Below, piece after piece: positions 1 through 44,093 of a DNA stretch of 44,093 bases. Each line of letters begins with the position of its first letter. The stretch's first letter is position 1. Position numbers and translations under genes: made by a program. The DNA is taken from positions 1-44,093 of IMG/VR virus record IMGVR_UViG_3300025759_000178; one strand, given 5' to 3'. This DNA comes from a virus. The notes under the pieces were generated by a model, which saw only the letters and a list, made by a program, of their open reading frames with translations, was not told the DNA's origin and did not search any database.

Positions 1-3000
1 GGATTTTTATCTATAACCTCAGCTACTTCATTTATAGTAACTCTAGCTTGATTAAGTAGTTCGTTTCTTTCATTATACATTTCCATAACTTCAGGATCAG
101 ATAAGACTTCCATAGTAGCGTCTTTACTTAATTCTTTAGCCAACAATGAAACTAAACCATTCTTTTTACTATAAGTAGTTCCTTTTTCTGGATTTGTAAA
201 AGATTCAATAAATTTCTTTTTATTATAAGGTTGTTTTTCATAAAGAAAATAACCAGCCGTTCTAGCTGTTATAGCTTCTTTTTTATCTATTAAACCTTCA
301 GAAACTAGTTTATCAAATTCTGTAGTACTTAATCTTCTAGGAGGTTTTTTGTTAAATTCAGGGTATGATTTATTAAATGCTGATTGAGATATTACGTCAT
401 AAACCTCTTTACCGTAAGTTTCTAAAAATGGCTCTACACCACCCATTTCATCTATTAATAATCTAACAGACTGTTCACTTTGTGTTGCATAAGATTTTTC
501 TAAAGCTTTTTTAAGTTTATTAGTTTTTACTTCTGGCAATACACCTTTAAAAGTGTTTACAACACCTTCTTTTACTTTTTCAAATATATCGCTACCTTCT
601 AATATACCCATTGCTTTTCGCATGTTTATTTTAGCTGCTTTTTTAGGCTCTACTTTTTCTAAACTTTCTTCAAGATTGCTATCTGTTACAAAAAGACTTG
701 GTCCTTCTTCAGTATCTCTTTGTTCTCTAATATCTTTTTGAATAAGTGGATCAACAACTTGTTGCCATCTAAGAATTAAATCGTTCTTAACTTTTAATCC
801 AAACGGCATATCTTTAAACTTCTTTTTACGTTTAAAAAATGCGTTATATATATTAGGATATTCAGTACTTCTTAAAGCTTCTTCTATTTCTGATCTAGGT
901 ATAGAGTAAGATAACTTCTCTCCATCTTTTGTCTCAACGGTACCTGTATATTCATTTCCAGTCATCTTAGAATTAACTACAAATTGAACTATAGCTTCCT
1001 TGTTGTTAGCATCTAATCTATTTTCAGCTCTCTGTTTAGCACCTGGACCACTATTAGGATCTTCTATAGTTGCAACGTCTTCAGCATTTTGTATACCTTT
1101 ATTTAATTCTTTTATTCTTTCTTGAAGTCTAGATATTTTGTCTTTGTTTTTATCTTTATCCTTTATAAGATCTTTTATTTGACTTATTATCTTTTTCTTT
1201 TCAGCTTCATTATCTATTAAAGCAAACCTATCTGCATCAACTTCTTCACCTTGACCAATTGGCTCTAAAATACTTTTTGGTTGTTTTCTTTTAGTTTTCT
1301 TAGTAACTGGTGGTGGAGTAGGTTTTTTAGGTATTGTTTTCTTAATCTCTTCTTTAGCAAGTTCCGCATCTTCACTCATTAAATCTAAAAGCTTTAAGAA
1401 ATCAACATCTGACGCTTCTTGAGATTCTAATATACCATCTGAGTTTACACTTAATTCAGTAGAAACAATGTCTTTTAACTTGTCTAAATCAATAGATTCA
1501 AGTTTTCCTTCTCTCATGAAATCTCTAGCATTAGCTATAATTTCATCAGCTTGCATTTGCTTGTTCTCTGGATCAAGTTTTATATAAGCATTTATTAAAT
1601 TCTTAAATTCTTGTTCAGACTCTGGACTATCAAACTTTAAAGCACCAGTTTCAAGATCTTTAGCTATTTGTTCTGCTATTTTCAATGTAATGTCATCTCC
1701 AAACTCTTCTTCTAGTACATCCACAAAGTAATGATCTAATTCATGATTAAACTTCGGAAGTGTTTTATTAGCTCTATTAAGTAAGTAAGCTTCTCTAGAG
1801 AATATAAATACTTTATCTTTTTTAATATACTTAGCTTGTTGAGTTATTCCGTCTGATTTTAAAGTAGTTCCGATAGATTCAGCATAAGCTTCAGCCTCTT
1901 CGTTTGTATCGAATATTTTTACATCTACATCTTTATCTTTTGCATTTTCTATTTTATTCAAAAATTCATTTTGACTTTCAGTAAATTGTTGAGATTTATC
2001 ACTAGTAAATTCTTGTTTAACATCTCCTTCTTCAGTTGTTGTAGCTTCAAACAATTGAGCTAATTGATCTTCAATTTCTTTTATTCTTTGCTCTGTTTCT
2101 AGTTTTATATTATAAGGCAACTCACCTTTTAATTTTTCTTTTAAATCATATAACTCACTTTCTAACATTACTTGCTGAGCAGCTACATCATCGCTTAGTG
2201 TTATATCTACTTTTTGAAGTATGTCATGAGTTTTTAACAAAGAAGCTTTTTGCTCATTAAACTTTATCTCTGCTTCTTCAATTTTCTTTTTCTTTACACT
2301 TTCGTCTACAGCGCTGTTTGTTATTTTGTCTATTGTTTGCGTTCTTAAAACTTCTAATTGTTTCATGTAGACATCAACAACTTCTTTGCTTTTTAATGTA
2401 GACCATTCTGCAACGTGGTTTTCTAGCCATTTCTGTCTATTTCTAACTGATTTAACATTTGATATCACGTTTACAGAAACCATACCTTTGTTAACAATAC
2501 CCATACCCAAAAAAGAAACTTTAGCGGTTTCAATAAGTCTATTGTTATATTCCTCACTACCAAAATCAGGACTGTTAAATAAAGTATCTTCCCAACCTTT
2601 TTCTATTAATTTATTATCTTGAGATTTTTCGATGAGCATATTAACCATTTCCTGAATGGTCTCATCAGCTACATTAAAAGCTAAACCATTTACATATGTT
2701 ATAGCTCCTGCTTTTACTAATTGATCAATTTCGTTTTTTACAAATTGTTTTAAACCTATACCTTTAATTTCATTTTTAGCAGCTCTACCAGTTATATAAG
2801 TAGCGAGTCTACTCATAGCTCGTGAGTTGCCTAAAGCTTCTATACCTATTTTATCCAAGTAAGCTTCTATACCTGGTTTAAAAAGCTCTATAATACTTCT
2901 GTCCATAGGAGATAGATTAACTTTCTTACCTGTTTTAGCTTCTAATTCCTTTATACTTTCATCTAAAGAAACCACAGAGTCAACGTGTAATCTAGTTAAA

Positions 3001-6000
3001 ATACTTATAGGAGTATTTTCTACAGCACTTAAAGTTATAGCTTGTCTTTTGTTTATTTTACCAGCTTTATATGCGTCCATTATCTGCGCATTCTTTCTAC
3101 CTAGCCATTTTAGTCTAGATGGATTATCAACCCAGTTAACTAATCTACCAACTGTGCTAGCTTTACTAGCTCCAGCTGTAGCTACAGTTACTGCTATATC
3201 AAAAGCAACATCAGTGACTAAGCCTAAAACTTGATACCCAGTTGTATCCCAATCTTGTAAATCATAACTCTGTGCAAATCCACCAGGTTTTATAGTAAGT
3301 TCGTCCTCAATAAATTGATCAACAGCAGCATTCATTGCACTAATGGCATCTTGAGTAAGATCTACCATTTGAGCTTCTAAAGCTGCAAGTTCATCTGCGC
3401 CAACACCTTCTAATATAGCTTCAGTAAGCATGTGTTGTAATTTCGTTATTTCTAACCCTATACTCCCTAATCCAGGTAGTATTTTAGCACCATTAGCTAG
3501 TATTCTGTTGAATACGAAAGCTACATCTTGAGCCCATGTTTGACCTTTTTCACTTATAGCATCGGTCATGTTTTCCATTTCTTGCTCTGCTGCTTTTTGA
3601 GCGCTGTTTAAACTTTGTATTGTTTTGGTTAACATGTTCTTAGAAAAGTCTATCTTATCATTAAGTTTTGACATTTCATCATGAAGACCTATTTGATCAA
3701 CCTTGTTCTCAACCTGTAACCCGCTCATTGGTAGTTGCCCTCTAGAACCTGAAAAATCACCAAGAAAATTATCTCTTTCTCTAATTATTAAAGGTAAACC
3801 GCCATCAGTAGTTGCGTCTTTAGGGTATGTAAAACTAATTTCATTACCTGGTGAAGTTAAAACTGTTTGCTCTATACCAGCCGCATTAGCTGGTGGGTTA
3901 TTAAAAGAAGTGTTGTCTTTATATATCTGATTACCATCAGCGTCTAAATACTGTACACTATATAAACTTATTGGAGTACTGTTATAAGTAGCTAAAACTT
4001 GTTTATACTTATCTTTTATAACATTATTGTTGTCTATCCTATTATTTATTTCTTCACCTAGTTTAACATACTGTCTTCTAGTTTTACTTCCTTTTTCTTT
4101 ACTTTTTGGATCTTTTTCTAGCTCAGCAAATTGTTGTTTTAATTTTTTAGTTTCAGTCTTATAGCTTTGAAAAGAACTAGCCATTTCATTAAGTACATTA
4201 TCCATCTGCAACTTAGTATTGCTAGTTTTGTTAATGTTGTCTGATAAACTGTTAGTTGTAGGATCGTTTTGTACTTCCTCTAACAATTGATCGTATCTTT
4301 GTTTAAAATAATTAGCTCTATTTAATATATCTTGAAGTTTACCAACAGCTGTATTATTAAAGTCTGCTTTTCCACCCTCTTTGATTCTATCAGCTATTGT
4401 TTCTTGATTTTTCTTTAACCAAGGAAAAATGAAAGCAAAACTTTCTGATTTCTGTAAAGCAAGTTCGTATCCATCTTCTGTATCATACTTTTGTAAAGCT
4501 CTTAAACCACCATCATCGTCTTCTTTTATACCGTCAGGCATATAACCATACCAATCTGTAAATTGTATAAAATCAGCAGCTTTGCCATCAGTGTTTAAAA
4601 CATCACCCGTATATAGGTTTTGCCAAACATCTGCGGTTCTAGGAACTCCATCTATATCATATGCAACATCTGCATATAGTCTCTTATCTATTGGATCGTA
4701 GAAAAAACCATACGAAGCAAACTCTGATGAATTTATAGACTCAAGTATTTCTCTAACTGTTATCTCACCGTTTTCAAATCTATTTTTCAAATTATCAACG
4801 GCTGTGTTGAAAAACTCATAAGCATCCTCTGGTTCCATGTCTTCAAAGTCTGCAATAATTTTTACGTTTGGATCGCTTTTACTAGGAACTAACAGTAAAT
4901 CTAAGTCTGGTTGAAACAGTTCATCTATATAAGTTTGAGCATTTGCTTCAAATATTAAGTTTAACTCATATGGGGTTGGTGCATACTTCTCGCGCTTTTC
5001 ATCAGCATTAGCGTCAATAATAAAGCCGTCATCGTAAGGATCTATAGCTGAATCCATTAAAGGTACTGGAGTATATTTAACTTCAATTTCTCCGTATGGA
5101 GTTTCTCTAGCTAAAACTAACTGATCTTCTCCACCAATAAAAGTTTCAATTTGACTTTCTTTAAACTTATAATCGTATTCAAAATCTATGTCACCGTCTT
5201 TAGTTTGAAACGGTATAGGCATTGAGTAATCTATCTCTGGAATTAATATATCTTGTTTACTGGTTTCAGGGCCTTTCCATTTTATACCTATTAGTTTAAA
5301 ATCTTCAAAACCAGAACCTTTAACTTCACTTTTTCTTAAGTCTGGATTATAAACACTTCTTTTTTTGTTTTGCATTTTATCCCACTCGCTTGAAACTCTA
5401 TTAGCTAAGTTTGGATTAACTTCAGCTATTTCGTCCATTGAAGTTATATCAAAATCAGGATCAAAACTGTTTTTAGATAATTCTTTATTCCACTTTTCTC
5501 CTTGATAAACTTCATTTAATCTTTTATTAAATTCATCTATAGGTATATAGCTATTTCTACCTCCTGACATCCATAATTCTTTGTCTTCAGGTTTTAATTT
5601 ATCTAAAGTGTTAAGATTATGCTCCGTAGCCTCGTCCAATGTAAGGGTTTTCGTAGTGTAATCTTCTCCATCACCTTCATAGACTCTTACCTCATCACCC
5701 GTTTCGTGCTTCTCATATTGCTCTAATCTTTCGTATTGATCTCTATTTAAATCAAGTTTTACTACTCCCTCTTGATCAACACTTGGATCAAATATATCAT
5801 CTAAAATATTTCTTAACGCTGGATCATCTATAGTAGAAGTATCTTTTTCTATGTTTATTAAACCATCTTCACTAACATTTTCTTCTGCCCAGTTTTTAAT
5901 TTCCTCTAATTTTTTATTATCTTTTTGTTCTTTTTTTGCTGGTTGTACATATCTCCATGGATAATCAGAAGACTGAGTGTAAGGATTGTTGTCGTTTATA

Positions 6001-6386
6001 GTTGAAGAAGTTACGGTTGGCGTAGGTGCTTTTTTAACTTTATTATTAACTTTAGGTACTTTTATTTTATGATCGCTCCAGTTGTAGTTACCATTTTTAT
6101 CTTTAGTGTTCTTACCTTTACCCTGTACAGTGTACTTAAGTTTTTCTCTACCTTTTAGATCTTCCCATTTTTGATTAGTACCTGGTTTTATTTTGGTCTT
6201 TGGAGTTTTTTGCTTTTTATTGTAATTAGGCCCTTTTTGTGCTGTGGACACTTGAGCTTGAGAATATCCACTACCACCTTTACCTTTTAAACTAGCTTTG
6301 CTAGATTTTTTAGCTTGCTTTTTCGCTTTTCTCTTTTTTGGATTGCCAGGACCTGTGTTAAAATTAGTACTAGAAAATGTAACCAT
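1..6386 (-). CDS. Giant multidomain internal virion protein with zincin-like motif (partial)
   Basis: The frame stays open from an ATG at 6386 to the left edge, so at least 2128 residues are present and the C-terminus is missing. The first ~60 residues are very basic (KKRKAKKQAKKSSK). A helical, coiled-coil-rich middle follows. HELDH (bases 1731-1745, residues 1548-1552) fits the HEXXH zinc-metallopeptidase signature and is preceded by a hydrophobic strand and an NRAN segment, as in zincin domains of phage large polyvalent proteins. A Lys/Pro hinge near residue 1690 leads to a charged helical C-terminal part. It follows the muzzle and ejection-type genes, the place where podoviruses encode large proteins injected with the DNA. 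Packaging in the virion and peptidase activity are inferred. A polymerase role like that of giant crAss-like proteins cannot be excluded, but I saw no convincing catalytic motif. Confidence 0.8.
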   Translation of the reverse strand, partial: MVTFSSTNFNTGPGNPKKRKAKKQAKKSSKASLKGKGGSGYSQAQVSTAQKGPNYNKKQKTPKTKIKPGTNQKWEDLKGREKLKYTVQGKGKNTKDKNGNYNWSDHKIKVPKVNNKVKKAPTPTVTSSTINDNNPYTQSSDYPWRYVQPAKKEQKDNKKLEEIKNWAEENVSEDGLINIEKDTSTIDDPALRNILDDIFDPSVDQEGVVKLDLNRDQYERLEQYEKHETGDEVRVYEGDGEDYTTKTLTLDEATEHNLNTLDKLKPEDKELWMSGGRNSYIPIDEFNKRLNEVYQGEKWNKELSKNSFDPDFDITSMDEIAEVNPNLANRVSSEWDKMQNKKRSVYNPDLRKSEVKGSGFEDFKLIGIKWKGPETSKQDILIPEIDYSMPIPFQTKDGDIDFEYDYKFKESQIETFIGGEDQLVLARETPYGEIEVKYTPVPLMDSAIDPYDDGFIIDANADEKREKYAPTPYELNLIFEANAQTYIDELFQPDLDLLLVPSKSDPNVKIIADFEDMEPEDAYEFFNTAVDNLKNRFENGEITVREILESINSSEFASYGFFYDPIDKRLYADVAYDIDGVPRTADVWQNLYTGDVLNTDGKAADFIQFTDWYGYMPDGIKEDDDGGLRALQKYDTEDGYELALQKSESFAFIFPWLKKNQETIADRIKEGGKADFNNTAVGKLQDILNRANYFKQRYDQLLEEVQNDPTTNSLSDNINKTSNTKLQMDNVLNEMASSFQSYKTETKKLKQQFAELEKDPKSKEKGSKTRRQYVKLGEEINNRIDNNNVIKDKYKQVLATYNSTPISLYSVQYLDADGNQIYKDNTSFNNPPANAAGIEQTVLTSPGNEISFTYPKDATTDGGLPLIIRERDNFLGDFSGSRGQLPMSGLQVENKVDQIGLHDEMSKLNDKIDFSKNMLTKTIQSLNSAQKAAEQEMENMTDAISEKGQTWAQDVAFVFNRILANGAKILPGLGSIGLEITKLQHMLTEAILEGVGADELAALEAQMVDLTQDAISAMNAAVDQFIEDELTIKPGGFAQSYDLQDWDTTGYQVLGLVTDVAFDIAVTVATAGASKASTVGRLVNWVDNPSRLKWLGRKNAQIMDAYKAGKINKRQAITLSAVENTPISILTRLHVDSVVSLDESIKELEAKTGKKVNLSPMDRSIIELFKPGIEAYLDKIGIEALGNSRAMSRLATYITGRAAKNEIKGIGLKQFVKNEIDQLVKAGAITYVNGLAFNVADETIQEMVNMLIEKSQDNKLIEKGWEDTLFNSPDFGSEEYNNRLIETAKVSFLGMGIVNKGMVSVNVISNVKSVRNRQKWLENHVAEWSTLKSKEVVDVYMKQLEVLRTQTIDKITNSAVDESVKKKKIEEAEIKFNEQKASLLKTHDILQKVDITLSDDVAAQQVMLESELYDLKEKLKGELPYNIKLETEQRIKEIEDQLAQLFEATTTEEGDVKQEFTSDKSQQFTESQNEFLNKIENAKDKDVDVKIFDTNEEAEAYAESIGTTLKSDGITQQAKYIKKDKVFIFSREAYLLNRANKTLPKFNHELDHYFVDVLEEEFGDDITLKIAEQIAKDLETGALKFDSPESEQEFKNLINAYIKLDPENKQMQADEIIANARDFMREGKLESIDLDKLKDIVSTELSVNSDGILESQEASDVDFLKLLDLMSEDAELAKEEIKKTIPKKPTPPPVTKKTKRKQPKSILEPIGQGEEVDADRFALIDNEAEKKKIISQIKDLIKDKDKNKDKISRLQERIKELNKGIQNAEDVATIEDPNSGPGAKQRAENRLDANNKEAIVQFVVNSKMTGNEYTGTVETKDGEKLSYSIPRSEIEEALRSTEYPNIYNAFFKRKKKFKDMPFGLKVKNDLILRWQQVVDPLIQKDIREQRDTEEGPSLFVTDSNLEESLEKVEPKKAAKINMRKAMGILEGSDIFEKVKEGVVNTFKGVLPEVKTNKLKKALEKSYATQSEQSVRLLIDEMGGVEPFLETYGKEVYDVISQSAFNKSYPEFNKKPPRRLSTTEFDKLVSEGLIDKKEAITARTAGYFLYEKQPYNKKKFIESFTNPEKGTTYSKKNGLVSLLAKELSKDATMEVLSDPEVMEMYNERNELLNQARVTINEVAEVIDKN

Positions 6387-6387
6387 A

Positions 6388-7659
6388 TTATACGATATTT
6401 ACTTTTTCAACTGTTTCGTCAAATAAGTTATTAGATGATTTAACTACTTCACCAGCGTTTTCAACACCTTCATCAGAATCACCTTGCTTAACAGCTGATT
6501 CTTGTTTGACGTAAGGTAATACGCTTTGGTTATGATAACCATTATTAAAAGACCAACCTAATAAATCTCTTTGAAAATCAATTAATGGTGAGTTTTTCTG
6601 AGTGTAGTTTACTTCAGCACCCATGTATGAACCCCATTGTTCTCCACCATTCTCTTGGTAATCCTTTACTAAATCTACATTAGGGAAATACTTTCTGTAT
6701 TCTGAAAATATAGACACAAGTTTATTTTCTAAAGGTGACCAAGAATCAGGATTTTCATAATCTAAACCATTTAAAACACTTACAGACATTTGTTGAGCTT
6801 GAGGCCATAAAGACTGCATACTACTTTTTTGATTTAATATATTAGTATGATCGTAATTAGATATAACTTCTTCTATTTTTTGATTATCTTCTATAGTATA
6901 CATTACATCTTCTTTATCACTTTTTACAGGTTGTAATGCTAAATCAGCAGTTATTTGTTCTACTAATGGAACATCTCCTACTGAATCCATACTATTATAT
7001 ACTAATTCTTTCGGATCACCTAATAAAGGTATTAATTGATCTGAGTTAATATTTGGATCTAATTGTTGTTGTATAAGTCTTTCTACATATATAGGTTCAC
7101 TATTCTCTTTGTATATTAAAAGCTCATCATTCTCGTCTAATTCTAAGTTAAAATTAGCATCTTGATTAACATTGAAGTCGCTTATGTAATCTAACCATTG
7201 TTTGTTTTCAGCCATTAAACCTACATTTATAGAACCTGGTGATCCTAACGGTTTCACCAAGGCTTCAGACAAAGCACTATTAGCGTCCTTAAATATGGAT
7301 AAAGCACCTACTATTTTATCAGGCATGTTTAAAAGCTTTTTTTGTCTAGCTGGATCATTATCTACAACAGCTTGATAATAAGCATCTTTCATTCTAGTCG
7401 CTACAAAATTAGCGTTTTTACTGTTAGTATTTACAGGAGGCTTTGAAATATTACTTAAAGATCCTAAGTTACCACCGTTGTAACTTTGTAATTTTAAGTA
7501 ATTAATAGTATCACTAGCATGTTTAAAGTCGTTTTTTAAACCCTTTTCCGCAACACCTGATTGTATTTCTACAGCTTTATTAAAATCCTGTACACTATCA
7601 GTATCACGCTTGTTACCGTGTTTGTCACTAGTTGTAGCTTGGTTAGAATAATCTTTCAT
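6388..7659 (-). CDS. Putative virion-associated protein, 423 aa
   Basis: Function not recognised. The protein is acidic and mostly helical, with a polar N-terminus (MKDYSNQATTSDKHGNK) and no signal peptide or membrane segment. It has a glycine/serine-rich stretch near residues 60-75 and an aromatic C-terminal half with motifs such as WGSYMG and LLGWSFNNGY. It lies between the coiled-coil ejection-type protein and the giant protein, one base before the latter's start, so it is probably co-translated with them and part of the internal or ejected protein set. The position resembles that of T7 gp15 but I see no sequence basis for naming it so. Confidence 0.75.
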   Translation of the reverse strand: MKDYSNQATTSDKHGNKRDTDSVQDFNKAVEIQSGVAEKGLKNDFKHASDTINYLKLQSYNGGNLGSLSNISKPPVNTNSKNANFVATRMKDAYYQAVVDNDPARQKKLLNMPDKIVGALSIFKDANSALSEALVKPLGSPGSINVGLMAENKQWLDYISDFNVNQDANFNLELDENDELLIYKENSEPIYVERLIQQQLDPNINSDQLIPLLGDPKELVYNSMDSVGDVPLVEQITADLALQPVKSDKEDVMYTIEDNQKIEEVISNYDHTNILNQKSSMQSLWPQAQQMSVSVLNGLDYENPDSWSPLENKLVSIFSEYRKYFPNVDLVKDYQENGGEQWGSYMGAEVNYTQKNSPLIDFQRDLLGWSFNNGYHNQSVLPYVKQESAVKQGDSDEGVENAGEVVKSSNNLFDETVEKVNIV

Positions 7660-7668
7660 TTTTTTATT

Positions 7669-8412
7669 TTAAGGATTGGGTGATATTGCTCCTACGCCAA
7701 CTAAGTTACCTATAGTACCCATTCCAGCGCTAGCTATATTCCCAAACGCATCGTATTTCATTTGAGTATGAGCTTGTTCTTTTTGTAACTCATTGTCCAT
7801 TTGAGCTGATAATCTATCTAATTTAGCCATGTCCCTCTCTTCTTGCTGAGCAAATCTCCATTGTTCGCCTTGTGCTACTTGAGTTTGTCTAGCTTGTTCA
7901 CCTCTTGCTACCGCCATTTGTCTAGTTGACTCTCCTTGAGCAACGGCCATTTGTCTAGATTGTTCGCCTTGTGCTTTTAACTTTTGGTTATTAGCCTCTT
8001 GTTGTTCTATACTAGCAGATATACCTTTTTTACTTTCTAGAGCCATACGAGCTAATGCTGTAGCACCTCCAGAACCTCTACCGGTCCTTAACATAGTGTC
8101 TAAGGTGTTAGCTAAAGCTTGATCAGCTTGTTCTGCTTGAAACTCAGCGGCTTGAGTAGCTACTCCTAAGTTAGCATAAGGATTATCCATTTTAGCATAT
8201 GGATTTGTTAGATCTTTAAAAGGATTAGTTGCGCTAGCGTATGGGTTGGTTATAGCCTGCATAGCGTTTTCTTTATCAGTTATAGCACCTTCTATTTCCC
8301 CTGCTTTTATTCTCGCTTTTTTAGCTTTATTATTATTAGAAATAGCACTAGCTGTGTTGGCTCCAACCGCTATCGCGCCTCCTACTACCACTGCTGTTGT
8401 TACTGCTGCCAT
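7669..8412 (-). CDS. Ejection-type internal virion protein with NPYA and coiled-coil repeats
   Basis: The N-terminus (residues 2-24) is a small-residue hydrophobic segment able to insert in a membrane. Four NP[YF] units follow at residues ~56-80 (NPYA, NPFK, NPYA, NPYA). A Gly/Ala-rich stretch (GRGSGGATALA) leads to a long Gln/Ala/Glu helix in which units of the type QGE-x-x-RQMAVA repeat about every 10 residues (~148-185). A glycine-rich tail closes the protein. This layout is typical of marine phage proteins next to the tail genes and is like the role of T7 gp14, which helps form the DNA channel through the envelope. Homology to gp14 is not shown; the role is inferred from position and composition. 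Confidence 0.8.
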   Translation of the reverse strand: MAAVTTAVVVGGAIAVGANTASAISNNNKAKKARIKAGEIEGAITDKENAMQAITNPYASATNPFKDLTNPYAKMDNPYANLGVATQAAEFQAEQADQALANTLDTMLRTGRGSGGATALARMALESKKGISASIEQQEANNQKLKAQGEQSRQMAVAQGESTRQMAVARGEQARQTQVAQGEQWRFAQQEERDMAKLDRLSAQMDNELQKEQAHTQMKYDAFGNIASAGMGTIGNLVGVGAISPNP

Positions 8413-8413
8413 A

Positions 8414-8824
8414 TTAATTTATTTTTTTCATTAATTCATATGATGGTGTTTTATCCACAAACCATCCGCTTTTTTCAAAAGTGTTAATCAAGTTTTTATG
8501 TTTTCCTACAAATAAAACGTATTTAAAACCTTGAGCTTTCAATATATTTTCTGCTGCATTTATAAAGAGTTCTAAAGCTTCTTGCCTGTCGTTTTCTCTA
8601 TATTCTGGGTCTGATATTATATATTCTACCCAAGCTCCTTTTGAGTTAGTAGTATACATAAAACCAGCAAGTATTTTTCTTTCTCCTTTTTCTACCATTA
8701 GACCACAAAGGCCATTATCGGGTAATGCTTCTCTATCAGGTGTTTTCCACCCATTCCATTTTTCCCACCAAGTTGGTAAAATTTTCCAGTCTGATTCTTG
8801 TAATCTTCTAATATTTAATTGCAT
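8414..8824 (-). CDS. GNAT-family N-acetyltransferase-like protein
   Basis: The 136 residues follow the GNAT fold pattern: an N-terminal strand and helix (IRRLQESDW), a central strand pair with GFMYTT and WVEYIISDPEYR (the strand before the acetyl-CoA loop), a helix with ALELFINAAENILKAQG, and the closing strand and helix KYVLFVGKHKNLINTFEKSGW. The acetyl-CoA loop is not a clean Q/RxxGxG/A; it reads RENDRQEA, so cofactor binding is uncertain. It sits between muzzle and ejection-protein genes, with its start directly after the muzzle stop. Small GNAT proteins at this place are common in podoviruses, where they may be virion proteins or modify one. The substrate is unknown. Confidence 0.7.
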   Translation of the reverse strand: MQLNIRRLQESDWKILPTWWEKWNGWKTPDREALPDNGLCGLMVEKGERKILAGFMYTTNSKGAWVEYIISDPEYRENDRQEALELFINAAENILKAQGFKYVLFVGKHKNLINTFEKSGWFVDKTPSYELMKKIN

Positions 8825-10525
8825 TTAATTGATTTGATTTGTTCTTATAAATTTACTACCTGCGGAGAATAGTTCTTTAACACCGCCTAATTGAGTACTT
8901 TCGTCTGTGCTAAGTTTAACTTCAGCTGTAAAACCTTTTATACCAGCCATATCTGATCCATAGATAATCTCTTCGTAAGCTACGTCACTATTGTTAATTA
9001 AGTTAGACATGTATACGTTTTCTTTCCTATTAAACCCAACTCTTAAGTTATAACCTTGATCGTCTATGTATAAACCTTCAGTGAAACTTTTAACGGATGC
9101 TGATGTGTCTCTAGTTTCTTCCCAATTAGAATAAAAATCTGGACCTGTAAAATAAGATCTAAAATAGTCTACTTGCCATCCATTGCTTCCTTCATAACTA
9201 ACTGTTTTAAAGTTTTTCATTATTGATGGTTGGGGATTGAAAACAAAGACTATACTTGAATTATATTGTTCTCCATAAAAATAGCTTCTATTAGCTGTAG
9301 GAAAGTAGTGTTGGTATAACTCTATATTGTTAGACGTGTAAAAATTTCTTTTAAAACTTTGTATTATTGTTGGTTTATAAGTATAGAAACTAACCCAACC
9401 TCTAACAGTTTCATCATAAGCTAAAGTTTTATATTCTCCAACTTCTTCATTTGGATTAGCTGGTTGAATAGATAGTAAATACTCGTCAGCATAGTTATCA
9501 AAGCCACCAACAACAGAATCTTTTCTAAAACTTGAAAATGTGGCTTCATCATCGACAGGTATGTCTATTTGGTTGTTTAAAGTTATATTTACAGTTGAAT
9601 TAGCTCCAGATCCAGCATATCCAGTTAAATCCACTATTATGGGTGAATTAGGAAATGATTGTAAAGTCATTCCATTTTCTAACAACTCTACATCTTCACC
9701 CTCTGCCGTTATAACATAACCACTTCCTGCTTGTAAAGTAACTGAAACATTATATAAAGAAAGTTGTTCTCTCAAAGAACCTAACTTGTCTCTAAAAAAA
9801 TCTTTCATACCATAGTTGCTTATTTCAGTAAGCCCATCATACGTAAGTCTAAGAACTTTTCCTCTATAAGCATCTGTAAAATATCTTCTAGTACCAAAGT
9901 GAGCGAAACTTTCAGGATTTTTACTTATTCCATAATCACCATTATATGGTGTAACTTGACCAATAACTACATCAGCAGTTGTAAGAGAACCGCCTCCTGA
10001 AGCTGAATATATAGCATCTTTATCAATTAAACCTCTACTACATTTATTTTCTTGTAATATGTCTAGATTAGTATTAGATGCAAATATTTTTTGTATAGAT
10101 CCATATCTTGGATCTACATCTTTTCTTATATCTTCAGCTATAGAAAACACATTAGTTTCATTTATCTGTGTTGTAGAGTTAAAAATGCCTGAATATATTA
10201 TACTTGAACTTAGTACTTGCTCATCTTTTATTTCTACAGCTGCGTAAGCTTTTGGTCCTAATTCTGTTTGTGTATTATTGTAACCACCTCTTATTCTAGA
10301 TTCTTCTACGTACCAATTGTATTCAGCTGGAGCACTGTTTTTTCTAGTCATATCAACGCCAAAACAAGGGTAACCTTCAGGAACCCAAGGTAAACTAGGC
10401 CAAACAGCTTCTGAGTTAACTTTAACGGAAACATTATTAGTTCCTGAGTTAGTTTCAAACAAACTACCAACAGCTCTTTTAAGTAAAAAAGTGTTAAAAT
10501 AACTTACCTCTATTACTGTACTCAT
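8825..10525 (-). CDS. Tail muzzle/needle-type structural protein, second component
   Basis: This 566-residue beta-rich protein has hallmarks of the distal tail (muzzle) protein of crAss-like and related Bacteroidota podoviruses: ESRIRGGYNN near residue 73, GSIQKIF and NLDILQENKCSRGLIDKDAIYS near 140-170, and YGISKNPESFAHFGTRR near 200, followed by propeller-like repeats. It is encoded directly downstream of the large 1395-residue muzzle protein; together they cover what some phages place in one chain. The start ATG at 10525 has no Shine-Dalgarno sequence. It should sit at the tail tip and touch DNA or receptor. Family assignment rests on recalled motif similarity. Confidence 0.75.
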   Translation of the reverse strand: MSTVIEVSYFNTFLLKRAVGSLFETNSGTNNVSVKVNSEAVWPSLPWVPEGYPCFGVDMTRKNSAPAEYNWYVEESRIRGGYNNTQTELGPKAYAAVEIKDEQVLSSSIIYSGIFNSTTQINETNVFSIAEDIRKDVDPRYGSIQKIFASNTNLDILQENKCSRGLIDKDAIYSASGGGSLTTADVVIGQVTPYNGDYGISKNPESFAHFGTRRYFTDAYRGKVLRLTYDGLTEISNYGMKDFFRDKLGSLREQLSLYNVSVTLQAGSGYVITAEGEDVELLENGMTLQSFPNSPIIVDLTGYAGSGANSTVNITLNNQIDIPVDDEATFSSFRKDSVVGGFDNYADEYLLSIQPANPNEEVGEYKTLAYDETVRGWVSFYTYKPTIIQSFKRNFYTSNNIELYQHYFPTANRSYFYGEQYNSSIVFVFNPQPSIMKNFKTVSYEGSNGWQVDYFRSYFTGPDFYSNWEETRDTSASVKSFTEGLYIDDQGYNLRVGFNRKENVYMSNLINNSDVAYEEIIYGSDMAGIKGFTAEVKLSTDESTQLGGVKELFSAGSKFIRTNQIN

Positions 10526-10552
10526 ATAATTACTTGTTTTAAATTAATATTA

Positions 10553-13500
10553 CTAAGTGTATGTAGGACAAATCTCATCGCTTGTGTCTCCTGTAAAGCA
10601 ATTTACTTCAAATTGTATGTACCTATATATAGATATACCAGCTGGTGTTTGACCTACTAAAGCACCATCTGATAGTTTAACCAACAACATGTAACCTAAA
10701 GGTTCATTTGATTTTTTATATATTGGATTATTACCACCACAATCTATAACATTAGGTATACTACCAAAAGCAACAACATCCCAATTGCAAGTTCCACCTG
10801 GATCACTACACGCATACCAATTGTTGGGCGTAACAAAATTGCCACTTTGAAAAACATTGTCCAAGCCGAAACCATTTGGATTACCAGGTCTAACACTTCT
10901 ATTATAAAATATTGTATTAGAAAAAGTTTGCGTTCCTTGTTGTGGTGAATTTCCAATTTTAAACCATGGATCACCAAATGGTGAATTCCAATTATTTGTT
11001 GCATTACTACCATCTAACTTTATATAACCTGAACCTGACTCAACCCAAGCTTCTTCAATCTCCCATCTTAATTGTCTTCTGTTTGGCTCTGGAGAATTTG
11101 TTGAAGGATCAGCGCTTCCATTAAAACCATCTAAAACGACTAAAGGAGAATAAGTGTTAGAATTAGGTTGAGGTTGACAAGGGTTTGGATCTGTAGGTCC
11201 ATTTGATCTTACTCTTGGTTTTAAATTTAAATTAAGTCTATTAACTGGATTTACAGGAACTGGATTAGATGGGTTAAAAGTAGGAGGTGGTACAGGCATA
11301 GGTGTTTGTGATCCTACAGGATAATAAGCATAAGGTGATATGTTATTCAACAAATTAGGAGGTTGTACAACTATGCTATTAGTAACATTACCGTTAACCA
11401 CTTCAAAAGTAAAAGTATAATTATCAACAGTAGGTGAACTAGCATACCAAACAAAATATTGGTTTGGGGCAATAGCCATTTTAAAACTATTGTTAGCATT
11501 TTTTATAAGCGTAGTGCTGAATACACTAGTAACGTTTCCACCATTACCGTTTGTAGCTAAAGTGAGTGTTATAGAAGTACTACCGTTATTTATTACTAAT
11601 CCACCAGCCGTAAGAGGATAAAAATCACCTGTAACTATATCGCCATCACCCATGCTTTCGTCTAAAAAGAAGTTTAAAGACTCTAAATCGGTTGGTAAAT
11701 CATTATCTTGTGCTGGATCTTCATCTAATATAAAGTCATTTAATTCTGATATTAATCCAGTAGTATTTGTTTCGTAAAATATGGGTATATTAGAAACTGT
11801 AGGAGCTGTTTCATATACGCTTAATACTCCTACTTTGTAATTAGGTAAAGGCCATTGTTCAGGAAAATTAAAAGCATAACTTGAACTTCTAGGATCAAGT
11901 TGATTTGATTGATCAAGATAACCAACAGCTGTACCTATTTGTTTTTGAGTTGAAATACTTGCTATTAAAGCAGAGTTGTCATTGTCAAATTCAATTTGAT
12001 TACTTAAATCTCCAGCTATAGAATAAAAAGGCGAGATTCTATAATCTCCTGTAGCTCCAAATTCAAAACCATTTATAGATCTATCCGTGCCAACATCTTT
12101 AGATTTACCTATTCTAACTACTTTATCCGCTGTTTTTTCAGGTGTTATTTGTATATTTTTATTTCTCCATTTTACCAATGCATCACCATTAAAAATATTG
12201 TTACCACCATTAGGTGCAAAAGCGTCATCAACTAAATAATTAACAACCCTTGGCCACATGCTTACACTACTATTAAAAAGAGATTGTTCTGGACCTACTT
12301 CTTGTAAGTCTCTTGGAACTTTATTTATGTTATCTCCATATAGAGGTGTGTATGCCTTTATTTTACTATATGTAAAACCAAAAGGAGTAGACCAAAAACC
12401 ACCAGCTGGTTGTGTCTGTGTGGTTGATGGAGCATCTTGAGTAGAATCTTTGTCTTGAGGTAAGTTATTTAAAATGCCTGGAAGATAAACATTGTAATAG
12501 TCTTGTTGCTGCTGTTTAACTACTATTTTATAAGTGTACCAACCCAGAGGATTCGCATCTTTTAAAACTTTTACTTCCACTTCTATATCAGGCACACCAC
12601 TTCCAGTTGGTTCTTCGAATAACACAAATTCACCTATTCCATAATTTTTTCCAGCTTTAATTATATTAGCACTACTTACATTTGTGTCTCCATTAGCGTC
12701 TACTGCAACCTGCAATGTTAAACCAGTACCTACACCTTCAGTGTCGTAAGCTTCAACTTGATAAGTATTATTAGGTAACCAATTAGCTCCTTGACTTAGA
12801 ACTTCAAACTGTAATACTCCTCCTTCATCGGCGTATAATCCAGCATATCCAACAGTATTTAAAGCTGATGGTATTACATTGTTAAATTTAACCTTTAAAG
12901 AATCACCTGGCCAAACATCTTCTGGTTCAATACCATTGTAAGAAAACAAATCTTGTCCTTCACTTCTATAGTATGAAAAAGTTGTGGATCCTCCAAATTG
13001 TCCTAAATTACCAAACTTATTTGTTTTTGATAAATCATTTTGAGATAATATAACGTCAGATTGTCTTCCGTATCTGTCTGATAAAACAATACCAACTTGA
13101 TAAGTTCTGTTTTGTTTTAAACTATGATTTTGATACTCTTTTCTATAATATGGTTTAGTAACTATACCAGTTACTCCTTCTTTTAGTTTAGGTGTCACAC
13201 TTACGCTATAATCAAAATTGTCTGGTACAGCTGTTTTTGCGGTGTAATTAGCATATAATATTCTATTACCAGCGGTGTCTTGTGTTAAAGCTCTTATAGG
13301 TGTTACATCAGAAACTCTTACTAAATAAGATTCAGGTAAAGTTCTAATAGGTTTTCTAGAGTTGTAAACATATTCATAAGTATCAGTAGTAGTAGCATTT
13401 ATTATTTCTTGTGTTTTTATAGTATCTAAAACCATTAAATTTAGACTATCTGAAGATTTATACAATATATCAATTTCTTGAACATGATATATATCATAAA

Positions 13501-14740
13501 GATCACTAAATTTATCTACATCTGCCGCTGTTGGAATCTGAAGTTTTACTTGAGTTATTTTATTTTCAAAGAAAGAAGCTATCGTACTATCATATATTTG
13601 TTTTTCACCATCAAAATTATCTTCTTGTCTATTTTGTATATAACCATCGTTTTTAGGAACAAATATAGATTGCGTAAATGGAGAAGCTATAGAATACTCA
13701 TTATCGTCAAATTTAAACCTATAGGCTAATTTTATAAACTTATCTTTTAAAAAATTTTCATCTCCGGGAAATTCAGAATCATAGTACGGGTTTAAACCTA
13801 TAGTTAGCGTATCGCCAATATTTAAATTAGGAACTTCATCTGAAAGATATATCTCACCATTTATTACGTTAACTTTTAATATAGTTTCACCCCAACTATT
13901 AGTATCTTCTAAAATACCAATTCCAACGCCTTCGCATAAAATTCTTTCATTTCCAGCAACACTTTCAACGCCTACATATTGAGCAATATTCGTTGCTGCG
14001 TCTACTTCATCACCGTTAGAAGCGTCAGGTTTTGTGCAAATACCTTTAATCCAACCAGATGCTGAAAATTGATTATCTGTTATTTCTATTTGAACATAGT
14101 AAGGCAATGTTTTAGATGTAACATCTCTCATTGTAGACTCTATCTCTCCACTAGAATTTTCTTTCCATAACTTTATAGGATCCCAAGGAAAATACTTAGC
14201 AACAGATATTTGTTCTTCCCTATAATAATAAGGACTACCAGAAGTAAAACTTTGCTCTAAAGCTTTTGTTATGTTTATTTTTCTAGGTTGATTACGATTG
14301 TCAGTCCAAAACAAAAGATTTTCAAGTATTGTTACACCTTGTACTGGATGAGTTTTAGAAAAATTCAAAAAACTACCAGCTACTAATATTAAGAAGCTAT
14401 CTGTATCAAAATTATAATATAATACAAAACACTCTGAGCCACTTGTAGCTCTATTTGATAAAGTGTTAAAAGACGAATCTGTATAGTTTGTCGCGAAAGC
14501 ATACAAACTATTGGTACTTTCATCTACTTGTGACCCTATTATATCTAAATTTCTAGTTGTTATACCAAAATTAGTTAAAAGATGATTACCTAAAATATTT
14601 TCCATAGCCCCAACATCATCACTTTCTGATTTGTTTACAGCTATATTTACGCCTTCTCTATACTCTCCGTTAGGTAAAAGTCTCTCGTCCAAGTCTTGAT
14701 TCATCTTGGACTTCATAAAAGTATTTTTTATTTCTGGCAT
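10553..14740 (-). CDS. Large tail stabilisation/muzzle protein, 1395 aa
   Basis: This is the largest complete gene. The N-terminus carries DLDERLLPNGEYREGVNIAV and GAMENILGN, then LLFWTDNRNQPRKINI near residue 150, a signature of stabilisation/muzzle proteins of P22 gp10 type found in crAss-like phages. Beta-sheet repeats and Ig-like or carbohydrate-binding-like segments follow. Proline-rich linkers near residues 1135-1200 (PMPVPPPTFNPSNPVPVNPVN) lead to a cysteine-containing C-terminal domain with several Cys pairs (CSDPGGTCNWDV). It follows the ring proteins and probably closes the tail channel. The exposed proline-linked C-terminus may bind the host or be anchored by disulphides; that part is inference. 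Confidence 0.8.
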   Translation of the reverse strand: MPEIKNTFMKSKMNQDLDERLLPNGEYREGVNIAVNKSESDDVGAMENILGNHLLTNFGITTRNLDIIGSQVDESTNSLYAFATNYTDSSFNTLSNRATSGSECFVLYYNFDTDSFLILVAGSFLNFSKTHPVQGVTILENLLFWTDNRNQPRKINITKALEQSFTSGSPYYYREEQISVAKYFPWDPIKLWKENSSGEIESTMRDVTSKTLPYYVQIEITDNQFSASGWIKGICTKPDASNGDEVDAATNIAQYVGVESVAGNERILCEGVGIGILEDTNSWGETILKVNVINGEIYLSDEVPNLNIGDTLTIGLNPYYDSEFPGDENFLKDKFIKLAYRFKFDDNEYSIASPFTQSIFVPKNDGYIQNRQEDNFDGEKQIYDSTIASFFENKITQVKLQIPTAADVDKFSDLYDIYHVQEIDILYKSSDSLNLMVLDTIKTQEIINATTTDTYEYVYNSRKPIRTLPESYLVRVSDVTPIRALTQDTAGNRILYANYTAKTAVPDNFDYSVSVTPKLKEGVTGIVTKPYYRKEYQNHSLKQNRTYQVGIVLSDRYGRQSDVILSQNDLSKTNKFGNLGQFGGSTTFSYYRSEGQDLFSYNGIEPEDVWPGDSLKVKFNNVIPSALNTVGYAGLYADEGGVLQFEVLSQGANWLPNNTYQVEAYDTEGVGTGLTLQVAVDANGDTNVSSANIIKAGKNYGIGEFVLFEEPTGSGVPDIEVEVKVLKDANPLGWYTYKIVVKQQQQDYYNVYLPGILNNLPQDKDSTQDAPSTTQTQPAGGFWSTPFGFTYSKIKAYTPLYGDNINKVPRDLQEVGPEQSLFNSSVSMWPRVVNYLVDDAFAPNGGNNIFNGDALVKWRNKNIQITPEKTADKVVRIGKSKDVGTDRSINGFEFGATGDYRISPFYSIAGDLSNQIEFDNDNSALIASISTQKQIGTAVGYLDQSNQLDPRSSSYAFNFPEQWPLPNYKVGVLSVYETAPTVSNIPIFYETNTTGLISELNDFILDEDPAQDNDLPTDLESLNFFLDESMGDGDIVTGDFYPLTAGGLVINNGSTSITLTLATNGNGGNVTSVFSTTLIKNANNSFKMAIAPNQYFVWYASSPTVDNYTFTFEVVNGNVTNSIVVQPPNLLNNISPYAYYPVGSQTPMPVPPPTFNPSNPVPVNPVNRLNLNLKPRVRSNGPTDPNPCQPQPNSNTYSPLVVLDGFNGSADPSTNSPEPNRRQLRWEIEEAWVESGSGYIKLDGSNATNNWNSPFGDPWFKIGNSPQQGTQTFSNTIFYNRSVRPGNPNGFGLDNVFQSGNFVTPNNWYACSDPGGTCNWDVVAFGSIPNVIDCGGNNPIYKKSNEPLGYMLLVKLSDGALVGQTPAGISIYRYIQFEVNCFTGDTSDEICPTYT

Positions 14741-14742
14741 AA

Positions 14743-15927
14743 TTAATGTTTAATCCATTTTGACTTACCTCTCATAACCTGTGTAAATGTATCTAGTTTT
14801 ATATTTTGTAATCTTATTTTAGCATTTCTAGTTTTCACAGATTTTTCTTTTTTGTAAAAGCTTTTAGTAAAACTATCGATATCTTTTCGAGGTGCTATTA
14901 CATTATACATTATTGACATGTACATTGCTTCTTCTGCTAGTTTAGGAACTCTCATATCGCTTTCGCTTCCTAATCCATCAGATATGTACTTTAACACTAT
15001 AGTTCTATTAGCTAAATCGCTTGAAAAAGAAAAATTACCAGTTCTTTCATTAATGCTAAACCAACCATTAGAATTACTATATTGAGGATCTAATCCAAAT
15101 CTTCTACCATAAACAAATTTCCACCAAACATAATCATAAACACCACTATAACCTTCCATGTTGAAAGCTCCTGTTATATTGTTGTCGTTAGCATTAGCCC
15201 ATTCTTCTTCTATTAAAGATTGTTGAGCTTCATTATTTTCGCCAAATGAATTTTGTGTAGGTATGCCATTAGAATCTTGAATAGGTAGTTCAGTTGGATT
15301 AGTACTTAATCCTTCTAATGGATTAATAGTGTGTAAAACACCTGATCTATCTGACCAAGCTACTCTAACATAGTTCACGTAATCTTGTGGTATTGGCACA
15401 GATAAACTTGGGGGTATTGTTAATTCTTGAGATTTCAAGCAGGGTAATGTGTCATACGAAAGCTCTTGCAAACTTCTTTTAGCATGAAAAAGTATATTAG
15501 TCCTTTTAACATCGTTTAATATTTGGTCAACACCAGTATAACCAATTATAAAGTTATCTACAATATCATTAAGTGATATATAACTATAATCACCATAATT
15601 TTTATTTATAGCATATTCTTTTAATTGACACAATATAAAATCACCAGCTAAAACTTGATTTTGCAAACCAACTTCATTTGTAGAAGGATTTATTATATAT
15701 ATTTCAGATTCGGGAATTTGTTGTAAAGTAGTTGCGTGAAATAAATTAAAGTTTGAACTAGATAATATTTGATCACCAGCTTGATTGTAAGCACTAATTA
15801 AAGTAGTGTTAAAACCTTGTCCTGTGGCTGAATTTCCAAATGTTAGTGTAGACGTATTGCTAGGAAGTGGACCTAAAACTTTTTGTCCTGAATAATATTC
15901 TGCGTTTGATTCTTTTATAAGTCCCAT
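14743..15927 (-). CDS. Ring/tail-tube adaptor structural protein, 394 aa
   Basis: The region around residues 110-195 (DIVDNFIIGYTGVD, VKRTNILFHAKRSLQELSYD, SQELTIPPSLSVPIPQDYVN) closely follows a family of tail-ring proteins in Bacteroidota podoviruses. A long insertion rich in Asn/Ser/Gly follows, then a helical basic C-terminus (AEEAMYMSIMYNVIAPRKDID). It begins one base after the stop of the preceding ring protein and ends two bases before the muzzle start, so all three are probably translated as a unit. Expected position is the tail barrel between portal and muzzle. The exact ring number cannot be assigned. Confidence 0.75.
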   Translation of the reverse strand: MGLIKESNAEYYSGQKVLGPLPSNTSTLTFGNSATGQGFNTTLISAYNQAGDQILSSSNFNLFHATTLQQIPESEIYIINPSTNEVGLQNQVLAGDFILCQLKEYAINKNYGDYSYISLNDIVDNFIIGYTGVDQILNDVKRTNILFHAKRSLQELSYDTLPCLKSQELTIPPSLSVPIPQDYVNYVRVAWSDRSGVLHTINPLEGLSTNPTELPIQDSNGIPTQNSFGENNEAQQSLIEEEWANANDNNITGAFNMEGYSGVYDYVWWKFVYGRRFGLDPQYSNSNGWFSINERTGNFSFSSDLANRTIVLKYISDGLGSESDMRVPKLAEEAMYMSIMYNVIAPRKDIDSFTKSFYKKEKSVKTRNAKIRLQNIKLDTFTQVMRGKSKWIKH

Positions 15928-15928
15928 T

Positions 15929-16696
15929 TTAACTTGCTTCTAATTGATCTTGTTGAGCTACAGCTTGTGCAGCCGTTTGAGTGATCTGTGAATTTCCTAT
16001 TACTATACCTGAGTACGCTAATATTCTTAAAATAACTTCAGTTTGGTCTGTTTCGTCTATTTCAAAATCTTGAAAACCAGTTGAAGGTATAACACCTGGA
16101 TCTACAGGGTTACTAGAGTTATTGAATATATAATTGCCTAAACCAGCATTTATAGTATATGCCCAAACAACATTTTTAGGTTTTCTAATATATTCTAAAG
16201 TGTATGTAGAATTAGTATCGCTTATCGGTAGTGTTTTTATCTTGTCACCTATCTGTGTGTATATAGGCCCTTGCACACCGCTTGTAGGTGCAGTTGGGAT
16301 AGGATTTGTTAAAGGAGATCTAACGATATGGTTAAACTCTCTTTTAGTAGTTTTCTCTACTTCAATATCTTTATAGTCATATTTTTTATACATTATAGAA
16401 CCTAATCTATAAACTTCACTTGGTAAGGTAGCTTCACCAGCGTTGTTAAAAACCAAAACTTGTTCTTCTTCAAAGTAAGCTATTTTTTCTTCTAAAAGTT
16501 TAACTCTATTAGCATATTCACTACTATTTCCACCAACTCTCAATTGTTGATTAAGATTTTCAAAATAAGTTTCAAATATTTCTAACTGTACTTGCGTAGC
16601 TATTTGATTAAACTCATACGGTGTTATATAACCTCTTTGTTCTTTGTTTATTATACTTAGTACAGTTTTATATACTGTGTTTACATTTATAGCCAT
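15929..16696 (-). CDS. Ring/head-tail connector structural protein, 255 aa
   Basis: The N-terminus VNTVYKTVLSIINKEQRGYITPYEFNQIA is a strong signature of a connector/ring protein found across Bacteroidota and other marine podoviruses, followed by LEIFETYFENLNQ. The middle holds beta strands with LPSEVYRLGSIMY; the end is acidic then Gln/Ala-rich (QTAAQAVAQQDQLEA). Length and position suggest a protein that binds the portal or the first ring, like P22 gp4. It is the first gene after the intrinsic terminator at 16711-16740, so its expression depends on readthrough or a separate promoter. Confidence 0.75.
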   Translation of the reverse strand: MAINVNTVYKTVLSIINKEQRGYITPYEFNQIATQVQLEIFETYFENLNQQLRVGGNSSEYANRVKLLEEKIAYFEEEQVLVFNNAGEATLPSEVYRLGSIMYKKYDYKDIEVEKTTKREFNHIVRSPLTNPIPTAPTSGVQGPIYTQIGDKIKTLPISDTNSTYTLEYIRKPKNVVWAYTINAGLGNYIFNNSSNPVDPGVIPSTGFQDFEIDETDQTEVILRILAYSGIVIGNSQITQTAAQAVAQQDQLEAS

Positions 16697-16710
16697 TTTA
16701 GTCTTTTTAT

Positions 16711-16740
16711 AAAAAAAAGGCGGCGCTTTGCCGCCCTTTT
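16711..16740 (-). terminator. Intrinsic terminator between head and tail genes
   Basis: In minus-strand sense: AAAAG, stem GGCGGC, loop AAAGC, stem GCCGCC, then eight T. It is the most GC-rich hairpin in an AT-rich block and is followed by the U-tract expected of a Rho-independent terminator. It lies 22 bases after the stop of the 250-aa gene. On the plus strand the tail is only CTTTT, so the minus strand is the functional direction. Incomplete termination here would lower tail gene expression relative to capsid, as T-phi does after gene 10 in T7. Confidence 0.85.
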
Positions 16741-16762
16741 ACTATTATTACAGGTTAAGAAA

Positions 16763-17515
16763 TTATTTTAACTTTTTTTCTATAGATTTATAAACTTCTA
16801 CGCCATCATCAGTTTTTAACCACGCTGCAAAAGCAGAGTATGGGTTTTCTTCAAACGGAACAGTCATTAATTTTTTACCATTACTAGCCCAAGCGAAAGT
16901 TCTTTGATCTGCAGATAATTTTATTATCATTGCTTCAGTAGCTTTGATAGCAAAATTTCTAAGTTCAACATTATCATCATTTGATAACTCTAAAAACAAA
17001 GCTGGGTTTCTTTTAGCAAATATAAGTAAATCTCTTTTTATCTCCTTAGAACTCATCTTAGACACTCTAGAGCCTTGTTCAACTCTTAATATAGCTTCAC
17101 AATGTTCTATATCTAACTCTCTAGCTAAAGCAATAGCTTCAAATTCTAGTTCTATGATATCTATATCATCTTCAGCGTTTTGAACTGTATCTAACTCAGT
17201 GTACTTCTTATTTAGTTCTGGGTGATATAAAGATAATAACTTTTGTAAGTTTTGTTTTTCTTTTGGTACATGTAACACACCATCTTTAAATACCACATGC
17301 TCTAATGTTGACATACCTTGCTGTTCATCTGTAAACACAGATCTTTGATTACTAGCATATCTAAGTTCTCTTTGATATCCTTTTTCAGCATCAAAATGCA
17401 TTAATGGAAAACGCCTAGTATGTTTAGAACGTAGTGTATACGTTAATGGTGATTTATCATTTAAAAGATAATAGTTTCTATCTTTAACTTCCCATGTTTT
17501 TTCTTTTGTTGACAT
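16763..17515 (-). CDS. Conserved phage protein, 250 aa, function unknown
   Basis: I recall this protein type from uncultured marine phages but know no function. It begins with KTWEVKDRNYYLLNDKSPLTYTLRSKHT, then KGYQRELRYASNQRSVF and VVFKDGVLHVPKEKQNLQKLLSLYHP, patterns that read like a compact beta N-terminal domain followed by helices (residues ~105-205). The C-terminus holds NGKKLMTVPFEENPYSAFAAWLKTDDG. It has no signal peptide or membrane segment. It is the last gene before the terminator in the capsid group, so a head completion or virion-associated role is plausible but not shown. Confidence 0.75.
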   Translation of the reverse strand: MSTKEKTWEVKDRNYYLLNDKSPLTYTLRSKHTRRFPLMHFDAEKGYQRELRYASNQRSVFTDEQQGMSTLEHVVFKDGVLHVPKEKQNLQKLLSLYHPELNKKYTELDTVQNAEDDIDIIELEFEAIALARELDIEHCEAILRVEQGSRVSKMSSKEIKRDLLIFAKRNPALFLELSNDDNVELRNFAIKATEAMIIKLSADQRTFAWASNGKKLMTVPFEENPYSAFAAWLKTDDGVEVYKSIEKKLK

Positions 17516-17546
17516 AATATAATATAATATAATTTATTTTTTTGTT

Positions 17547-18368
17547 TTATTTTTGTGTGCTATATTCTTCTTCCCATACTTGTAGTTGTTCATCTCTAAC
17601 TGCAGTTAAAAGTTGAAGACCATCATTAAGAAGCTCTTGCAAGCCCACTTGATCATAACTGTATAAATTTTCGGTTAGATCTCCTGTATCAAATGGCCAA
17701 AAAGATATAAAACTTCCATCAGGAGTTTGCATTTTATTTTGGTCTTGTCCAGATCTAGAAGCAGTTCCTAATCCTTCTGCAATATAAAGATTAACCATTC
17801 CTCCAGCATCATTGTTTATGAAAGGATCAAAATACTCTTTGTTTTTTGTTTTAAACCAATTACCTGCCAAAGTAGCGTATTCATCAAGAACAGCTGGATA
17901 ATATTCAATTTGGTAACTAAAATCAATAATCTCAGTTTCATCTGAAGCCATTGATTTAGAAAAATTACTATTTATTTCAGCAGCAGCTTTTGTGTAAATA
18001 CTATGACTAACTTCACTACCATTTAATGGGTCATACGGTTCCATTAATTGATCAACGTATTTACCTAAAGACGGATTTCCTGATATATTTATTACTTTTC
18101 CAAACGTGGGATTAAGTTGAAACGACTGGCTTATTAAAGCAGAAGCAGCAAATAATGCATACCTAATACCCTTGTCTTTTGGGATGGCTAATGCAATAAT
18201 AGCACCTTCTCGCCCCAAGTATAAACATGTAGCTTCTGTAAAAGGATCGCCATAAGGTATGTATGCTTTGTTATCAAGGACTTGCCCGTTCACTGAATTA
18301 CGTAATGCAAGACCTCCATTGATTCCAAATGGCGGTTGGGCTACTTTATAACTTATTGTTTTTTTCAT
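17547..18368 (-). CDS. Putative head-associated structural protein, 273 aa
   Basis: Function not recognised. Beta-rich protein beginning MKKTISYKVAQPPFGINGG, without a plausible signal peptide. It lies two genes after the major capsid gene. Its opening strand SYKVAQ resembles KVKIAQ at the start of the neighbouring 243-residue protein, so the two may share an N-terminal fold or be distant paralogues. A role as decoration or minor head protein is inferred from position only. The start is preceded by A/T-rich sequence without a Shine-Dalgarno. Confidence 0.7.
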   Translation of the reverse strand: MKKTISYKVAQPPFGINGGLALRNSVNGQVLDNKAYIPYGDPFTEATCLYLGREGAIIALAIPKDKGIRYALFAASALISQSFQLNPTFGKVINISGNPSLGKYVDQLMEPYDPLNGSEVSHSIYTKAAAEINSNFSKSMASDETEIIDFSYQIEYYPAVLDEYATLAGNWFKTKNKEYFDPFINNDAGGMVNLYIAEGLGTASRSGQDQNKMQTPDGSFISFWPFDTGDLTENLYSYDQVGLQELLNDGLQLLTAVRDEQLQVWEEEYSTQK

Positions 18369-18383
18369 AATTTTTATATTTTA

Positions 18384-18417
18384 AATACAGCCTCTGATTT
18401 AAATCAAAGGCTGTATT
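18384..18417 (-). other. Strong intergenic hairpin after the 243-aa gene
   Basis: AATACAGCCT (18384-18393) pairs perfectly with AGGCTGTATT (18408-18417); inside, after one C/A mismatch, TGATTT pairs with AAATCA with essentially no loop. On the minus strand it follows the 243-aa stop by about 11 bases and precedes the next ATG by 15. The downstream sequence is TTTAAAATAT rather than a clean T-run, so it could be a weak terminator, an RNA-stability element or an endonuclease site. Confidence 0.6.
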
Positions 18418-18428
18418 ATTAATTGTTA

Positions 18429-19160
18429 TTAGTTCCCTCCACTTTGTACAAACTTGTATATGTGCTTTTTGACAATAGTGTCAGCTGAAACATTAGCATC
18501 TGCAAAAATTGGAGCAGACTCTGTTTGTAATTTAGCTAGTTGATAAACTGGTTTATATTCTTGACAACATAATTGTGTTGAACATTCTTTTTCTTCCAAT
18601 ACAACATTTCCACTACTGTCTATAACAGCTGGCCACGTAAATGGACCTCCAGCGACTATTGCTACACAATCATTAGCTAAAGTATCTGCATCATCGGCAA
18701 CTTGTTGCCCCACAACATTCAATTGTCCAACAATCGCTTTAAAATCATCAGTGTTAAATGAAGCACCAAATTCTGACCAAGAATATATCAAACTGAAATC
18801 AACTACTGCTGTATCTGATAAACCTAGTGATGATACAACACCATTCATTGATTTTTGACCATCCAGTGCAAGATAAGGTATATACTCTGCATTCAAGGAC
18901 AATTCTGTACCTAAATTAGGATATCCTGTTTCATTAGGGTATAAACAAATGTATCTATAAGCAAGTTCAATTCCAGCGTTCCAGTTTATTATATCTTGAC
19001 TTGGATCAACCTTATAGTTTTCAATTACATAATTACTTCCACCCCAGCCAAAATTCGTTGATTGTGGGCTAAAGTCAAAATTGGTAGGTAAATCATTATT
19101 TGGAGACGATATAAAATAAGAACCGTCTGTTTGTGCTATTTTTACTTTTATACTTGACAT
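18429..19160 (-). CDS. Putative head-associated structural protein, 243 aa
   Basis: Function not recognised. It begins directly after the major capsid gene, 26 bases downstream. The N-terminus SSIKVKIAQTDGSYFISSPNND is beta-like. Residues ~185-205 hold a cysteine cluster (KECSTQLCCQEYKP) with vicinal Cys, uncommon in cytoplasmic virion proteins and suggestive of metal binding or intersubunit contacts. Position and composition fit a head decoration or auxiliary capsid protein. It has no membrane segment. Confidence 0.7.
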   Translation of the reverse strand: MSSIKVKIAQTDGSYFISSPNNDLPTNFDFSPQSTNFGWGGSNYVIENYKVDPSQDIINWNAGIELAYRYICLYPNETGYPNLGTELSLNAEYIPYLALDGQKSMNGVVSSLGLSDTAVVDFSLIYSWSEFGASFNTDDFKAIVGQLNVVGQQVADDADTLANDCVAIVAGGPFTWPAVIDSSGNVVLEEKECSTQLCCQEYKPVYQLAKLQTESAPIFADANVSADTIVKKHIYKFVQSGGN

Positions 19161-19186
19161 AATTTATGTTTTTAAAGATTAATAAA

Positions 19187-20647
19187 TTACGCTACAAATA
19201 ATACAAAGTTATTAGCAGCCTGTACACATAGACATCTTTCAGAAAGATAATGAACTTCCATAGCATCAAGAGATGAAGTATAAGCTCCACCTACTGAACC
19301 AGTGATCCATGATTTCATTCTTCTATCGTCTGTTTCAGAAGCTCTGTATCTTACGTGTAAGAACGGGCGTCTGATGTTTGATCCTAACATTTGATCATAT
19401 ACTGTTGAAGTTCCAGCAGGAATTAACACACCTTTGATATCGTTAACCATACCTCTTGTAGAAGCATCGTTTAAGTATTTCCAGTCAGTTTTGTAGAAGT
19501 CATAAGAACCTCTTCTGAAACCAGAAAAACCAAAGTTTAATGCCATTTCAGCTTCGTTATCGAATAAACCATAAGAAGCAGCGCTTGTGTTGTTATATCC
19601 ACCACCAGCTTGAGCAGCAATCATATCATCAAAGTCTAAAGCTGTAGCCCTGTCTAAGAATAACATGTTTTCTTCAATAGCACCTTGTAAATCTAGTTGT
19701 GAAAGTATTTGATCGAAATCACCTAAAGCACCAGCACCAGGATTAGCAGCACCAGAAAAACCAGCATATACATTACCTCTTTCTTCTAAAGCAGCAAACA
19801 TACCTTGAGTACCAGTTCCATTAGTACCACCAGTATAGCCAGCAACACCAGAATTAGCAGCGGCTAATTCACCTTCAACCATCGCCATTTCAAGATAATC
19901 TTCATATCTTAATCTAGTTTCTGATTCAGCTTTCATATACCATAAGAATCCAGACGTTCCGTCTTCTGTAGCAACTTCAACCCAACCGATTTGAGCAGTG
20001 TCAGAACCATTAACTAAATACTTGTCTTTAATAATAGTTGGTTTGTTAGAGAACTGAGTGAAAGATGGAGTTACTGATCCTTCCATTCCTAATGTTCCTT
20101 TTGCAAAGTCAGATCCGTAAACGAATACTTTTAAATCAGCGTTTGATAAAGCAGCAAAGTCAGCAGCAGTATAACAAACAGCAGTAAAATCTAAGTTTGT
20201 TGGATTTCCAGGATTTGGAGCTACAGTAATTAAACCTTTTAATGTTAATCCAGTAGCTGGATCAAACACCACGATGTTTTGATTAACTCTAACAGCAACC
20301 TCATTACCACCAGGTACAATAACTGAAAATACAGTTTCACCATTAGCAGCAGGTGCTCCTTTTGATACATTGTCATAACCAATGTGTAATCTATTTTGTT
20401 CAGACCAAATTACTTGATCAGATGTCATTGGCATTTCAGCGCCAACCATTCTTAAAAATCCAGATAACGTTCTGTTACCGAATCTCTCTACTTCCTGCTC
20501 ATATAATTCAGGTAAGTATTGTTGTGCAAAACTGCTAAAGTCAGCAGCATTTGGATCAGTCCACTGCAAGTAGTTACTTGACAATATTGACTGGTCTTGA
20601 GTTGGTGTTAATCCAGCGTTTTGCACTGTAAAATTTCCTAAAGCCAT
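19187..20647 (-). CDS. Major capsid protein
   Basis: A 486-residue protein directly after the scaffold gene, in the order terminase, portal, scaffold, capsid. The N-terminus (NFTVQNAGLTPTQDQSIL, YLPELYEQEVERFGNRT, FLRMVGAEMPMTSDQVIW) matches capsid proteins of marine Bacteroidota phages as I recall them. It is rich in Gly/Ala/Asn with balanced charge; the C-terminus has YDQMLGSNIRRPFLHVRYRASETDDRRMKSW segments consistent with an HK97-fold axial domain. GC content and codon choice are slightly higher than in its neighbours (many GCA/GCT Ala codons), as expected for the most highly expressed virion gene. The HK97 fold is inferred from the family, not seen directly. Confidence 0.85.
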   Translation of the reverse strand: MALGNFTVQNAGLTPTQDQSILSSNYLQWTDPNAADFSSFAQQYLPELYEQEVERFGNRTLSGFLRMVGAEMPMTSDQVIWSEQNRLHIGYDNVSKGAPAANGETVFSVIVPGGNEVAVRVNQNIVVFDPATGLTLKGLITVAPNPGNPTNLDFTAVCYTAADFAALSNADLKVFVYGSDFAKGTLGMEGSVTPSFTQFSNKPTIIKDKYLVNGSDTAQIGWVEVATEDGTSGFLWYMKAESETRLRYEDYLEMAMVEGELAAANSGVAGYTGGTNGTGTQGMFAALEERGNVYAGFSGAANPGAGALGDFDQILSQLDLQGAIEENMLFLDRATALDFDDMIAAQAGGGYNNTSAASYGLFDNEAEMALNFGFSGFRRGSYDFYKTDWKYLNDASTRGMVNDIKGVLIPAGTSTVYDQMLGSNIRRPFLHVRYRASETDDRRMKSWITGSVGGAYTSSLDAMEVHYLSERCLCVQAANNFVLFVA

Positions 20648-20665
20648 AATTTTTGGTTTTAATTT

Positions 20666-21841
20666 TTATCGTTTTTTAATTTTTAATTTAGAACTATTGG
20701 CCCCACTAATAGCTTTAACCTTTAGACCATTTAAATAAATAGAGTCGTCTGGTTGCGATATTCGTGGTGAATTACTTATATTTTTAGAATTAGCAGCTAC
20801 GTTTTTAATAGCATCAGCTTTTCCTTGTTCATAAAAGTGACTAGCTATAGTATCTATGTTTTTAGCAGCGAACAAAGATTTGTGATATTTGTTTAAGTCT
20901 TTAACTCTACCTTCTTCATCAAGGAACATCCCCAAGAATTTAGTAATGTCAGATTGACTATCTAATAACTCTTCTGTATTATTAACATTATATCTAACCT
21001 TTTTCTCTCCAAGATTAAAATCAAAACCTTTGAAATCTTCTTTAAAGAACTTGTTAGTGTTGTCAATAAACTCTTCGCGAGTCTTTTTAACTTTCTCTTG
21101 TTCGTTATTGTATCTATTGAAAAAGTCCATTGCTTTTTGTTGTTCTTGAGTTACGCCTGGTCTCAACTTGATCTCATCGTAATATTTGGATTTTGTTTCT
21201 TCAAGAAAATCTTTAGCTTTGGCTACTTCTTCTTTTATAGCAAGCTTTCGCTTGCGTATAGTTTTTTCATCATCTTCTTCTTCATTATATGAAAATTCAT
21301 CATTAAGTAGAAACTCAATTTCTTCCATATTTAAATGAGGTTTAGAAGATTTATAATATTCTTTTAATAATGTTACGTCATCCACTTTGTTGTAATCAGC
21401 GTTTAATCTAACGTAATCTTCTACATTACCACCAGTTTCTTCCATAAATGAAACTAGTTTCTCTATATTTTCAGGTAATTTTTTACCTAATACTTTTTCG
21501 TCTCTAACAGCTTCTTTAAGTTCTTTTTCAACTTCTTTAGTTTCATTTTTAACTTCTTCTTCTGTTATTTCTTGAATCGGCGACCCACTCTCTTCTTTGT
21601 TTTCTTCTTTGGTAAGCTCTTGCACGGGCGGTTTGGATACGCTTCCTTCCATCTTTTGTACATCTTCGGCTTGTTTATTTTCATCCAAGTGCACTGTGCT
21701 TGACTCTGTAGTGGCATCTTCTTTATTTTTACTTAAATCAATTTTATTGTTTTCTACTTTTTTATTAGAAAACTTTTTTGGTTTTTTCTTCATTTTAAAC
21801 TCACCTTCTTGAGGTATGTTTTCTTTTGGCTTTTCTTCCAT
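20666..21841 (-). CDS. Scaffolding-like protein
   Basis: A 391-residue, highly charged, almost wholly helical protein between portal and capsid, the usual place of a scaffold. Residues 1-140 are low-complexity Lys/Glu-rich with alternating basic and acidic blocks; residues ~170-290 are coiled-coil (EETKSKYYDEIKLRPG, QKAMDFFNRYNNEQEKVKK). The C-terminus is basic (KLKIKKR), as scaffold C-termini often are where they touch the shell. No serine-protease motif is visible, so I see no fused prohead protease. Function rests on position and composition. Confidence 0.75.
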   Translation of the reverse strand: MEEKPKENIPQEGEFKMKKKPKKFSNKKVENNKIDLSKNKEDATTESSTVHLDENKQAEDVQKMEGSVSKPPVQELTKEENKEESGSPIQEITEEEVKNETKEVEKELKEAVRDEKVLGKKLPENIEKLVSFMEETGGNVEDYVRLNADYNKVDDVTLLKEYYKSSKPHLNMEEIEFLLNDEFSYNEEEDDEKTIRKRKLAIKEEVAKAKDFLEETKSKYYDEIKLRPGVTQEQQKAMDFFNRYNNEQEKVKKTREEFIDNTNKFFKEDFKGFDFNLGEKKVRYNVNNTEELLDSQSDITKFLGMFLDEEGRVKDLNKYHKSLFAAKNIDTIASHFYEQGKADAIKNVAANSKNISNSPRISQPDDSIYLNGLKVKAISGANSSKLKIKKR

Positions 21842-21858
21842 GATATGATATTATATAA

Positions 21859-24213
21859 TTAACGTGGTACTTCAAAGTTAGTAGGTAAAGTATCTTCTTG
21901 CCTTTGTTGTATCATTTGACTCTGTTGAGTCGCTTGTATTTTAGTTCGTTTGTCTTTACGATCTTCGATTCTATTTTCTTTCTGTTGCATAGCATCAACT
22001 TCCATTTGTTTTAATTGTTTGTCAAAACCAAATTGAAGTTCTGCTAATTGTTTTTTAAGTTGACCTTCTGTTTCTATTTTTTGTAATTCAAATTGAGACT
22101 TACCTTGCTCTATTTGAAGTTCTGTTTGAGCTATCGCTTGTCGCTTTTGAACTTCTGCAGCAGCTGTTCTTTCAGCTGTTTGAGCTTGAGCATCTGCTTG
22201 TGCAGCTATCATTTGCTGTTGCTGAGCGTTGTCTTGTTCTCTTTTCTGTTCTTCTTTTAATTTTAAAAGTTTATTAGCAAGCTTAAGGTTTTTTATTTCT
22301 CTTATATCTACAGCGTCTGGTAAAGTTATACTTTGTTGTTGAAGAGCCATTTGAATGTTTTGCTCAAGCATTGCTCTTTCTTCCTCATCAGGTTCTATTT
22401 CTAAGTAAATACCAAAATCGTATAAATGTATATTTTTTATTTCTTCTAAAGTTTTAACATTATACAAACTAATACTGTCTATTAAACTTTCTCTTAATAA
22501 ATCAAATTCTAAACTATCTGAAACTCTAAGCGAAATATTTTCACAAGCTCTTAATACTAGATATAAACTAGCACTTAATATATGTCTAGTAGCAGTGTTT
22601 GAGTTTGCTGCAGCTAGCTTTTGTAAACCTACTAAACTATCTTTTGATGGGTTACTACCATCTCTAGCTTCATTTAAACCGGTCACGTCTCTTATCATTT
22701 GTAAATAATATTGATAAGTCTGTATTAAAGCCTGAATTTTTTGCTGACCGCTTGATGAAGTTAGCTCTTGTATTGGAACTTTACCGTGATTAAAGTCTCC
22801 ATCTTGAGTCATTGATCTACCTACAATACTACCAGTTTGAAAATACATATTTAATGCTTCCGCTGGATTATAACTAGTGCCATTACCTAAATCAACCTCT
22901 GCTAAACCATCAACATCCATAAACACACCATCAGGAACTGTTCTAGATAATACTTGCTGTAGTTTCAACGAGGTCAACTGTATAGTATCAGCAAAACCTA
23001 TCATACGTTCTACAAGAGATTCTATACGTCCTTTGTAAATATGAGGAGCAACTATTTGATAATTCATATTTACTTTTGTAGCATTAGAGAAGGGTCTAGT
23101 CATATTTTCAGCTATTTCCCATTCCAACATTATAGGATGACCTAGTATTTTAGCACCTTTATATAACACTTCTACTGATCTAGAAACTCTATCAAATTTA
23201 TCACTTGGTGGTGGGTTAAAAAAATCGTGTTTTTCTATAGCTTTTTCTAAACCTTGATCAGTATATTTTATTTTATAAACTTGATCAGCAAATGTTTTAT
23301 ATTCAAAAAACAGCACCTGAACAGTGTTATTATTGTCCTCTCCTTGCCAGTTTCTTGTATAATTAGTATTACCTGGATATTTTTGAATTTCCTCTAACTC
23401 TTTTGGTGGTATTTCTGGATATAACTTTTTTAACTCAGGTATACTCAAAGATTTAACTTCCCCAACGTAATATATATCCTCAAAGTTAGGATCTTCTGTA
23501 TATGACCAAACTAAGTTAGCTGGATCAACATAATCAACAGTAATACCTTCAGTTCTATTCCAACCTGTTTTTACTGCGCCAATACCTAAAACAACTAAAT
23601 CTCTGTTAAATCTATTTCTTACTAAGTCAAATTTATTTTTAGCTAAAGTATTTTCTATTAATTCTTCTTCAGCTATTTCAATTGCTTGCTTATAGTCAAG
23701 CTGCATGTGTATTTCTAATTCTTCTTCAGTCTCAGGAGAACCTTCTGGTGCTTCAGCTATATCTATATTTAGCTTTGACTTTACTTGATTTATAAATTGT
23801 CTAGTCTTTATATCTCTAAGTATTTTTTCACCGTAGTCAGTTCTTTTTTTCTGTGAAGAAGGATCTTGAGAATAAGCTTTTATATCGTAAACTTTTTCAG
23901 ACATTCCATTAACTACAATATCTACAAATTTAGGAATAACAGGCACAGGTTTCCAGTCTAGGTTTAAATACGATAAATCTCCATTCACGGATAATTCGTC
24001 TTTATATTTTTGCACTGATTGTTCTCCTCTAGAATATAATCTTCTTTGGTGAAATATATTATAATTAAAAGAATATCTAGTTCCACCAACACCTTGAGCA
24101 AACCATTGTCCTTCTATTGCTCTTGCCACTTGCATACCGTAGTCTAGTGACATTTTCTCTTCTTGAGGTACTACTTGATCAGGAAAGGAACTTCTATTAT
24201 TGGTGTAAATCAT
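21859..24213 (-). CDS. Portal protein
   Basis: A 784-residue protein overlapping the terminase end by 17 bases. The N-terminal half follows the crAss-like portal pattern: VPVIPKFVDIVVNGMSEKVYDI near residue 92, RNRFNRDLVVLGIGAVKTGW near 200, VDYVDPANLVWSYTEDPNFED near 225. The C-terminal ~150 residues form a Gln-rich coiled coil (QQQMIAAQADAQAQTAERTAAA, many EQ/LQ repeats), longer than in P22-like portals and likely to form the internal barrel. It is the dodecameric DNA channel to which terminase and ring proteins dock. Confidence 0.88.
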   Translation of the reverse strand: MIYTNNRSSFPDQVVPQEEKMSLDYGMQVARAIEGQWFAQGVGGTRYSFNYNIFHQRRLYSRGEQSVQKYKDELSVNGDLSYLNLDWKPVPVIPKFVDIVVNGMSEKVYDIKAYSQDPSSQKKRTDYGEKILRDIKTRQFINQVKSKLNIDIAEAPEGSPETEEELEIHMQLDYKQAIEIAEEELIENTLAKNKFDLVRNRFNRDLVVLGIGAVKTGWNRTEGITVDYVDPANLVWSYTEDPNFEDIYYVGEVKSLSIPELKKLYPEIPPKELEEIQKYPGNTNYTRNWQGEDNNNTVQVLFFEYKTFADQVYKIKYTDQGLEKAIEKHDFFNPPPSDKFDRVSRSVEVLYKGAKILGHPIMLEWEIAENMTRPFSNATKVNMNYQIVAPHIYKGRIESLVERMIGFADTIQLTSLKLQQVLSRTVPDGVFMDVDGLAEVDLGNGTSYNPAEALNMYFQTGSIVGRSMTQDGDFNHGKVPIQELTSSSGQQKIQALIQTYQYYLQMIRDVTGLNEARDGSNPSKDSLVGLQKLAAANSNTATRHILSASLYLVLRACENISLRVSDSLEFDLLRESLIDSISLYNVKTLEEIKNIHLYDFGIYLEIEPDEEERAMLEQNIQMALQQQSITLPDAVDIREIKNLKLANKLLKLKEEQKREQDNAQQQQMIAAQADAQAQTAERTAAAEVQKRQAIAQTELQIEQGKSQFELQKIETEGQLKKQLAELQFGFDKQLKQMEVDAMQQKENRIEDRKDKRTKIQATQQSQMIQQRQEDTLPTNFEVPR

Positions 24214-26437
24214 TATTTATTATTTTTGAAAGTATACCATTATTGTTATACGTTTTTATCCCTAAATTAATTTTTTTAGTTTGTCTACTGGCAATTGGTT
24301 TATACTTATTTTTATTGCAAGCCATTATCGCTAAACCTGAACTAATAGAAGCATCGTGTTTTGTTCTTCTATTTATATCAAATTGAGCCCAATCTTCTAA
24401 GGTTTTTTGATGATACATATCACCATAAAAGTCACCTTTTAAACCAACATATGAATCTATATAGGATTCTATAGCCGCCGCGTGTGCTTGTTTAATATCT
24501 TCGCTAGAATTAGGTATTCCACCTATTTCTTTTTCTGTAGTTGAAAGCTTGTTCCAAACTTTATCAGGCCTATTCATTGAAAAACCTCTATAACCTCTAC
24601 GTTTAAAGTAATAAAGTAATCTAGGTTTATTGTTTTCTGCTAACAATGGCATTCCATAAAATACACATGCCATCAAAACTTCTTCAAAAAATATATCAGC
24701 AGTCTGAGGTCTAGCTATATATTCTAAAAAGAAATGATTTGGAGGTGCGTCTTCCATAGAAAATTTTGTTAGTCCATGTAGTGATCCATTAGACCCTTTG
24801 CCGTCGACAGTACCACTAATATCATAAGAATCACAACCAAGTGCTCCGATATGATCATTTCCAGGGTATTTAACTCCATTTTTTATAATTACTTGATTTT
24901 GAAGATTTTTAGGTGGAACCCATGATATATTAAATCTACCATCTTTGTTTGGCATAAAAATAACATTAGTATCTTTAATACCATCCACCCATTGAAAACT
25001 TCCTGTTGTAACACTGTTTATATTGTTTATTTCTTCGTTATAATCTATCTGTTCGTAGATTTTAGTTAAGTTAAATAAACTTTGTTTAGTTTCATCTCTA
25101 AAAGCGTGCTTTTCTGTTCTAGGAAATTGTCTGTAATATTCGTTTAAACTATCAGCGTCTTCTTTTAATCCTTCAACTTCATTTTCCCAATGCTCTATTA
25201 CTCCAATTTTAATTGGGATACCATCAATTCCATTTGTTTTATTTTCTGGCGTATTGAATACAGGTGATCCAAAAGTATCCATGAATCCTTCGTAGTTCCA
25301 TTCCATAGGGATGAAAAGAGAATAGAGTCCGCTAGCTGTTTGTCCGTTTCTATTTCTTTTTGTAACATCTGAAGAGTAGTATAATTTTTTGAAGTTATTT
25401 CCACCTTTATCTAATGCATTTGAAGTTGAGCCCATCATACATTTACCTACGATCTTACGTCCTAGTCTTAATGTAGTTTTTGTAACTCTCCAGTTATTTA
25501 ATATATTGTCAGGTCTTTCCCATTTACCACTTTCATCATGAGCTAATATTTTCAATTTCTCACCATCGTAAGAGTTGTCACCTGTGTTTTTCCAATCTAT
25601 AGTTGTATCTAATCCTTCTAACTCGGCTAATTTAACATTGTCGTCTAGTTTACGTCTAGTAAGTTTCGAAGCTGGGACTCTATATGCCAGTTCGGTCTTA
25701 GGACGATCCATACCATCCTGGATCGGTTTGAAGAAAAACGGATAGTTAACGGATATCGGGACAACTTTATCTGTGAACATTTTTTTAGCATCTGCTCCAG
25801 ACTTTGAAAGGATACCGAATCTAGCGTCTGAAGATATTGTGGCTTGGTTGACAAGTTCAGCGGACGACATAAACGAAAATCCTGATCGTCTGTTTTTAAG
25901 ATAACACATTCCGTAGCATCTATTGTCAGCTTTGCAAGCTTGCCAGAATATAAAAAATAACCTGTTTGCTTCTCTATAATCGGCTGAACCAACATCGATT
26001 TTTGACCACTGCAAGTACATATAGTGAGTGCCTGTAATATAAGTAGGCACGCCGTTATTATAAAACCAGTAACCTTCTTCTCTTCTCTTAAATTCTTCAT
26101 CTATATAATCAAACCATTTTTCTTTAAAATCTGTAGGATATTCCTCCCAGTCAAATCTGCTTTTAATTTTAGCTAATTCTTTTGGGTACTCTTGTTTTTC
26201 CCAGTATTGTTCCGTTTTGTTTTCGCTTCGTTTAAACGGTTCATGCTCTGCTGGTAAAGCAATCCTGAGATTTTGAATTTCAATGATCTGTCCAATTTGT
26301 CCAGTTTTACTAATTACTATAAAGTCATAATCTGCATTGTAACCATATTCCCACTTTTTTAATTTATTTTGTTTTTTGAGAATTTTGTCATTAACAACAT
26401 CTTTTATTTCTTTCCAAAGTGTCTGTTGATAACTCAT
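24197..26437 (-). CDS. terL: Terminase large subunit
   Basis: A 746-residue packaging motor. The N-terminal ATPase has an adenine-binding segment (GYWFYNNGVPTYITGTHY, residues ~122-139), a deviant Walker A with RRSGFS at 183-188, Walker B ending HDE at 300-302 and a coupling motif GSTSN at 336-340. The nuclease domain begins with strand GALGCDSYD, where D536 is the likely first RNase H-fold metal ligand. This motif set is that of terminases of Bacteroidota podoviruses including crAss-like phages. The ATG overlaps the preceding 92-aa gene stop as ATGA, so coupled translation is likely. No small subunit is obvious; the 92-residue protein is a candidate by position. Confidence 0.9.
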   Translation of the reverse strand: MSYQQTLWKEIKDVVNDKILKKQNKLKKWEYGYNADYDFIVISKTGQIGQIIEIQNLRIALPAEHEPFKRSENKTEQYWEKQEYPKELAKIKSRFDWEEYPTDFKEKWFDYIDEEFKRREEGYWFYNNGVPTYITGTHYMYLQWSKIDVGSADYREANRLFFIFWQACKADNRCYGMCYLKNRRSGFSFMSSAELVNQATISSDARFGILSKSGADAKKMFTDKVVPISVNYPFFFKPIQDGMDRPKTELAYRVPASKLTRRKLDDNVKLAELEGLDTTIDWKNTGDNSYDGEKLKILAHDESGKWERPDNILNNWRVTKTTLRLGRKIVGKCMMGSTSNALDKGGNNFKKLYYSSDVTKRNRNGQTASGLYSLFIPMEWNYEGFMDTFGSPVFNTPENKTNGIDGIPIKIGVIEHWENEVEGLKEDADSLNEYYRQFPRTEKHAFRDETKQSLFNLTKIYEQIDYNEEINNINSVTTGSFQWVDGIKDTNVIFMPNKDGRFNISWVPPKNLQNQVIIKNGVKYPGNDHIGALGCDSYDISGTVDGKGSNGSLHGLTKFSMEDAPPNHFFLEYIARPQTADIFFEEVLMACVFYGMPLLAENNKPRLLYYFKRRGYRGFSMNRPDKVWNKLSTTEKEIGGIPNSSEDIKQAHAAAIESYIDSYVGLKGDFYGDMYHQKTLEDWAQFDINRRTKHDASISSGLAIMACNKNKYKPIASRQTKKINLGIKTYNNNGILSKIINNDLHQ

Positions 26438-26712
26438 TTACTACGCCCTTCTGCAAAACCTTTAAAAGCTCTTTCTTCTTTTACTTCTTCTTTAGGTTTT
26501 CCTTCTAATAAGTTTTCTTCTTCTTCTAGTCTTTTTAATATTTCAAAAGCATCAAATATTGCTAGTTTTTTAGTTGCAGCGGCGTTCTTGAGTCGGTCCG
26601 CAGTCACATCCTCGCCCGTATCTACAATCGGTTCCTTTGCTACTTTTATAAGCTCCTTCACTGCTAATTGCCCAGCTTGGATTATACTCTTTTTCGTTTC
26701 CTTCGTATTCAT
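26434..26712 (-). CDS. Small conserved helical protein before terminase (candidate small terminase)
   Basis: A 92-residue charged helical protein with KKSIIQAG near residue 7, ADRLKNAAATKKLAIFDAFEIL near 38-60 and an acidic-basic tail. I recall close relatives in the same position in many marine phages, without a proven function. Its size, position immediately upstream of terL and ATGA overlap with it make a small terminase or terminase accessory plausible. Its first 143 bases overlap the end of the 227-aa gene in another frame. The ATG at 26712 is supported because the family signature begins a few residues after it. Confidence 0.75.
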   Translation of the reverse strand: MNTKETKKSIIQAGQLAVKELIKVAKEPIVDTGEDVTADRLKNAAATKKLAIFDAFEILKRLEEEENLLEGKPKEEVKEERAFKGFAEGRSK

Positions 26713-27253
26713 GCTTAATTAAAATGTCTTTTGATTTCATACAATATAATAATTGATTGTCAACAACGAATTCCCATTGTCTTAAATCAGGAAAGCTAAC
26801 TAAATCACCATCATTTATACCTAATGACTTTAGTTTTTCGTTTCCATATTTAATAATACCTTTGTTTGGTATTACTTTATCACCTAACTTTTCAGACTTT
26901 AAAGGTTTTATAAAACACCTGTCTAAAAATGCATTATTAACTCCGTTGTTATATAAATACACCTGATCAGGTGCACAAAAATATAAATCCTCTTTAAAAT
27001 AAGATCTACTGTTTTGTTGGACTCCTTTCATATTGTAGAATCTTCTAAAGACATTATGATGAACATATACTATATCACCAGGTTTTATTGGTAGATCATA
27101 AGCGCTTGGAACACTTATCACCTTAGCCTTTTTATTTATTACTTTAAACTCTTCTATTTTAGTGTTTAACACTAAGGATTTATCACCAACTTTTTTTTCG
27201 TTGTTATATCTTTCGCCAACTGGAGTTATTATGTAGTCATAAAGACTATTCAC
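26570..27253 (-). CDS. Conserved phage protein with possible GroES-like (OB) fold
   Basis: A 227-residue protein. Two beta-rich segments alternate: VPSAYDLPIKPGDIVYVHHNVFRRFYN (residues ~49-75) and NDGDLVSFPDLRQWEFVVDNQLLYCMKSKDILI (~158-190), the PGD/GD turns recalling the beta-barrel of co-chaperonins such as T4 gp31. YNPSW near residue 207 is a family signature I recall from marine phages. The C-terminal 20 residues hold a Cys cluster (CRYGRGCDCG). Its 3' 143 bases also encode the N-terminus of the 92-aa gene. With a phage GroEL in the same genome, a capsid-folding partner is an attractive but unproven reading. Confidence 0.65.
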   Translation of the reverse strand: MNSLYDYIITPVGERYNNEKKVGDKSLVLNTKIEEFKVINKKAKVISVPSAYDLPIKPGDIVYVHHNVFRRFYNMKGVQQNSRSYFKEDLYFCAPDQVYLYNNGVNNAFLDRCFIKPLKSEKLGDKVIPNKGIIKYGNEKLKSLGINDGDLVSFPDLRQWEFVVDNQLLYCMKSKDILIKHEYEGNEKEYNPSWAISSEGAYKSSKGTDCRYGRGCDCGPTQERRCN

Positions 27254-27476
27254 TGTAACTTAAGTTATATTCAACAGAAACAGCCATATTAGAATTAAAC
27301 TTTTTCCAAGGTAGTATTTCGTTGTTTTTTGTTATGTATATATTATAACAATTATGTTCATCAACCAATATATCAGATATAGTATGACCTCCGTAAACCT
27401 CTTGGCCTACGGAGTAATGCATTGCGTCATTCTTATAATCAGAACCTATACTTATTTTTCTAATTTTATTACTCAT
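27246..27476 (-). CDS. Small conserved phage protein, 76 aa
   Basis: Function unknown. Beta-rich: RKISIGSDYKNDAMHYSVGQEVYGG, then a strand pair (HNCYNIYITK, EILPWKKFNSNMAVSVEYNL). I recall this type from marine phages next to the 227-aa gene. The stop overlaps the start of that gene by eight bases. No signal peptide or metal motif. Confidence 0.7.
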   Translation of the reverse strand: MSNKIRKISIGSDYKNDAMHYSVGQEVYGGHTISDILVDEHNCYNIYITKNNEILPWKKFNSNMAVSVEYNLSYSE

Positions 27477-27481
27477 GATCG

Positions 27482-27730
27482 CTATTTAACAGGTTCTAGT
27501 TTTTGTTCTCTATCAACTTCTGTATATTCACCTGTTTCTACATTTATGTCTATAGATCCATATTTAGATTCTAACTCTTTTTTAGTTGCTTCCACATCAG
27601 CATTTACAGCAGCAATTTCGTGAAGTGCAGCATGCTTAGCTGTTTCTAAACCTCCTATTTTAAGCATTATAGAGTTTAACAAGCCTTGTTGTTCTTGAAT
27701 TGTTTTTAATTCATCTTCCTTAATCTTCAT
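27482..27730 (-). CDS. Small coiled-coil protein, 82 aa
   Basis: Helical throughout residues 5-58 with heptad-like hydrophobic spacing (LNSIMLKIGGLETAKHAALHEI, ATKKELESKYGS), then a short beta-like tail (IDINVETGEYTEVD). Small coiled-coil proteins of this shape are common between fibre and terminase genes in marine podoviruses; function unknown. The ATG at 27730 follows an A/T-rich gap of about 40 bases after the fibre gene. Confidence 0.65.
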   Translation of the reverse strand: MKIKEDELKTIQEQQGLLNSIMLKIGGLETAKHAALHEIAAVNADVEATKKELESKYGSIDINVETGEYTEVDREQKLEPVK

Positions 27731-27772
27731 TTTATTAAATTTAATTGTTTGTTTTTTATTTATATATTCTTT

Positions 27773-29011
27773 TTAAAAAGAACTTTTTCTCACTGAACAG
27801 AGTATTGGTACGCCAGTATATAAAGTACTAGATTTAGTAAATGTAACTTCATAATATCCAAAACCTGGTTGTAATGAAGCATCTGGAGTCCACAATCTAA
27901 GTATCATAACTTCATCAGTGGTGAAGTTAAAATCTAAAGTGCCTGTTGTAGTAGCATTATTTGCATTAAAGTCTGTAGTAGTTGTAGTAGTGCTTGTACC
28001 ATCAAAGCTTGTGTATGATGCATGATATACAGAAGCGGTTGATCCACTTCCACCGCCTTGATTTGTTATTTCAAGCTCTATGTCACTAGCGCTTGTATCC
28101 CACCAAAGTCTAACAACACCATCATCAAACATATCTAGATCACCGACGTTACTTGGAGTTAAAGAGTTAATTGGCGCACTTGGCGTTGTCCATTCTACAC
28201 TAGTTCCTGTTGATGTAAGAACTTGTCCTGATGTACCAGATGAAGCTGAACCACCACACTTAAAAGCGCTAGTAGGGCTAAGTCTTAAATCCATTTGGCT
28301 AGTAAGCTCTGCTACAGCATTACCTGAAGTTGAGTCAGTCAATGAAATTCTTTTTTGTCCGCTAATTCCTGTTTGTAGAAAAATAGTTCCAGATGTAGCG
28401 CCTTGTAGAGAAAAATTACCTTGTCCAACTCTTATACCAAAAGTACCTGCTGGATCTTTACCAACACTAAATTGTGAAGTTGTATTTCCTTCTCTAAAAT
28501 CTATAAAAGAACGATTCCCACCTTGATCATTAATAACTGAATTACCGCCTGCATTAACGACAGTTTGAATATCTGGAGTTGAACCTCCAGCTGAAATCCA
28601 TTCTACATCGCCTAATGTGTTTTTAGCAGCTAATACATCTCCAACCGCTGGAGTTCCTAAACTGGCGTTAGGGGTAATTCTTAGATTTCCACCACTAGTT
28701 AAAGTTAAATTAGTATTAGTTGTAGTTCCAATAATGCTAAAGCTAGTATCACTTGATATTGAGTTAACACTCATTGTAGTGATTGTATTACTAGCACCAT
28801 TTTTGAAAAGAATACTACCTGTTCCTCCATTACTGTCAATAATATTACCATTATCTACTATAAATTGTAGATCTGAGGTACTTTTTGCAAAAGCACTGTC
28901 TATAGTCGCACCACTTATCTGCGCGGTTCCAGCCGCGTTATAACCAGCTATACCAGTCATATTAGCTAAAGTTGTTTCTACGGGTAAATTACTTATTTTT
29001 ACGTTTGCCAT
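27773..29011 (-). CDS. Fibre/receptor-binding-type structural protein, 412 aa
   Basis: The N-terminus MANVKISNLPVETTLANMTGIAGY is a recurrent virion-anchoring segment of marine phage appendage proteins. Residues ~40-280 are Ser/Thr/Gly/Asn-rich repeats (SGGNLRITP, SGTSGQVLTSTGTSVEWTT) of the kind that form trimeric beta fibres. A C-terminal domain (~300-412) with FGYYEVTFTKSS could be the knob. Many synonymous Thr runs (TSTTTTTT near residue 345) mark a rapidly varying tip. It lies with the 52- and 259-residue proteins in a probable fibre/decoration group. Receptor binding is inferred. Confidence 0.7.
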   Translation of the reverse strand: MANVKISNLPVETTLANMTGIAGYNAAGTAQISGATIDSAFAKSTSDLQFIVDNGNIIDSNGGTGSILFKNGASNTITTMSVNSISSDTSFSIIGTTTNTNLTLTSGGNLRITPNASLGTPAVGDVLAAKNTLGDVEWISAGGSTPDIQTVVNAGGNSVINDQGGNRSFIDFREGNTTSQFSVGKDPAGTFGIRVGQGNFSLQGATSGTIFLQTGISGQKRISLTDSTSGNAVAELTSQMDLRLSPTSAFKCGGSASSGTSGQVLTSTGTSVEWTTPSAPINSLTPSNVGDLDMFDDGVVRLWWDTSASDIELEITNQGGGSGSTASVYHASYTSFDGTSTTTTTTDFNANNATTTGTLDFNFTTDEVMILRLWTPDASLQPGFGYYEVTFTKSSTLYTGVPILCSVRKSSF

Positions 29012-29021
29012 TTTTATTTAT

Positions 29022-29180
29022 TTAAGGTGCTGCTTCTTGAAGTAGCAAGTCTGTTGTGTTTTGTAGTTCTAAAAATCCTAAACCATTTTCAAGTTCAATG
29101 AAAAAAGTCTCCGCTGGCGGAGCAGATGGTCCTTTCGGTCTTCGAAGATCTTGAAACTGATTTCCTATACTTATTATCAT
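29022..29180 (-). CDS. Small protein of the fibre group, 52 aa
   Basis: The ATG (29178-29180) overlaps the stop of the 259-aa gene by one base (TAATG), supporting coupled translation. The sequence opens with MIISIGNQFQDLRRPKGPSAPP, a proline-rich segment, then a short amphipathic stretch rich in Glu/Leu. Function unknown; the position suggests an appendage accessory or anchor peptide. Confidence 0.6.
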   Translation of the reverse strand: MIISIGNQFQDLRRPKGPSAPPAETFFIELENGLGFLELQNTTDLLLQEAAP

Positions 29181-29959
29181 TAGAATAAAGCTAAAATAAC
29201 TTCTTTAGGGTCTACGCCTTCTTCATTTGCTTTGGCAGCACATACTGTTAAGCAAAGCACAGGCATAAAACTTCCAGCAGGTACATTTGTATAAGTTGCT
29301 TTACTTCCACTCTCCATTATAACAGTTAAACTATCCATGGCAGCGCCAACATATAAGGCAGCTCCTGGATTAAATGTAGCCCAATCACAACCAGCAGATT
29401 GACCTGGTTCTTCTCCTTCTTTACAGTTCCATTTTACTATATCTTTCTGTTTGAAAGCTTTTAAAGAGTTATCAACTGGTAACACATTACCTAATGCATC
29501 TATTTCGTCTATCGTTAACCTATTTTCCATAGGGCTAAATGGACATCCATAATCCCAAGGAAGAAATACAAGACTTTCTACTTGTACTAAATTATCTGCA
29601 TTAGTTCCAGATGTATAAGTATTACTTTCTTCCCACACTACAGTAAGAATATCTCCTTCGCTGTAAGAAGATCCCGGACTGCAAGAACCCTGACAAATTT
29701 CAGCACTTGTAATTTCTCCATTAGGACCTATAGCTGTAACGCATATAACAGCTCCACTTCCTGTGCCGTCTGGATTTAATGTTTGATAAGTCTTCCCATT
29801 TGTAATATTTAGTTCAAAACCAGTACCTGAAGTATCTGGTCCAGTTAAAATATCTATACTTTTTACACCTGCATAAACACATCCTGGTAAGTCTTGTAAA
29901 GCTACAGCATCATGCGCGAATACTCTCGGCTGTTTTAGTGTTGTTCCTATTACACTCAT
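29180..29959 (-). CDS. Capsid decoration/head fibre-type protein, 259 aa
   Basis: The C-terminal part AALYVGAAMDSLTVIMESGS, TYTNVPAGSFMPVLCLTV follows a beta-sandwich motif (LYVG...VTV...VPAGxFxPV) widespread in phage and prophage virion surface proteins. The N-terminal part is beta-rich with many Cys (CVYAG, ICVTAIG, ICQGSCSPG), giving more than ten cysteines, unusual for an intracellularly assembled virion protein. It lies beside the fibre gene. A surface decoration role is likely; a tail role cannot be excluded. Confidence 0.65.
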   Translation of the reverse strand: MSVIGTTLKQPRVFAHDAVALQDLPGCVYAGVKSIDILTGPDTSGTGFELNITNGKTYQTLNPDGTGSGAVICVTAIGPNGEITSAEICQGSCSPGSSYSEGDILTVVWEESNTYTSGTNADNLVQVESLVFLPWDYGCPFSPMENRLTIDEIDALGNVLPVDNSLKAFKQKDIVKWNCKEGEEPGQSAGCDWATFNPGAALYVGAAMDSLTVIMESGSKATYTNVPAGSFMPVLCLTVCAAKANEEGVDPKEVILALF

Positions 29960-29965
29960 AATTTA

Positions 29966-30415
29966 TTATTTTCTTAATTTTTGAATTTTTTCAGCACCTC
30001 TGCTACCAAAGTATGCTACATATACTGTTATTAATAAAGCTTCCAATAATGAAACCCACCCGTTGTTTATTTCTAATACCACCGTTGAGTCCAGTACTAT
30101 AAAAATAGTCATGGCTAAAGTTAAATATATAAGCGTCAGTGGTCTGGTATTTTTACTCAGCCAAGAGTCGCTTGTCATATCACTTTGCCATCTATTTGAG
30201 ATGTTGTTCATCTCGGCAATATCTTGATCTAATAGCTTTAAAGCCATTTCTTTATCTTTGGGTTCTATATTAGAATCACCTGATATAAGATTTTTTACAA
30301 TACCAAGTCCTCCCTTATCAGGAAGAAACTCTCCTACTGTATCTAATATAGCTGGAGCTTTTTCTTTTAAAAATACTCCAACTTTAGTTTCTTTAAATTT
30401 TTTCTTTTTTCTCAT
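29966..30415 (-). CDS. Holin of the gene-transfer-agent/3TM type
   Basis: I place the start at the ATG at 30415, one base after the stop of the upstream gene, giving 149 residues; an in-frame ATG at 30460 would overlap that gene. After a basic N-terminus (MRKKKKFKETK), an amphipathic region holds FLPDKGGLGIVKNL. The motif RWQSDMTSDSWLSKNTRPLTL leads to two clear membrane spans (LIYLTLAMTIFIVLDSTVV and WVSLLEALLITVYVAYFG), then GSRGAEKIQK. This fits the GTA_holin_3TM type family, which permeabilises the inner membrane. Other lysis genes lie 2 kb upstream in the same direction. Confidence 0.75.
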   Translation of the reverse strand: MRKKKKFKETKVGVFLKEKAPAILDTVGEFLPDKGGLGIVKNLISGDSNIEPKDKEMALKLLDQDIAEMNNISNRWQSDMTSDSWLSKNTRPLTLIYLTLAMTIFIVLDSTVVLEINNGWVSLLEALLITVYVAYFGSRGAEKIQKLRK

Positions 30416-30416
30416 T

Positions 30417-31166
30417 TTAAAATAAACTTCTTCTAGACCTTCTACTACCTCTTTTAGCATATCTCTTATTAGATCTATTTCTAGCTTTTAGCTTTTGATC
30501 TTGAAGCCATCCTTTAGGGTCAAAAGTCTTTTTTAGTTTTTGAGTTCCGTCAGGTTTTACTTTATATATTCTATCTTTTTGAGCTTTGTTATAAGCTTTG
30601 TCTTCCGCTTTTCTTTCTGCCGAGGTTTGCTTTGCCATGTCTAATCCACAAGCTGTTGGGTCTTCAGGGTCACATTCGTATAATGATCTTCCTCTTATTT
30701 TTCCATCACTACTTACTGAGTACTTATTACTAGAGTTTGAACTAGTAGATTTTTTAGTTTCTTTTTTTTCTGTTCCGTCTACGCCTGAAGGGTCTTTGTG
30801 TATTTCAATAGTCCTTAACTGTGGTGTTGAATCTACAAATATACTTCCTCCTGTTTTGTTTATTCTTTCTAGAGTTTCTGTTTGTTCTGGGGATTTGCTA
30901 GGGCTTTTGTATATCTTGTCAGTTCTTTTAGCTCTTATATACTTGTTTAAATCAGATCCTTCATAACCATATTTAGCTTTAGCAAATCCTGAATCAATCT
31001 CGGCTTGAAGTTTATCATAAACTTTAGGGTCTTTTTTTGCAGAGCTAAAAGGTTTATAAATCTCCTTCATTTCAGTTCCTTTAGAAATATCTGTAGATTT
31101 TTTCCAAGAAGATTTTATTTTATCACAAGGTACTATATTTCCATTGCTGTCATAACAATCTGCCAT
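30417..31166 (-). CDS. Basic low-complexity phage protein, 249 aa
   Basis: Function unknown. The N-terminus MADCYDSNGNIVPC has a Cys pair and looks like a small compact motif. The middle is Lys/Ser/Thr-rich and probably disordered (KKETKKSTSSNSSNKY). A second Cys pair lies in YECDPEDPTACGLD. The C-terminus is strongly basic (KARNRSNKRYAKRGSRRSRR), suited to DNA or RNA binding. It ends one base before the holin start. A DNA-bound virion cargo protein is one possibility. Confidence 0.65.
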   Translation of the reverse strand: MADCYDSNGNIVPCDKIKSSWKKSTDISKGTEMKEIYKPFSSAKKDPKVYDKLQAEIDSGFAKAKYGYEGSDLNKYIRAKRTDKIYKSPSKSPEQTETLERINKTGGSIFVDSTPQLRTIEIHKDPSGVDGTEKKETKKSTSSNSSNKYSVSSDGKIRGRSLYECDPEDPTACGLDMAKQTSAERKAEDKAYNKAQKDRIYKVKPDGTQKLKKTFDPKGWLQDQKLKARNRSNKRYAKRGSRRSRRSLF

Positions 31167-31167
31167 A

Positions 31168-31455
31168 TTATCTTATTTTACGTTTACTTTTTCTATTTCT
31201 TAATGGACCTTTAGATTTATAGCTATCAACAACAGCTCCAGCTCCATATTCAGCCATATATTCTTTATTAGACATTCCTTTTTGATTAGGTTTACCTTCA
31301 TTAACTATAACATCTGGATTTTTAGGAACACCTTTATTATATAATCTTCTACTTTGTTCATCAAGTGTTTCAAACTCCATGTTTTTAGGATTATAATACA
31401 AACCTTTACTTTTCTTTCGTTGTATTTTTCTTGGGCTAGGATGTCTATTTGGCAT
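31168..31455 (-). CDS. Small basic protein, 95 aa
   Basis: Function unknown. Basic at both ends (RHPSPRKIQRKKSK and LRNRKSKRKIR), with an amphipathic centre containing LDEQSRRLYNKGV and KEYMAEYGAGAVVDSYKSKG. Separated by one base from the next gene. No signal peptide or membrane segment. The pattern of basic termini is shared with several neighbours. Confidence 0.6.
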   Translation of the reverse strand: MPNRHPSPRKIQRKKSKGLYYNPKNMEFETLDEQSRRLYNKGVPKNPDVIVNEGKPNQKGMSNKEYMAEYGAGAVVDSYKSKGPLRNRKSKRKIR

Positions 31456-31458
31456 AAT

Positions 31459-31614
31459 CTAGTTTTTAAAAGCTAAAAGTAATTCTCTTAATCCCATACC
31501 AAAAGCTACACCAGCATAAAGTGGATGGGCTTCTAATAAAAGTATTGCACCTAACATACCACAAGCTACTGATTTAGAAAGTGGGTGATTTACTATTTGT
31601 TTTACTGTTTCCAT
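31459..31614 (-). CDS. Small membrane-associated protein, 51 aa
   Basis: ATG at 31614 with AAAATT directly upstream. The sequence begins METVKQIVNHPLSKSVACG, followed by a moderately hydrophobic stretch (MLGAILLLEAHPLYAGVAFGMGL) with glycine spacing, long enough for one or two short membrane-inserted helices, and a basic end (LLLAFKN). It lies between lysis-related genes; a holin-like or antiholin role is possible but unsupported by family recognition. Confidence 0.55.
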   Translation of the reverse strand: METVKQIVNHPLSKSVACGMLGAILLLEAHPLYAGVAFGMGLRELLLAFKN

Positions 31615-31623
31615 AATTTTAAT

Positions 31624-31971
31624 TTAATGACCCCAAGTAGATGGATCCATAGGGTCATAGTTTACATTATATATTCCGCCTACAGTACCTGGAACTCTAG
31701 TACCAAGATTAACTTTTTTACCACTAGGTTTGGATGATCCTGGCATAGGAGGTTTAAGTGTATTTGCTATATTAGTATTTGTACTTCCAGTTTTTGAGTC
31801 AGAATCGTCATCATCATCATTGTCTTTGCAAGCACTAGGATTTTCTCTACAATATTTTTCTTGTTGTTTTCTTTCCGCTGTTTCAGCAAACTTATCAGTA
31901 GCTTCCATCATTTTTTCTCCAACTACATTTGGGTCAGCTGGAGCAATATATCTAGGTTGTCTATAACTCAT
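31624..31971 (-). CDS. Small low-complexity protein, 115 aa
   Basis: Function unknown. Helical N-terminus (EKMMEATDKFAETAERKQQEKYCREN), then an Asp run (DNDDDDDSD), a Pro/Ser/Gly-rich linker and the end GGIYNVNYDPMDPSTWGH. The mix of an acidic run and a Pro-rich linker suggests a mainly disordered virion-associated or adaptor protein. Its start overlaps the stop of the next upstream gene by four bases. Confidence 0.6.
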   Translation of the reverse strand: MSYRQPRYIAPADPNVVGEKMMEATDKFAETAERKQQEKYCRENPSACKDNDDDDDSDSKTGSTNTNIANTLKPPMPGSSKPSGKKVNLGTRVPGTVGGIYNVNYDPMDPSTWGH

Positions 31972-32216
31972 GATCTTCTATTTTTCATTTTACTACCTTT
32001 TCTAAGCTCTGGGTATTTAGAATACACACAACTTTTTATAGCTTCTGGGTCTTCAGCGTTATGCGCTAGACTTAGAGCAGACTTTGCTCTTTTTAAACTA
32101 TCTACAGGATATGTTTCATCTGGTCCACAAAAATTACCTTTAGCAACGTTTTTATATGTATAAGCATTTGATTTACCTGGTTCTTCTCTAAGCTCTGTTA
32201 AATTATCTTTTTTCAT
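31968..32216 (-). CDS. Conserved small phage protein with a CGP domain, 82 aa
   Basis: The core YTYKNVAKGNFCGPDETYPVDSLKRAKSALSLAHNAEDPEAIKSCVYSKYPEL matches a small domain I recall from many phage and prophage proteins, with an invariant Cys-Gly-Pro, a Pro-Val and a second Cys. Function is not established. The two cysteines (CGP and SCVY) may bind metal. The C-terminus is basic (KGSKMKNRRS). Confidence 0.65.
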   Translation of the reverse strand: MKKDNLTELREEPGKSNAYTYKNVAKGNFCGPDETYPVDSLKRAKSALSLAHNAEDPEAIKSCVYSKYPELRKGSKMKNRRS

Positions 32217-32220
32217 AATA

Positions 32221-32364
32221 CTATTTGTTATAAGGAAACATTTCGTTTAGCTTATTTTTTCTTGCGCTACAGCCGCAACCGCCTGGTATTTTATCAGCTA
32301 ACTTTTTTATACCTGTAGCTGTAGTAAATTTTTCTATTGTATCGCCTAAACCTTTTGATTTCAT
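32221..32364 (-). CDS. Small cysteine-motif protein, 47 aa
   Basis: ATG at 32364. After a helical N-terminus (MKSKGLGDTIEKFTTATG) comes GGCGCSARKNKLNEMFPY, a CxC motif followed by Arg and LN..FPY. I recall the pattern from small proteins in many marine phages; function unknown. It lies directly after the 91-aa membrane protein, one base apart. Confidence 0.65.
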   Translation of the reverse strand: MKSKGLGDTIEKFTTATGIKKLADKIPGGCGCSARKNKLNEMFPYNK

Positions 32365-32365
32365 T

Positions 32366-32641
32366 TTAATTTTTTTTCTTTTTATATAGTTCTTGATCTA
32401 TCTCTCTACACCAGTCTCTGAGTTCTTTAACTTCTTTTTCAAGTTCATTAATATGATCAGTATGCCAATTTTGTTTTAAATCGTATTCTATACGATCTAT
32501 AACAGCTTTAGGCATTTTTTTAGCGTCTGCTATGTCATCTTGTAAAGTATAATACATACCAACTAAAGACGCTGTAAACATTATTATACCTAAAATAGTT
32601 TTAAGATCTATTTTAAGTTCTGTATTTTGACTTATCTTCAT
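32366..32641 (-). CDS. Single-span membrane protein with coiled coil (spanin/holin candidate)
   Basis: 91 residues: a short charged N-terminus, one strong transmembrane helix (LGIIMFTASLVGMYYTL, residues ~17-33), then a charged helical region with heptads (HINELEKEVKELRDWCREIDQEL). The layout, an N-terminal anchor with a coiled-coil ectodomain, is like an i-spanin, but no lipoprotein o-spanin is seen nearby. It overlaps the end of the amidase gene by four bases, tying it to lysis. Confidence 0.65.
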   Translation of the reverse strand: MKISQNTELKIDLKTILGIIMFTASLVGMYYTLQDDIADAKKMPKAVIDRIEYDLKQNWHTDHINELEKEVKELRDWCREIDQELYKKKKN

Positions 32642-33054
32642 AAATTTTTATACTCCTCAGTTGCATCAAAACTAGGGCAAGCTTTATTAGCAAAGTCTCT
32701 ATGCCCATGTATAGTTGCTTCAGGATACATTGCTTTTAATGTTCTTAACACTGCTAGCAAGCTATCTTTCTGACAATCATATCTAGTATCTTTCGGGGTC
32801 TTACCATCTGCTTCTACGCCTCCGCAATAGCATATACCTATTGAATTACGATTCTGCCCTTTAGAGTGAGCCCCGATTTTAGCTATATCTCTACCTTTGT
32901 GTATTTCACCATATAAGTCTATATAGAAATGATAGCCTATGTCGCTCCAACCTCTACCGTCTACGTGCCAACTACGTATAGTATCTACAGTGTAGTTTTC
33001 ACCTTCCCTGGTAGCAGAGCAATGTACAATTAGTTTATTTATTTCTCTCATCAC
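32638..33054 (-). CDS. N-acetylmuramoyl-L-alanine amidase (T7-lysozyme type endolysin)
   Basis: 138 residues of the Amidase_2/PGRP fold that cuts the bond between N-acetylmuramate and L-alanine. Zinc ligands are visible: H11 (IVHCSAT), H118 (GHRD) and C126 (KACPSF), matching T7 gp3.5 H17, H122 and C130; Y41 (GYHFYI) and K124 match its Y46 and K128. No signal peptide, so holin-dependent export is expected. Length is close to T7 lysozyme (151). In T7 the same protein also inhibits the phage RNA polymerase; that second role is only a possibility here but fits the T7-like promoters in this window. Confidence 0.9.
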   Translation of the reverse strand: MMREINKLIVHCSATREGENYTVDTIRSWHVDGRGWSDIGYHFYIDLYGEIHKGRDIAKIGAHSKGQNRNSIGICYCGGVEADGKTPKDTRYDCQKDSLLAVLRTLKAMYPEATIHGHRDFANKACPSFDATEEYKNL

Positions 33055-33199
33055 TATTATTTTTCATCAGCCACCAACGATGGGCTGTGTAACCTATAGT
33101 AACTAATAAAAGTGTAATTTTTAACACTGGTTCTAACCAATCCATCATTGTAACGCCAAATGCTCCAGCATTTAAAACGTACAGTTTAATATCTTCCAC
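33035..33199 (-). CDS. Small membrane protein (possible holin), 54 aa, GTG start
   Basis: Read from GTG at 33199, since no ATG lies upstream in frame before the previous gene. The product starts VEDIKLYVLNAGAFGVTM, followed by WLEPVLKITLLLVTIGYTAHRWWLM, with at least one membrane span. I recall small proteins of the form MEDIK-LY in the lysis region of marine phages. It overlaps the amidase start by 20 bases, supporting translational coupling and a holin-like role. Confidence 0.65.
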   Translation of the reverse strand: MEDIKLYVLNAGAFGVTMMDWLEPVLKITLLLVTIGYTAHRWWLMKNNSDERNK

Positions 33200-33202
33200 A
33201 AC

Positions 33203-33373
33203 TTACTGATTTGCTCTAAGAGCAGCGTTGCCTTTGTATTCTATATTATCTATTCTTAAACTAGTTCTAATAGACACATCTCTCGACTTCATAGATCTTT
33301 CTCCAGCTAAAGGCTTTAAACAAGGTTTACACTGTTTTCCTGCTGGTATTTGTTTTTCTCCGTAACTTGGCAT
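33203..33373 (-). CDS. Small protein with CxxC motif, 56 aa
   Basis: ATG at 33373, three bases after the previous small gene region. The start MPSYGEKQIPAGKQCKPCLKPL holds C15-x-x-C18, a possible zinc knuckle half, followed by a charged helical tail (RSMKSRDVSIRTSLRIDNIEYKG). Function unknown. Confidence 0.6.
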   Translation of the reverse strand: MPSYGEKQIPAGKQCKPCLKPLAGERSMKSRDVSIRTSLRIDNIEYKGNAALRANQ

Positions 33374-33382
33374 AATTTATTT

Positions 33383-33592
33383 TTACATTGTTAGTGATTG
33401 TCCTGTAGCAGGATCTACTTGGGTAGTATTACCAAGTTGATTTACTTTAGCAGTTGAAGCATATACTGGATTCATAGGTAGTGTACCTGCTCCTGATATA
33501 TCTTGAAACTGTGTAAAATTTCTTTGTGTTTGTGGATCTTGCTGCGTTTGCGGCATACCACTAAGTATTTTATTTGGTTGATTATTAATCAT
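33383..33592 (-). CDS. Small Gln/Thr-rich protein, 69 aa
   Basis: Function unknown. Gln-, Thr- and Asn-rich, low hydrophobicity (MPQTQQDPQTQRNFTQFQD), probably disordered. No motif is seen. Supported by its ATG placement after an AATT context and the tight spacing to neighbours on the same strand. Confidence 0.5.
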   Translation of the reverse strand: MINNQPNKILSGMPQTQQDPQTQRNFTQFQDISGAGTLPMNPVYASTAKVNQLGNTTQVDPATGQSLTM

Positions 33593-33607
33593 AATTAGTT
33601 TTATTTT

Positions 33608-34027
33608 TTAAGGTTTTTTTCTTCCTCTTTTTATTACGTTTTCTCCTTTTACAAAATATAAACCACCTTTTGGATCTCTTAGGTTGCCCTTTTCATCAGT
33701 GTCCCAACCTCCAAACTCTTCTACCATTCCTGATTTCTTATTTATAGGAACACCAGTAGTATCTATTTCCATATATCTCGCATTTGACCCATCTTCAGGT
33801 TCGTATTTTGTAGCTGTATGCCCTGTCATTGGAGTGCTGGGTCCAAATAAACTCGGAGCTTTACGCATTGGCAAAACTTTCTCAGGTAAGTCTTGATTAG
33901 GGTATACTCTTACAGTATCACTTGGAGCTGGTCGTGGTGGATCTATAGGTTTTTTATTTCCTAAAACATCTGAATCTGTTCGAGAAAAGTTAGCGTAATC
34001 TTTTTGATTGTTTTTTCTTAGTGCCAT
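33608..34027 (-). CDS. Conserved low-complexity phage protein, 139 aa
   Basis: Function unknown. Pro- and Lys-rich with a basic end (NVIKRGRKKP). The centre PSLFGPSTPMTGHTATKYEPEDGSNARYMEID and the acidic-aromatic part EEFGGWDTDEKGNLRDPKGG look like small turn-rich modules. Hydrophilic throughout, no membrane segment. It belongs to the run of small basic proteins between lysis and chaperonin genes. Confidence 0.6.
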   Translation of the reverse strand: MALRKNNQKDYANFSRTDSDVLGNKKPIDPPRPAPSDTVRVYPNQDLPEKVLPMRKAPSLFGPSTPMTGHTATKYEPEDGSNARYMEIDTTGVPINKKSGMVEEFGGWDTDEKGNLRDPKGGLYFVKGENVIKRGRKKP

Positions 34028-34032
34028 AATTA

Positions 34033-34209
34033 TTATTTATATGATTTTTCGTAATCTCCCATATCATAATCACTATGATCAGTAGATCCAGTGCTGTGGA
34101 AATCGTCTAAAGCTCGTCTCTGCTCAGGCGTAAGATTATCTCTACCTTTAGCTTCTAACCTCTTCATTTTTCGAGCTTCTCTTTTCTTTTTGTTAAATAA
34201 CTTACTCAT
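34033..34209 (-). CDS. Small basic/acidic protein, 58 aa
   Basis: ATG at 34209, overlapping by one base the stop of the 142-aa gene. The N-terminal half is basic and helical (FNKKKREARKMKRLEAKGRD), then LTPEQRRALDDF and an acidic His/Asp/Tyr tail (TDHSDYDMGDYEKSYK). Function unknown; such a basic helix may bind nucleic acid. Confidence 0.55.
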   Translation of the reverse strand: MSKLFNKKKREARKMKRLEAKGRDNLTPEQRRALDDFHSTGSTDHSDYDMGDYEKSYK

Positions 34210-34637
34210 TATCTTGTTTTATCTTTATTTACGTTGTTTATGGAAGTTTTTAAAACAACGTCCATATAGTTATTTTTAAGCTTTTTGCTGGGCATATCTT
34301 CTTCGCCCAGCATAATACGGTACATACGACTAATTAACTGTTTGCACTTTATGGATACTTTATAGATATGATATTTCTGCGTTGTCCTATTGCGTTTTCT
34401 CCAAACTACTATCCAACCCTCTTTTAACAATCTGTTCCAGCGCCTGTTATCCCAGCTGTATGAGTACGTACCGGTTTTAAAATCTTGTTTTGTGAATAAA
34501 TCTACTGCTTCTAAATATATTAATAATTCTAAATCAGCATCATTTAATCCGTTTGTTTTGCAAGCCCACTTGCGAATGATTCTATAATGTTTAAGTAAAT
34601 TTAATTCTCTAAGATCACCTGAGGTGAGTTTTCTCAT
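34209..34637 (-). CDS. Possible winged-helix DNA-binding protein, 142 aa
   Basis: A helical N-terminus (LTSGDLRELNLLKHYRIIRKWACK) is followed by a helix (DADLELLIYLEAVDLFTKQDF), a putative recognition helix (WDNRRWNRLLKEGWI) and a beta hairpin wing (VVWRKRNRTTQKYHIYKVS), the order of a winged-helix domain. The C-terminus (CKQLISRMYRIMLGEEDMPSKK) recalls a conserved phage family of unknown role. If it binds DNA it is the only recognisable regulator-like protein in the late arm. It overlaps the 158-aa gene by four bases. Confidence 0.55.
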   Translation of the reverse strand: MRKLTSGDLRELNLLKHYRIIRKWACKTNGLNDADLELLIYLEAVDLFTKQDFKTGTYSYSWDNRRWNRLLKEGWIVVWRKRNRTTQKYHIYKVSIKCKQLISRMYRIMLGEEDMPSKKLKNNYMDVVLKTSINNVNKDKTR

Positions 34638-35110
34638 TTCCAGTTTTTTCCTAAGTTTCTTTTTTTAACACCTTTTGTTATTGGTCTATCAGCATCGTCA
34701 CTAGGTAGTAACTCTACTTTTTTATTACCTTTGTTAAAATAAAATTCTCTTTTTTCATTATTATACTCTGTAAGATCTCCTTTATTTTTATCAGTATAAC
34801 CTTGTTTGAACTTTGAAATAGCATCTTTTCTTTTAGGTGGATTTTCTGGAAAAGGGTTATAAACTTTTTCATGTAATTTTTTATATCTATTAGTTTCAGA
34901 TTTGCCTTTAGATTCCATCTTTTTCAACCTAGCATTTCTATCGTATTGTTTATTTTCTCTTTGATACTCTTTCCATTCTCCATCTGCTTTCATTTCTCTT
35001 CTATTCTCTCTTTTTCGCTTAGCGTTTTTCAACATTTGAAGTATACCTTCTCCTCTGACTTCATCAGGACGTTGAGCTCTTTTCTTGGAACTTGGAAAAA
35101 CATTTTTCAT
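34634..35110 (-). CDS. Lysine/arginine-rich protein, 158 aa
   Basis: Function unknown. Strongly charged and helical: KNAKRKRENRREMKADGEWKEYQREN, then LKKMESKGKSETNRYKKLHEKVYNPFPENPP. Proline-bounded modules and a basic C-terminus (VKKRNLGKNWK). A DNA- or RNA-binding or virion cargo protein is possible. Start context is GATAATATG; this resembles part of the right-arm promoter element but lacks its AAATACGA box. Confidence 0.6.
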   Translation of the reverse strand: MKNVFPSSKKRAQRPDEVRGEGILQMLKNAKRKRENRREMKADGEWKEYQRENKQYDRNARLKKMESKGKSETNRYKKLHEKVYNPFPENPPKRKDAISKFKQGYTDKNKGDLTEYNNEKREFYFNKGNKKVELLPSDDADRPITKGVKKRNLGKNWK

Positions 35111-35115
35111 ATTAT

Positions 35116-35622
35116 CTATATACGTTTCTTAGATTTCATATTTATCGTACCAGAACCTGACATCGATTTCATTCTTTTTGTTATCGTACCAGAACCTGAC
35201 ATCGTTTTTGGTGCCGTTCTAGTTTTTGTAGGTCTACTTGATGTAGTAGTTTTTGAAAAAGTTTTGCCACCCTTTTTAACTGTCTTTTTTGTTCTTGTGG
35301 ATTTAACACCTACGTCTGTTTTAGAAGATACTTTAGATTTTGCTTTTTTAACTGGTTTATATTTTTTACTAGCATTTGCGCTACTCACTTTTTTGTTAAG
35401 GAACTTTTCTGTTTTCTTTTTTACCTTATCTTCCTGTTTTTTCTCTACCTTATCGTACTTCTCTTTACTAATGCTTTTTACTTTACCTCTTCTATTGGTT
35501 TTACTATAAGTTGTTTTAACTTCAGTTTTTCCATCTTCAACAGGTTTTTTTCTTTTAGGAGCCATTTTAGCACTTCTAGATGATGTTGATTTTTTAGCAG
35601 TTGGTTTTTTTCTAATTGCCAT
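35116..35622 (-). CDS. Histone H1-like lysine-rich protein with an MSGSGTI repeat, 168 aa
   Basis: About a third of residues are Lys or Arg, with Ser/Thr/Ala making up most of the rest (KKPTAKKSTSSRSAK, KKAKSKVSSKTDVG), like eukaryotic H1 tails or bacterial Hc1-type proteins. The C-terminus holds MSGSGTI twice, separated by TKRMKS, encoded by an exact 24-bp direct repeat. DNA condensation in the capsid or in the infected cell is an inference from composition. It lies just after groES. Confidence 0.65.
   Translation of the reverse strand: MAIRKKPTAKKSTSSRSAKMAPKRKKPVEDGKTEVKTTYSKTNRRGKVKSISKEKYDKVEKKQEDKVKKKTEKFLNKKVSSANASKKYKPVKKAKSKVSSKTDVGVKSTRTKKTVKKGGKTFSKTTTSSRPTKTRTAPKTMSGSGTITKRMKSMSGSGTINMKSKKRI
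35142..35204. repeat. Exact 24-bp direct repeat inside the lysine-rich gene
   Basis: Two identical copies at 35142-35165 and 35181-35204, each starting TTATCGTACCAG on the plus strand, spaced 39 bases start to start (13 codons). They encode the MSGSGTI units. Identity at all 24 bases means a recent duplication or gene conversion. Confidence 0.9.
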
Positions 35623-35627
35623 AATTA

Positions 35628-35888
35628 TTATATTACTATTACTATATCTTGTTCTTTAATTACTTTGAACATTTTACTTTCAATTTCAATATTAAAACCA
35701 GCGTGTCTATCATAATAGATTTTATCACCTTTATTTAATAATGTTACATCAGAACCTGGGTTTAATACCTCAGCTTCTTGATATCTAATATCTTCTCGTT
35801 GTTTATCTGACAAGAGTAAACCACCTTTTGTTTCGGTGGTTTTTTCTTGTAGTTCTTTTATTACTATATATTTACCTACTGCTTTCAT
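35628..35888 (-). CDS. groES: Co-chaperonin GroES
   Basis: 86 residues forming the GroES beta-barrel: first strand KYIVIKEL, mobile loop EKTTETKGGLLLSD (residues 15-28) with the GGLLL version of the GGIVL anchor that binds GroEL, then VLNPGSD, KGDKIYYDRHAGFNIEIE and the last strand. Slightly shorter than bacterial GroES (~97). Its start lies inside the end of groEL (17-base overlap), so the order is groEL then groES, the reverse of bacterial operons. It should cap the phage or host GroEL for folding of capsid or tail proteins. Confidence 0.92.
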   Translation of the reverse strand: MKAVGKYIVIKELQEKTTETKGGLLLSDKQREDIRYQEAEVLNPGSDVTLLNKGDKIYYDRHAGFNIEIESKMFKVIKEQDIVIVI

Positions 35889-37422
35889 TTGCTCTTAAAT
35901 TATTAATAACACAATCAGTGGATAATATAGTTGTAGCTACTGAAGCCGCGTTAACTAAAGCACTTTTAGTAACAAGTAATGGATCAATAATCCCTGCTTT
36001 AACCATATTTACTTCTTTTCCTGTAACCACATTTAAACCTTTGTTTTTAACATTGGGATAAACAATTTCAAGACCTGCGTTTGCAAGGATAGTTTCATAA
36101 GGAGCTTTAATTGCTTTTAGCAATACTTTTTCACCTTCAGTCTTAGCCTTTGTATAAACAGACGCATTAAGCAAAGCGATACCTCCTCCTGGAACTATAC
36201 CTTCTTTAATAGCGGCTTTTGTAGCACATATAGCATCTTCTACTCTATCTTTCTTTTCTTTTAACTCTACTTCAGAACTAGCACCAACTTTAACAATAGC
36301 AACCTTACCTGCTAATCTAGCCATTCGCTTTTCTAGTTGAATAACCATGTTAGGGTTTTTTGTTTGCTTTATCTGTTCTTTTAACTCACTTATTATTTTA
36401 TCTATTTCTTCAGAAAAATAATCTTGTTGAATTATAGTTTCAGATGTAGTGCTTACGGCTTTGAAACAACTTCCTAGATGTTCTTCTGTTATAAGATCCA
36501 TATCATCGCCTAAATCCTCATTTATAATAGTAGCACCTGTTATTAAAGATAAGTCTTTTAATGTATTTAACTTGTTTACTCCAAAAACTGGAGCGTCAAC
36601 TACATTAACTTTAATATTGCCTTTCATTTTATTCATGGCTAATGCTGATAAAACAGCTGGCTCCATGTCTGCAATAATCAATAAAGCTTTGTTCTTTTTT
36701 ATAACATATTCTAGTACGCCTTGTATTTGCCTTATGTTATCTATCTTGTTTTCTACAATTAATACTAGAGCGTTATCTAATTCTGCTATACCTCTGTCAT
36801 TATTAGTGATAAAGTGAGGATTTTTAAAACCTTTGTCGTATTGAGCTCCATCTACTACTTCTACAACTGTTTTTGGAGCATCGTGTGTTTCCATCATTAC
36901 AACACCAGTCTCGTCAACGGCTTTAAATGCATCAGCAATAATTCGTCCAAGTTCTGTATCATTATTCGCGGATATCGATGCAACTTGGTGGATTGACTCG
37001 CCTGTTACTTCTATTGATATTTTTTCTAAATATTTTATTACAGAATCAACAGCTTTGTTAACGCCTTCTTTAATTGCTCTTATATCTGTTTTTGAGCTTT
37101 TATATGCTTCAGTTAATATAGCGTGTGCTAATACTGTCGATGTTGTAGTTCCATCACCAGCTTCTTTAACGGTTTTTCTAGCTGCTTCTTTTAAAAGCTT
37201 AGCACCCATATTTTCTACTGGATCTAGCAATATAATACTATCTGCTACTGTTACTCCGTCTTTAGTTATTTGAGGGTTTCCTGCGCCGTCTTCTAGTATA
37301 ACACACTTGCCGCTAGCTCCTAAAGTAGAGCTAACAGCTTTAGTGAGTTTCTCTATACCGCTAAATATAGCGGATTTAGCGTCTTCACCGAAGTTAAGAT
37401 GCTTTACTATTGTTTCGTTCAT
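35872..37422 (-). CDS. groEL: Chaperonin GroEL (phage-encoded)
   Basis: 516 residues with the full chaperonin plan. ATP-site residues are present: D55 in QITKDGVTVAD, GDGTTT with D90, the hydrolysis aspartate D396 in RVEDA (E. coli D52, D87, D398) and PGGGIALL at ~411-418. The apical domain holds YDKGFKNPHFITN where GroES and substrates dock. It is ~30 residues shorter than E. coli GroEL and lacks the C-terminal GGM tail. Phage GroELs are known but uncommon; folding of large virion proteins is the expected role. The start has no Shine-Dalgarno. Confidence 0.93.
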   Translation of the reverse strand: MNETIVKHLNFGEDAKSAIFSGIEKLTKAVSSTLGASGKCVILEDGAGNPQITKDGVTVADSIILLDPVENMGAKLLKEAARKTVKEAGDGTTTSTVLAHAILTEAYKSSKTDIRAIKEGVNKAVDSVIKYLEKISIEVTGESIHQVASISANNDTELGRIIADAFKAVDETGVVMMETHDAPKTVVEVVDGAQYDKGFKNPHFITNNDRGIAELDNALVLIVENKIDNIRQIQGVLEYVIKKNKALLIIADMEPAVLSALAMNKMKGNIKVNVVDAPVFGVNKLNTLKDLSLITGATIINEDLGDDMDLITEEHLGSCFKAVSTTSETIIQQDYFSEEIDKIISELKEQIKQTKNPNMVIQLEKRMARLAGKVAIVKVGASSEVELKEKKDRVEDAICATKAAIKEGIVPGGGIALLNASVYTKAKTEGEKVLLKAIKAPYETILANAGLEIVYPNVKNKGLNVVTGKEVNMVKAGIIDPLLVTKSALVNAASVATTILSTDCVINNLRANESSR

Positions 37423-37450
37423 TTGATTTAATTAAATTAGATTTGGTTTT

Positions 37451-37738
37451 TTACTCGAATGTTTTGACCACTTTTGGTCCTTTTAAAAATTCTAGCTTTT
37501 TAGAGTAATGCTCTATAGAAGCATCTATAGCTTGTTCAGCTCCTTGTATTGTTTCTCTTCTAGTCACGTCTATCCATTCTTCTTCTTCTGGATGTAAATA
37601 CTCTGTTTGTAAAAATCCATTTGGTAACTGAACAATTCTCCAATTGCTCTTTGTGGTTATATGTTTCCAAAGGTTGATCATTCTTTGATCTGGTCGTGTA
37701 GCAGAGGTAAAATCTCTACTGGTGTATAAAAACGTCAT
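37451..37738 (-). CDS. Small phage protein, 95 aa
   Basis: Function unknown. Contains NLWKHITTKSNWRIVQLPNGFLQTEYLHPEEEEWIDVTRR, reading as a beta-hairpin pair, and a helical C-terminus (GAEQAIDASIEHYSKKLEFLKG). I recall this small domain from other phages without a function. It lies 28 bases upstream of groEL. Confidence 0.65.
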   Translation of the reverse strand: MTFLYTSRDFTSATRPDQRMINLWKHITTKSNWRIVQLPNGFLQTEYLHPEEEEWIDVTRRETIQGAEQAIDASIEHYSKKLEFLKGPKVVKTFE

Positions 37739-37773
37739 AGTATTTGGTTTTAGTTAAACGTTTGGTTATTTAT

Positions 37774-37789
37774 ACTATCACATGATAGT
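37774..37789. other. Short intergenic hairpin
   Basis: ACTATC (37774-37779), loop ACAT, GATAGT (37784-37789), in the 59-base gap between the 466-aa fibre-like gene and the 95-aa gene. On both sides lie AAATAACC-type direct repeats. No T-run follows, so termination is doubtful; it may be a processing or stability element. Confidence 0.4.
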
Positions 37790-37797
37790 TCGGTTAT

Positions 37798-39198
37798 TTA
37801 GTGATTAAGGCTTTGAGTAGCTAACATAATTCCCAAGATTCCTGCTCCTGGGTCTGGTTCTTTAACACAGTACAAGTCATATACTTCATAAATAAATCCT
37901 GTACCTGGTGTTGCAATTTGACTTCCTTGTCCCACATTACCATCAGTTGAGTTAGGGAATTTAACCAAACCATCCTGATAAAATAAGTTCAATTTAAAAC
38001 CTGGCTCTTGGTAAAAAGCTATAAATTTATAAGTAGCTCCTACAACTGCATTAGTTATGTTTATATCAACTGATTGATATAAATCAAAAAAGTTGTTGTT
38101 TGCTCTTCTTACATCTAAATCAACTTTTGTTGGAGGAGCTGGCCAACCTGTATCACCATCTGGTGTAGTTCCAGTAGTTGAAACTTCCCAATTATCTTGC
38201 TTTAAATTTAAGGTTCCTCTTTCCATACTAACGCTAGTTGGAGCTGCCGTTGGTTTAGACTCTCCAAAGTCAACACCACCAGCTACTGAAATAGTAAGTT
38301 CTCCAGGTGCTTCTGGTCCCAGTGGTTGTGACGCCAGTATACTCCATTTATTCTCGTTACCTATGTTTGTGATCCAACTATTGTCAAAAACTAAGTTTGA
38401 ATTAGCTACATTAGTATTTTGACTGACTGTTTGTTTCCATTCTACACCTTGAGCAGCTGCACTGTTTGCTGTTAATACATAATCATTTGTGCCTACTGAT
38501 AATACACTAGATGAATTAGCTGAATTACCAACAAAAATACTACCTTTATTTAAATTAGGAGTGGCATTAGTTCTACCTATTGCAGTTACTTGAATACTAC
38601 CAGATGACCCAGGGCTATTTTTAATTATTATACCAACGTTTTGTATTAAACCTGTTTCTCCAGTTGGAGTATCTGTAGTTATACCTGGTATACTTCCTAG
38701 AAAATCACCACCAACATATAATATAGAAGCTTCTGCAGGTGATCCTTCTATACCCGCTGTGTTAATACCATCTAGTATTCCGGATATTATCATTTCACCT
38801 GTAGATCCAATTCCTATTTCCTCATTGGCTAATCCAGAAACGGGCATTAAGTTTGCGTCTGACGAAAGTGCTACATCTACTGTTGGAACTATTCCACTAA
38901 CACCTGTTATGTGTAGCGGTTGGCCTTTTTGTATTACTGAACCTGTTTCGTTTTTTACTGTCTCAACTAGTCTACTTCCATCTGCTGTCGATGTTATTGT
39001 AACATCACCTGTACCAGTAACAGGATCTATAGCTATATTTTGACCAGCTATAATACTACTAACCCCAGAAACAGTTGCGCCTCTTATGTCACTTATCAAT
39101 ACTTGCTTAGTCTTCTTGCCATCTTCAGAATCAGATATTAGTATTAAATCATTATTAGCAGGATTACTTTTTTTAGGATATGTATATATTATAGGCAT
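37798..39198 (-). CDS. Tail fibre/appendage-type protein, 466 aa
   Basis: The N-terminus MPIIYTYPKKSNPANNDLILISDSEDGKKTKQ is a common anchor of marine phage appendages. Residues ~80-220 (VKNETGSVIQKGQPLHITGVSG, LANEEIGIGSTGEMIISGILDGIN, GLIQNVGIIIKN, AIGRTNATPNLNKGSIFVGN) form a repeated beta module I recall from many uncultured marine phage fibres. The C-terminal part (residues ~290-466) is unlike the 412-aa fibre and may be a separate receptor or assembly domain. It lies far from the other tail genes, upstream of groEL. Confidence 0.7.
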   Translation of the reverse strand: MPIIYTYPKKSNPANNDLILISDSEDGKKTKQVLISDIRGATVSGVSSIIAGQNIAIDPVTGTGDVTITSTADGSRLVETVKNETGSVIQKGQPLHITGVSGIVPTVDVALSSDANLMPVSGLANEEIGIGSTGEMIISGILDGINTAGIEGSPAEASILYVGGDFLGSIPGITTDTPTGETGLIQNVGIIIKNSPGSSGSIQVTAIGRTNATPNLNKGSIFVGNSANSSSVLSVGTNDYVLTANSAAAQGVEWKQTVSQNTNVANSNLVFDNSWITNIGNENKWSILASQPLGPEAPGELTISVAGGVDFGESKPTAAPTSVSMERGTLNLKQDNWEVSTTGTTPDGDTGWPAPPTKVDLDVRRANNNFFDLYQSVDINITNAVVGATYKFIAFYQEPGFKLNLFYQDGLVKFPNSTDGNVGQGSQIATPGTGFIYEVYDLYCVKEPDPGAGILGIMLATQSLNH

Positions 39199-39201
39199 AA
39201 T

Positions 39202-40047
39202 TTAAAATTTTGCTTTTATTGTTCTTTTTCCTCTTTTAACTTTCTTTTCAGCCTTTACAGTCTCAGATTTTGTGTATTTAGGTTTTCCTTTTGGCTTTTG
39301 GCTTTTTGACTTAGGTTTTTGAGGTTTAGGACCTTCCTTAGTTACAACTGGTGGTTTAACAGGTCCACCAGCTTTTGATGATATTGTTCCTAAATGAGCT
39401 TCTTTTAATGCCATATCTCTTTCAGATGGTTTAAATGATCCTGTTGTTTTTGCAGGACTCATTTCAATTGCGTCTAAAAGCGCTGGTCCTTCAAAGCCTT
39501 TTTTCATTTTCCCAGCTAAAGGTTGTTTAATTTTAGGAGCAGTCATGCTAGGTGCTTTGCTCACAGAACCTATTGGTGTTTTTACAGCTGATTGTGCTAT
39601 TCTTGTTCCTAAATCAGCTGATAATCCTTTTTGTATAGTTTGCTTCATCATAGCGTTCATAGCTTTAGTATTACCTAAAGGTTTAGTTGATCCCTGAAAT
39701 CTTTGCAAATTTAGCTTATCTTGCTCTTCAAGATTAAATCTATTTCTTGATAAAAATTCAGTGTTAATAGGTTCTATAATTGGAGTGTTAAGAGCAGGTG
39801 CACTTCCACCTTTGTCCATTTTCTTATATCTCTTCTTAATATCCTTTTTGCTTTGCGTATAGTCGAAGCCAGAATCATTAGATCTATTAACTACAGGGTT
39901 TTCTGTAATTAAGTTTTTTCTTTCTTGCTTAGCTGATTCTCTACTAGCTTTTTTAGCGCCTTTCATAGGTTTAGGTCCTTTACCTGATCTACGACCTTTG
40001 TTACCCATGTCGTCTTTTTGTCTTTTTGGTTTATCTCCGTATGCCAT
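39202..40047 (-). CDS. Basic low-complexity protein, 281 aa
   Basis: Function unknown. Very basic with Gly/Pro/Ser: GDKPKRQKDDMGNKGRRSGKGPKPMKGAKK at the start and KPKSKSQKPKGKPKYTKSETVKAEKKVKRGKRT at the end. The middle (NTEFLSRNRFNLEEQDKLNLQRFQGSTKPLG and AMMKQTIQKGLSADLGTRIAQSA) has short helices. Mostly disordered. A DNA-binding virion or cargo protein is possible. Confidence 0.6.
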   Translation of the reverse strand: MAYGDKPKRQKDDMGNKGRRSGKGPKPMKGAKKASRESAKQERKNLITENPVVNRSNDSGFDYTQSKKDIKKRYKKMDKGGSAPALNTPIIEPINTEFLSRNRFNLEEQDKLNLQRFQGSTKPLGNTKAMNAMMKQTIQKGLSADLGTRIAQSAVKTPIGSVSKAPSMTAPKIKQPLAGKMKKGFEGPALLDAIEMSPAKTTGSFKPSERDMALKEAHLGTISSKAGGPVKPPVVTKEGPKPQKPKSKSQKPKGKPKYTKSETVKAEKKVKRGKRTIKAKF

Positions 40048-40049
40048 AG

Positions 40050-40316
40050 TTATAATTTTTTTAATTGATCTCCAATTTTGACATTTAATTCGTTCACTAA
40101 TTTATTCATTCTATCTTTTGAAGCTCTACTTCCTGTGGCTTTTTGAGGTTTGTTAAATGATTTGCGTAGTTTTTTAGCTTCTTGTTTTGTAGTCATTCCT
40201 AAACCTCTACCCATGTATACATTAGTTCCTTTTTCCTCTCCTCGAGCGAATTGTCTTTTAAATCTGTTATTCTTAATCTTTTTAACAGCTTCCTTTATTT
40301 TTCCTTTTCCTGGCAT
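40050..40316 (-). CDS. Small basic protein, 88 aa
   Basis: Function unknown. Basic helical segments (KIKEAVKKIKNNRFKRQFARGEEKG and TKQEAKKLRKSFNKPQKATGSRAS) and an amphipathic end (MNKLVNELNVKIGDQLKKL). Two bases separate its stop from the next ATG. It may bind nucleic acid. Confidence 0.6.
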   Translation of the reverse strand: MPGKGKIKEAVKKIKNNRFKRQFARGEEKGTNVYMGRGLGMTTKQEAKKLRKSFNKPQKATGSRASKDRMNKLVNELNVKIGDQLKKL

Positions 40317-40326
40317 AATATATATT

Positions 40327-40542
40327 TTAAGATCTTGAACCCATATGTTTCATTACTTTACTTCTCGAATGCCTATGATAAGCATCATCGTGTGCATCTC
40401 TTTTTAAAGCATGTGCGTGATCGAAATCATTTTCAGCATTTGCCATTTTTCCGTGAGCAGCTTCGTATCTACCGTCAGCTTTTAGTTTTTTCTCGTGAGA
40501 GTAGTCGTCCATTGCCGCTTCTTTGTCTTGATATTTGTTCAT
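40327..40542 (-). CDS. First gene of the left arm: small His-rich protein, 71 aa
   Basis: I choose the ATG at 40542 (MNKYQDKEAAMDDYSHEKK); a longer frame from 40644 adds a hydrophobic, AT-driven leader through the intergenic region and is unlikely. The C-terminal half is rich in His, Asp and Ala (NDFDHAHALKRDAHDDAYHRHSRSK), an amphipathic helix that could bind metal. It is the promoter-proximal gene of the minus-strand block. Function unknown. Confidence 0.6.
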   Translation of the reverse strand: MNKYQDKEAAMDDYSHEKKLKADGRYEAAHGKMANAENDFDHAHALKRDAHDDAYHRHSRSKVMKHMGSRS

Positions 40543-40590
40543 AATTGCAATTATTTTGAATATTTTTAGTTTTATACGTATAATATAGTT

Positions 40591-40604
40591 ATTTACAGGT
40601 AAAT
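40591..40604. promoter_or_regulatory. Palindrome upstream of the left-arm block (possible operator)
   Basis: ATTTAC-AG-GTAAAT, a perfect inverted repeat about 50 bases upstream of the first left-arm ATG, with a third half-site ATTTAC at 40611-40616. Location and spacing suit an operator or promoter-proximal control site for the minus-strand block. No clear minus-strand promoter of known type could be assigned beside it. Confidence 0.35.
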
Positions 40605-40638
40605 AGATAAATTTACTTAAAAAAATAAGGGTACACTG

Positions 40639-40681
40639 TGACAATAGGGTACTACTCTTACTATTTAACAGGCTTATGTCA
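40639..40681. repeat. 43-nt repeat element, copy 1 (partly paired hairpin)
   Basis: Same length as, and identical at 31 of 43 positions by my hand count to, the element at 41308-41350. Shared parts are the terminal TGACA/TGTCA, TAG, TACTCTTA and TTAACA. In this copy only the ends and a few internal pairs remain, so it folds less well. It lies in the divergent control region. Confidence 0.6.
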
Positions 40682-40788
40682 CTATTTTTATGGCCCGGCT
40701 TAGATATATAGATATTTTTTGCTATGCTATAAAATTTTATTTTGTTTTTTTAAAAAAAATTGCATTTATATTTTGGCCCCTACGTGTT

Positions 40789-40854
40789 TTTTGACGTTTT
40801 GTATTGACATTTTTTACGTTTTCGATATAATATTTCGCATGTTTTACGTTTTTG
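40789..40854 (+). promoter_or_regulatory. Right-arm start region: TTGACA/TATAAT promoter and three ACGTTTT repeats
   Basis: TTGACA (40804-40809) and TATAAT (40826-40831) are perfect sigma70 boxes 16 bases apart, pointing into the right arm. Three copies of TTTT(G)ACGTTTT lie at 40789-40801, 40812-40824 and 40842-40854. TACGTTTT also resembles the Bacteroidota -7 box (TAnnTTTG), with a TTTG at 40790-40793 in a reasonable -33 position for the second copy. Either could be the host-polymerase early promoter. The 40543-40868 stretch holds no supported gene; the rest is A/T-rich sequence with a T7A8 block near 40744-40760. Confidence 0.5.
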
Positions 40855-40868
40855 TTTGAGTTATAAAA

Positions 40869-40893
40869 TAAATACGATGTAATGAAGATAATA
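40869..40893 (+). promoter_or_regulatory. T7-like phage promoter, copy 1
   Basis: TAAATACGA, nine bases (TGTAATGAA), GATAATA. AATACGA is identical to positions -16 to -10 of the T7 promoter, and the G of GATAATA lies exactly where T7 starts transcription. It precedes the 24-residue membrane peptide gene. Predicted start is G40887. Confidence 0.75.
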
Positions 40894-40918
40894 ATAATGA
40901 ATTTAAAATCTAATAACA

Positions 40919-40993
40919 ATGAATAAATTAAAATTAACTTTAACATTAACATTTCTAACTTACTTTACATTACTAATAAACTTAGCATTATAA
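40919..40993 (+). CDS. Hydrophobic membrane peptide, 24 aa
   Basis: ATG at 40919, stop 40991-40993. The sequence MNKLKLTLTLTFLTYFTLLI and NLAL is one transmembrane helix after two lysines. It lies between promoter copies 1 and 2, with its stop two bases before copy 2. A nine-codon frame from 40898 overlaps its start. The gene is supported by placement and composition only; two similar micro-genes follow downstream. Confidence 0.45.
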   Translation: MNKLKLTLTLTFLTYFTLLINLAL

Positions 40994-40995
40994 AA

Positions 40996-41020
40996 TAAAT
41001 ACGACTACAATAAGATAATA
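40996..41020 (+). promoter_or_regulatory. T7-like phage promoter, copy 2
   Basis: TAAATACGA, nine bases (CTACAATAA), GATAATA. This copy is closest to the T7 consensus: AATACGACT is shared. The 15 bases ending in ATACGA are identical to those of copy 1. Predicted start is G41014, 49 bases before the ATG at 41063. Confidence 0.8.
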
Positions 41021-41062
41021 ACAATAACTAAACTAAATTAATAATAAATAAATAAATAAACT

Positions 41063-41299
41063 ATGAAAACTAATAACTTAACTACTAAAAGATTTGTAAT
41101 CAGAAAGTCACTAATAGGTACTAATACAGTAATCACTTTCACTAACAAAAAAGATATTACATTCACTTATGATCATGATGAAATCTACTCAACATTTCAA
41201 GAAAAGTTTGAATCAATGAAGTGTTTTCAAGAATACAAATCTTATACTAACTCTAATACTGTTCCAGCTTTCGCTAGAAACTTAGCAGAGATATCATAA
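41063..41299 (+). CDS. Right-arm orphan protein with DEIYSTF motif, 78 aa
   Basis: Function unknown. A beta-rich N-terminus (RFVIRKSLIGTNTVITFTNKKDITFTYDHDE) leads to DEIYSTF (39-45) and a helical end. The same FTY...DE[IV]YSTF pattern occurs in the 90-aa protein at 43074, so the two look like paralogues. It is led by an A-rich AAACTATG context, and a strong hairpin begins eight bases after its stop. Confidence 0.7.
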   Translation: MKTNNLTTKRFVIRKSLIGTNTVITFTNKKDITFTYDHDEIYSTFQEKFESMKCFQEYKSYTNSNTVPAFARNLAEIS

Positions 41300-41307
41300 G
41301 TAACATG

Positions 41308-41350
41308 TGACAGTAGCCTGTTACTCTTATATATTAACAAGCTATTGTCA
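41308..41350 (+). other. 43-nt hairpin element, copy 2 (strong 16-bp stem)
   Basis: The arm TGACAGTAGCCTGTTA pairs with TAACAAGCTATTGTCA (one C/A mismatch and one G-U), loop CTCTTATATAT. It follows the 78-aa stop by eight bases. No U-tract follows, so a Rho-independent terminator is unlikely; an RNase III-type processing site or structured RNA fits better. It is related to the element at 40639-40681. Confidence 0.7.
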
Positions 41351-41393
41351 TACTATACTTATATGAATAACTATACATACTAATGTAAGTTAT

Positions 41394-41407
41394 CGCGAGT
41401 CATCGCG
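41394..41407 (+). other. Small GC-rich hairpin
   Basis: CGCGA, loop GTCA, TCGCG, in a non-coding stretch otherwise over 70 percent A/T. The interval 41351-41465 holds no other supported feature. The conserved GC content suggests an RNA or protein-binding element of unknown role. Confidence 0.5.
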
Positions 41408-41465
41408 CAGCACTACAACACTAAAAATAATTAATAAATAAATATACACCTTTAAAAAAACTATT

Positions 41466-41555
41466 ATGAATAAATTTAAAATACAAGAAAGACTAACTTA
41501 TATATTCTTAGCAACATGGTCACTCGGCATAATTATACTAATGATTATAAATTAA
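41466..41555 (+). CDS. Single-span membrane peptide, 29 aa
   Basis: ATG at 41466. The sequence starts MNKFKIQERLTYIFLATW and ends in SLGIIILMIIN: a basic amphipathic start then one transmembrane helix (~residues 12-28). The stop TAA (41553-41555) forms the first three bases of promoter copy 3. Function unknown; tiny phage membrane proteins often target host envelope or proteases. Confidence 0.55.
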   Translation: MNKFKIQERLTYIFLATWSLGIIILMIIN

Positions 41556-41577
41556 ATACGATCAAGTAAAGATAATA
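41553..41577 (+). promoter_or_regulatory. T7-like phage promoter, copy 3
   Basis: TAAATACGA, nine bases (TCAAGTAAA), GATAATA. Overlaps the stop codon of the 29-aa gene. Predicted start is G41571. The 91-base leader to the ATG at 41669 contains a possible hairpin with ACATG (41589-41593) and CATGT (41615-41619). Confidence 0.75.
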
Positions 41578-41668
41578 TAATAAACAAAACATGTAGTTGA
41601 TAGTCATACTTTAGCATGTATAAATAAAACGAACACTTGACTCAGCACAAAACTTTAAAATTATAACT

Positions 41669-41857
41669 ATGTTAGAACTAGAATTTATACCAACTAATCA
41701 AAATGAAGATTCAACCTTTGTTCAAATGAATGAGAATACTTATGATGAAATAAAAGACATCTTTGACTTTATGGAAAATGAGTTTGAGTCAACTGACTTT
41801 GAAAAGTATATAATATGGGATGGTGATTCTATTCTTGACATCAAACACTTAAACTAA
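41669..41857 (+). CDS. Small acidic protein, 62 aa
   Basis: Function unknown. Very acidic (Asp/Glu about a third of residues; YDEIKDIFDFMENEFESTDFEKY), possibly a DNA-mimic or inhibitor type, but no such family is recognised. Its leader starts at promoter copy 3. Start context is TATAACTATG. Confidence 0.6.
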   Translation: MLELEFIPTNQNEDSTFVQMNENTYDEIKDIFDFMENEFESTDFEKYIIWDGDSILDIKHLN

Positions 41858-41883
41858 TTAATAACTAATAAAAATAAATAACT

Positions 41884-42081
41884 ATGTATAATCCTAACTC
41901 ACCAAGTAATTGGTCATGGTCTAAAGCATTCTCAGAAATGGAAAAGACTATAAACAGATCTGAACTCGAACAGCAAATAATAAATCACTCACATAACTAT
42001 GATGGTGGTGTAAAGAAGTTCACTGAACTAACTGAAGCTCAAAAAGATGATCACTACGAAATATTAACTCAAATACTATGA
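41884..42081 (+). CDS. Small right-arm protein, 65 aa
   Basis: Function unknown. Hydrophilic with Trp-rich start (NSPSNWSWSKAFSEMEKTINRSELEQQII) and HSHNYDGG. Its stop overlaps the next ATG as ATGA. Start context is AAATAACTATG. Confidence 0.6.
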   Translation: MYNPNSPSNWSWSKAFSEMEKTINRSELEQQIINHSHNYDGGVKKFTELTEAQKDDHYEILTQIL

Positions 42082-42170
42082 AAATAACTAACAAACAATT
42101 TAATACAATAGCAGTAATGGTAGCAACTATGCTAATAATAGAACTAATAAAACTTGCTACATTTATATAA
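42078..42170 (+). CDS. Single-span membrane peptide, 30 aa
   Basis: ATG at 42078 overlaps the previous stop (ATGA). MKITNKQF is followed by a membrane helix (NTIAVMVATMLIIELIKLATF, given here only in outline). The stop TAA (42168-42170) is directly adjacent to the hammerhead ribozyme. Third micro-gene of the same design in the right arm. Confidence 0.6.
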   Translation: MKITNKQFNTIAVMVATMLIIELIKLATFI

Positions 42171-42220
42171 GTTTAACTGATGAGATCTAAGTGATCGAAA
42201 CTACGCGAGTAGTCTTAAAC
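42171..42220 (+). ncRNA. Hammerhead ribozyme (type I topology)
   Basis: Stem I GTTTAA (42171-42176) pairs perfectly with TTAAAC (42215-42220). Core CTGATGA (42177-42183) supplies C3 to A9, with G8 at 42182. Stem II is GATC/GATC (42184-42187, 42193-42196) with loop TAAGT and the usual G10.1-C11.1 pair. Then comes GAAA (42197-42200), with G12 at 42197. Stem III is CTAC/GTAG closed by the GNRA loop GCGA, with A15.1 (42200) paired to U16.1 (42213). C17 (42214) gives a GUC cleavage site before U42215. All invariant positions are present. A possible outer stem TTTAT (42162-42166)/ATAAA (42223-42227) would leave an internal loop near stem I for a contact with loop II. Cleavage would give the next gene a 24-nt leader. 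Confidence 0.92.
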
Positions 42221-42238
42221 AAATAAAATTAAATAACT

Positions 42239-42580
42239 ATGAAAAAAACTATTATGACAATTGGTGCATTCGCTATGATGACATTCGGCCAAGCACAAAA
42301 CTGGAAACTAAATGAAGCTGTTAATACATTAGCAGATATGGAAGAGTGGATGAATGAAGACATAGCTAACGGTAGAATTGAAGCAGAAATTGGTGGAGAA
42401 TATATTGAGAATATAATGAACGTGCTAAGACTAGTTATGACAAGTGAAGATGAAGACGCTTGTGTTAGAAATGCTGATATTGACGAAACTTATTATGAGC
42501 GTAAAAAGAAAAGACAATTTACACTAATCAAATTTGTAATTGAGCCACAAGAAACTATAGCTTTAACTGACTCTTTGTAA
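42239..42580 (+). CDS. Exported protein, 113 aa, signal peptide
   Basis: A clear signal peptide MKKTIMTIGAFAMMTFGQA, cut before QNWK, predicts secretion to the periplasm. The mature part contains LADMEEWMNEDIANGRIEAEI, with the pattern L-x2-[MV]-E-x-W-[MI]-x2-D-I-x2-G-[RK]-[IV], shared with the lipoprotein at 43330. The C-terminus holds KKKRQFTLIKF and IEPQETIAL. No own promoter element precedes it; its mRNA would begin at the ribozyme cut. Superinfection exclusion or envelope modification is possible. Confidence 0.75.
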   Translation: MKKTIMTIGAFAMMTFGQAQNWKLNEAVNTLADMEEWMNEDIANGRIEAEIGGEYIENIMNVLRLVMTSEDEDACVRNADIDETYYERKKKRQFTLIKFVIEPQETIALTDSL

Positions 42581-42582
42581 CA

Positions 42583-42607
42583 TAAATACGAATAAGCGGC
42601 GATAATA
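42583..42607 (+). promoter_or_regulatory. T7-like phage promoter, copy 4
   Basis: TAAATACGA, nine bases (ATAAGCGGC), GATAATA, two bases after the stop of the exported protein. Predicted start G42601 gives a 12-base leader to ATG 42613. Confidence 0.75.
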
Positions 42608-42612
42608 ATAAT

Positions 42613-43044
42613 ATGAAATGTACGCATAATATACCAAAACAAAGACTAGCACTCGGCTATACGACTTGTGTCGAGTGCTCTACCGAAGAAAAACTCGGCT
42701 GTATCGATACTATAAATCACAAAACTGGCAATACTATTCAAGTAATGTCACGTCGTGATGCAGATCAAGCGTCAAAACTAACAAAACGCGCCGGTTTCGG
42801 TACACTCAGAGCTATAACTAAAGGCTCAAGTCAACGTAAAACTAAATATCAGTACGATGGATGCTCAACCTCTTATGTAGGTAATGACGATTTGTTCGAG
42901 TACGTAGGTAAAATTTATGTAGATTACTATGACGTTGACGCTAAATTAGCAGAAAAGTATTTACTACGCATGTTAAATAATTTAGAAATAAATCAACTAC
43001 AATACAATACTATAAAAAAACTATCTAAACTAATTAAAAAATAA
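42613..43044 (+). CDS. DksA/TraR-like zinc-finger protein, 143 aa
   Basis: The N-terminus MKCTHNIPKQRLALGYTTCVEC has IPxxRL and C19-x-x-C22, with C3 and H5 as probable further ligands, resembling the zinc finger of DksA/TraR proteins. It continues CIDTINHKTGNTIQVMS and AGFGTLRAIT, a small module I recall from flavobacterial phages. The second half (YVGKIYVDYYDVDAKLAEKYLLRML) is helical. DksA acts in the secondary channel of bacterial RNA polymerase, so host transcription may be the target; this is inferred. Its stop forms the first bases of promoter copy 5. Confidence 0.65.
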   Translation: MKCTHNIPKQRLALGYTTCVECSTEEKLGCIDTINHKTGNTIQVMSRRDADQASKLTKRAGFGTLRAITKGSSQRKTKYQYDGCSTSYVGNDDLFEYVGKIYVDYYDVDAKLAEKYLLRMLNNLEINQLQYNTIKKLSKLIKK

Positions 43045-43066
43045 ATACGAATAAGAAAAGATAATA
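43042..43066 (+). promoter_or_regulatory. T7-like phage promoter, copy 5
   Basis: TAAATACGA, nine bases (ATAAGAAAA), GATAATA. The first three bases are the TAA stop of the zinc-finger gene. Predicted start G43060 gives a 14-base leader to the ATG at 43074. Confidence 0.75.
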
Positions 43067-43073
43067 AATATAA

Positions 43074-43346
43074 ATGATAAATACAAAATACATATCAACT
43101 AAATATCTCGACGCTATCATTCTCGATGACGACTATATCAAACTAGTGATTAACAGAGTACAAAAATCTCCGTACGGATACACTAAACGAGATTTATTAT
43201 CTTCACCATTCGGTGTAAAAACTAAAGCATTCACTTACAATTTTGTAAGTAATAAGGTAGACGAGGTGTATTCTACCTTTCCAAACGAAGAAATACACGA
43301 GTTAATTAATAAAGTTAAACTATATAAAAATGAGAAAAGCAATTAG
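43074..43346 (+). CDS. Right-arm orphan protein with DEVYSTF motif, 90 aa
   Basis: Function unknown. Contains KYLDAIILDDDYIKLVINRV, a Pro/Gly-rich segment, and FTYNFVSNKVDEVYSTF (53-69), related to the 78-aa protein at 41063. The C-terminus is helical and charged (EEIHELINKVKLYKNEK). It overlaps the next gene by 17 bases. The ATG at 43074 is the first after promoter copy 5. Confidence 0.7.
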   Translation: MINTKYISTKYLDAIILDDDYIKLVINRVQKSPYGYTKRDLLSSPFGVKTKAFTYNFVSNKVDEVYSTFPNEEIHELINKVKLYKNEKSN

Positions 43347-43566
43347 TATTATCTTAATATCTTGTAGTAGTTGTGCTCAAAGTGGTTACATATACTATAA
43401 ACATAGTGTTAAAAAATGTATACATAACTTAGAACAAGTTGAAAGTTGGATACACCATGATATAGAACAAGGTAAAGTAGATCCGAGTATCGCTGAAGAT
43501 TATATGATAGCTATAACTCATACTAAAATAAGTTTAATGGAAAAGTATAAAAAGTATGATAAGTAA
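43330..43566 (+). CDS. Predicted lipoprotein, 78 aa
   Basis: MRKAISIILISCSSC is a short lipoprotein signal with lipobox LISC and C12 as the lipidated residue. The mature part has LEQVESWIHHDIEQGKVDPSI, paralogous to a segment of the exported 113-aa protein. It should be attached to the cell envelope. Function unknown; envelope defence against other phages is possible. Overlaps its neighbours on both sides. Confidence 0.7.
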   Translation: MRKAISIILISCSSCAQSGYIYYKHSVKKCIHNLEQVESWIHHDIEQGKVDPSIAEDYMIAITHTKISLMEKYKKYDK

Positions 43567-43708
43567 AAAAATTAAAAGCTTACAAAACTTGTACTCATGG
43601 AATGAGTTTTACCAAGGCACAGGTAATAAAACACAACAAAAAAAGTGTCAAACTGAAATCCACCAGTTAAAAAGTGAGATTAACGAATTAAAGAATAAAA
43701 AGAAATGA
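43556..43708 (+). CDS. Small basic coiled-coil protein, 50 aa
   Basis: ATG at 43556 lies inside the end of the lipoprotein gene. The sequence (MISKKIKSLQNLYSWNEFYQ, then KTQQKKC and IHQLKSEINELKNKKK) is basic with a C-terminal helix of heptad type. Its stop overlaps the following ATG (ATGA), so it is translated in a chain. Function unknown. Confidence 0.6.
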   Translation: MISKKIKSLQNLYSWNEFYQGTGNKTQQKKCQTEIHQLKSEINELKNKKK

Positions 43709-43989
43709 CTAGTACTAATGCAATAGAAAAAGCTTTACAGCAAAAAATAGCTGAAGAAATAAGAACAGAAGTGAAAGTGTTTGTAAATAATATAGAACAA
43801 AAGTTTAGAACACCATACAATAATAGTAGTTTCTACGATATTTCTAGAACAAATAGTGATGCTAGATCATTTGCCATACAATGGCACGAAATGGAAACTC
43901 TACTATGTAGAATGCTACATTCAGGTCACGAAGATGCTATGTTGAGAAAAAAGTCAAAAGAATTACTAAACAAACTAGAATTAATATGA
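43705..43989 (+). CDS. Right-arm orphan protein, 94 aa
   Basis: Function unknown. A helical N-terminus (NAIEKALQQKIAEEIRTEVKVFVNNIEQKFR), then a polar stretch (NNSSFYDISRTNSDARSFAIQWHEMETLL) and a charged helical end. Overlaps by ATGA at both ends. No signal peptide. Confidence 0.65.
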   Translation: MTSTNAIEKALQQKIAEEIRTEVKVFVNNIEQKFRTPYNNSSFYDISRTNSDARSFAIQWHEMETLLCRMLHSGHEDAMLRKKSKELLNKLELI

Positions 43990-44093
43990 GTAAAAGTAAA
44001 CAAATACATTGGAATCCTGACACTATCGATCACTTCATATTCATAAGTAATTATGCAGATGTAGATCAAGTGTTGACACAAGTAGAAGCTTTT
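43986..44093 (+). CDS. Start of a further right-arm gene (partial)
   Basis: ATG at 43986 overlaps the previous stop (ATGA) and the frame is open to the window edge (36 codons). The beginning MSKSKQIHWNPDTIDHFIFI is not recognised. Confidence 0.55.
   Translation, partial: MSKSKQIHWNPDTIDHFIFISNYADVDQVLTQVEAF

Follow-up and report, generated by a model that had tools for sequence, protein, structure and literature searches.

A type I hammerhead ribozyme, recognised from its core and structure, at a gene border of a phage, and its probable role in splitting mRNA

Identification and genomic setting of the hammerhead

The 44,093-nt window (the whole stretch of viral DNA that was analysed) carries at positions 42171–42220 an RNA that, judged by its core and structure and not by the Rfam cut-off, is a genuine type I hammerhead ribozyme. 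Located at a border of presumably early genes, it probably cuts itself 3' of C42214, splitting a polycistronic mRNA. The features concerned are:

41063–41299 (+): first gene of a rightward run of small genes; members of its family lie directly 5' of the ribozyme in three related records (G003, G011 and G012)
41589–41642 (+): element Y, a predicted H-type pseudoknot of 54 nt (descriptor, covariation; 40 of 81 loci)
42078–42170 (+): hydrophobic ORF of 30 aa whose ATG overlaps the TGA of the previous ORF (ATGA) and whose TAA adjoins the ribozyme
42170 (+): unpaired A 5' of stem I, the final base of the TAA stop, opposite A42221, which A42222 follows
42171–42220 (+): type I hammerhead ribozyme, loops II and III closed, stem I open (sequence, Rfam Hammerhead_1, descriptor and simulations, compensatory changes)
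42171–42176 (+): stem I 5' strand GUUUAA, with its partner UUAAAC at 42215–42220 (sequence)
42177–42183 (+): catalytic core CUGAUGA (sequence)
42184–42196 (+): stem II GAUC/GAUC with pentaloop UAAGU (sequence)
42197–42214 (+): GAAA, stem III (A15.1-U16.1 plus CUAC/GUAG, tetraloop GCGA) and C17 (sequence)
42221–42238 (+): 18-nt leader up to the next ATG (sequence)
42239–42580 (+): P0001, 113 aa, with a signal-peptide-like N-terminus (by eye), directly 3' of the ribozyme

The 50-nt RNA (GUUUAA-CUGAUGA-GAUC-UAAGU-GAUC-GAAA-CUAC-GCGA-GUAG-U-C-UUAAAC) has stems I, II and III of 6, 4 and 5 bp and the cleavage triplet GUC. A hammerhead core requires C3-U-G-A-N-G-A9, G12-A-A-A15.1, U16.1 and H17, all of which are present here, together with three stems bearing the standard closing pairs at the core and the type I topology, with hairpin loops on stems II and III and an open stem I. 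Part of this core list is also given in the parts of Perreault 2011 (PMC3088659) covered here. An earlier note, made from the sequence alone, had described a complete hammerhead with these stem lengths and A15.1-U16.1 within stem III; sequence, descriptor and relatives bear this out, and its coordinates are correct (G12 = 42197, C17 = 42214, a cut before 42215, TAA at 42168–42170 and ATG at 42239). The cut, which we take to lie 3' of C42214, between 42214 and 42215, was placed by hammerhead numbering.

Against the Rfam model Hammerhead_1 (RF00163), the window RNA scored 27.9 bits over the full model length (E 3.6e-5 for the 201 bp searched), short of the gathering score of 34, and a scan of all 44,093 nt at gathering scores reached zero families. 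A routine Rfam scan thus misses this hammerhead, and the covariance search that the earlier note had proposed as a check came out divided, negative at the curated cut-off and positive by E-value. In an E-value scan of the whole window, the sole hammerhead-family match listed was a weaker one to RAGATH-1 (E 4.4). A base-by-base descriptor returned one strict match in the whole window, 42171–42220, and a loose match at 6433–6484 (−), with stems of 8, 2 and 3 bp within an ORF, that looks like chance. The strict geometry (at least 6, 4 and 5 bp) occurred in 0 of 400 simulated first-order Markov windows, in agreement with the earlier statement that the element is far from a chance match, and the loose geometry at 0.03 per window. 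The folding energy was unremarkable relative to shuffles (z −0.6 and −0.7); the minimum free energy structure of a 79-nt stretch was the hammerhead fold, and that of the bare 50 nt left stem I unpaired.

The hammerhead starts directly 3' of the TAA at 42168–42170 and ends 18 nt 5' of the ATG at 42239. The P0001 protein encoded there had no match in PHROG, a single distant match when used as a search query, and a weak homolog in G003 (32% over 59 aa). Its alignment with the product of 43330–43566 (24% over 33 aa, E 2e-6 in a single comparison) points to a possible paralogy between them. The rightward genes from 41063 onward are small, and eight of them compared with PHROGs gave zero family matches; they are presumably early genes. 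Encoded leftward are terminase, portal and further structural proteins (PHROG matches), as well as a phage GroEL (35872–37422, −; phrog_5725). On the same strand, at 16706–16780 (−), a hairpin GGGCGGC..GCCGCC followed by a U run, with a weak L20 leader score, lies between structural genes and resembles an intrinsic terminator.

The window terminase is 63.5% identical to that of MW202828.1 (Podoviridae sp. ctfjg026, Manatee Spring), about 46% identical to those of Flavobacterium elemoviruses and 32–38% identical to those of the listed Cellulophaga and Tenacibaculum phages. The phage belongs near ctfjg026, the Flavobacterium elemoviruses and Cellulophaga phi18:3, and the carrier of the hammerhead is probably a phage of Flavobacteriia. 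A crAss-like identity, suggested by the PHROG terminase, portal and structural matches, was rejected, the nearest named terminases being those of ctfjg026, elemovirus, Baltivirus, Callevirus and Gundelvirus. A DNA search of phage records found none sharing the right end of the window; the ribozyme DNA matched over 33 nt in five Rhizobium phage records (E 0.02), and 25 nt of the leader matched one Bacillus phage record (E 0.7).

Relatives, compensatory changes and neighbouring RNA elements

A scan of viral contigs for a fixed core plus the GAUC stem II matched 10 contigs if GUCUU was part of the pattern and 43 with GUC only. A terminase search in 14 of these records found 8 with a related terminase, six at 65–82% and two at 34%. 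Applied to the six closer records and five named genomes, the descriptor found 12 hammerheads: one each in G003 and G012, two each in G006, G007, G008 and G011, and one each in Flavobacterium phage elemoE 6-9C and Cellulophaga phage phi18:3; it found zero in MW202828.1, phi38:1 and Gundel_1. Between the end of the 41063–41299 family gene and the hammerhead lie 15 nt in G003 and 2 nt in G012, and in G011 the gene runs 4 nt into the hammerhead; in the window, three more small ORFs separate this gene from the hammerhead.

These 12 sequences and the window hammerhead were aligned, and 12 pairs (stems I, II and the base of stem III) were counted. Across the 13 hammerheads 96.8% of the counted cells pair, a figure that is partly selected for, since the descriptor, from which several of them came, demands at least 3 pairs per stem and most other relatives were found by hammerhead patterns or by this descriptor. 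The compensatory changes proposed earlier as a check are present and the stems are kept: both sides change in 6 of the 12 pairs (24 cells versus 7.8 in shuffles), phi18:3 being included despite a stem II mis-registered because of its shorter loop. Stem I is 100% paired, with both-sided changes in 4 of its 6 pairs, and sliding the partner strand lowers overall pairing to 22–40%. Weaker measures were the number of pairs with both-sided changes, equalled in 38 of 500 shuffles, and further pair types (29 of 500). On the strength of simulations and conservation, a chance match as the origin of 42171–42220 was rejected.

Loci were also sampled by neighbouring protein families rather than by the ribozyme. 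In sample (a), a search with the 41063–41299 family, the best 80 of 309 relatives were taken as loci; the DNA beyond the gene extended for at least 300 nt in 70 of them, for at least 1 kb in 57 and for under 1 kb in 23. Hammerheads occurred in 9 of these 80 loci (9 copies, all nine on the strand of the gene), one of which was the already known G003. The relatives' stem II variants were GAUC/GAUC, GAGU/ACUC or GACU/AGUC, and their stem I variants GUUUAA/UUAAAC, GAUUCA/UGAAUC or GUAAUA/UAUUAC. The ribozyme lies directly 3' of the family gene in L356, L366, L395 and L398, and directly 5' of an ORF with a similar signal-peptide-like start (by eye) in L337 and L386. Neighbouring genes vary among the loci; the ribozyme stays at gene borders while the surrounding genes turn over. 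The other 71 loci had no descriptor match, and two of them hold a degenerate copy (L347:4447–4537 and L369:4009–4099) in which position 17 is A and 10.1/11.1 is a U.U mismatch, and which shares a stem III stretch with the L326 hammerhead.

Sample (b) comprised 59 loci of a second protein family, picked because it lies near hammerheads in G006, G007 and elemoE. Twenty-nine loci, 4 of them in already scanned records (G006, G007, G008 and elemoE), carried 56 hammerheads, all 56 in sense and at most 4 per 6 kb, one of which (L416, 5/4/3 bp) may be chance; the other 30 carried none. After removal of near-duplicates, a stop lay upstream, −13 to +5 nt from the start of stem I, in 23 of 27 cases, and an ATG ORF began 5–60 nt downstream in 23 of 27. 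Both samples together gave 65 of 65 copies on the strand of the query gene. Presence is patchy in both samples, and none was found in MW202828.1, phi38:1 and Gundel_1; thus, the hammerhead is dispensable at any single border.

Other RNA elements recur behind genes of the 41063–41299 family. In the best 80 of 309 loci plus the window, sense copies numbered 42 for element Y, 33 for X, 24 for a tRNA-like element, 12 for Z and 10 for the hammerhead, with 0 antisense copies of each. Element Y has the fixed loops UAGUUGAU, UUUAG and AUAAAU..GAA, and stands in tandem in L337 and L371. From 27 aligned sequences of the 35 distinct ones, 23 distinct rows were counted, in which 89.5% of cells pair and both sides change in 8 of 12 pairs (62 cells versus 20 in shuffles). 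Against the Y fold, two helix 2 pairs fail in 13 of the 23 rows, and neither the changed-pair count (equalled in 246 of 500 shuffles) nor the pair types (462 of 500) are unusual.

The tRNA-like element, found at L332:3807–3850 (+) and 23 other loci, consists of a 7-bp acceptor-like stem, a GGUU linker and a 6-bp T-arm with the loop UUCGAUU or UUCGACU, with no anticodon or D stem; in 11 sequences 100% of cells pair, and both sides change in 6 of 13 pairs. By descriptor it lies 3' of Y or Z in 22 of 24 cases, and in L326 a hammerhead begins 2 nt after Y in its place. It is a possible RNase P site; ARAGORN, run on a set of 24 loci, found no tRNA. Element X (window 41308–41348, +; 30 of 81 loci) is a conserved hairpin with the sequence UGACA.UAGCC.GUUACU...UGUCA that lies 3' of the first small gene and, in a number of loci, also 5' of it; its loop GUUACU may pair with an upstream AGUAAC. 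Element Z (L336:3761 and 11 other loci), a pseudoknot-like fold of CCAGU..ACUGG with ACUCGUU/AACGAGU, often replaces Y. The descriptors place X and Y, and no tRNA-like element, in the window. Rfam returned no family for these modules on the stretches searched, and an antisense miRNA match in the window, weak at E 0.08, was taken as chance.

Phage hammerheads at large and the A flanks of stem I

Two wider pattern scans of viral contigs each gave at least 120 matches; phage elements of the hammerhead kind are therefore common, not rare, and the earlier note's view of them as uncommon is not supported. Non-redundant sets were compiled from the GAUC pattern (38 sequences) and, among the matches listed, from a GUCUUA pattern that fixes part of stem I (133) and from a pattern with no stem I constraint, excluding hammerheads already found (91). 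Matches inside ORFs of at least 100 aa and near-duplicates were left out of all three. For the 92 loci newly added for the third set, all three stems were present in 87 of 105 core matches among those listed. In the same order, and for the latter two sets among the matches listed, an upstream stop lay within −13 to +5 nt of stem I in 24/37, 102/129 and 60/85 cases, an ATG ORF began 5–60 nt downstream in 23/36, 87/126 and 59/84, and the orientation was sense to the neighbourhood in 36/38, 124/133 and 77/91, antisense in 0, 4 and 6, and unclear in the rest.

In 17 loci picked by hand as hammerhead-rich or from the window's lineage, the descriptor found 56 hammerheads outside long ORFs, compared with 1 Rfam match at gathering level, so the Rfam cut-off misses most such hammerheads in these loci. 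This low pass rate in hand-picked loci suggests that Rfam-based annotation overlooks many hammerheads. One of the Rhizobium phage matches from the ribozyme DNA search, that of the named isolate RHph_Y38 (MN988483.1; L461:403–450), is a full, unannotated hammerhead of 6/4/5 bp located 6 nt after a tRNA-Pro gene. Two contigs are hammerhead-dense, each with its copies in a row of genes: L003, with 9 descriptor matches in 14 kb, and L301 (an Aliivibrio MAG), with 6 pattern matches in 5.8 kb. Bacterial contigs gave 37 stretches with such elements, many from Legionella and some from Bacteroidota, Aquimarina and Mucilaginibacter among them.

Stem I is exactly 6 bp long in 27/38 (GAUC), 122/133 (GUCUUA) and 58/91 (no stem I constraint) hammerheads, the latter two among the matches listed, and with the same limit an A.A mismatch closes this 6-bp stem in 23/27, 113/122 and 39/58, compared with 28%, 29% and 22% expected from composition given non-pairing. 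In sample (b), the mismatch was present in 25 of 25 non-redundant hammerheads with a six-bp stem. Loop II has 5 nt in 20/27, 89/122 and 35/58, with U at both ends in 20/20, 87/89 and 33/35 of these (again among the matches listed for the latter two sets). An internal loop in stem I was ruled out at the sizes tested, no pairing resuming beyond A.A: with 12 loop sizes and 122 plus 58 sequences among the matches listed, real counts were never above the shuffled maximum.

In high-speed hammerheads, an internal or terminal loop of stem I contacts loop II, and many hammerheads show no recognised tertiary contact, according to the parts of Perreault 2011 (PMC3088659) covered. In the window RNA no stem I loop was seen that could make such a contact. 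The conserved A flanks and the U...U pentaloop suggest a substitute for it, in which the A's on either side of the open stem of 6 bp may dock with loop II; these flanks offer a concrete candidate for the contact in hammerheads with no recognised one. The literature searched, which included few subscription papers, showed no open-ended stem I of 6 bp closed by a conserved A·A mismatch; figure S5 of Perreault 2011 may already hold a related motif.

Proposed role and comparison with known systems

In the proposed mechanism, the transcribed 50-nt RNA would fold and cleave itself co-transcriptionally 3' of C42214, separating the polycistronic early transcript at the border between 42078–42170 and 42239–42580. 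The upstream product would end in the stem II and III hairpins, followed by one overhanging base and a 2',3'-cyclic phosphate, and 3' exonucleases would start poorly on such an end, which combines the stem III hairpin with the cyclic phosphate. The downstream product would carry a 5'-OH and a 24-nt leader (42215–42238) before the ATG at 42239. The reasoning behind these end groups and the exonuclease resistance is hammerhead chemistry combined with what is generally known of RNA decay. Cleavage and end groups at 42214/42215 are what we infer from that chemistry, and a purpose in gene-by-gene mRNA processing and end protection is likewise something we only infer. The earlier note had suggested that the mRNA of an exported protein owes its 5' end to the ribozyme. 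As regards the cut in the mRNA this is plausible; the tie to that protein is not sustained by the relatives, in which different genes lie downstream.

A real hammerhead might instead cleave and yet be a passive or selfish passenger at the borders of gene cassettes, without any selected function in processing mRNA. Its patchy presence (9 of the best 80 of 309 loci and 29 of 59), the variation of neighbouring genes between relatives and the two degenerate copies in L347 and L369 would suit a passenger; the compensatory changes keep the stems, however, and the stop-flush placement and sense orientation point to selection on the transcript. We regard this reading as unlikely. Degenerate copies in relatives, a score under the Rfam gathering cut-off and an unremarkable folding energy would likewise be expected of a chance or decayed look-alike with no activity, but this is very improbable given the absence of the strict geometry from all 400 simulated windows and the covariation and shared position among relatives.

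Compatible with the splitting of mRNA is a gated ribozyme, in which terminating ribosomes would mask stem I so that translation of the upstream ORF controls cutting. The window TAA directly precedes stem I, and the 5' end of stem I lies at or overlaps a stop in most of the phage hammerheads examined (among the matches listed), but compact phage genomes alone would give the same stop spacing, and we assign gating a small probability. Self-cleavage that splits the early mRNA is the reading we prefer. The role becomes testable in this lineage by comparison of early mRNAs, for which elemoE 6-9C and phi18:3, with one hammerhead each, and phi38:1 and Gundel_1, with none found, are comparable isolates.

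A broader reading joins these observations and is offered tentatively, as possible but doubtful. The early gene borders of the lineage would be punctuated by interchangeable RNA-cutting modules, namely the self-cutting hammerhead and a minimal tRNA mimic of 44 nt (a 7-bp acceptor-like stem with GGUU linker and T-arm) that host RNase P would cut; either module could stand behind a conserved H-type pseudoknot protecting the upstream 3' end. The hammerheads of the lineage would in addition make up a structural subclass that docks with a U-N-N-N-U loop II through unpaired A's beside an open 6-bp stem I and not through the usual stem I loop. Such a module grammar, with a hammerhead in the place of a minimal tRNA-like element behind an undescribed pseudoknot, was not met in the literature searched, and no paper was found there linking hammerheads with crAssphage or crAss-like phages (few subscription papers were included in either case).

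With RF00163 the window RNA shares all core nucleotides, the three stems, the open stem I, closed loops II and III and GUC; it differs in its score (27.9 bits versus 34), in a stem I that stops at 6 bp and in the conserved unpaired A flanks. With RAGATH-1 (RF03152) it shares the hammerhead core, and the scores are weak (25.3 bits in the window and 27.8 in elemoE); membership was rejected on score, the gathering score being 56.3, and the 5' hairpin of the window is only a weak A-U stretch (by eye).

A 2017 review (PMC6155905), in the parts covered, links the hammerheads of prokaryotes with phages and describes their role as an open question. Gene-border phage hammerheads and a role in cutting mRNA were already described in 2011. 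In the parts covered, Perreault 2011 (PMC3088659) reports hammerheads flanking single genes or blocks of genes in prophages, proposes that long phage transcripts are processed into gene-length mRNAs, and finds in vitro cleavage of three tandem arrays of the prophage type, with one set cleaving in E. coli as well. The term 'stop codon' is absent from its main text, and the pairing of a pseudoknot with a tRNA-like element does not appear in those parts. The window hammerhead shares with these prophage hammerheads the gene-border position and the proposed cutting of transcripts, and differs in being carried by a phage of another lineage, whose relatives infect Flavobacteriia.
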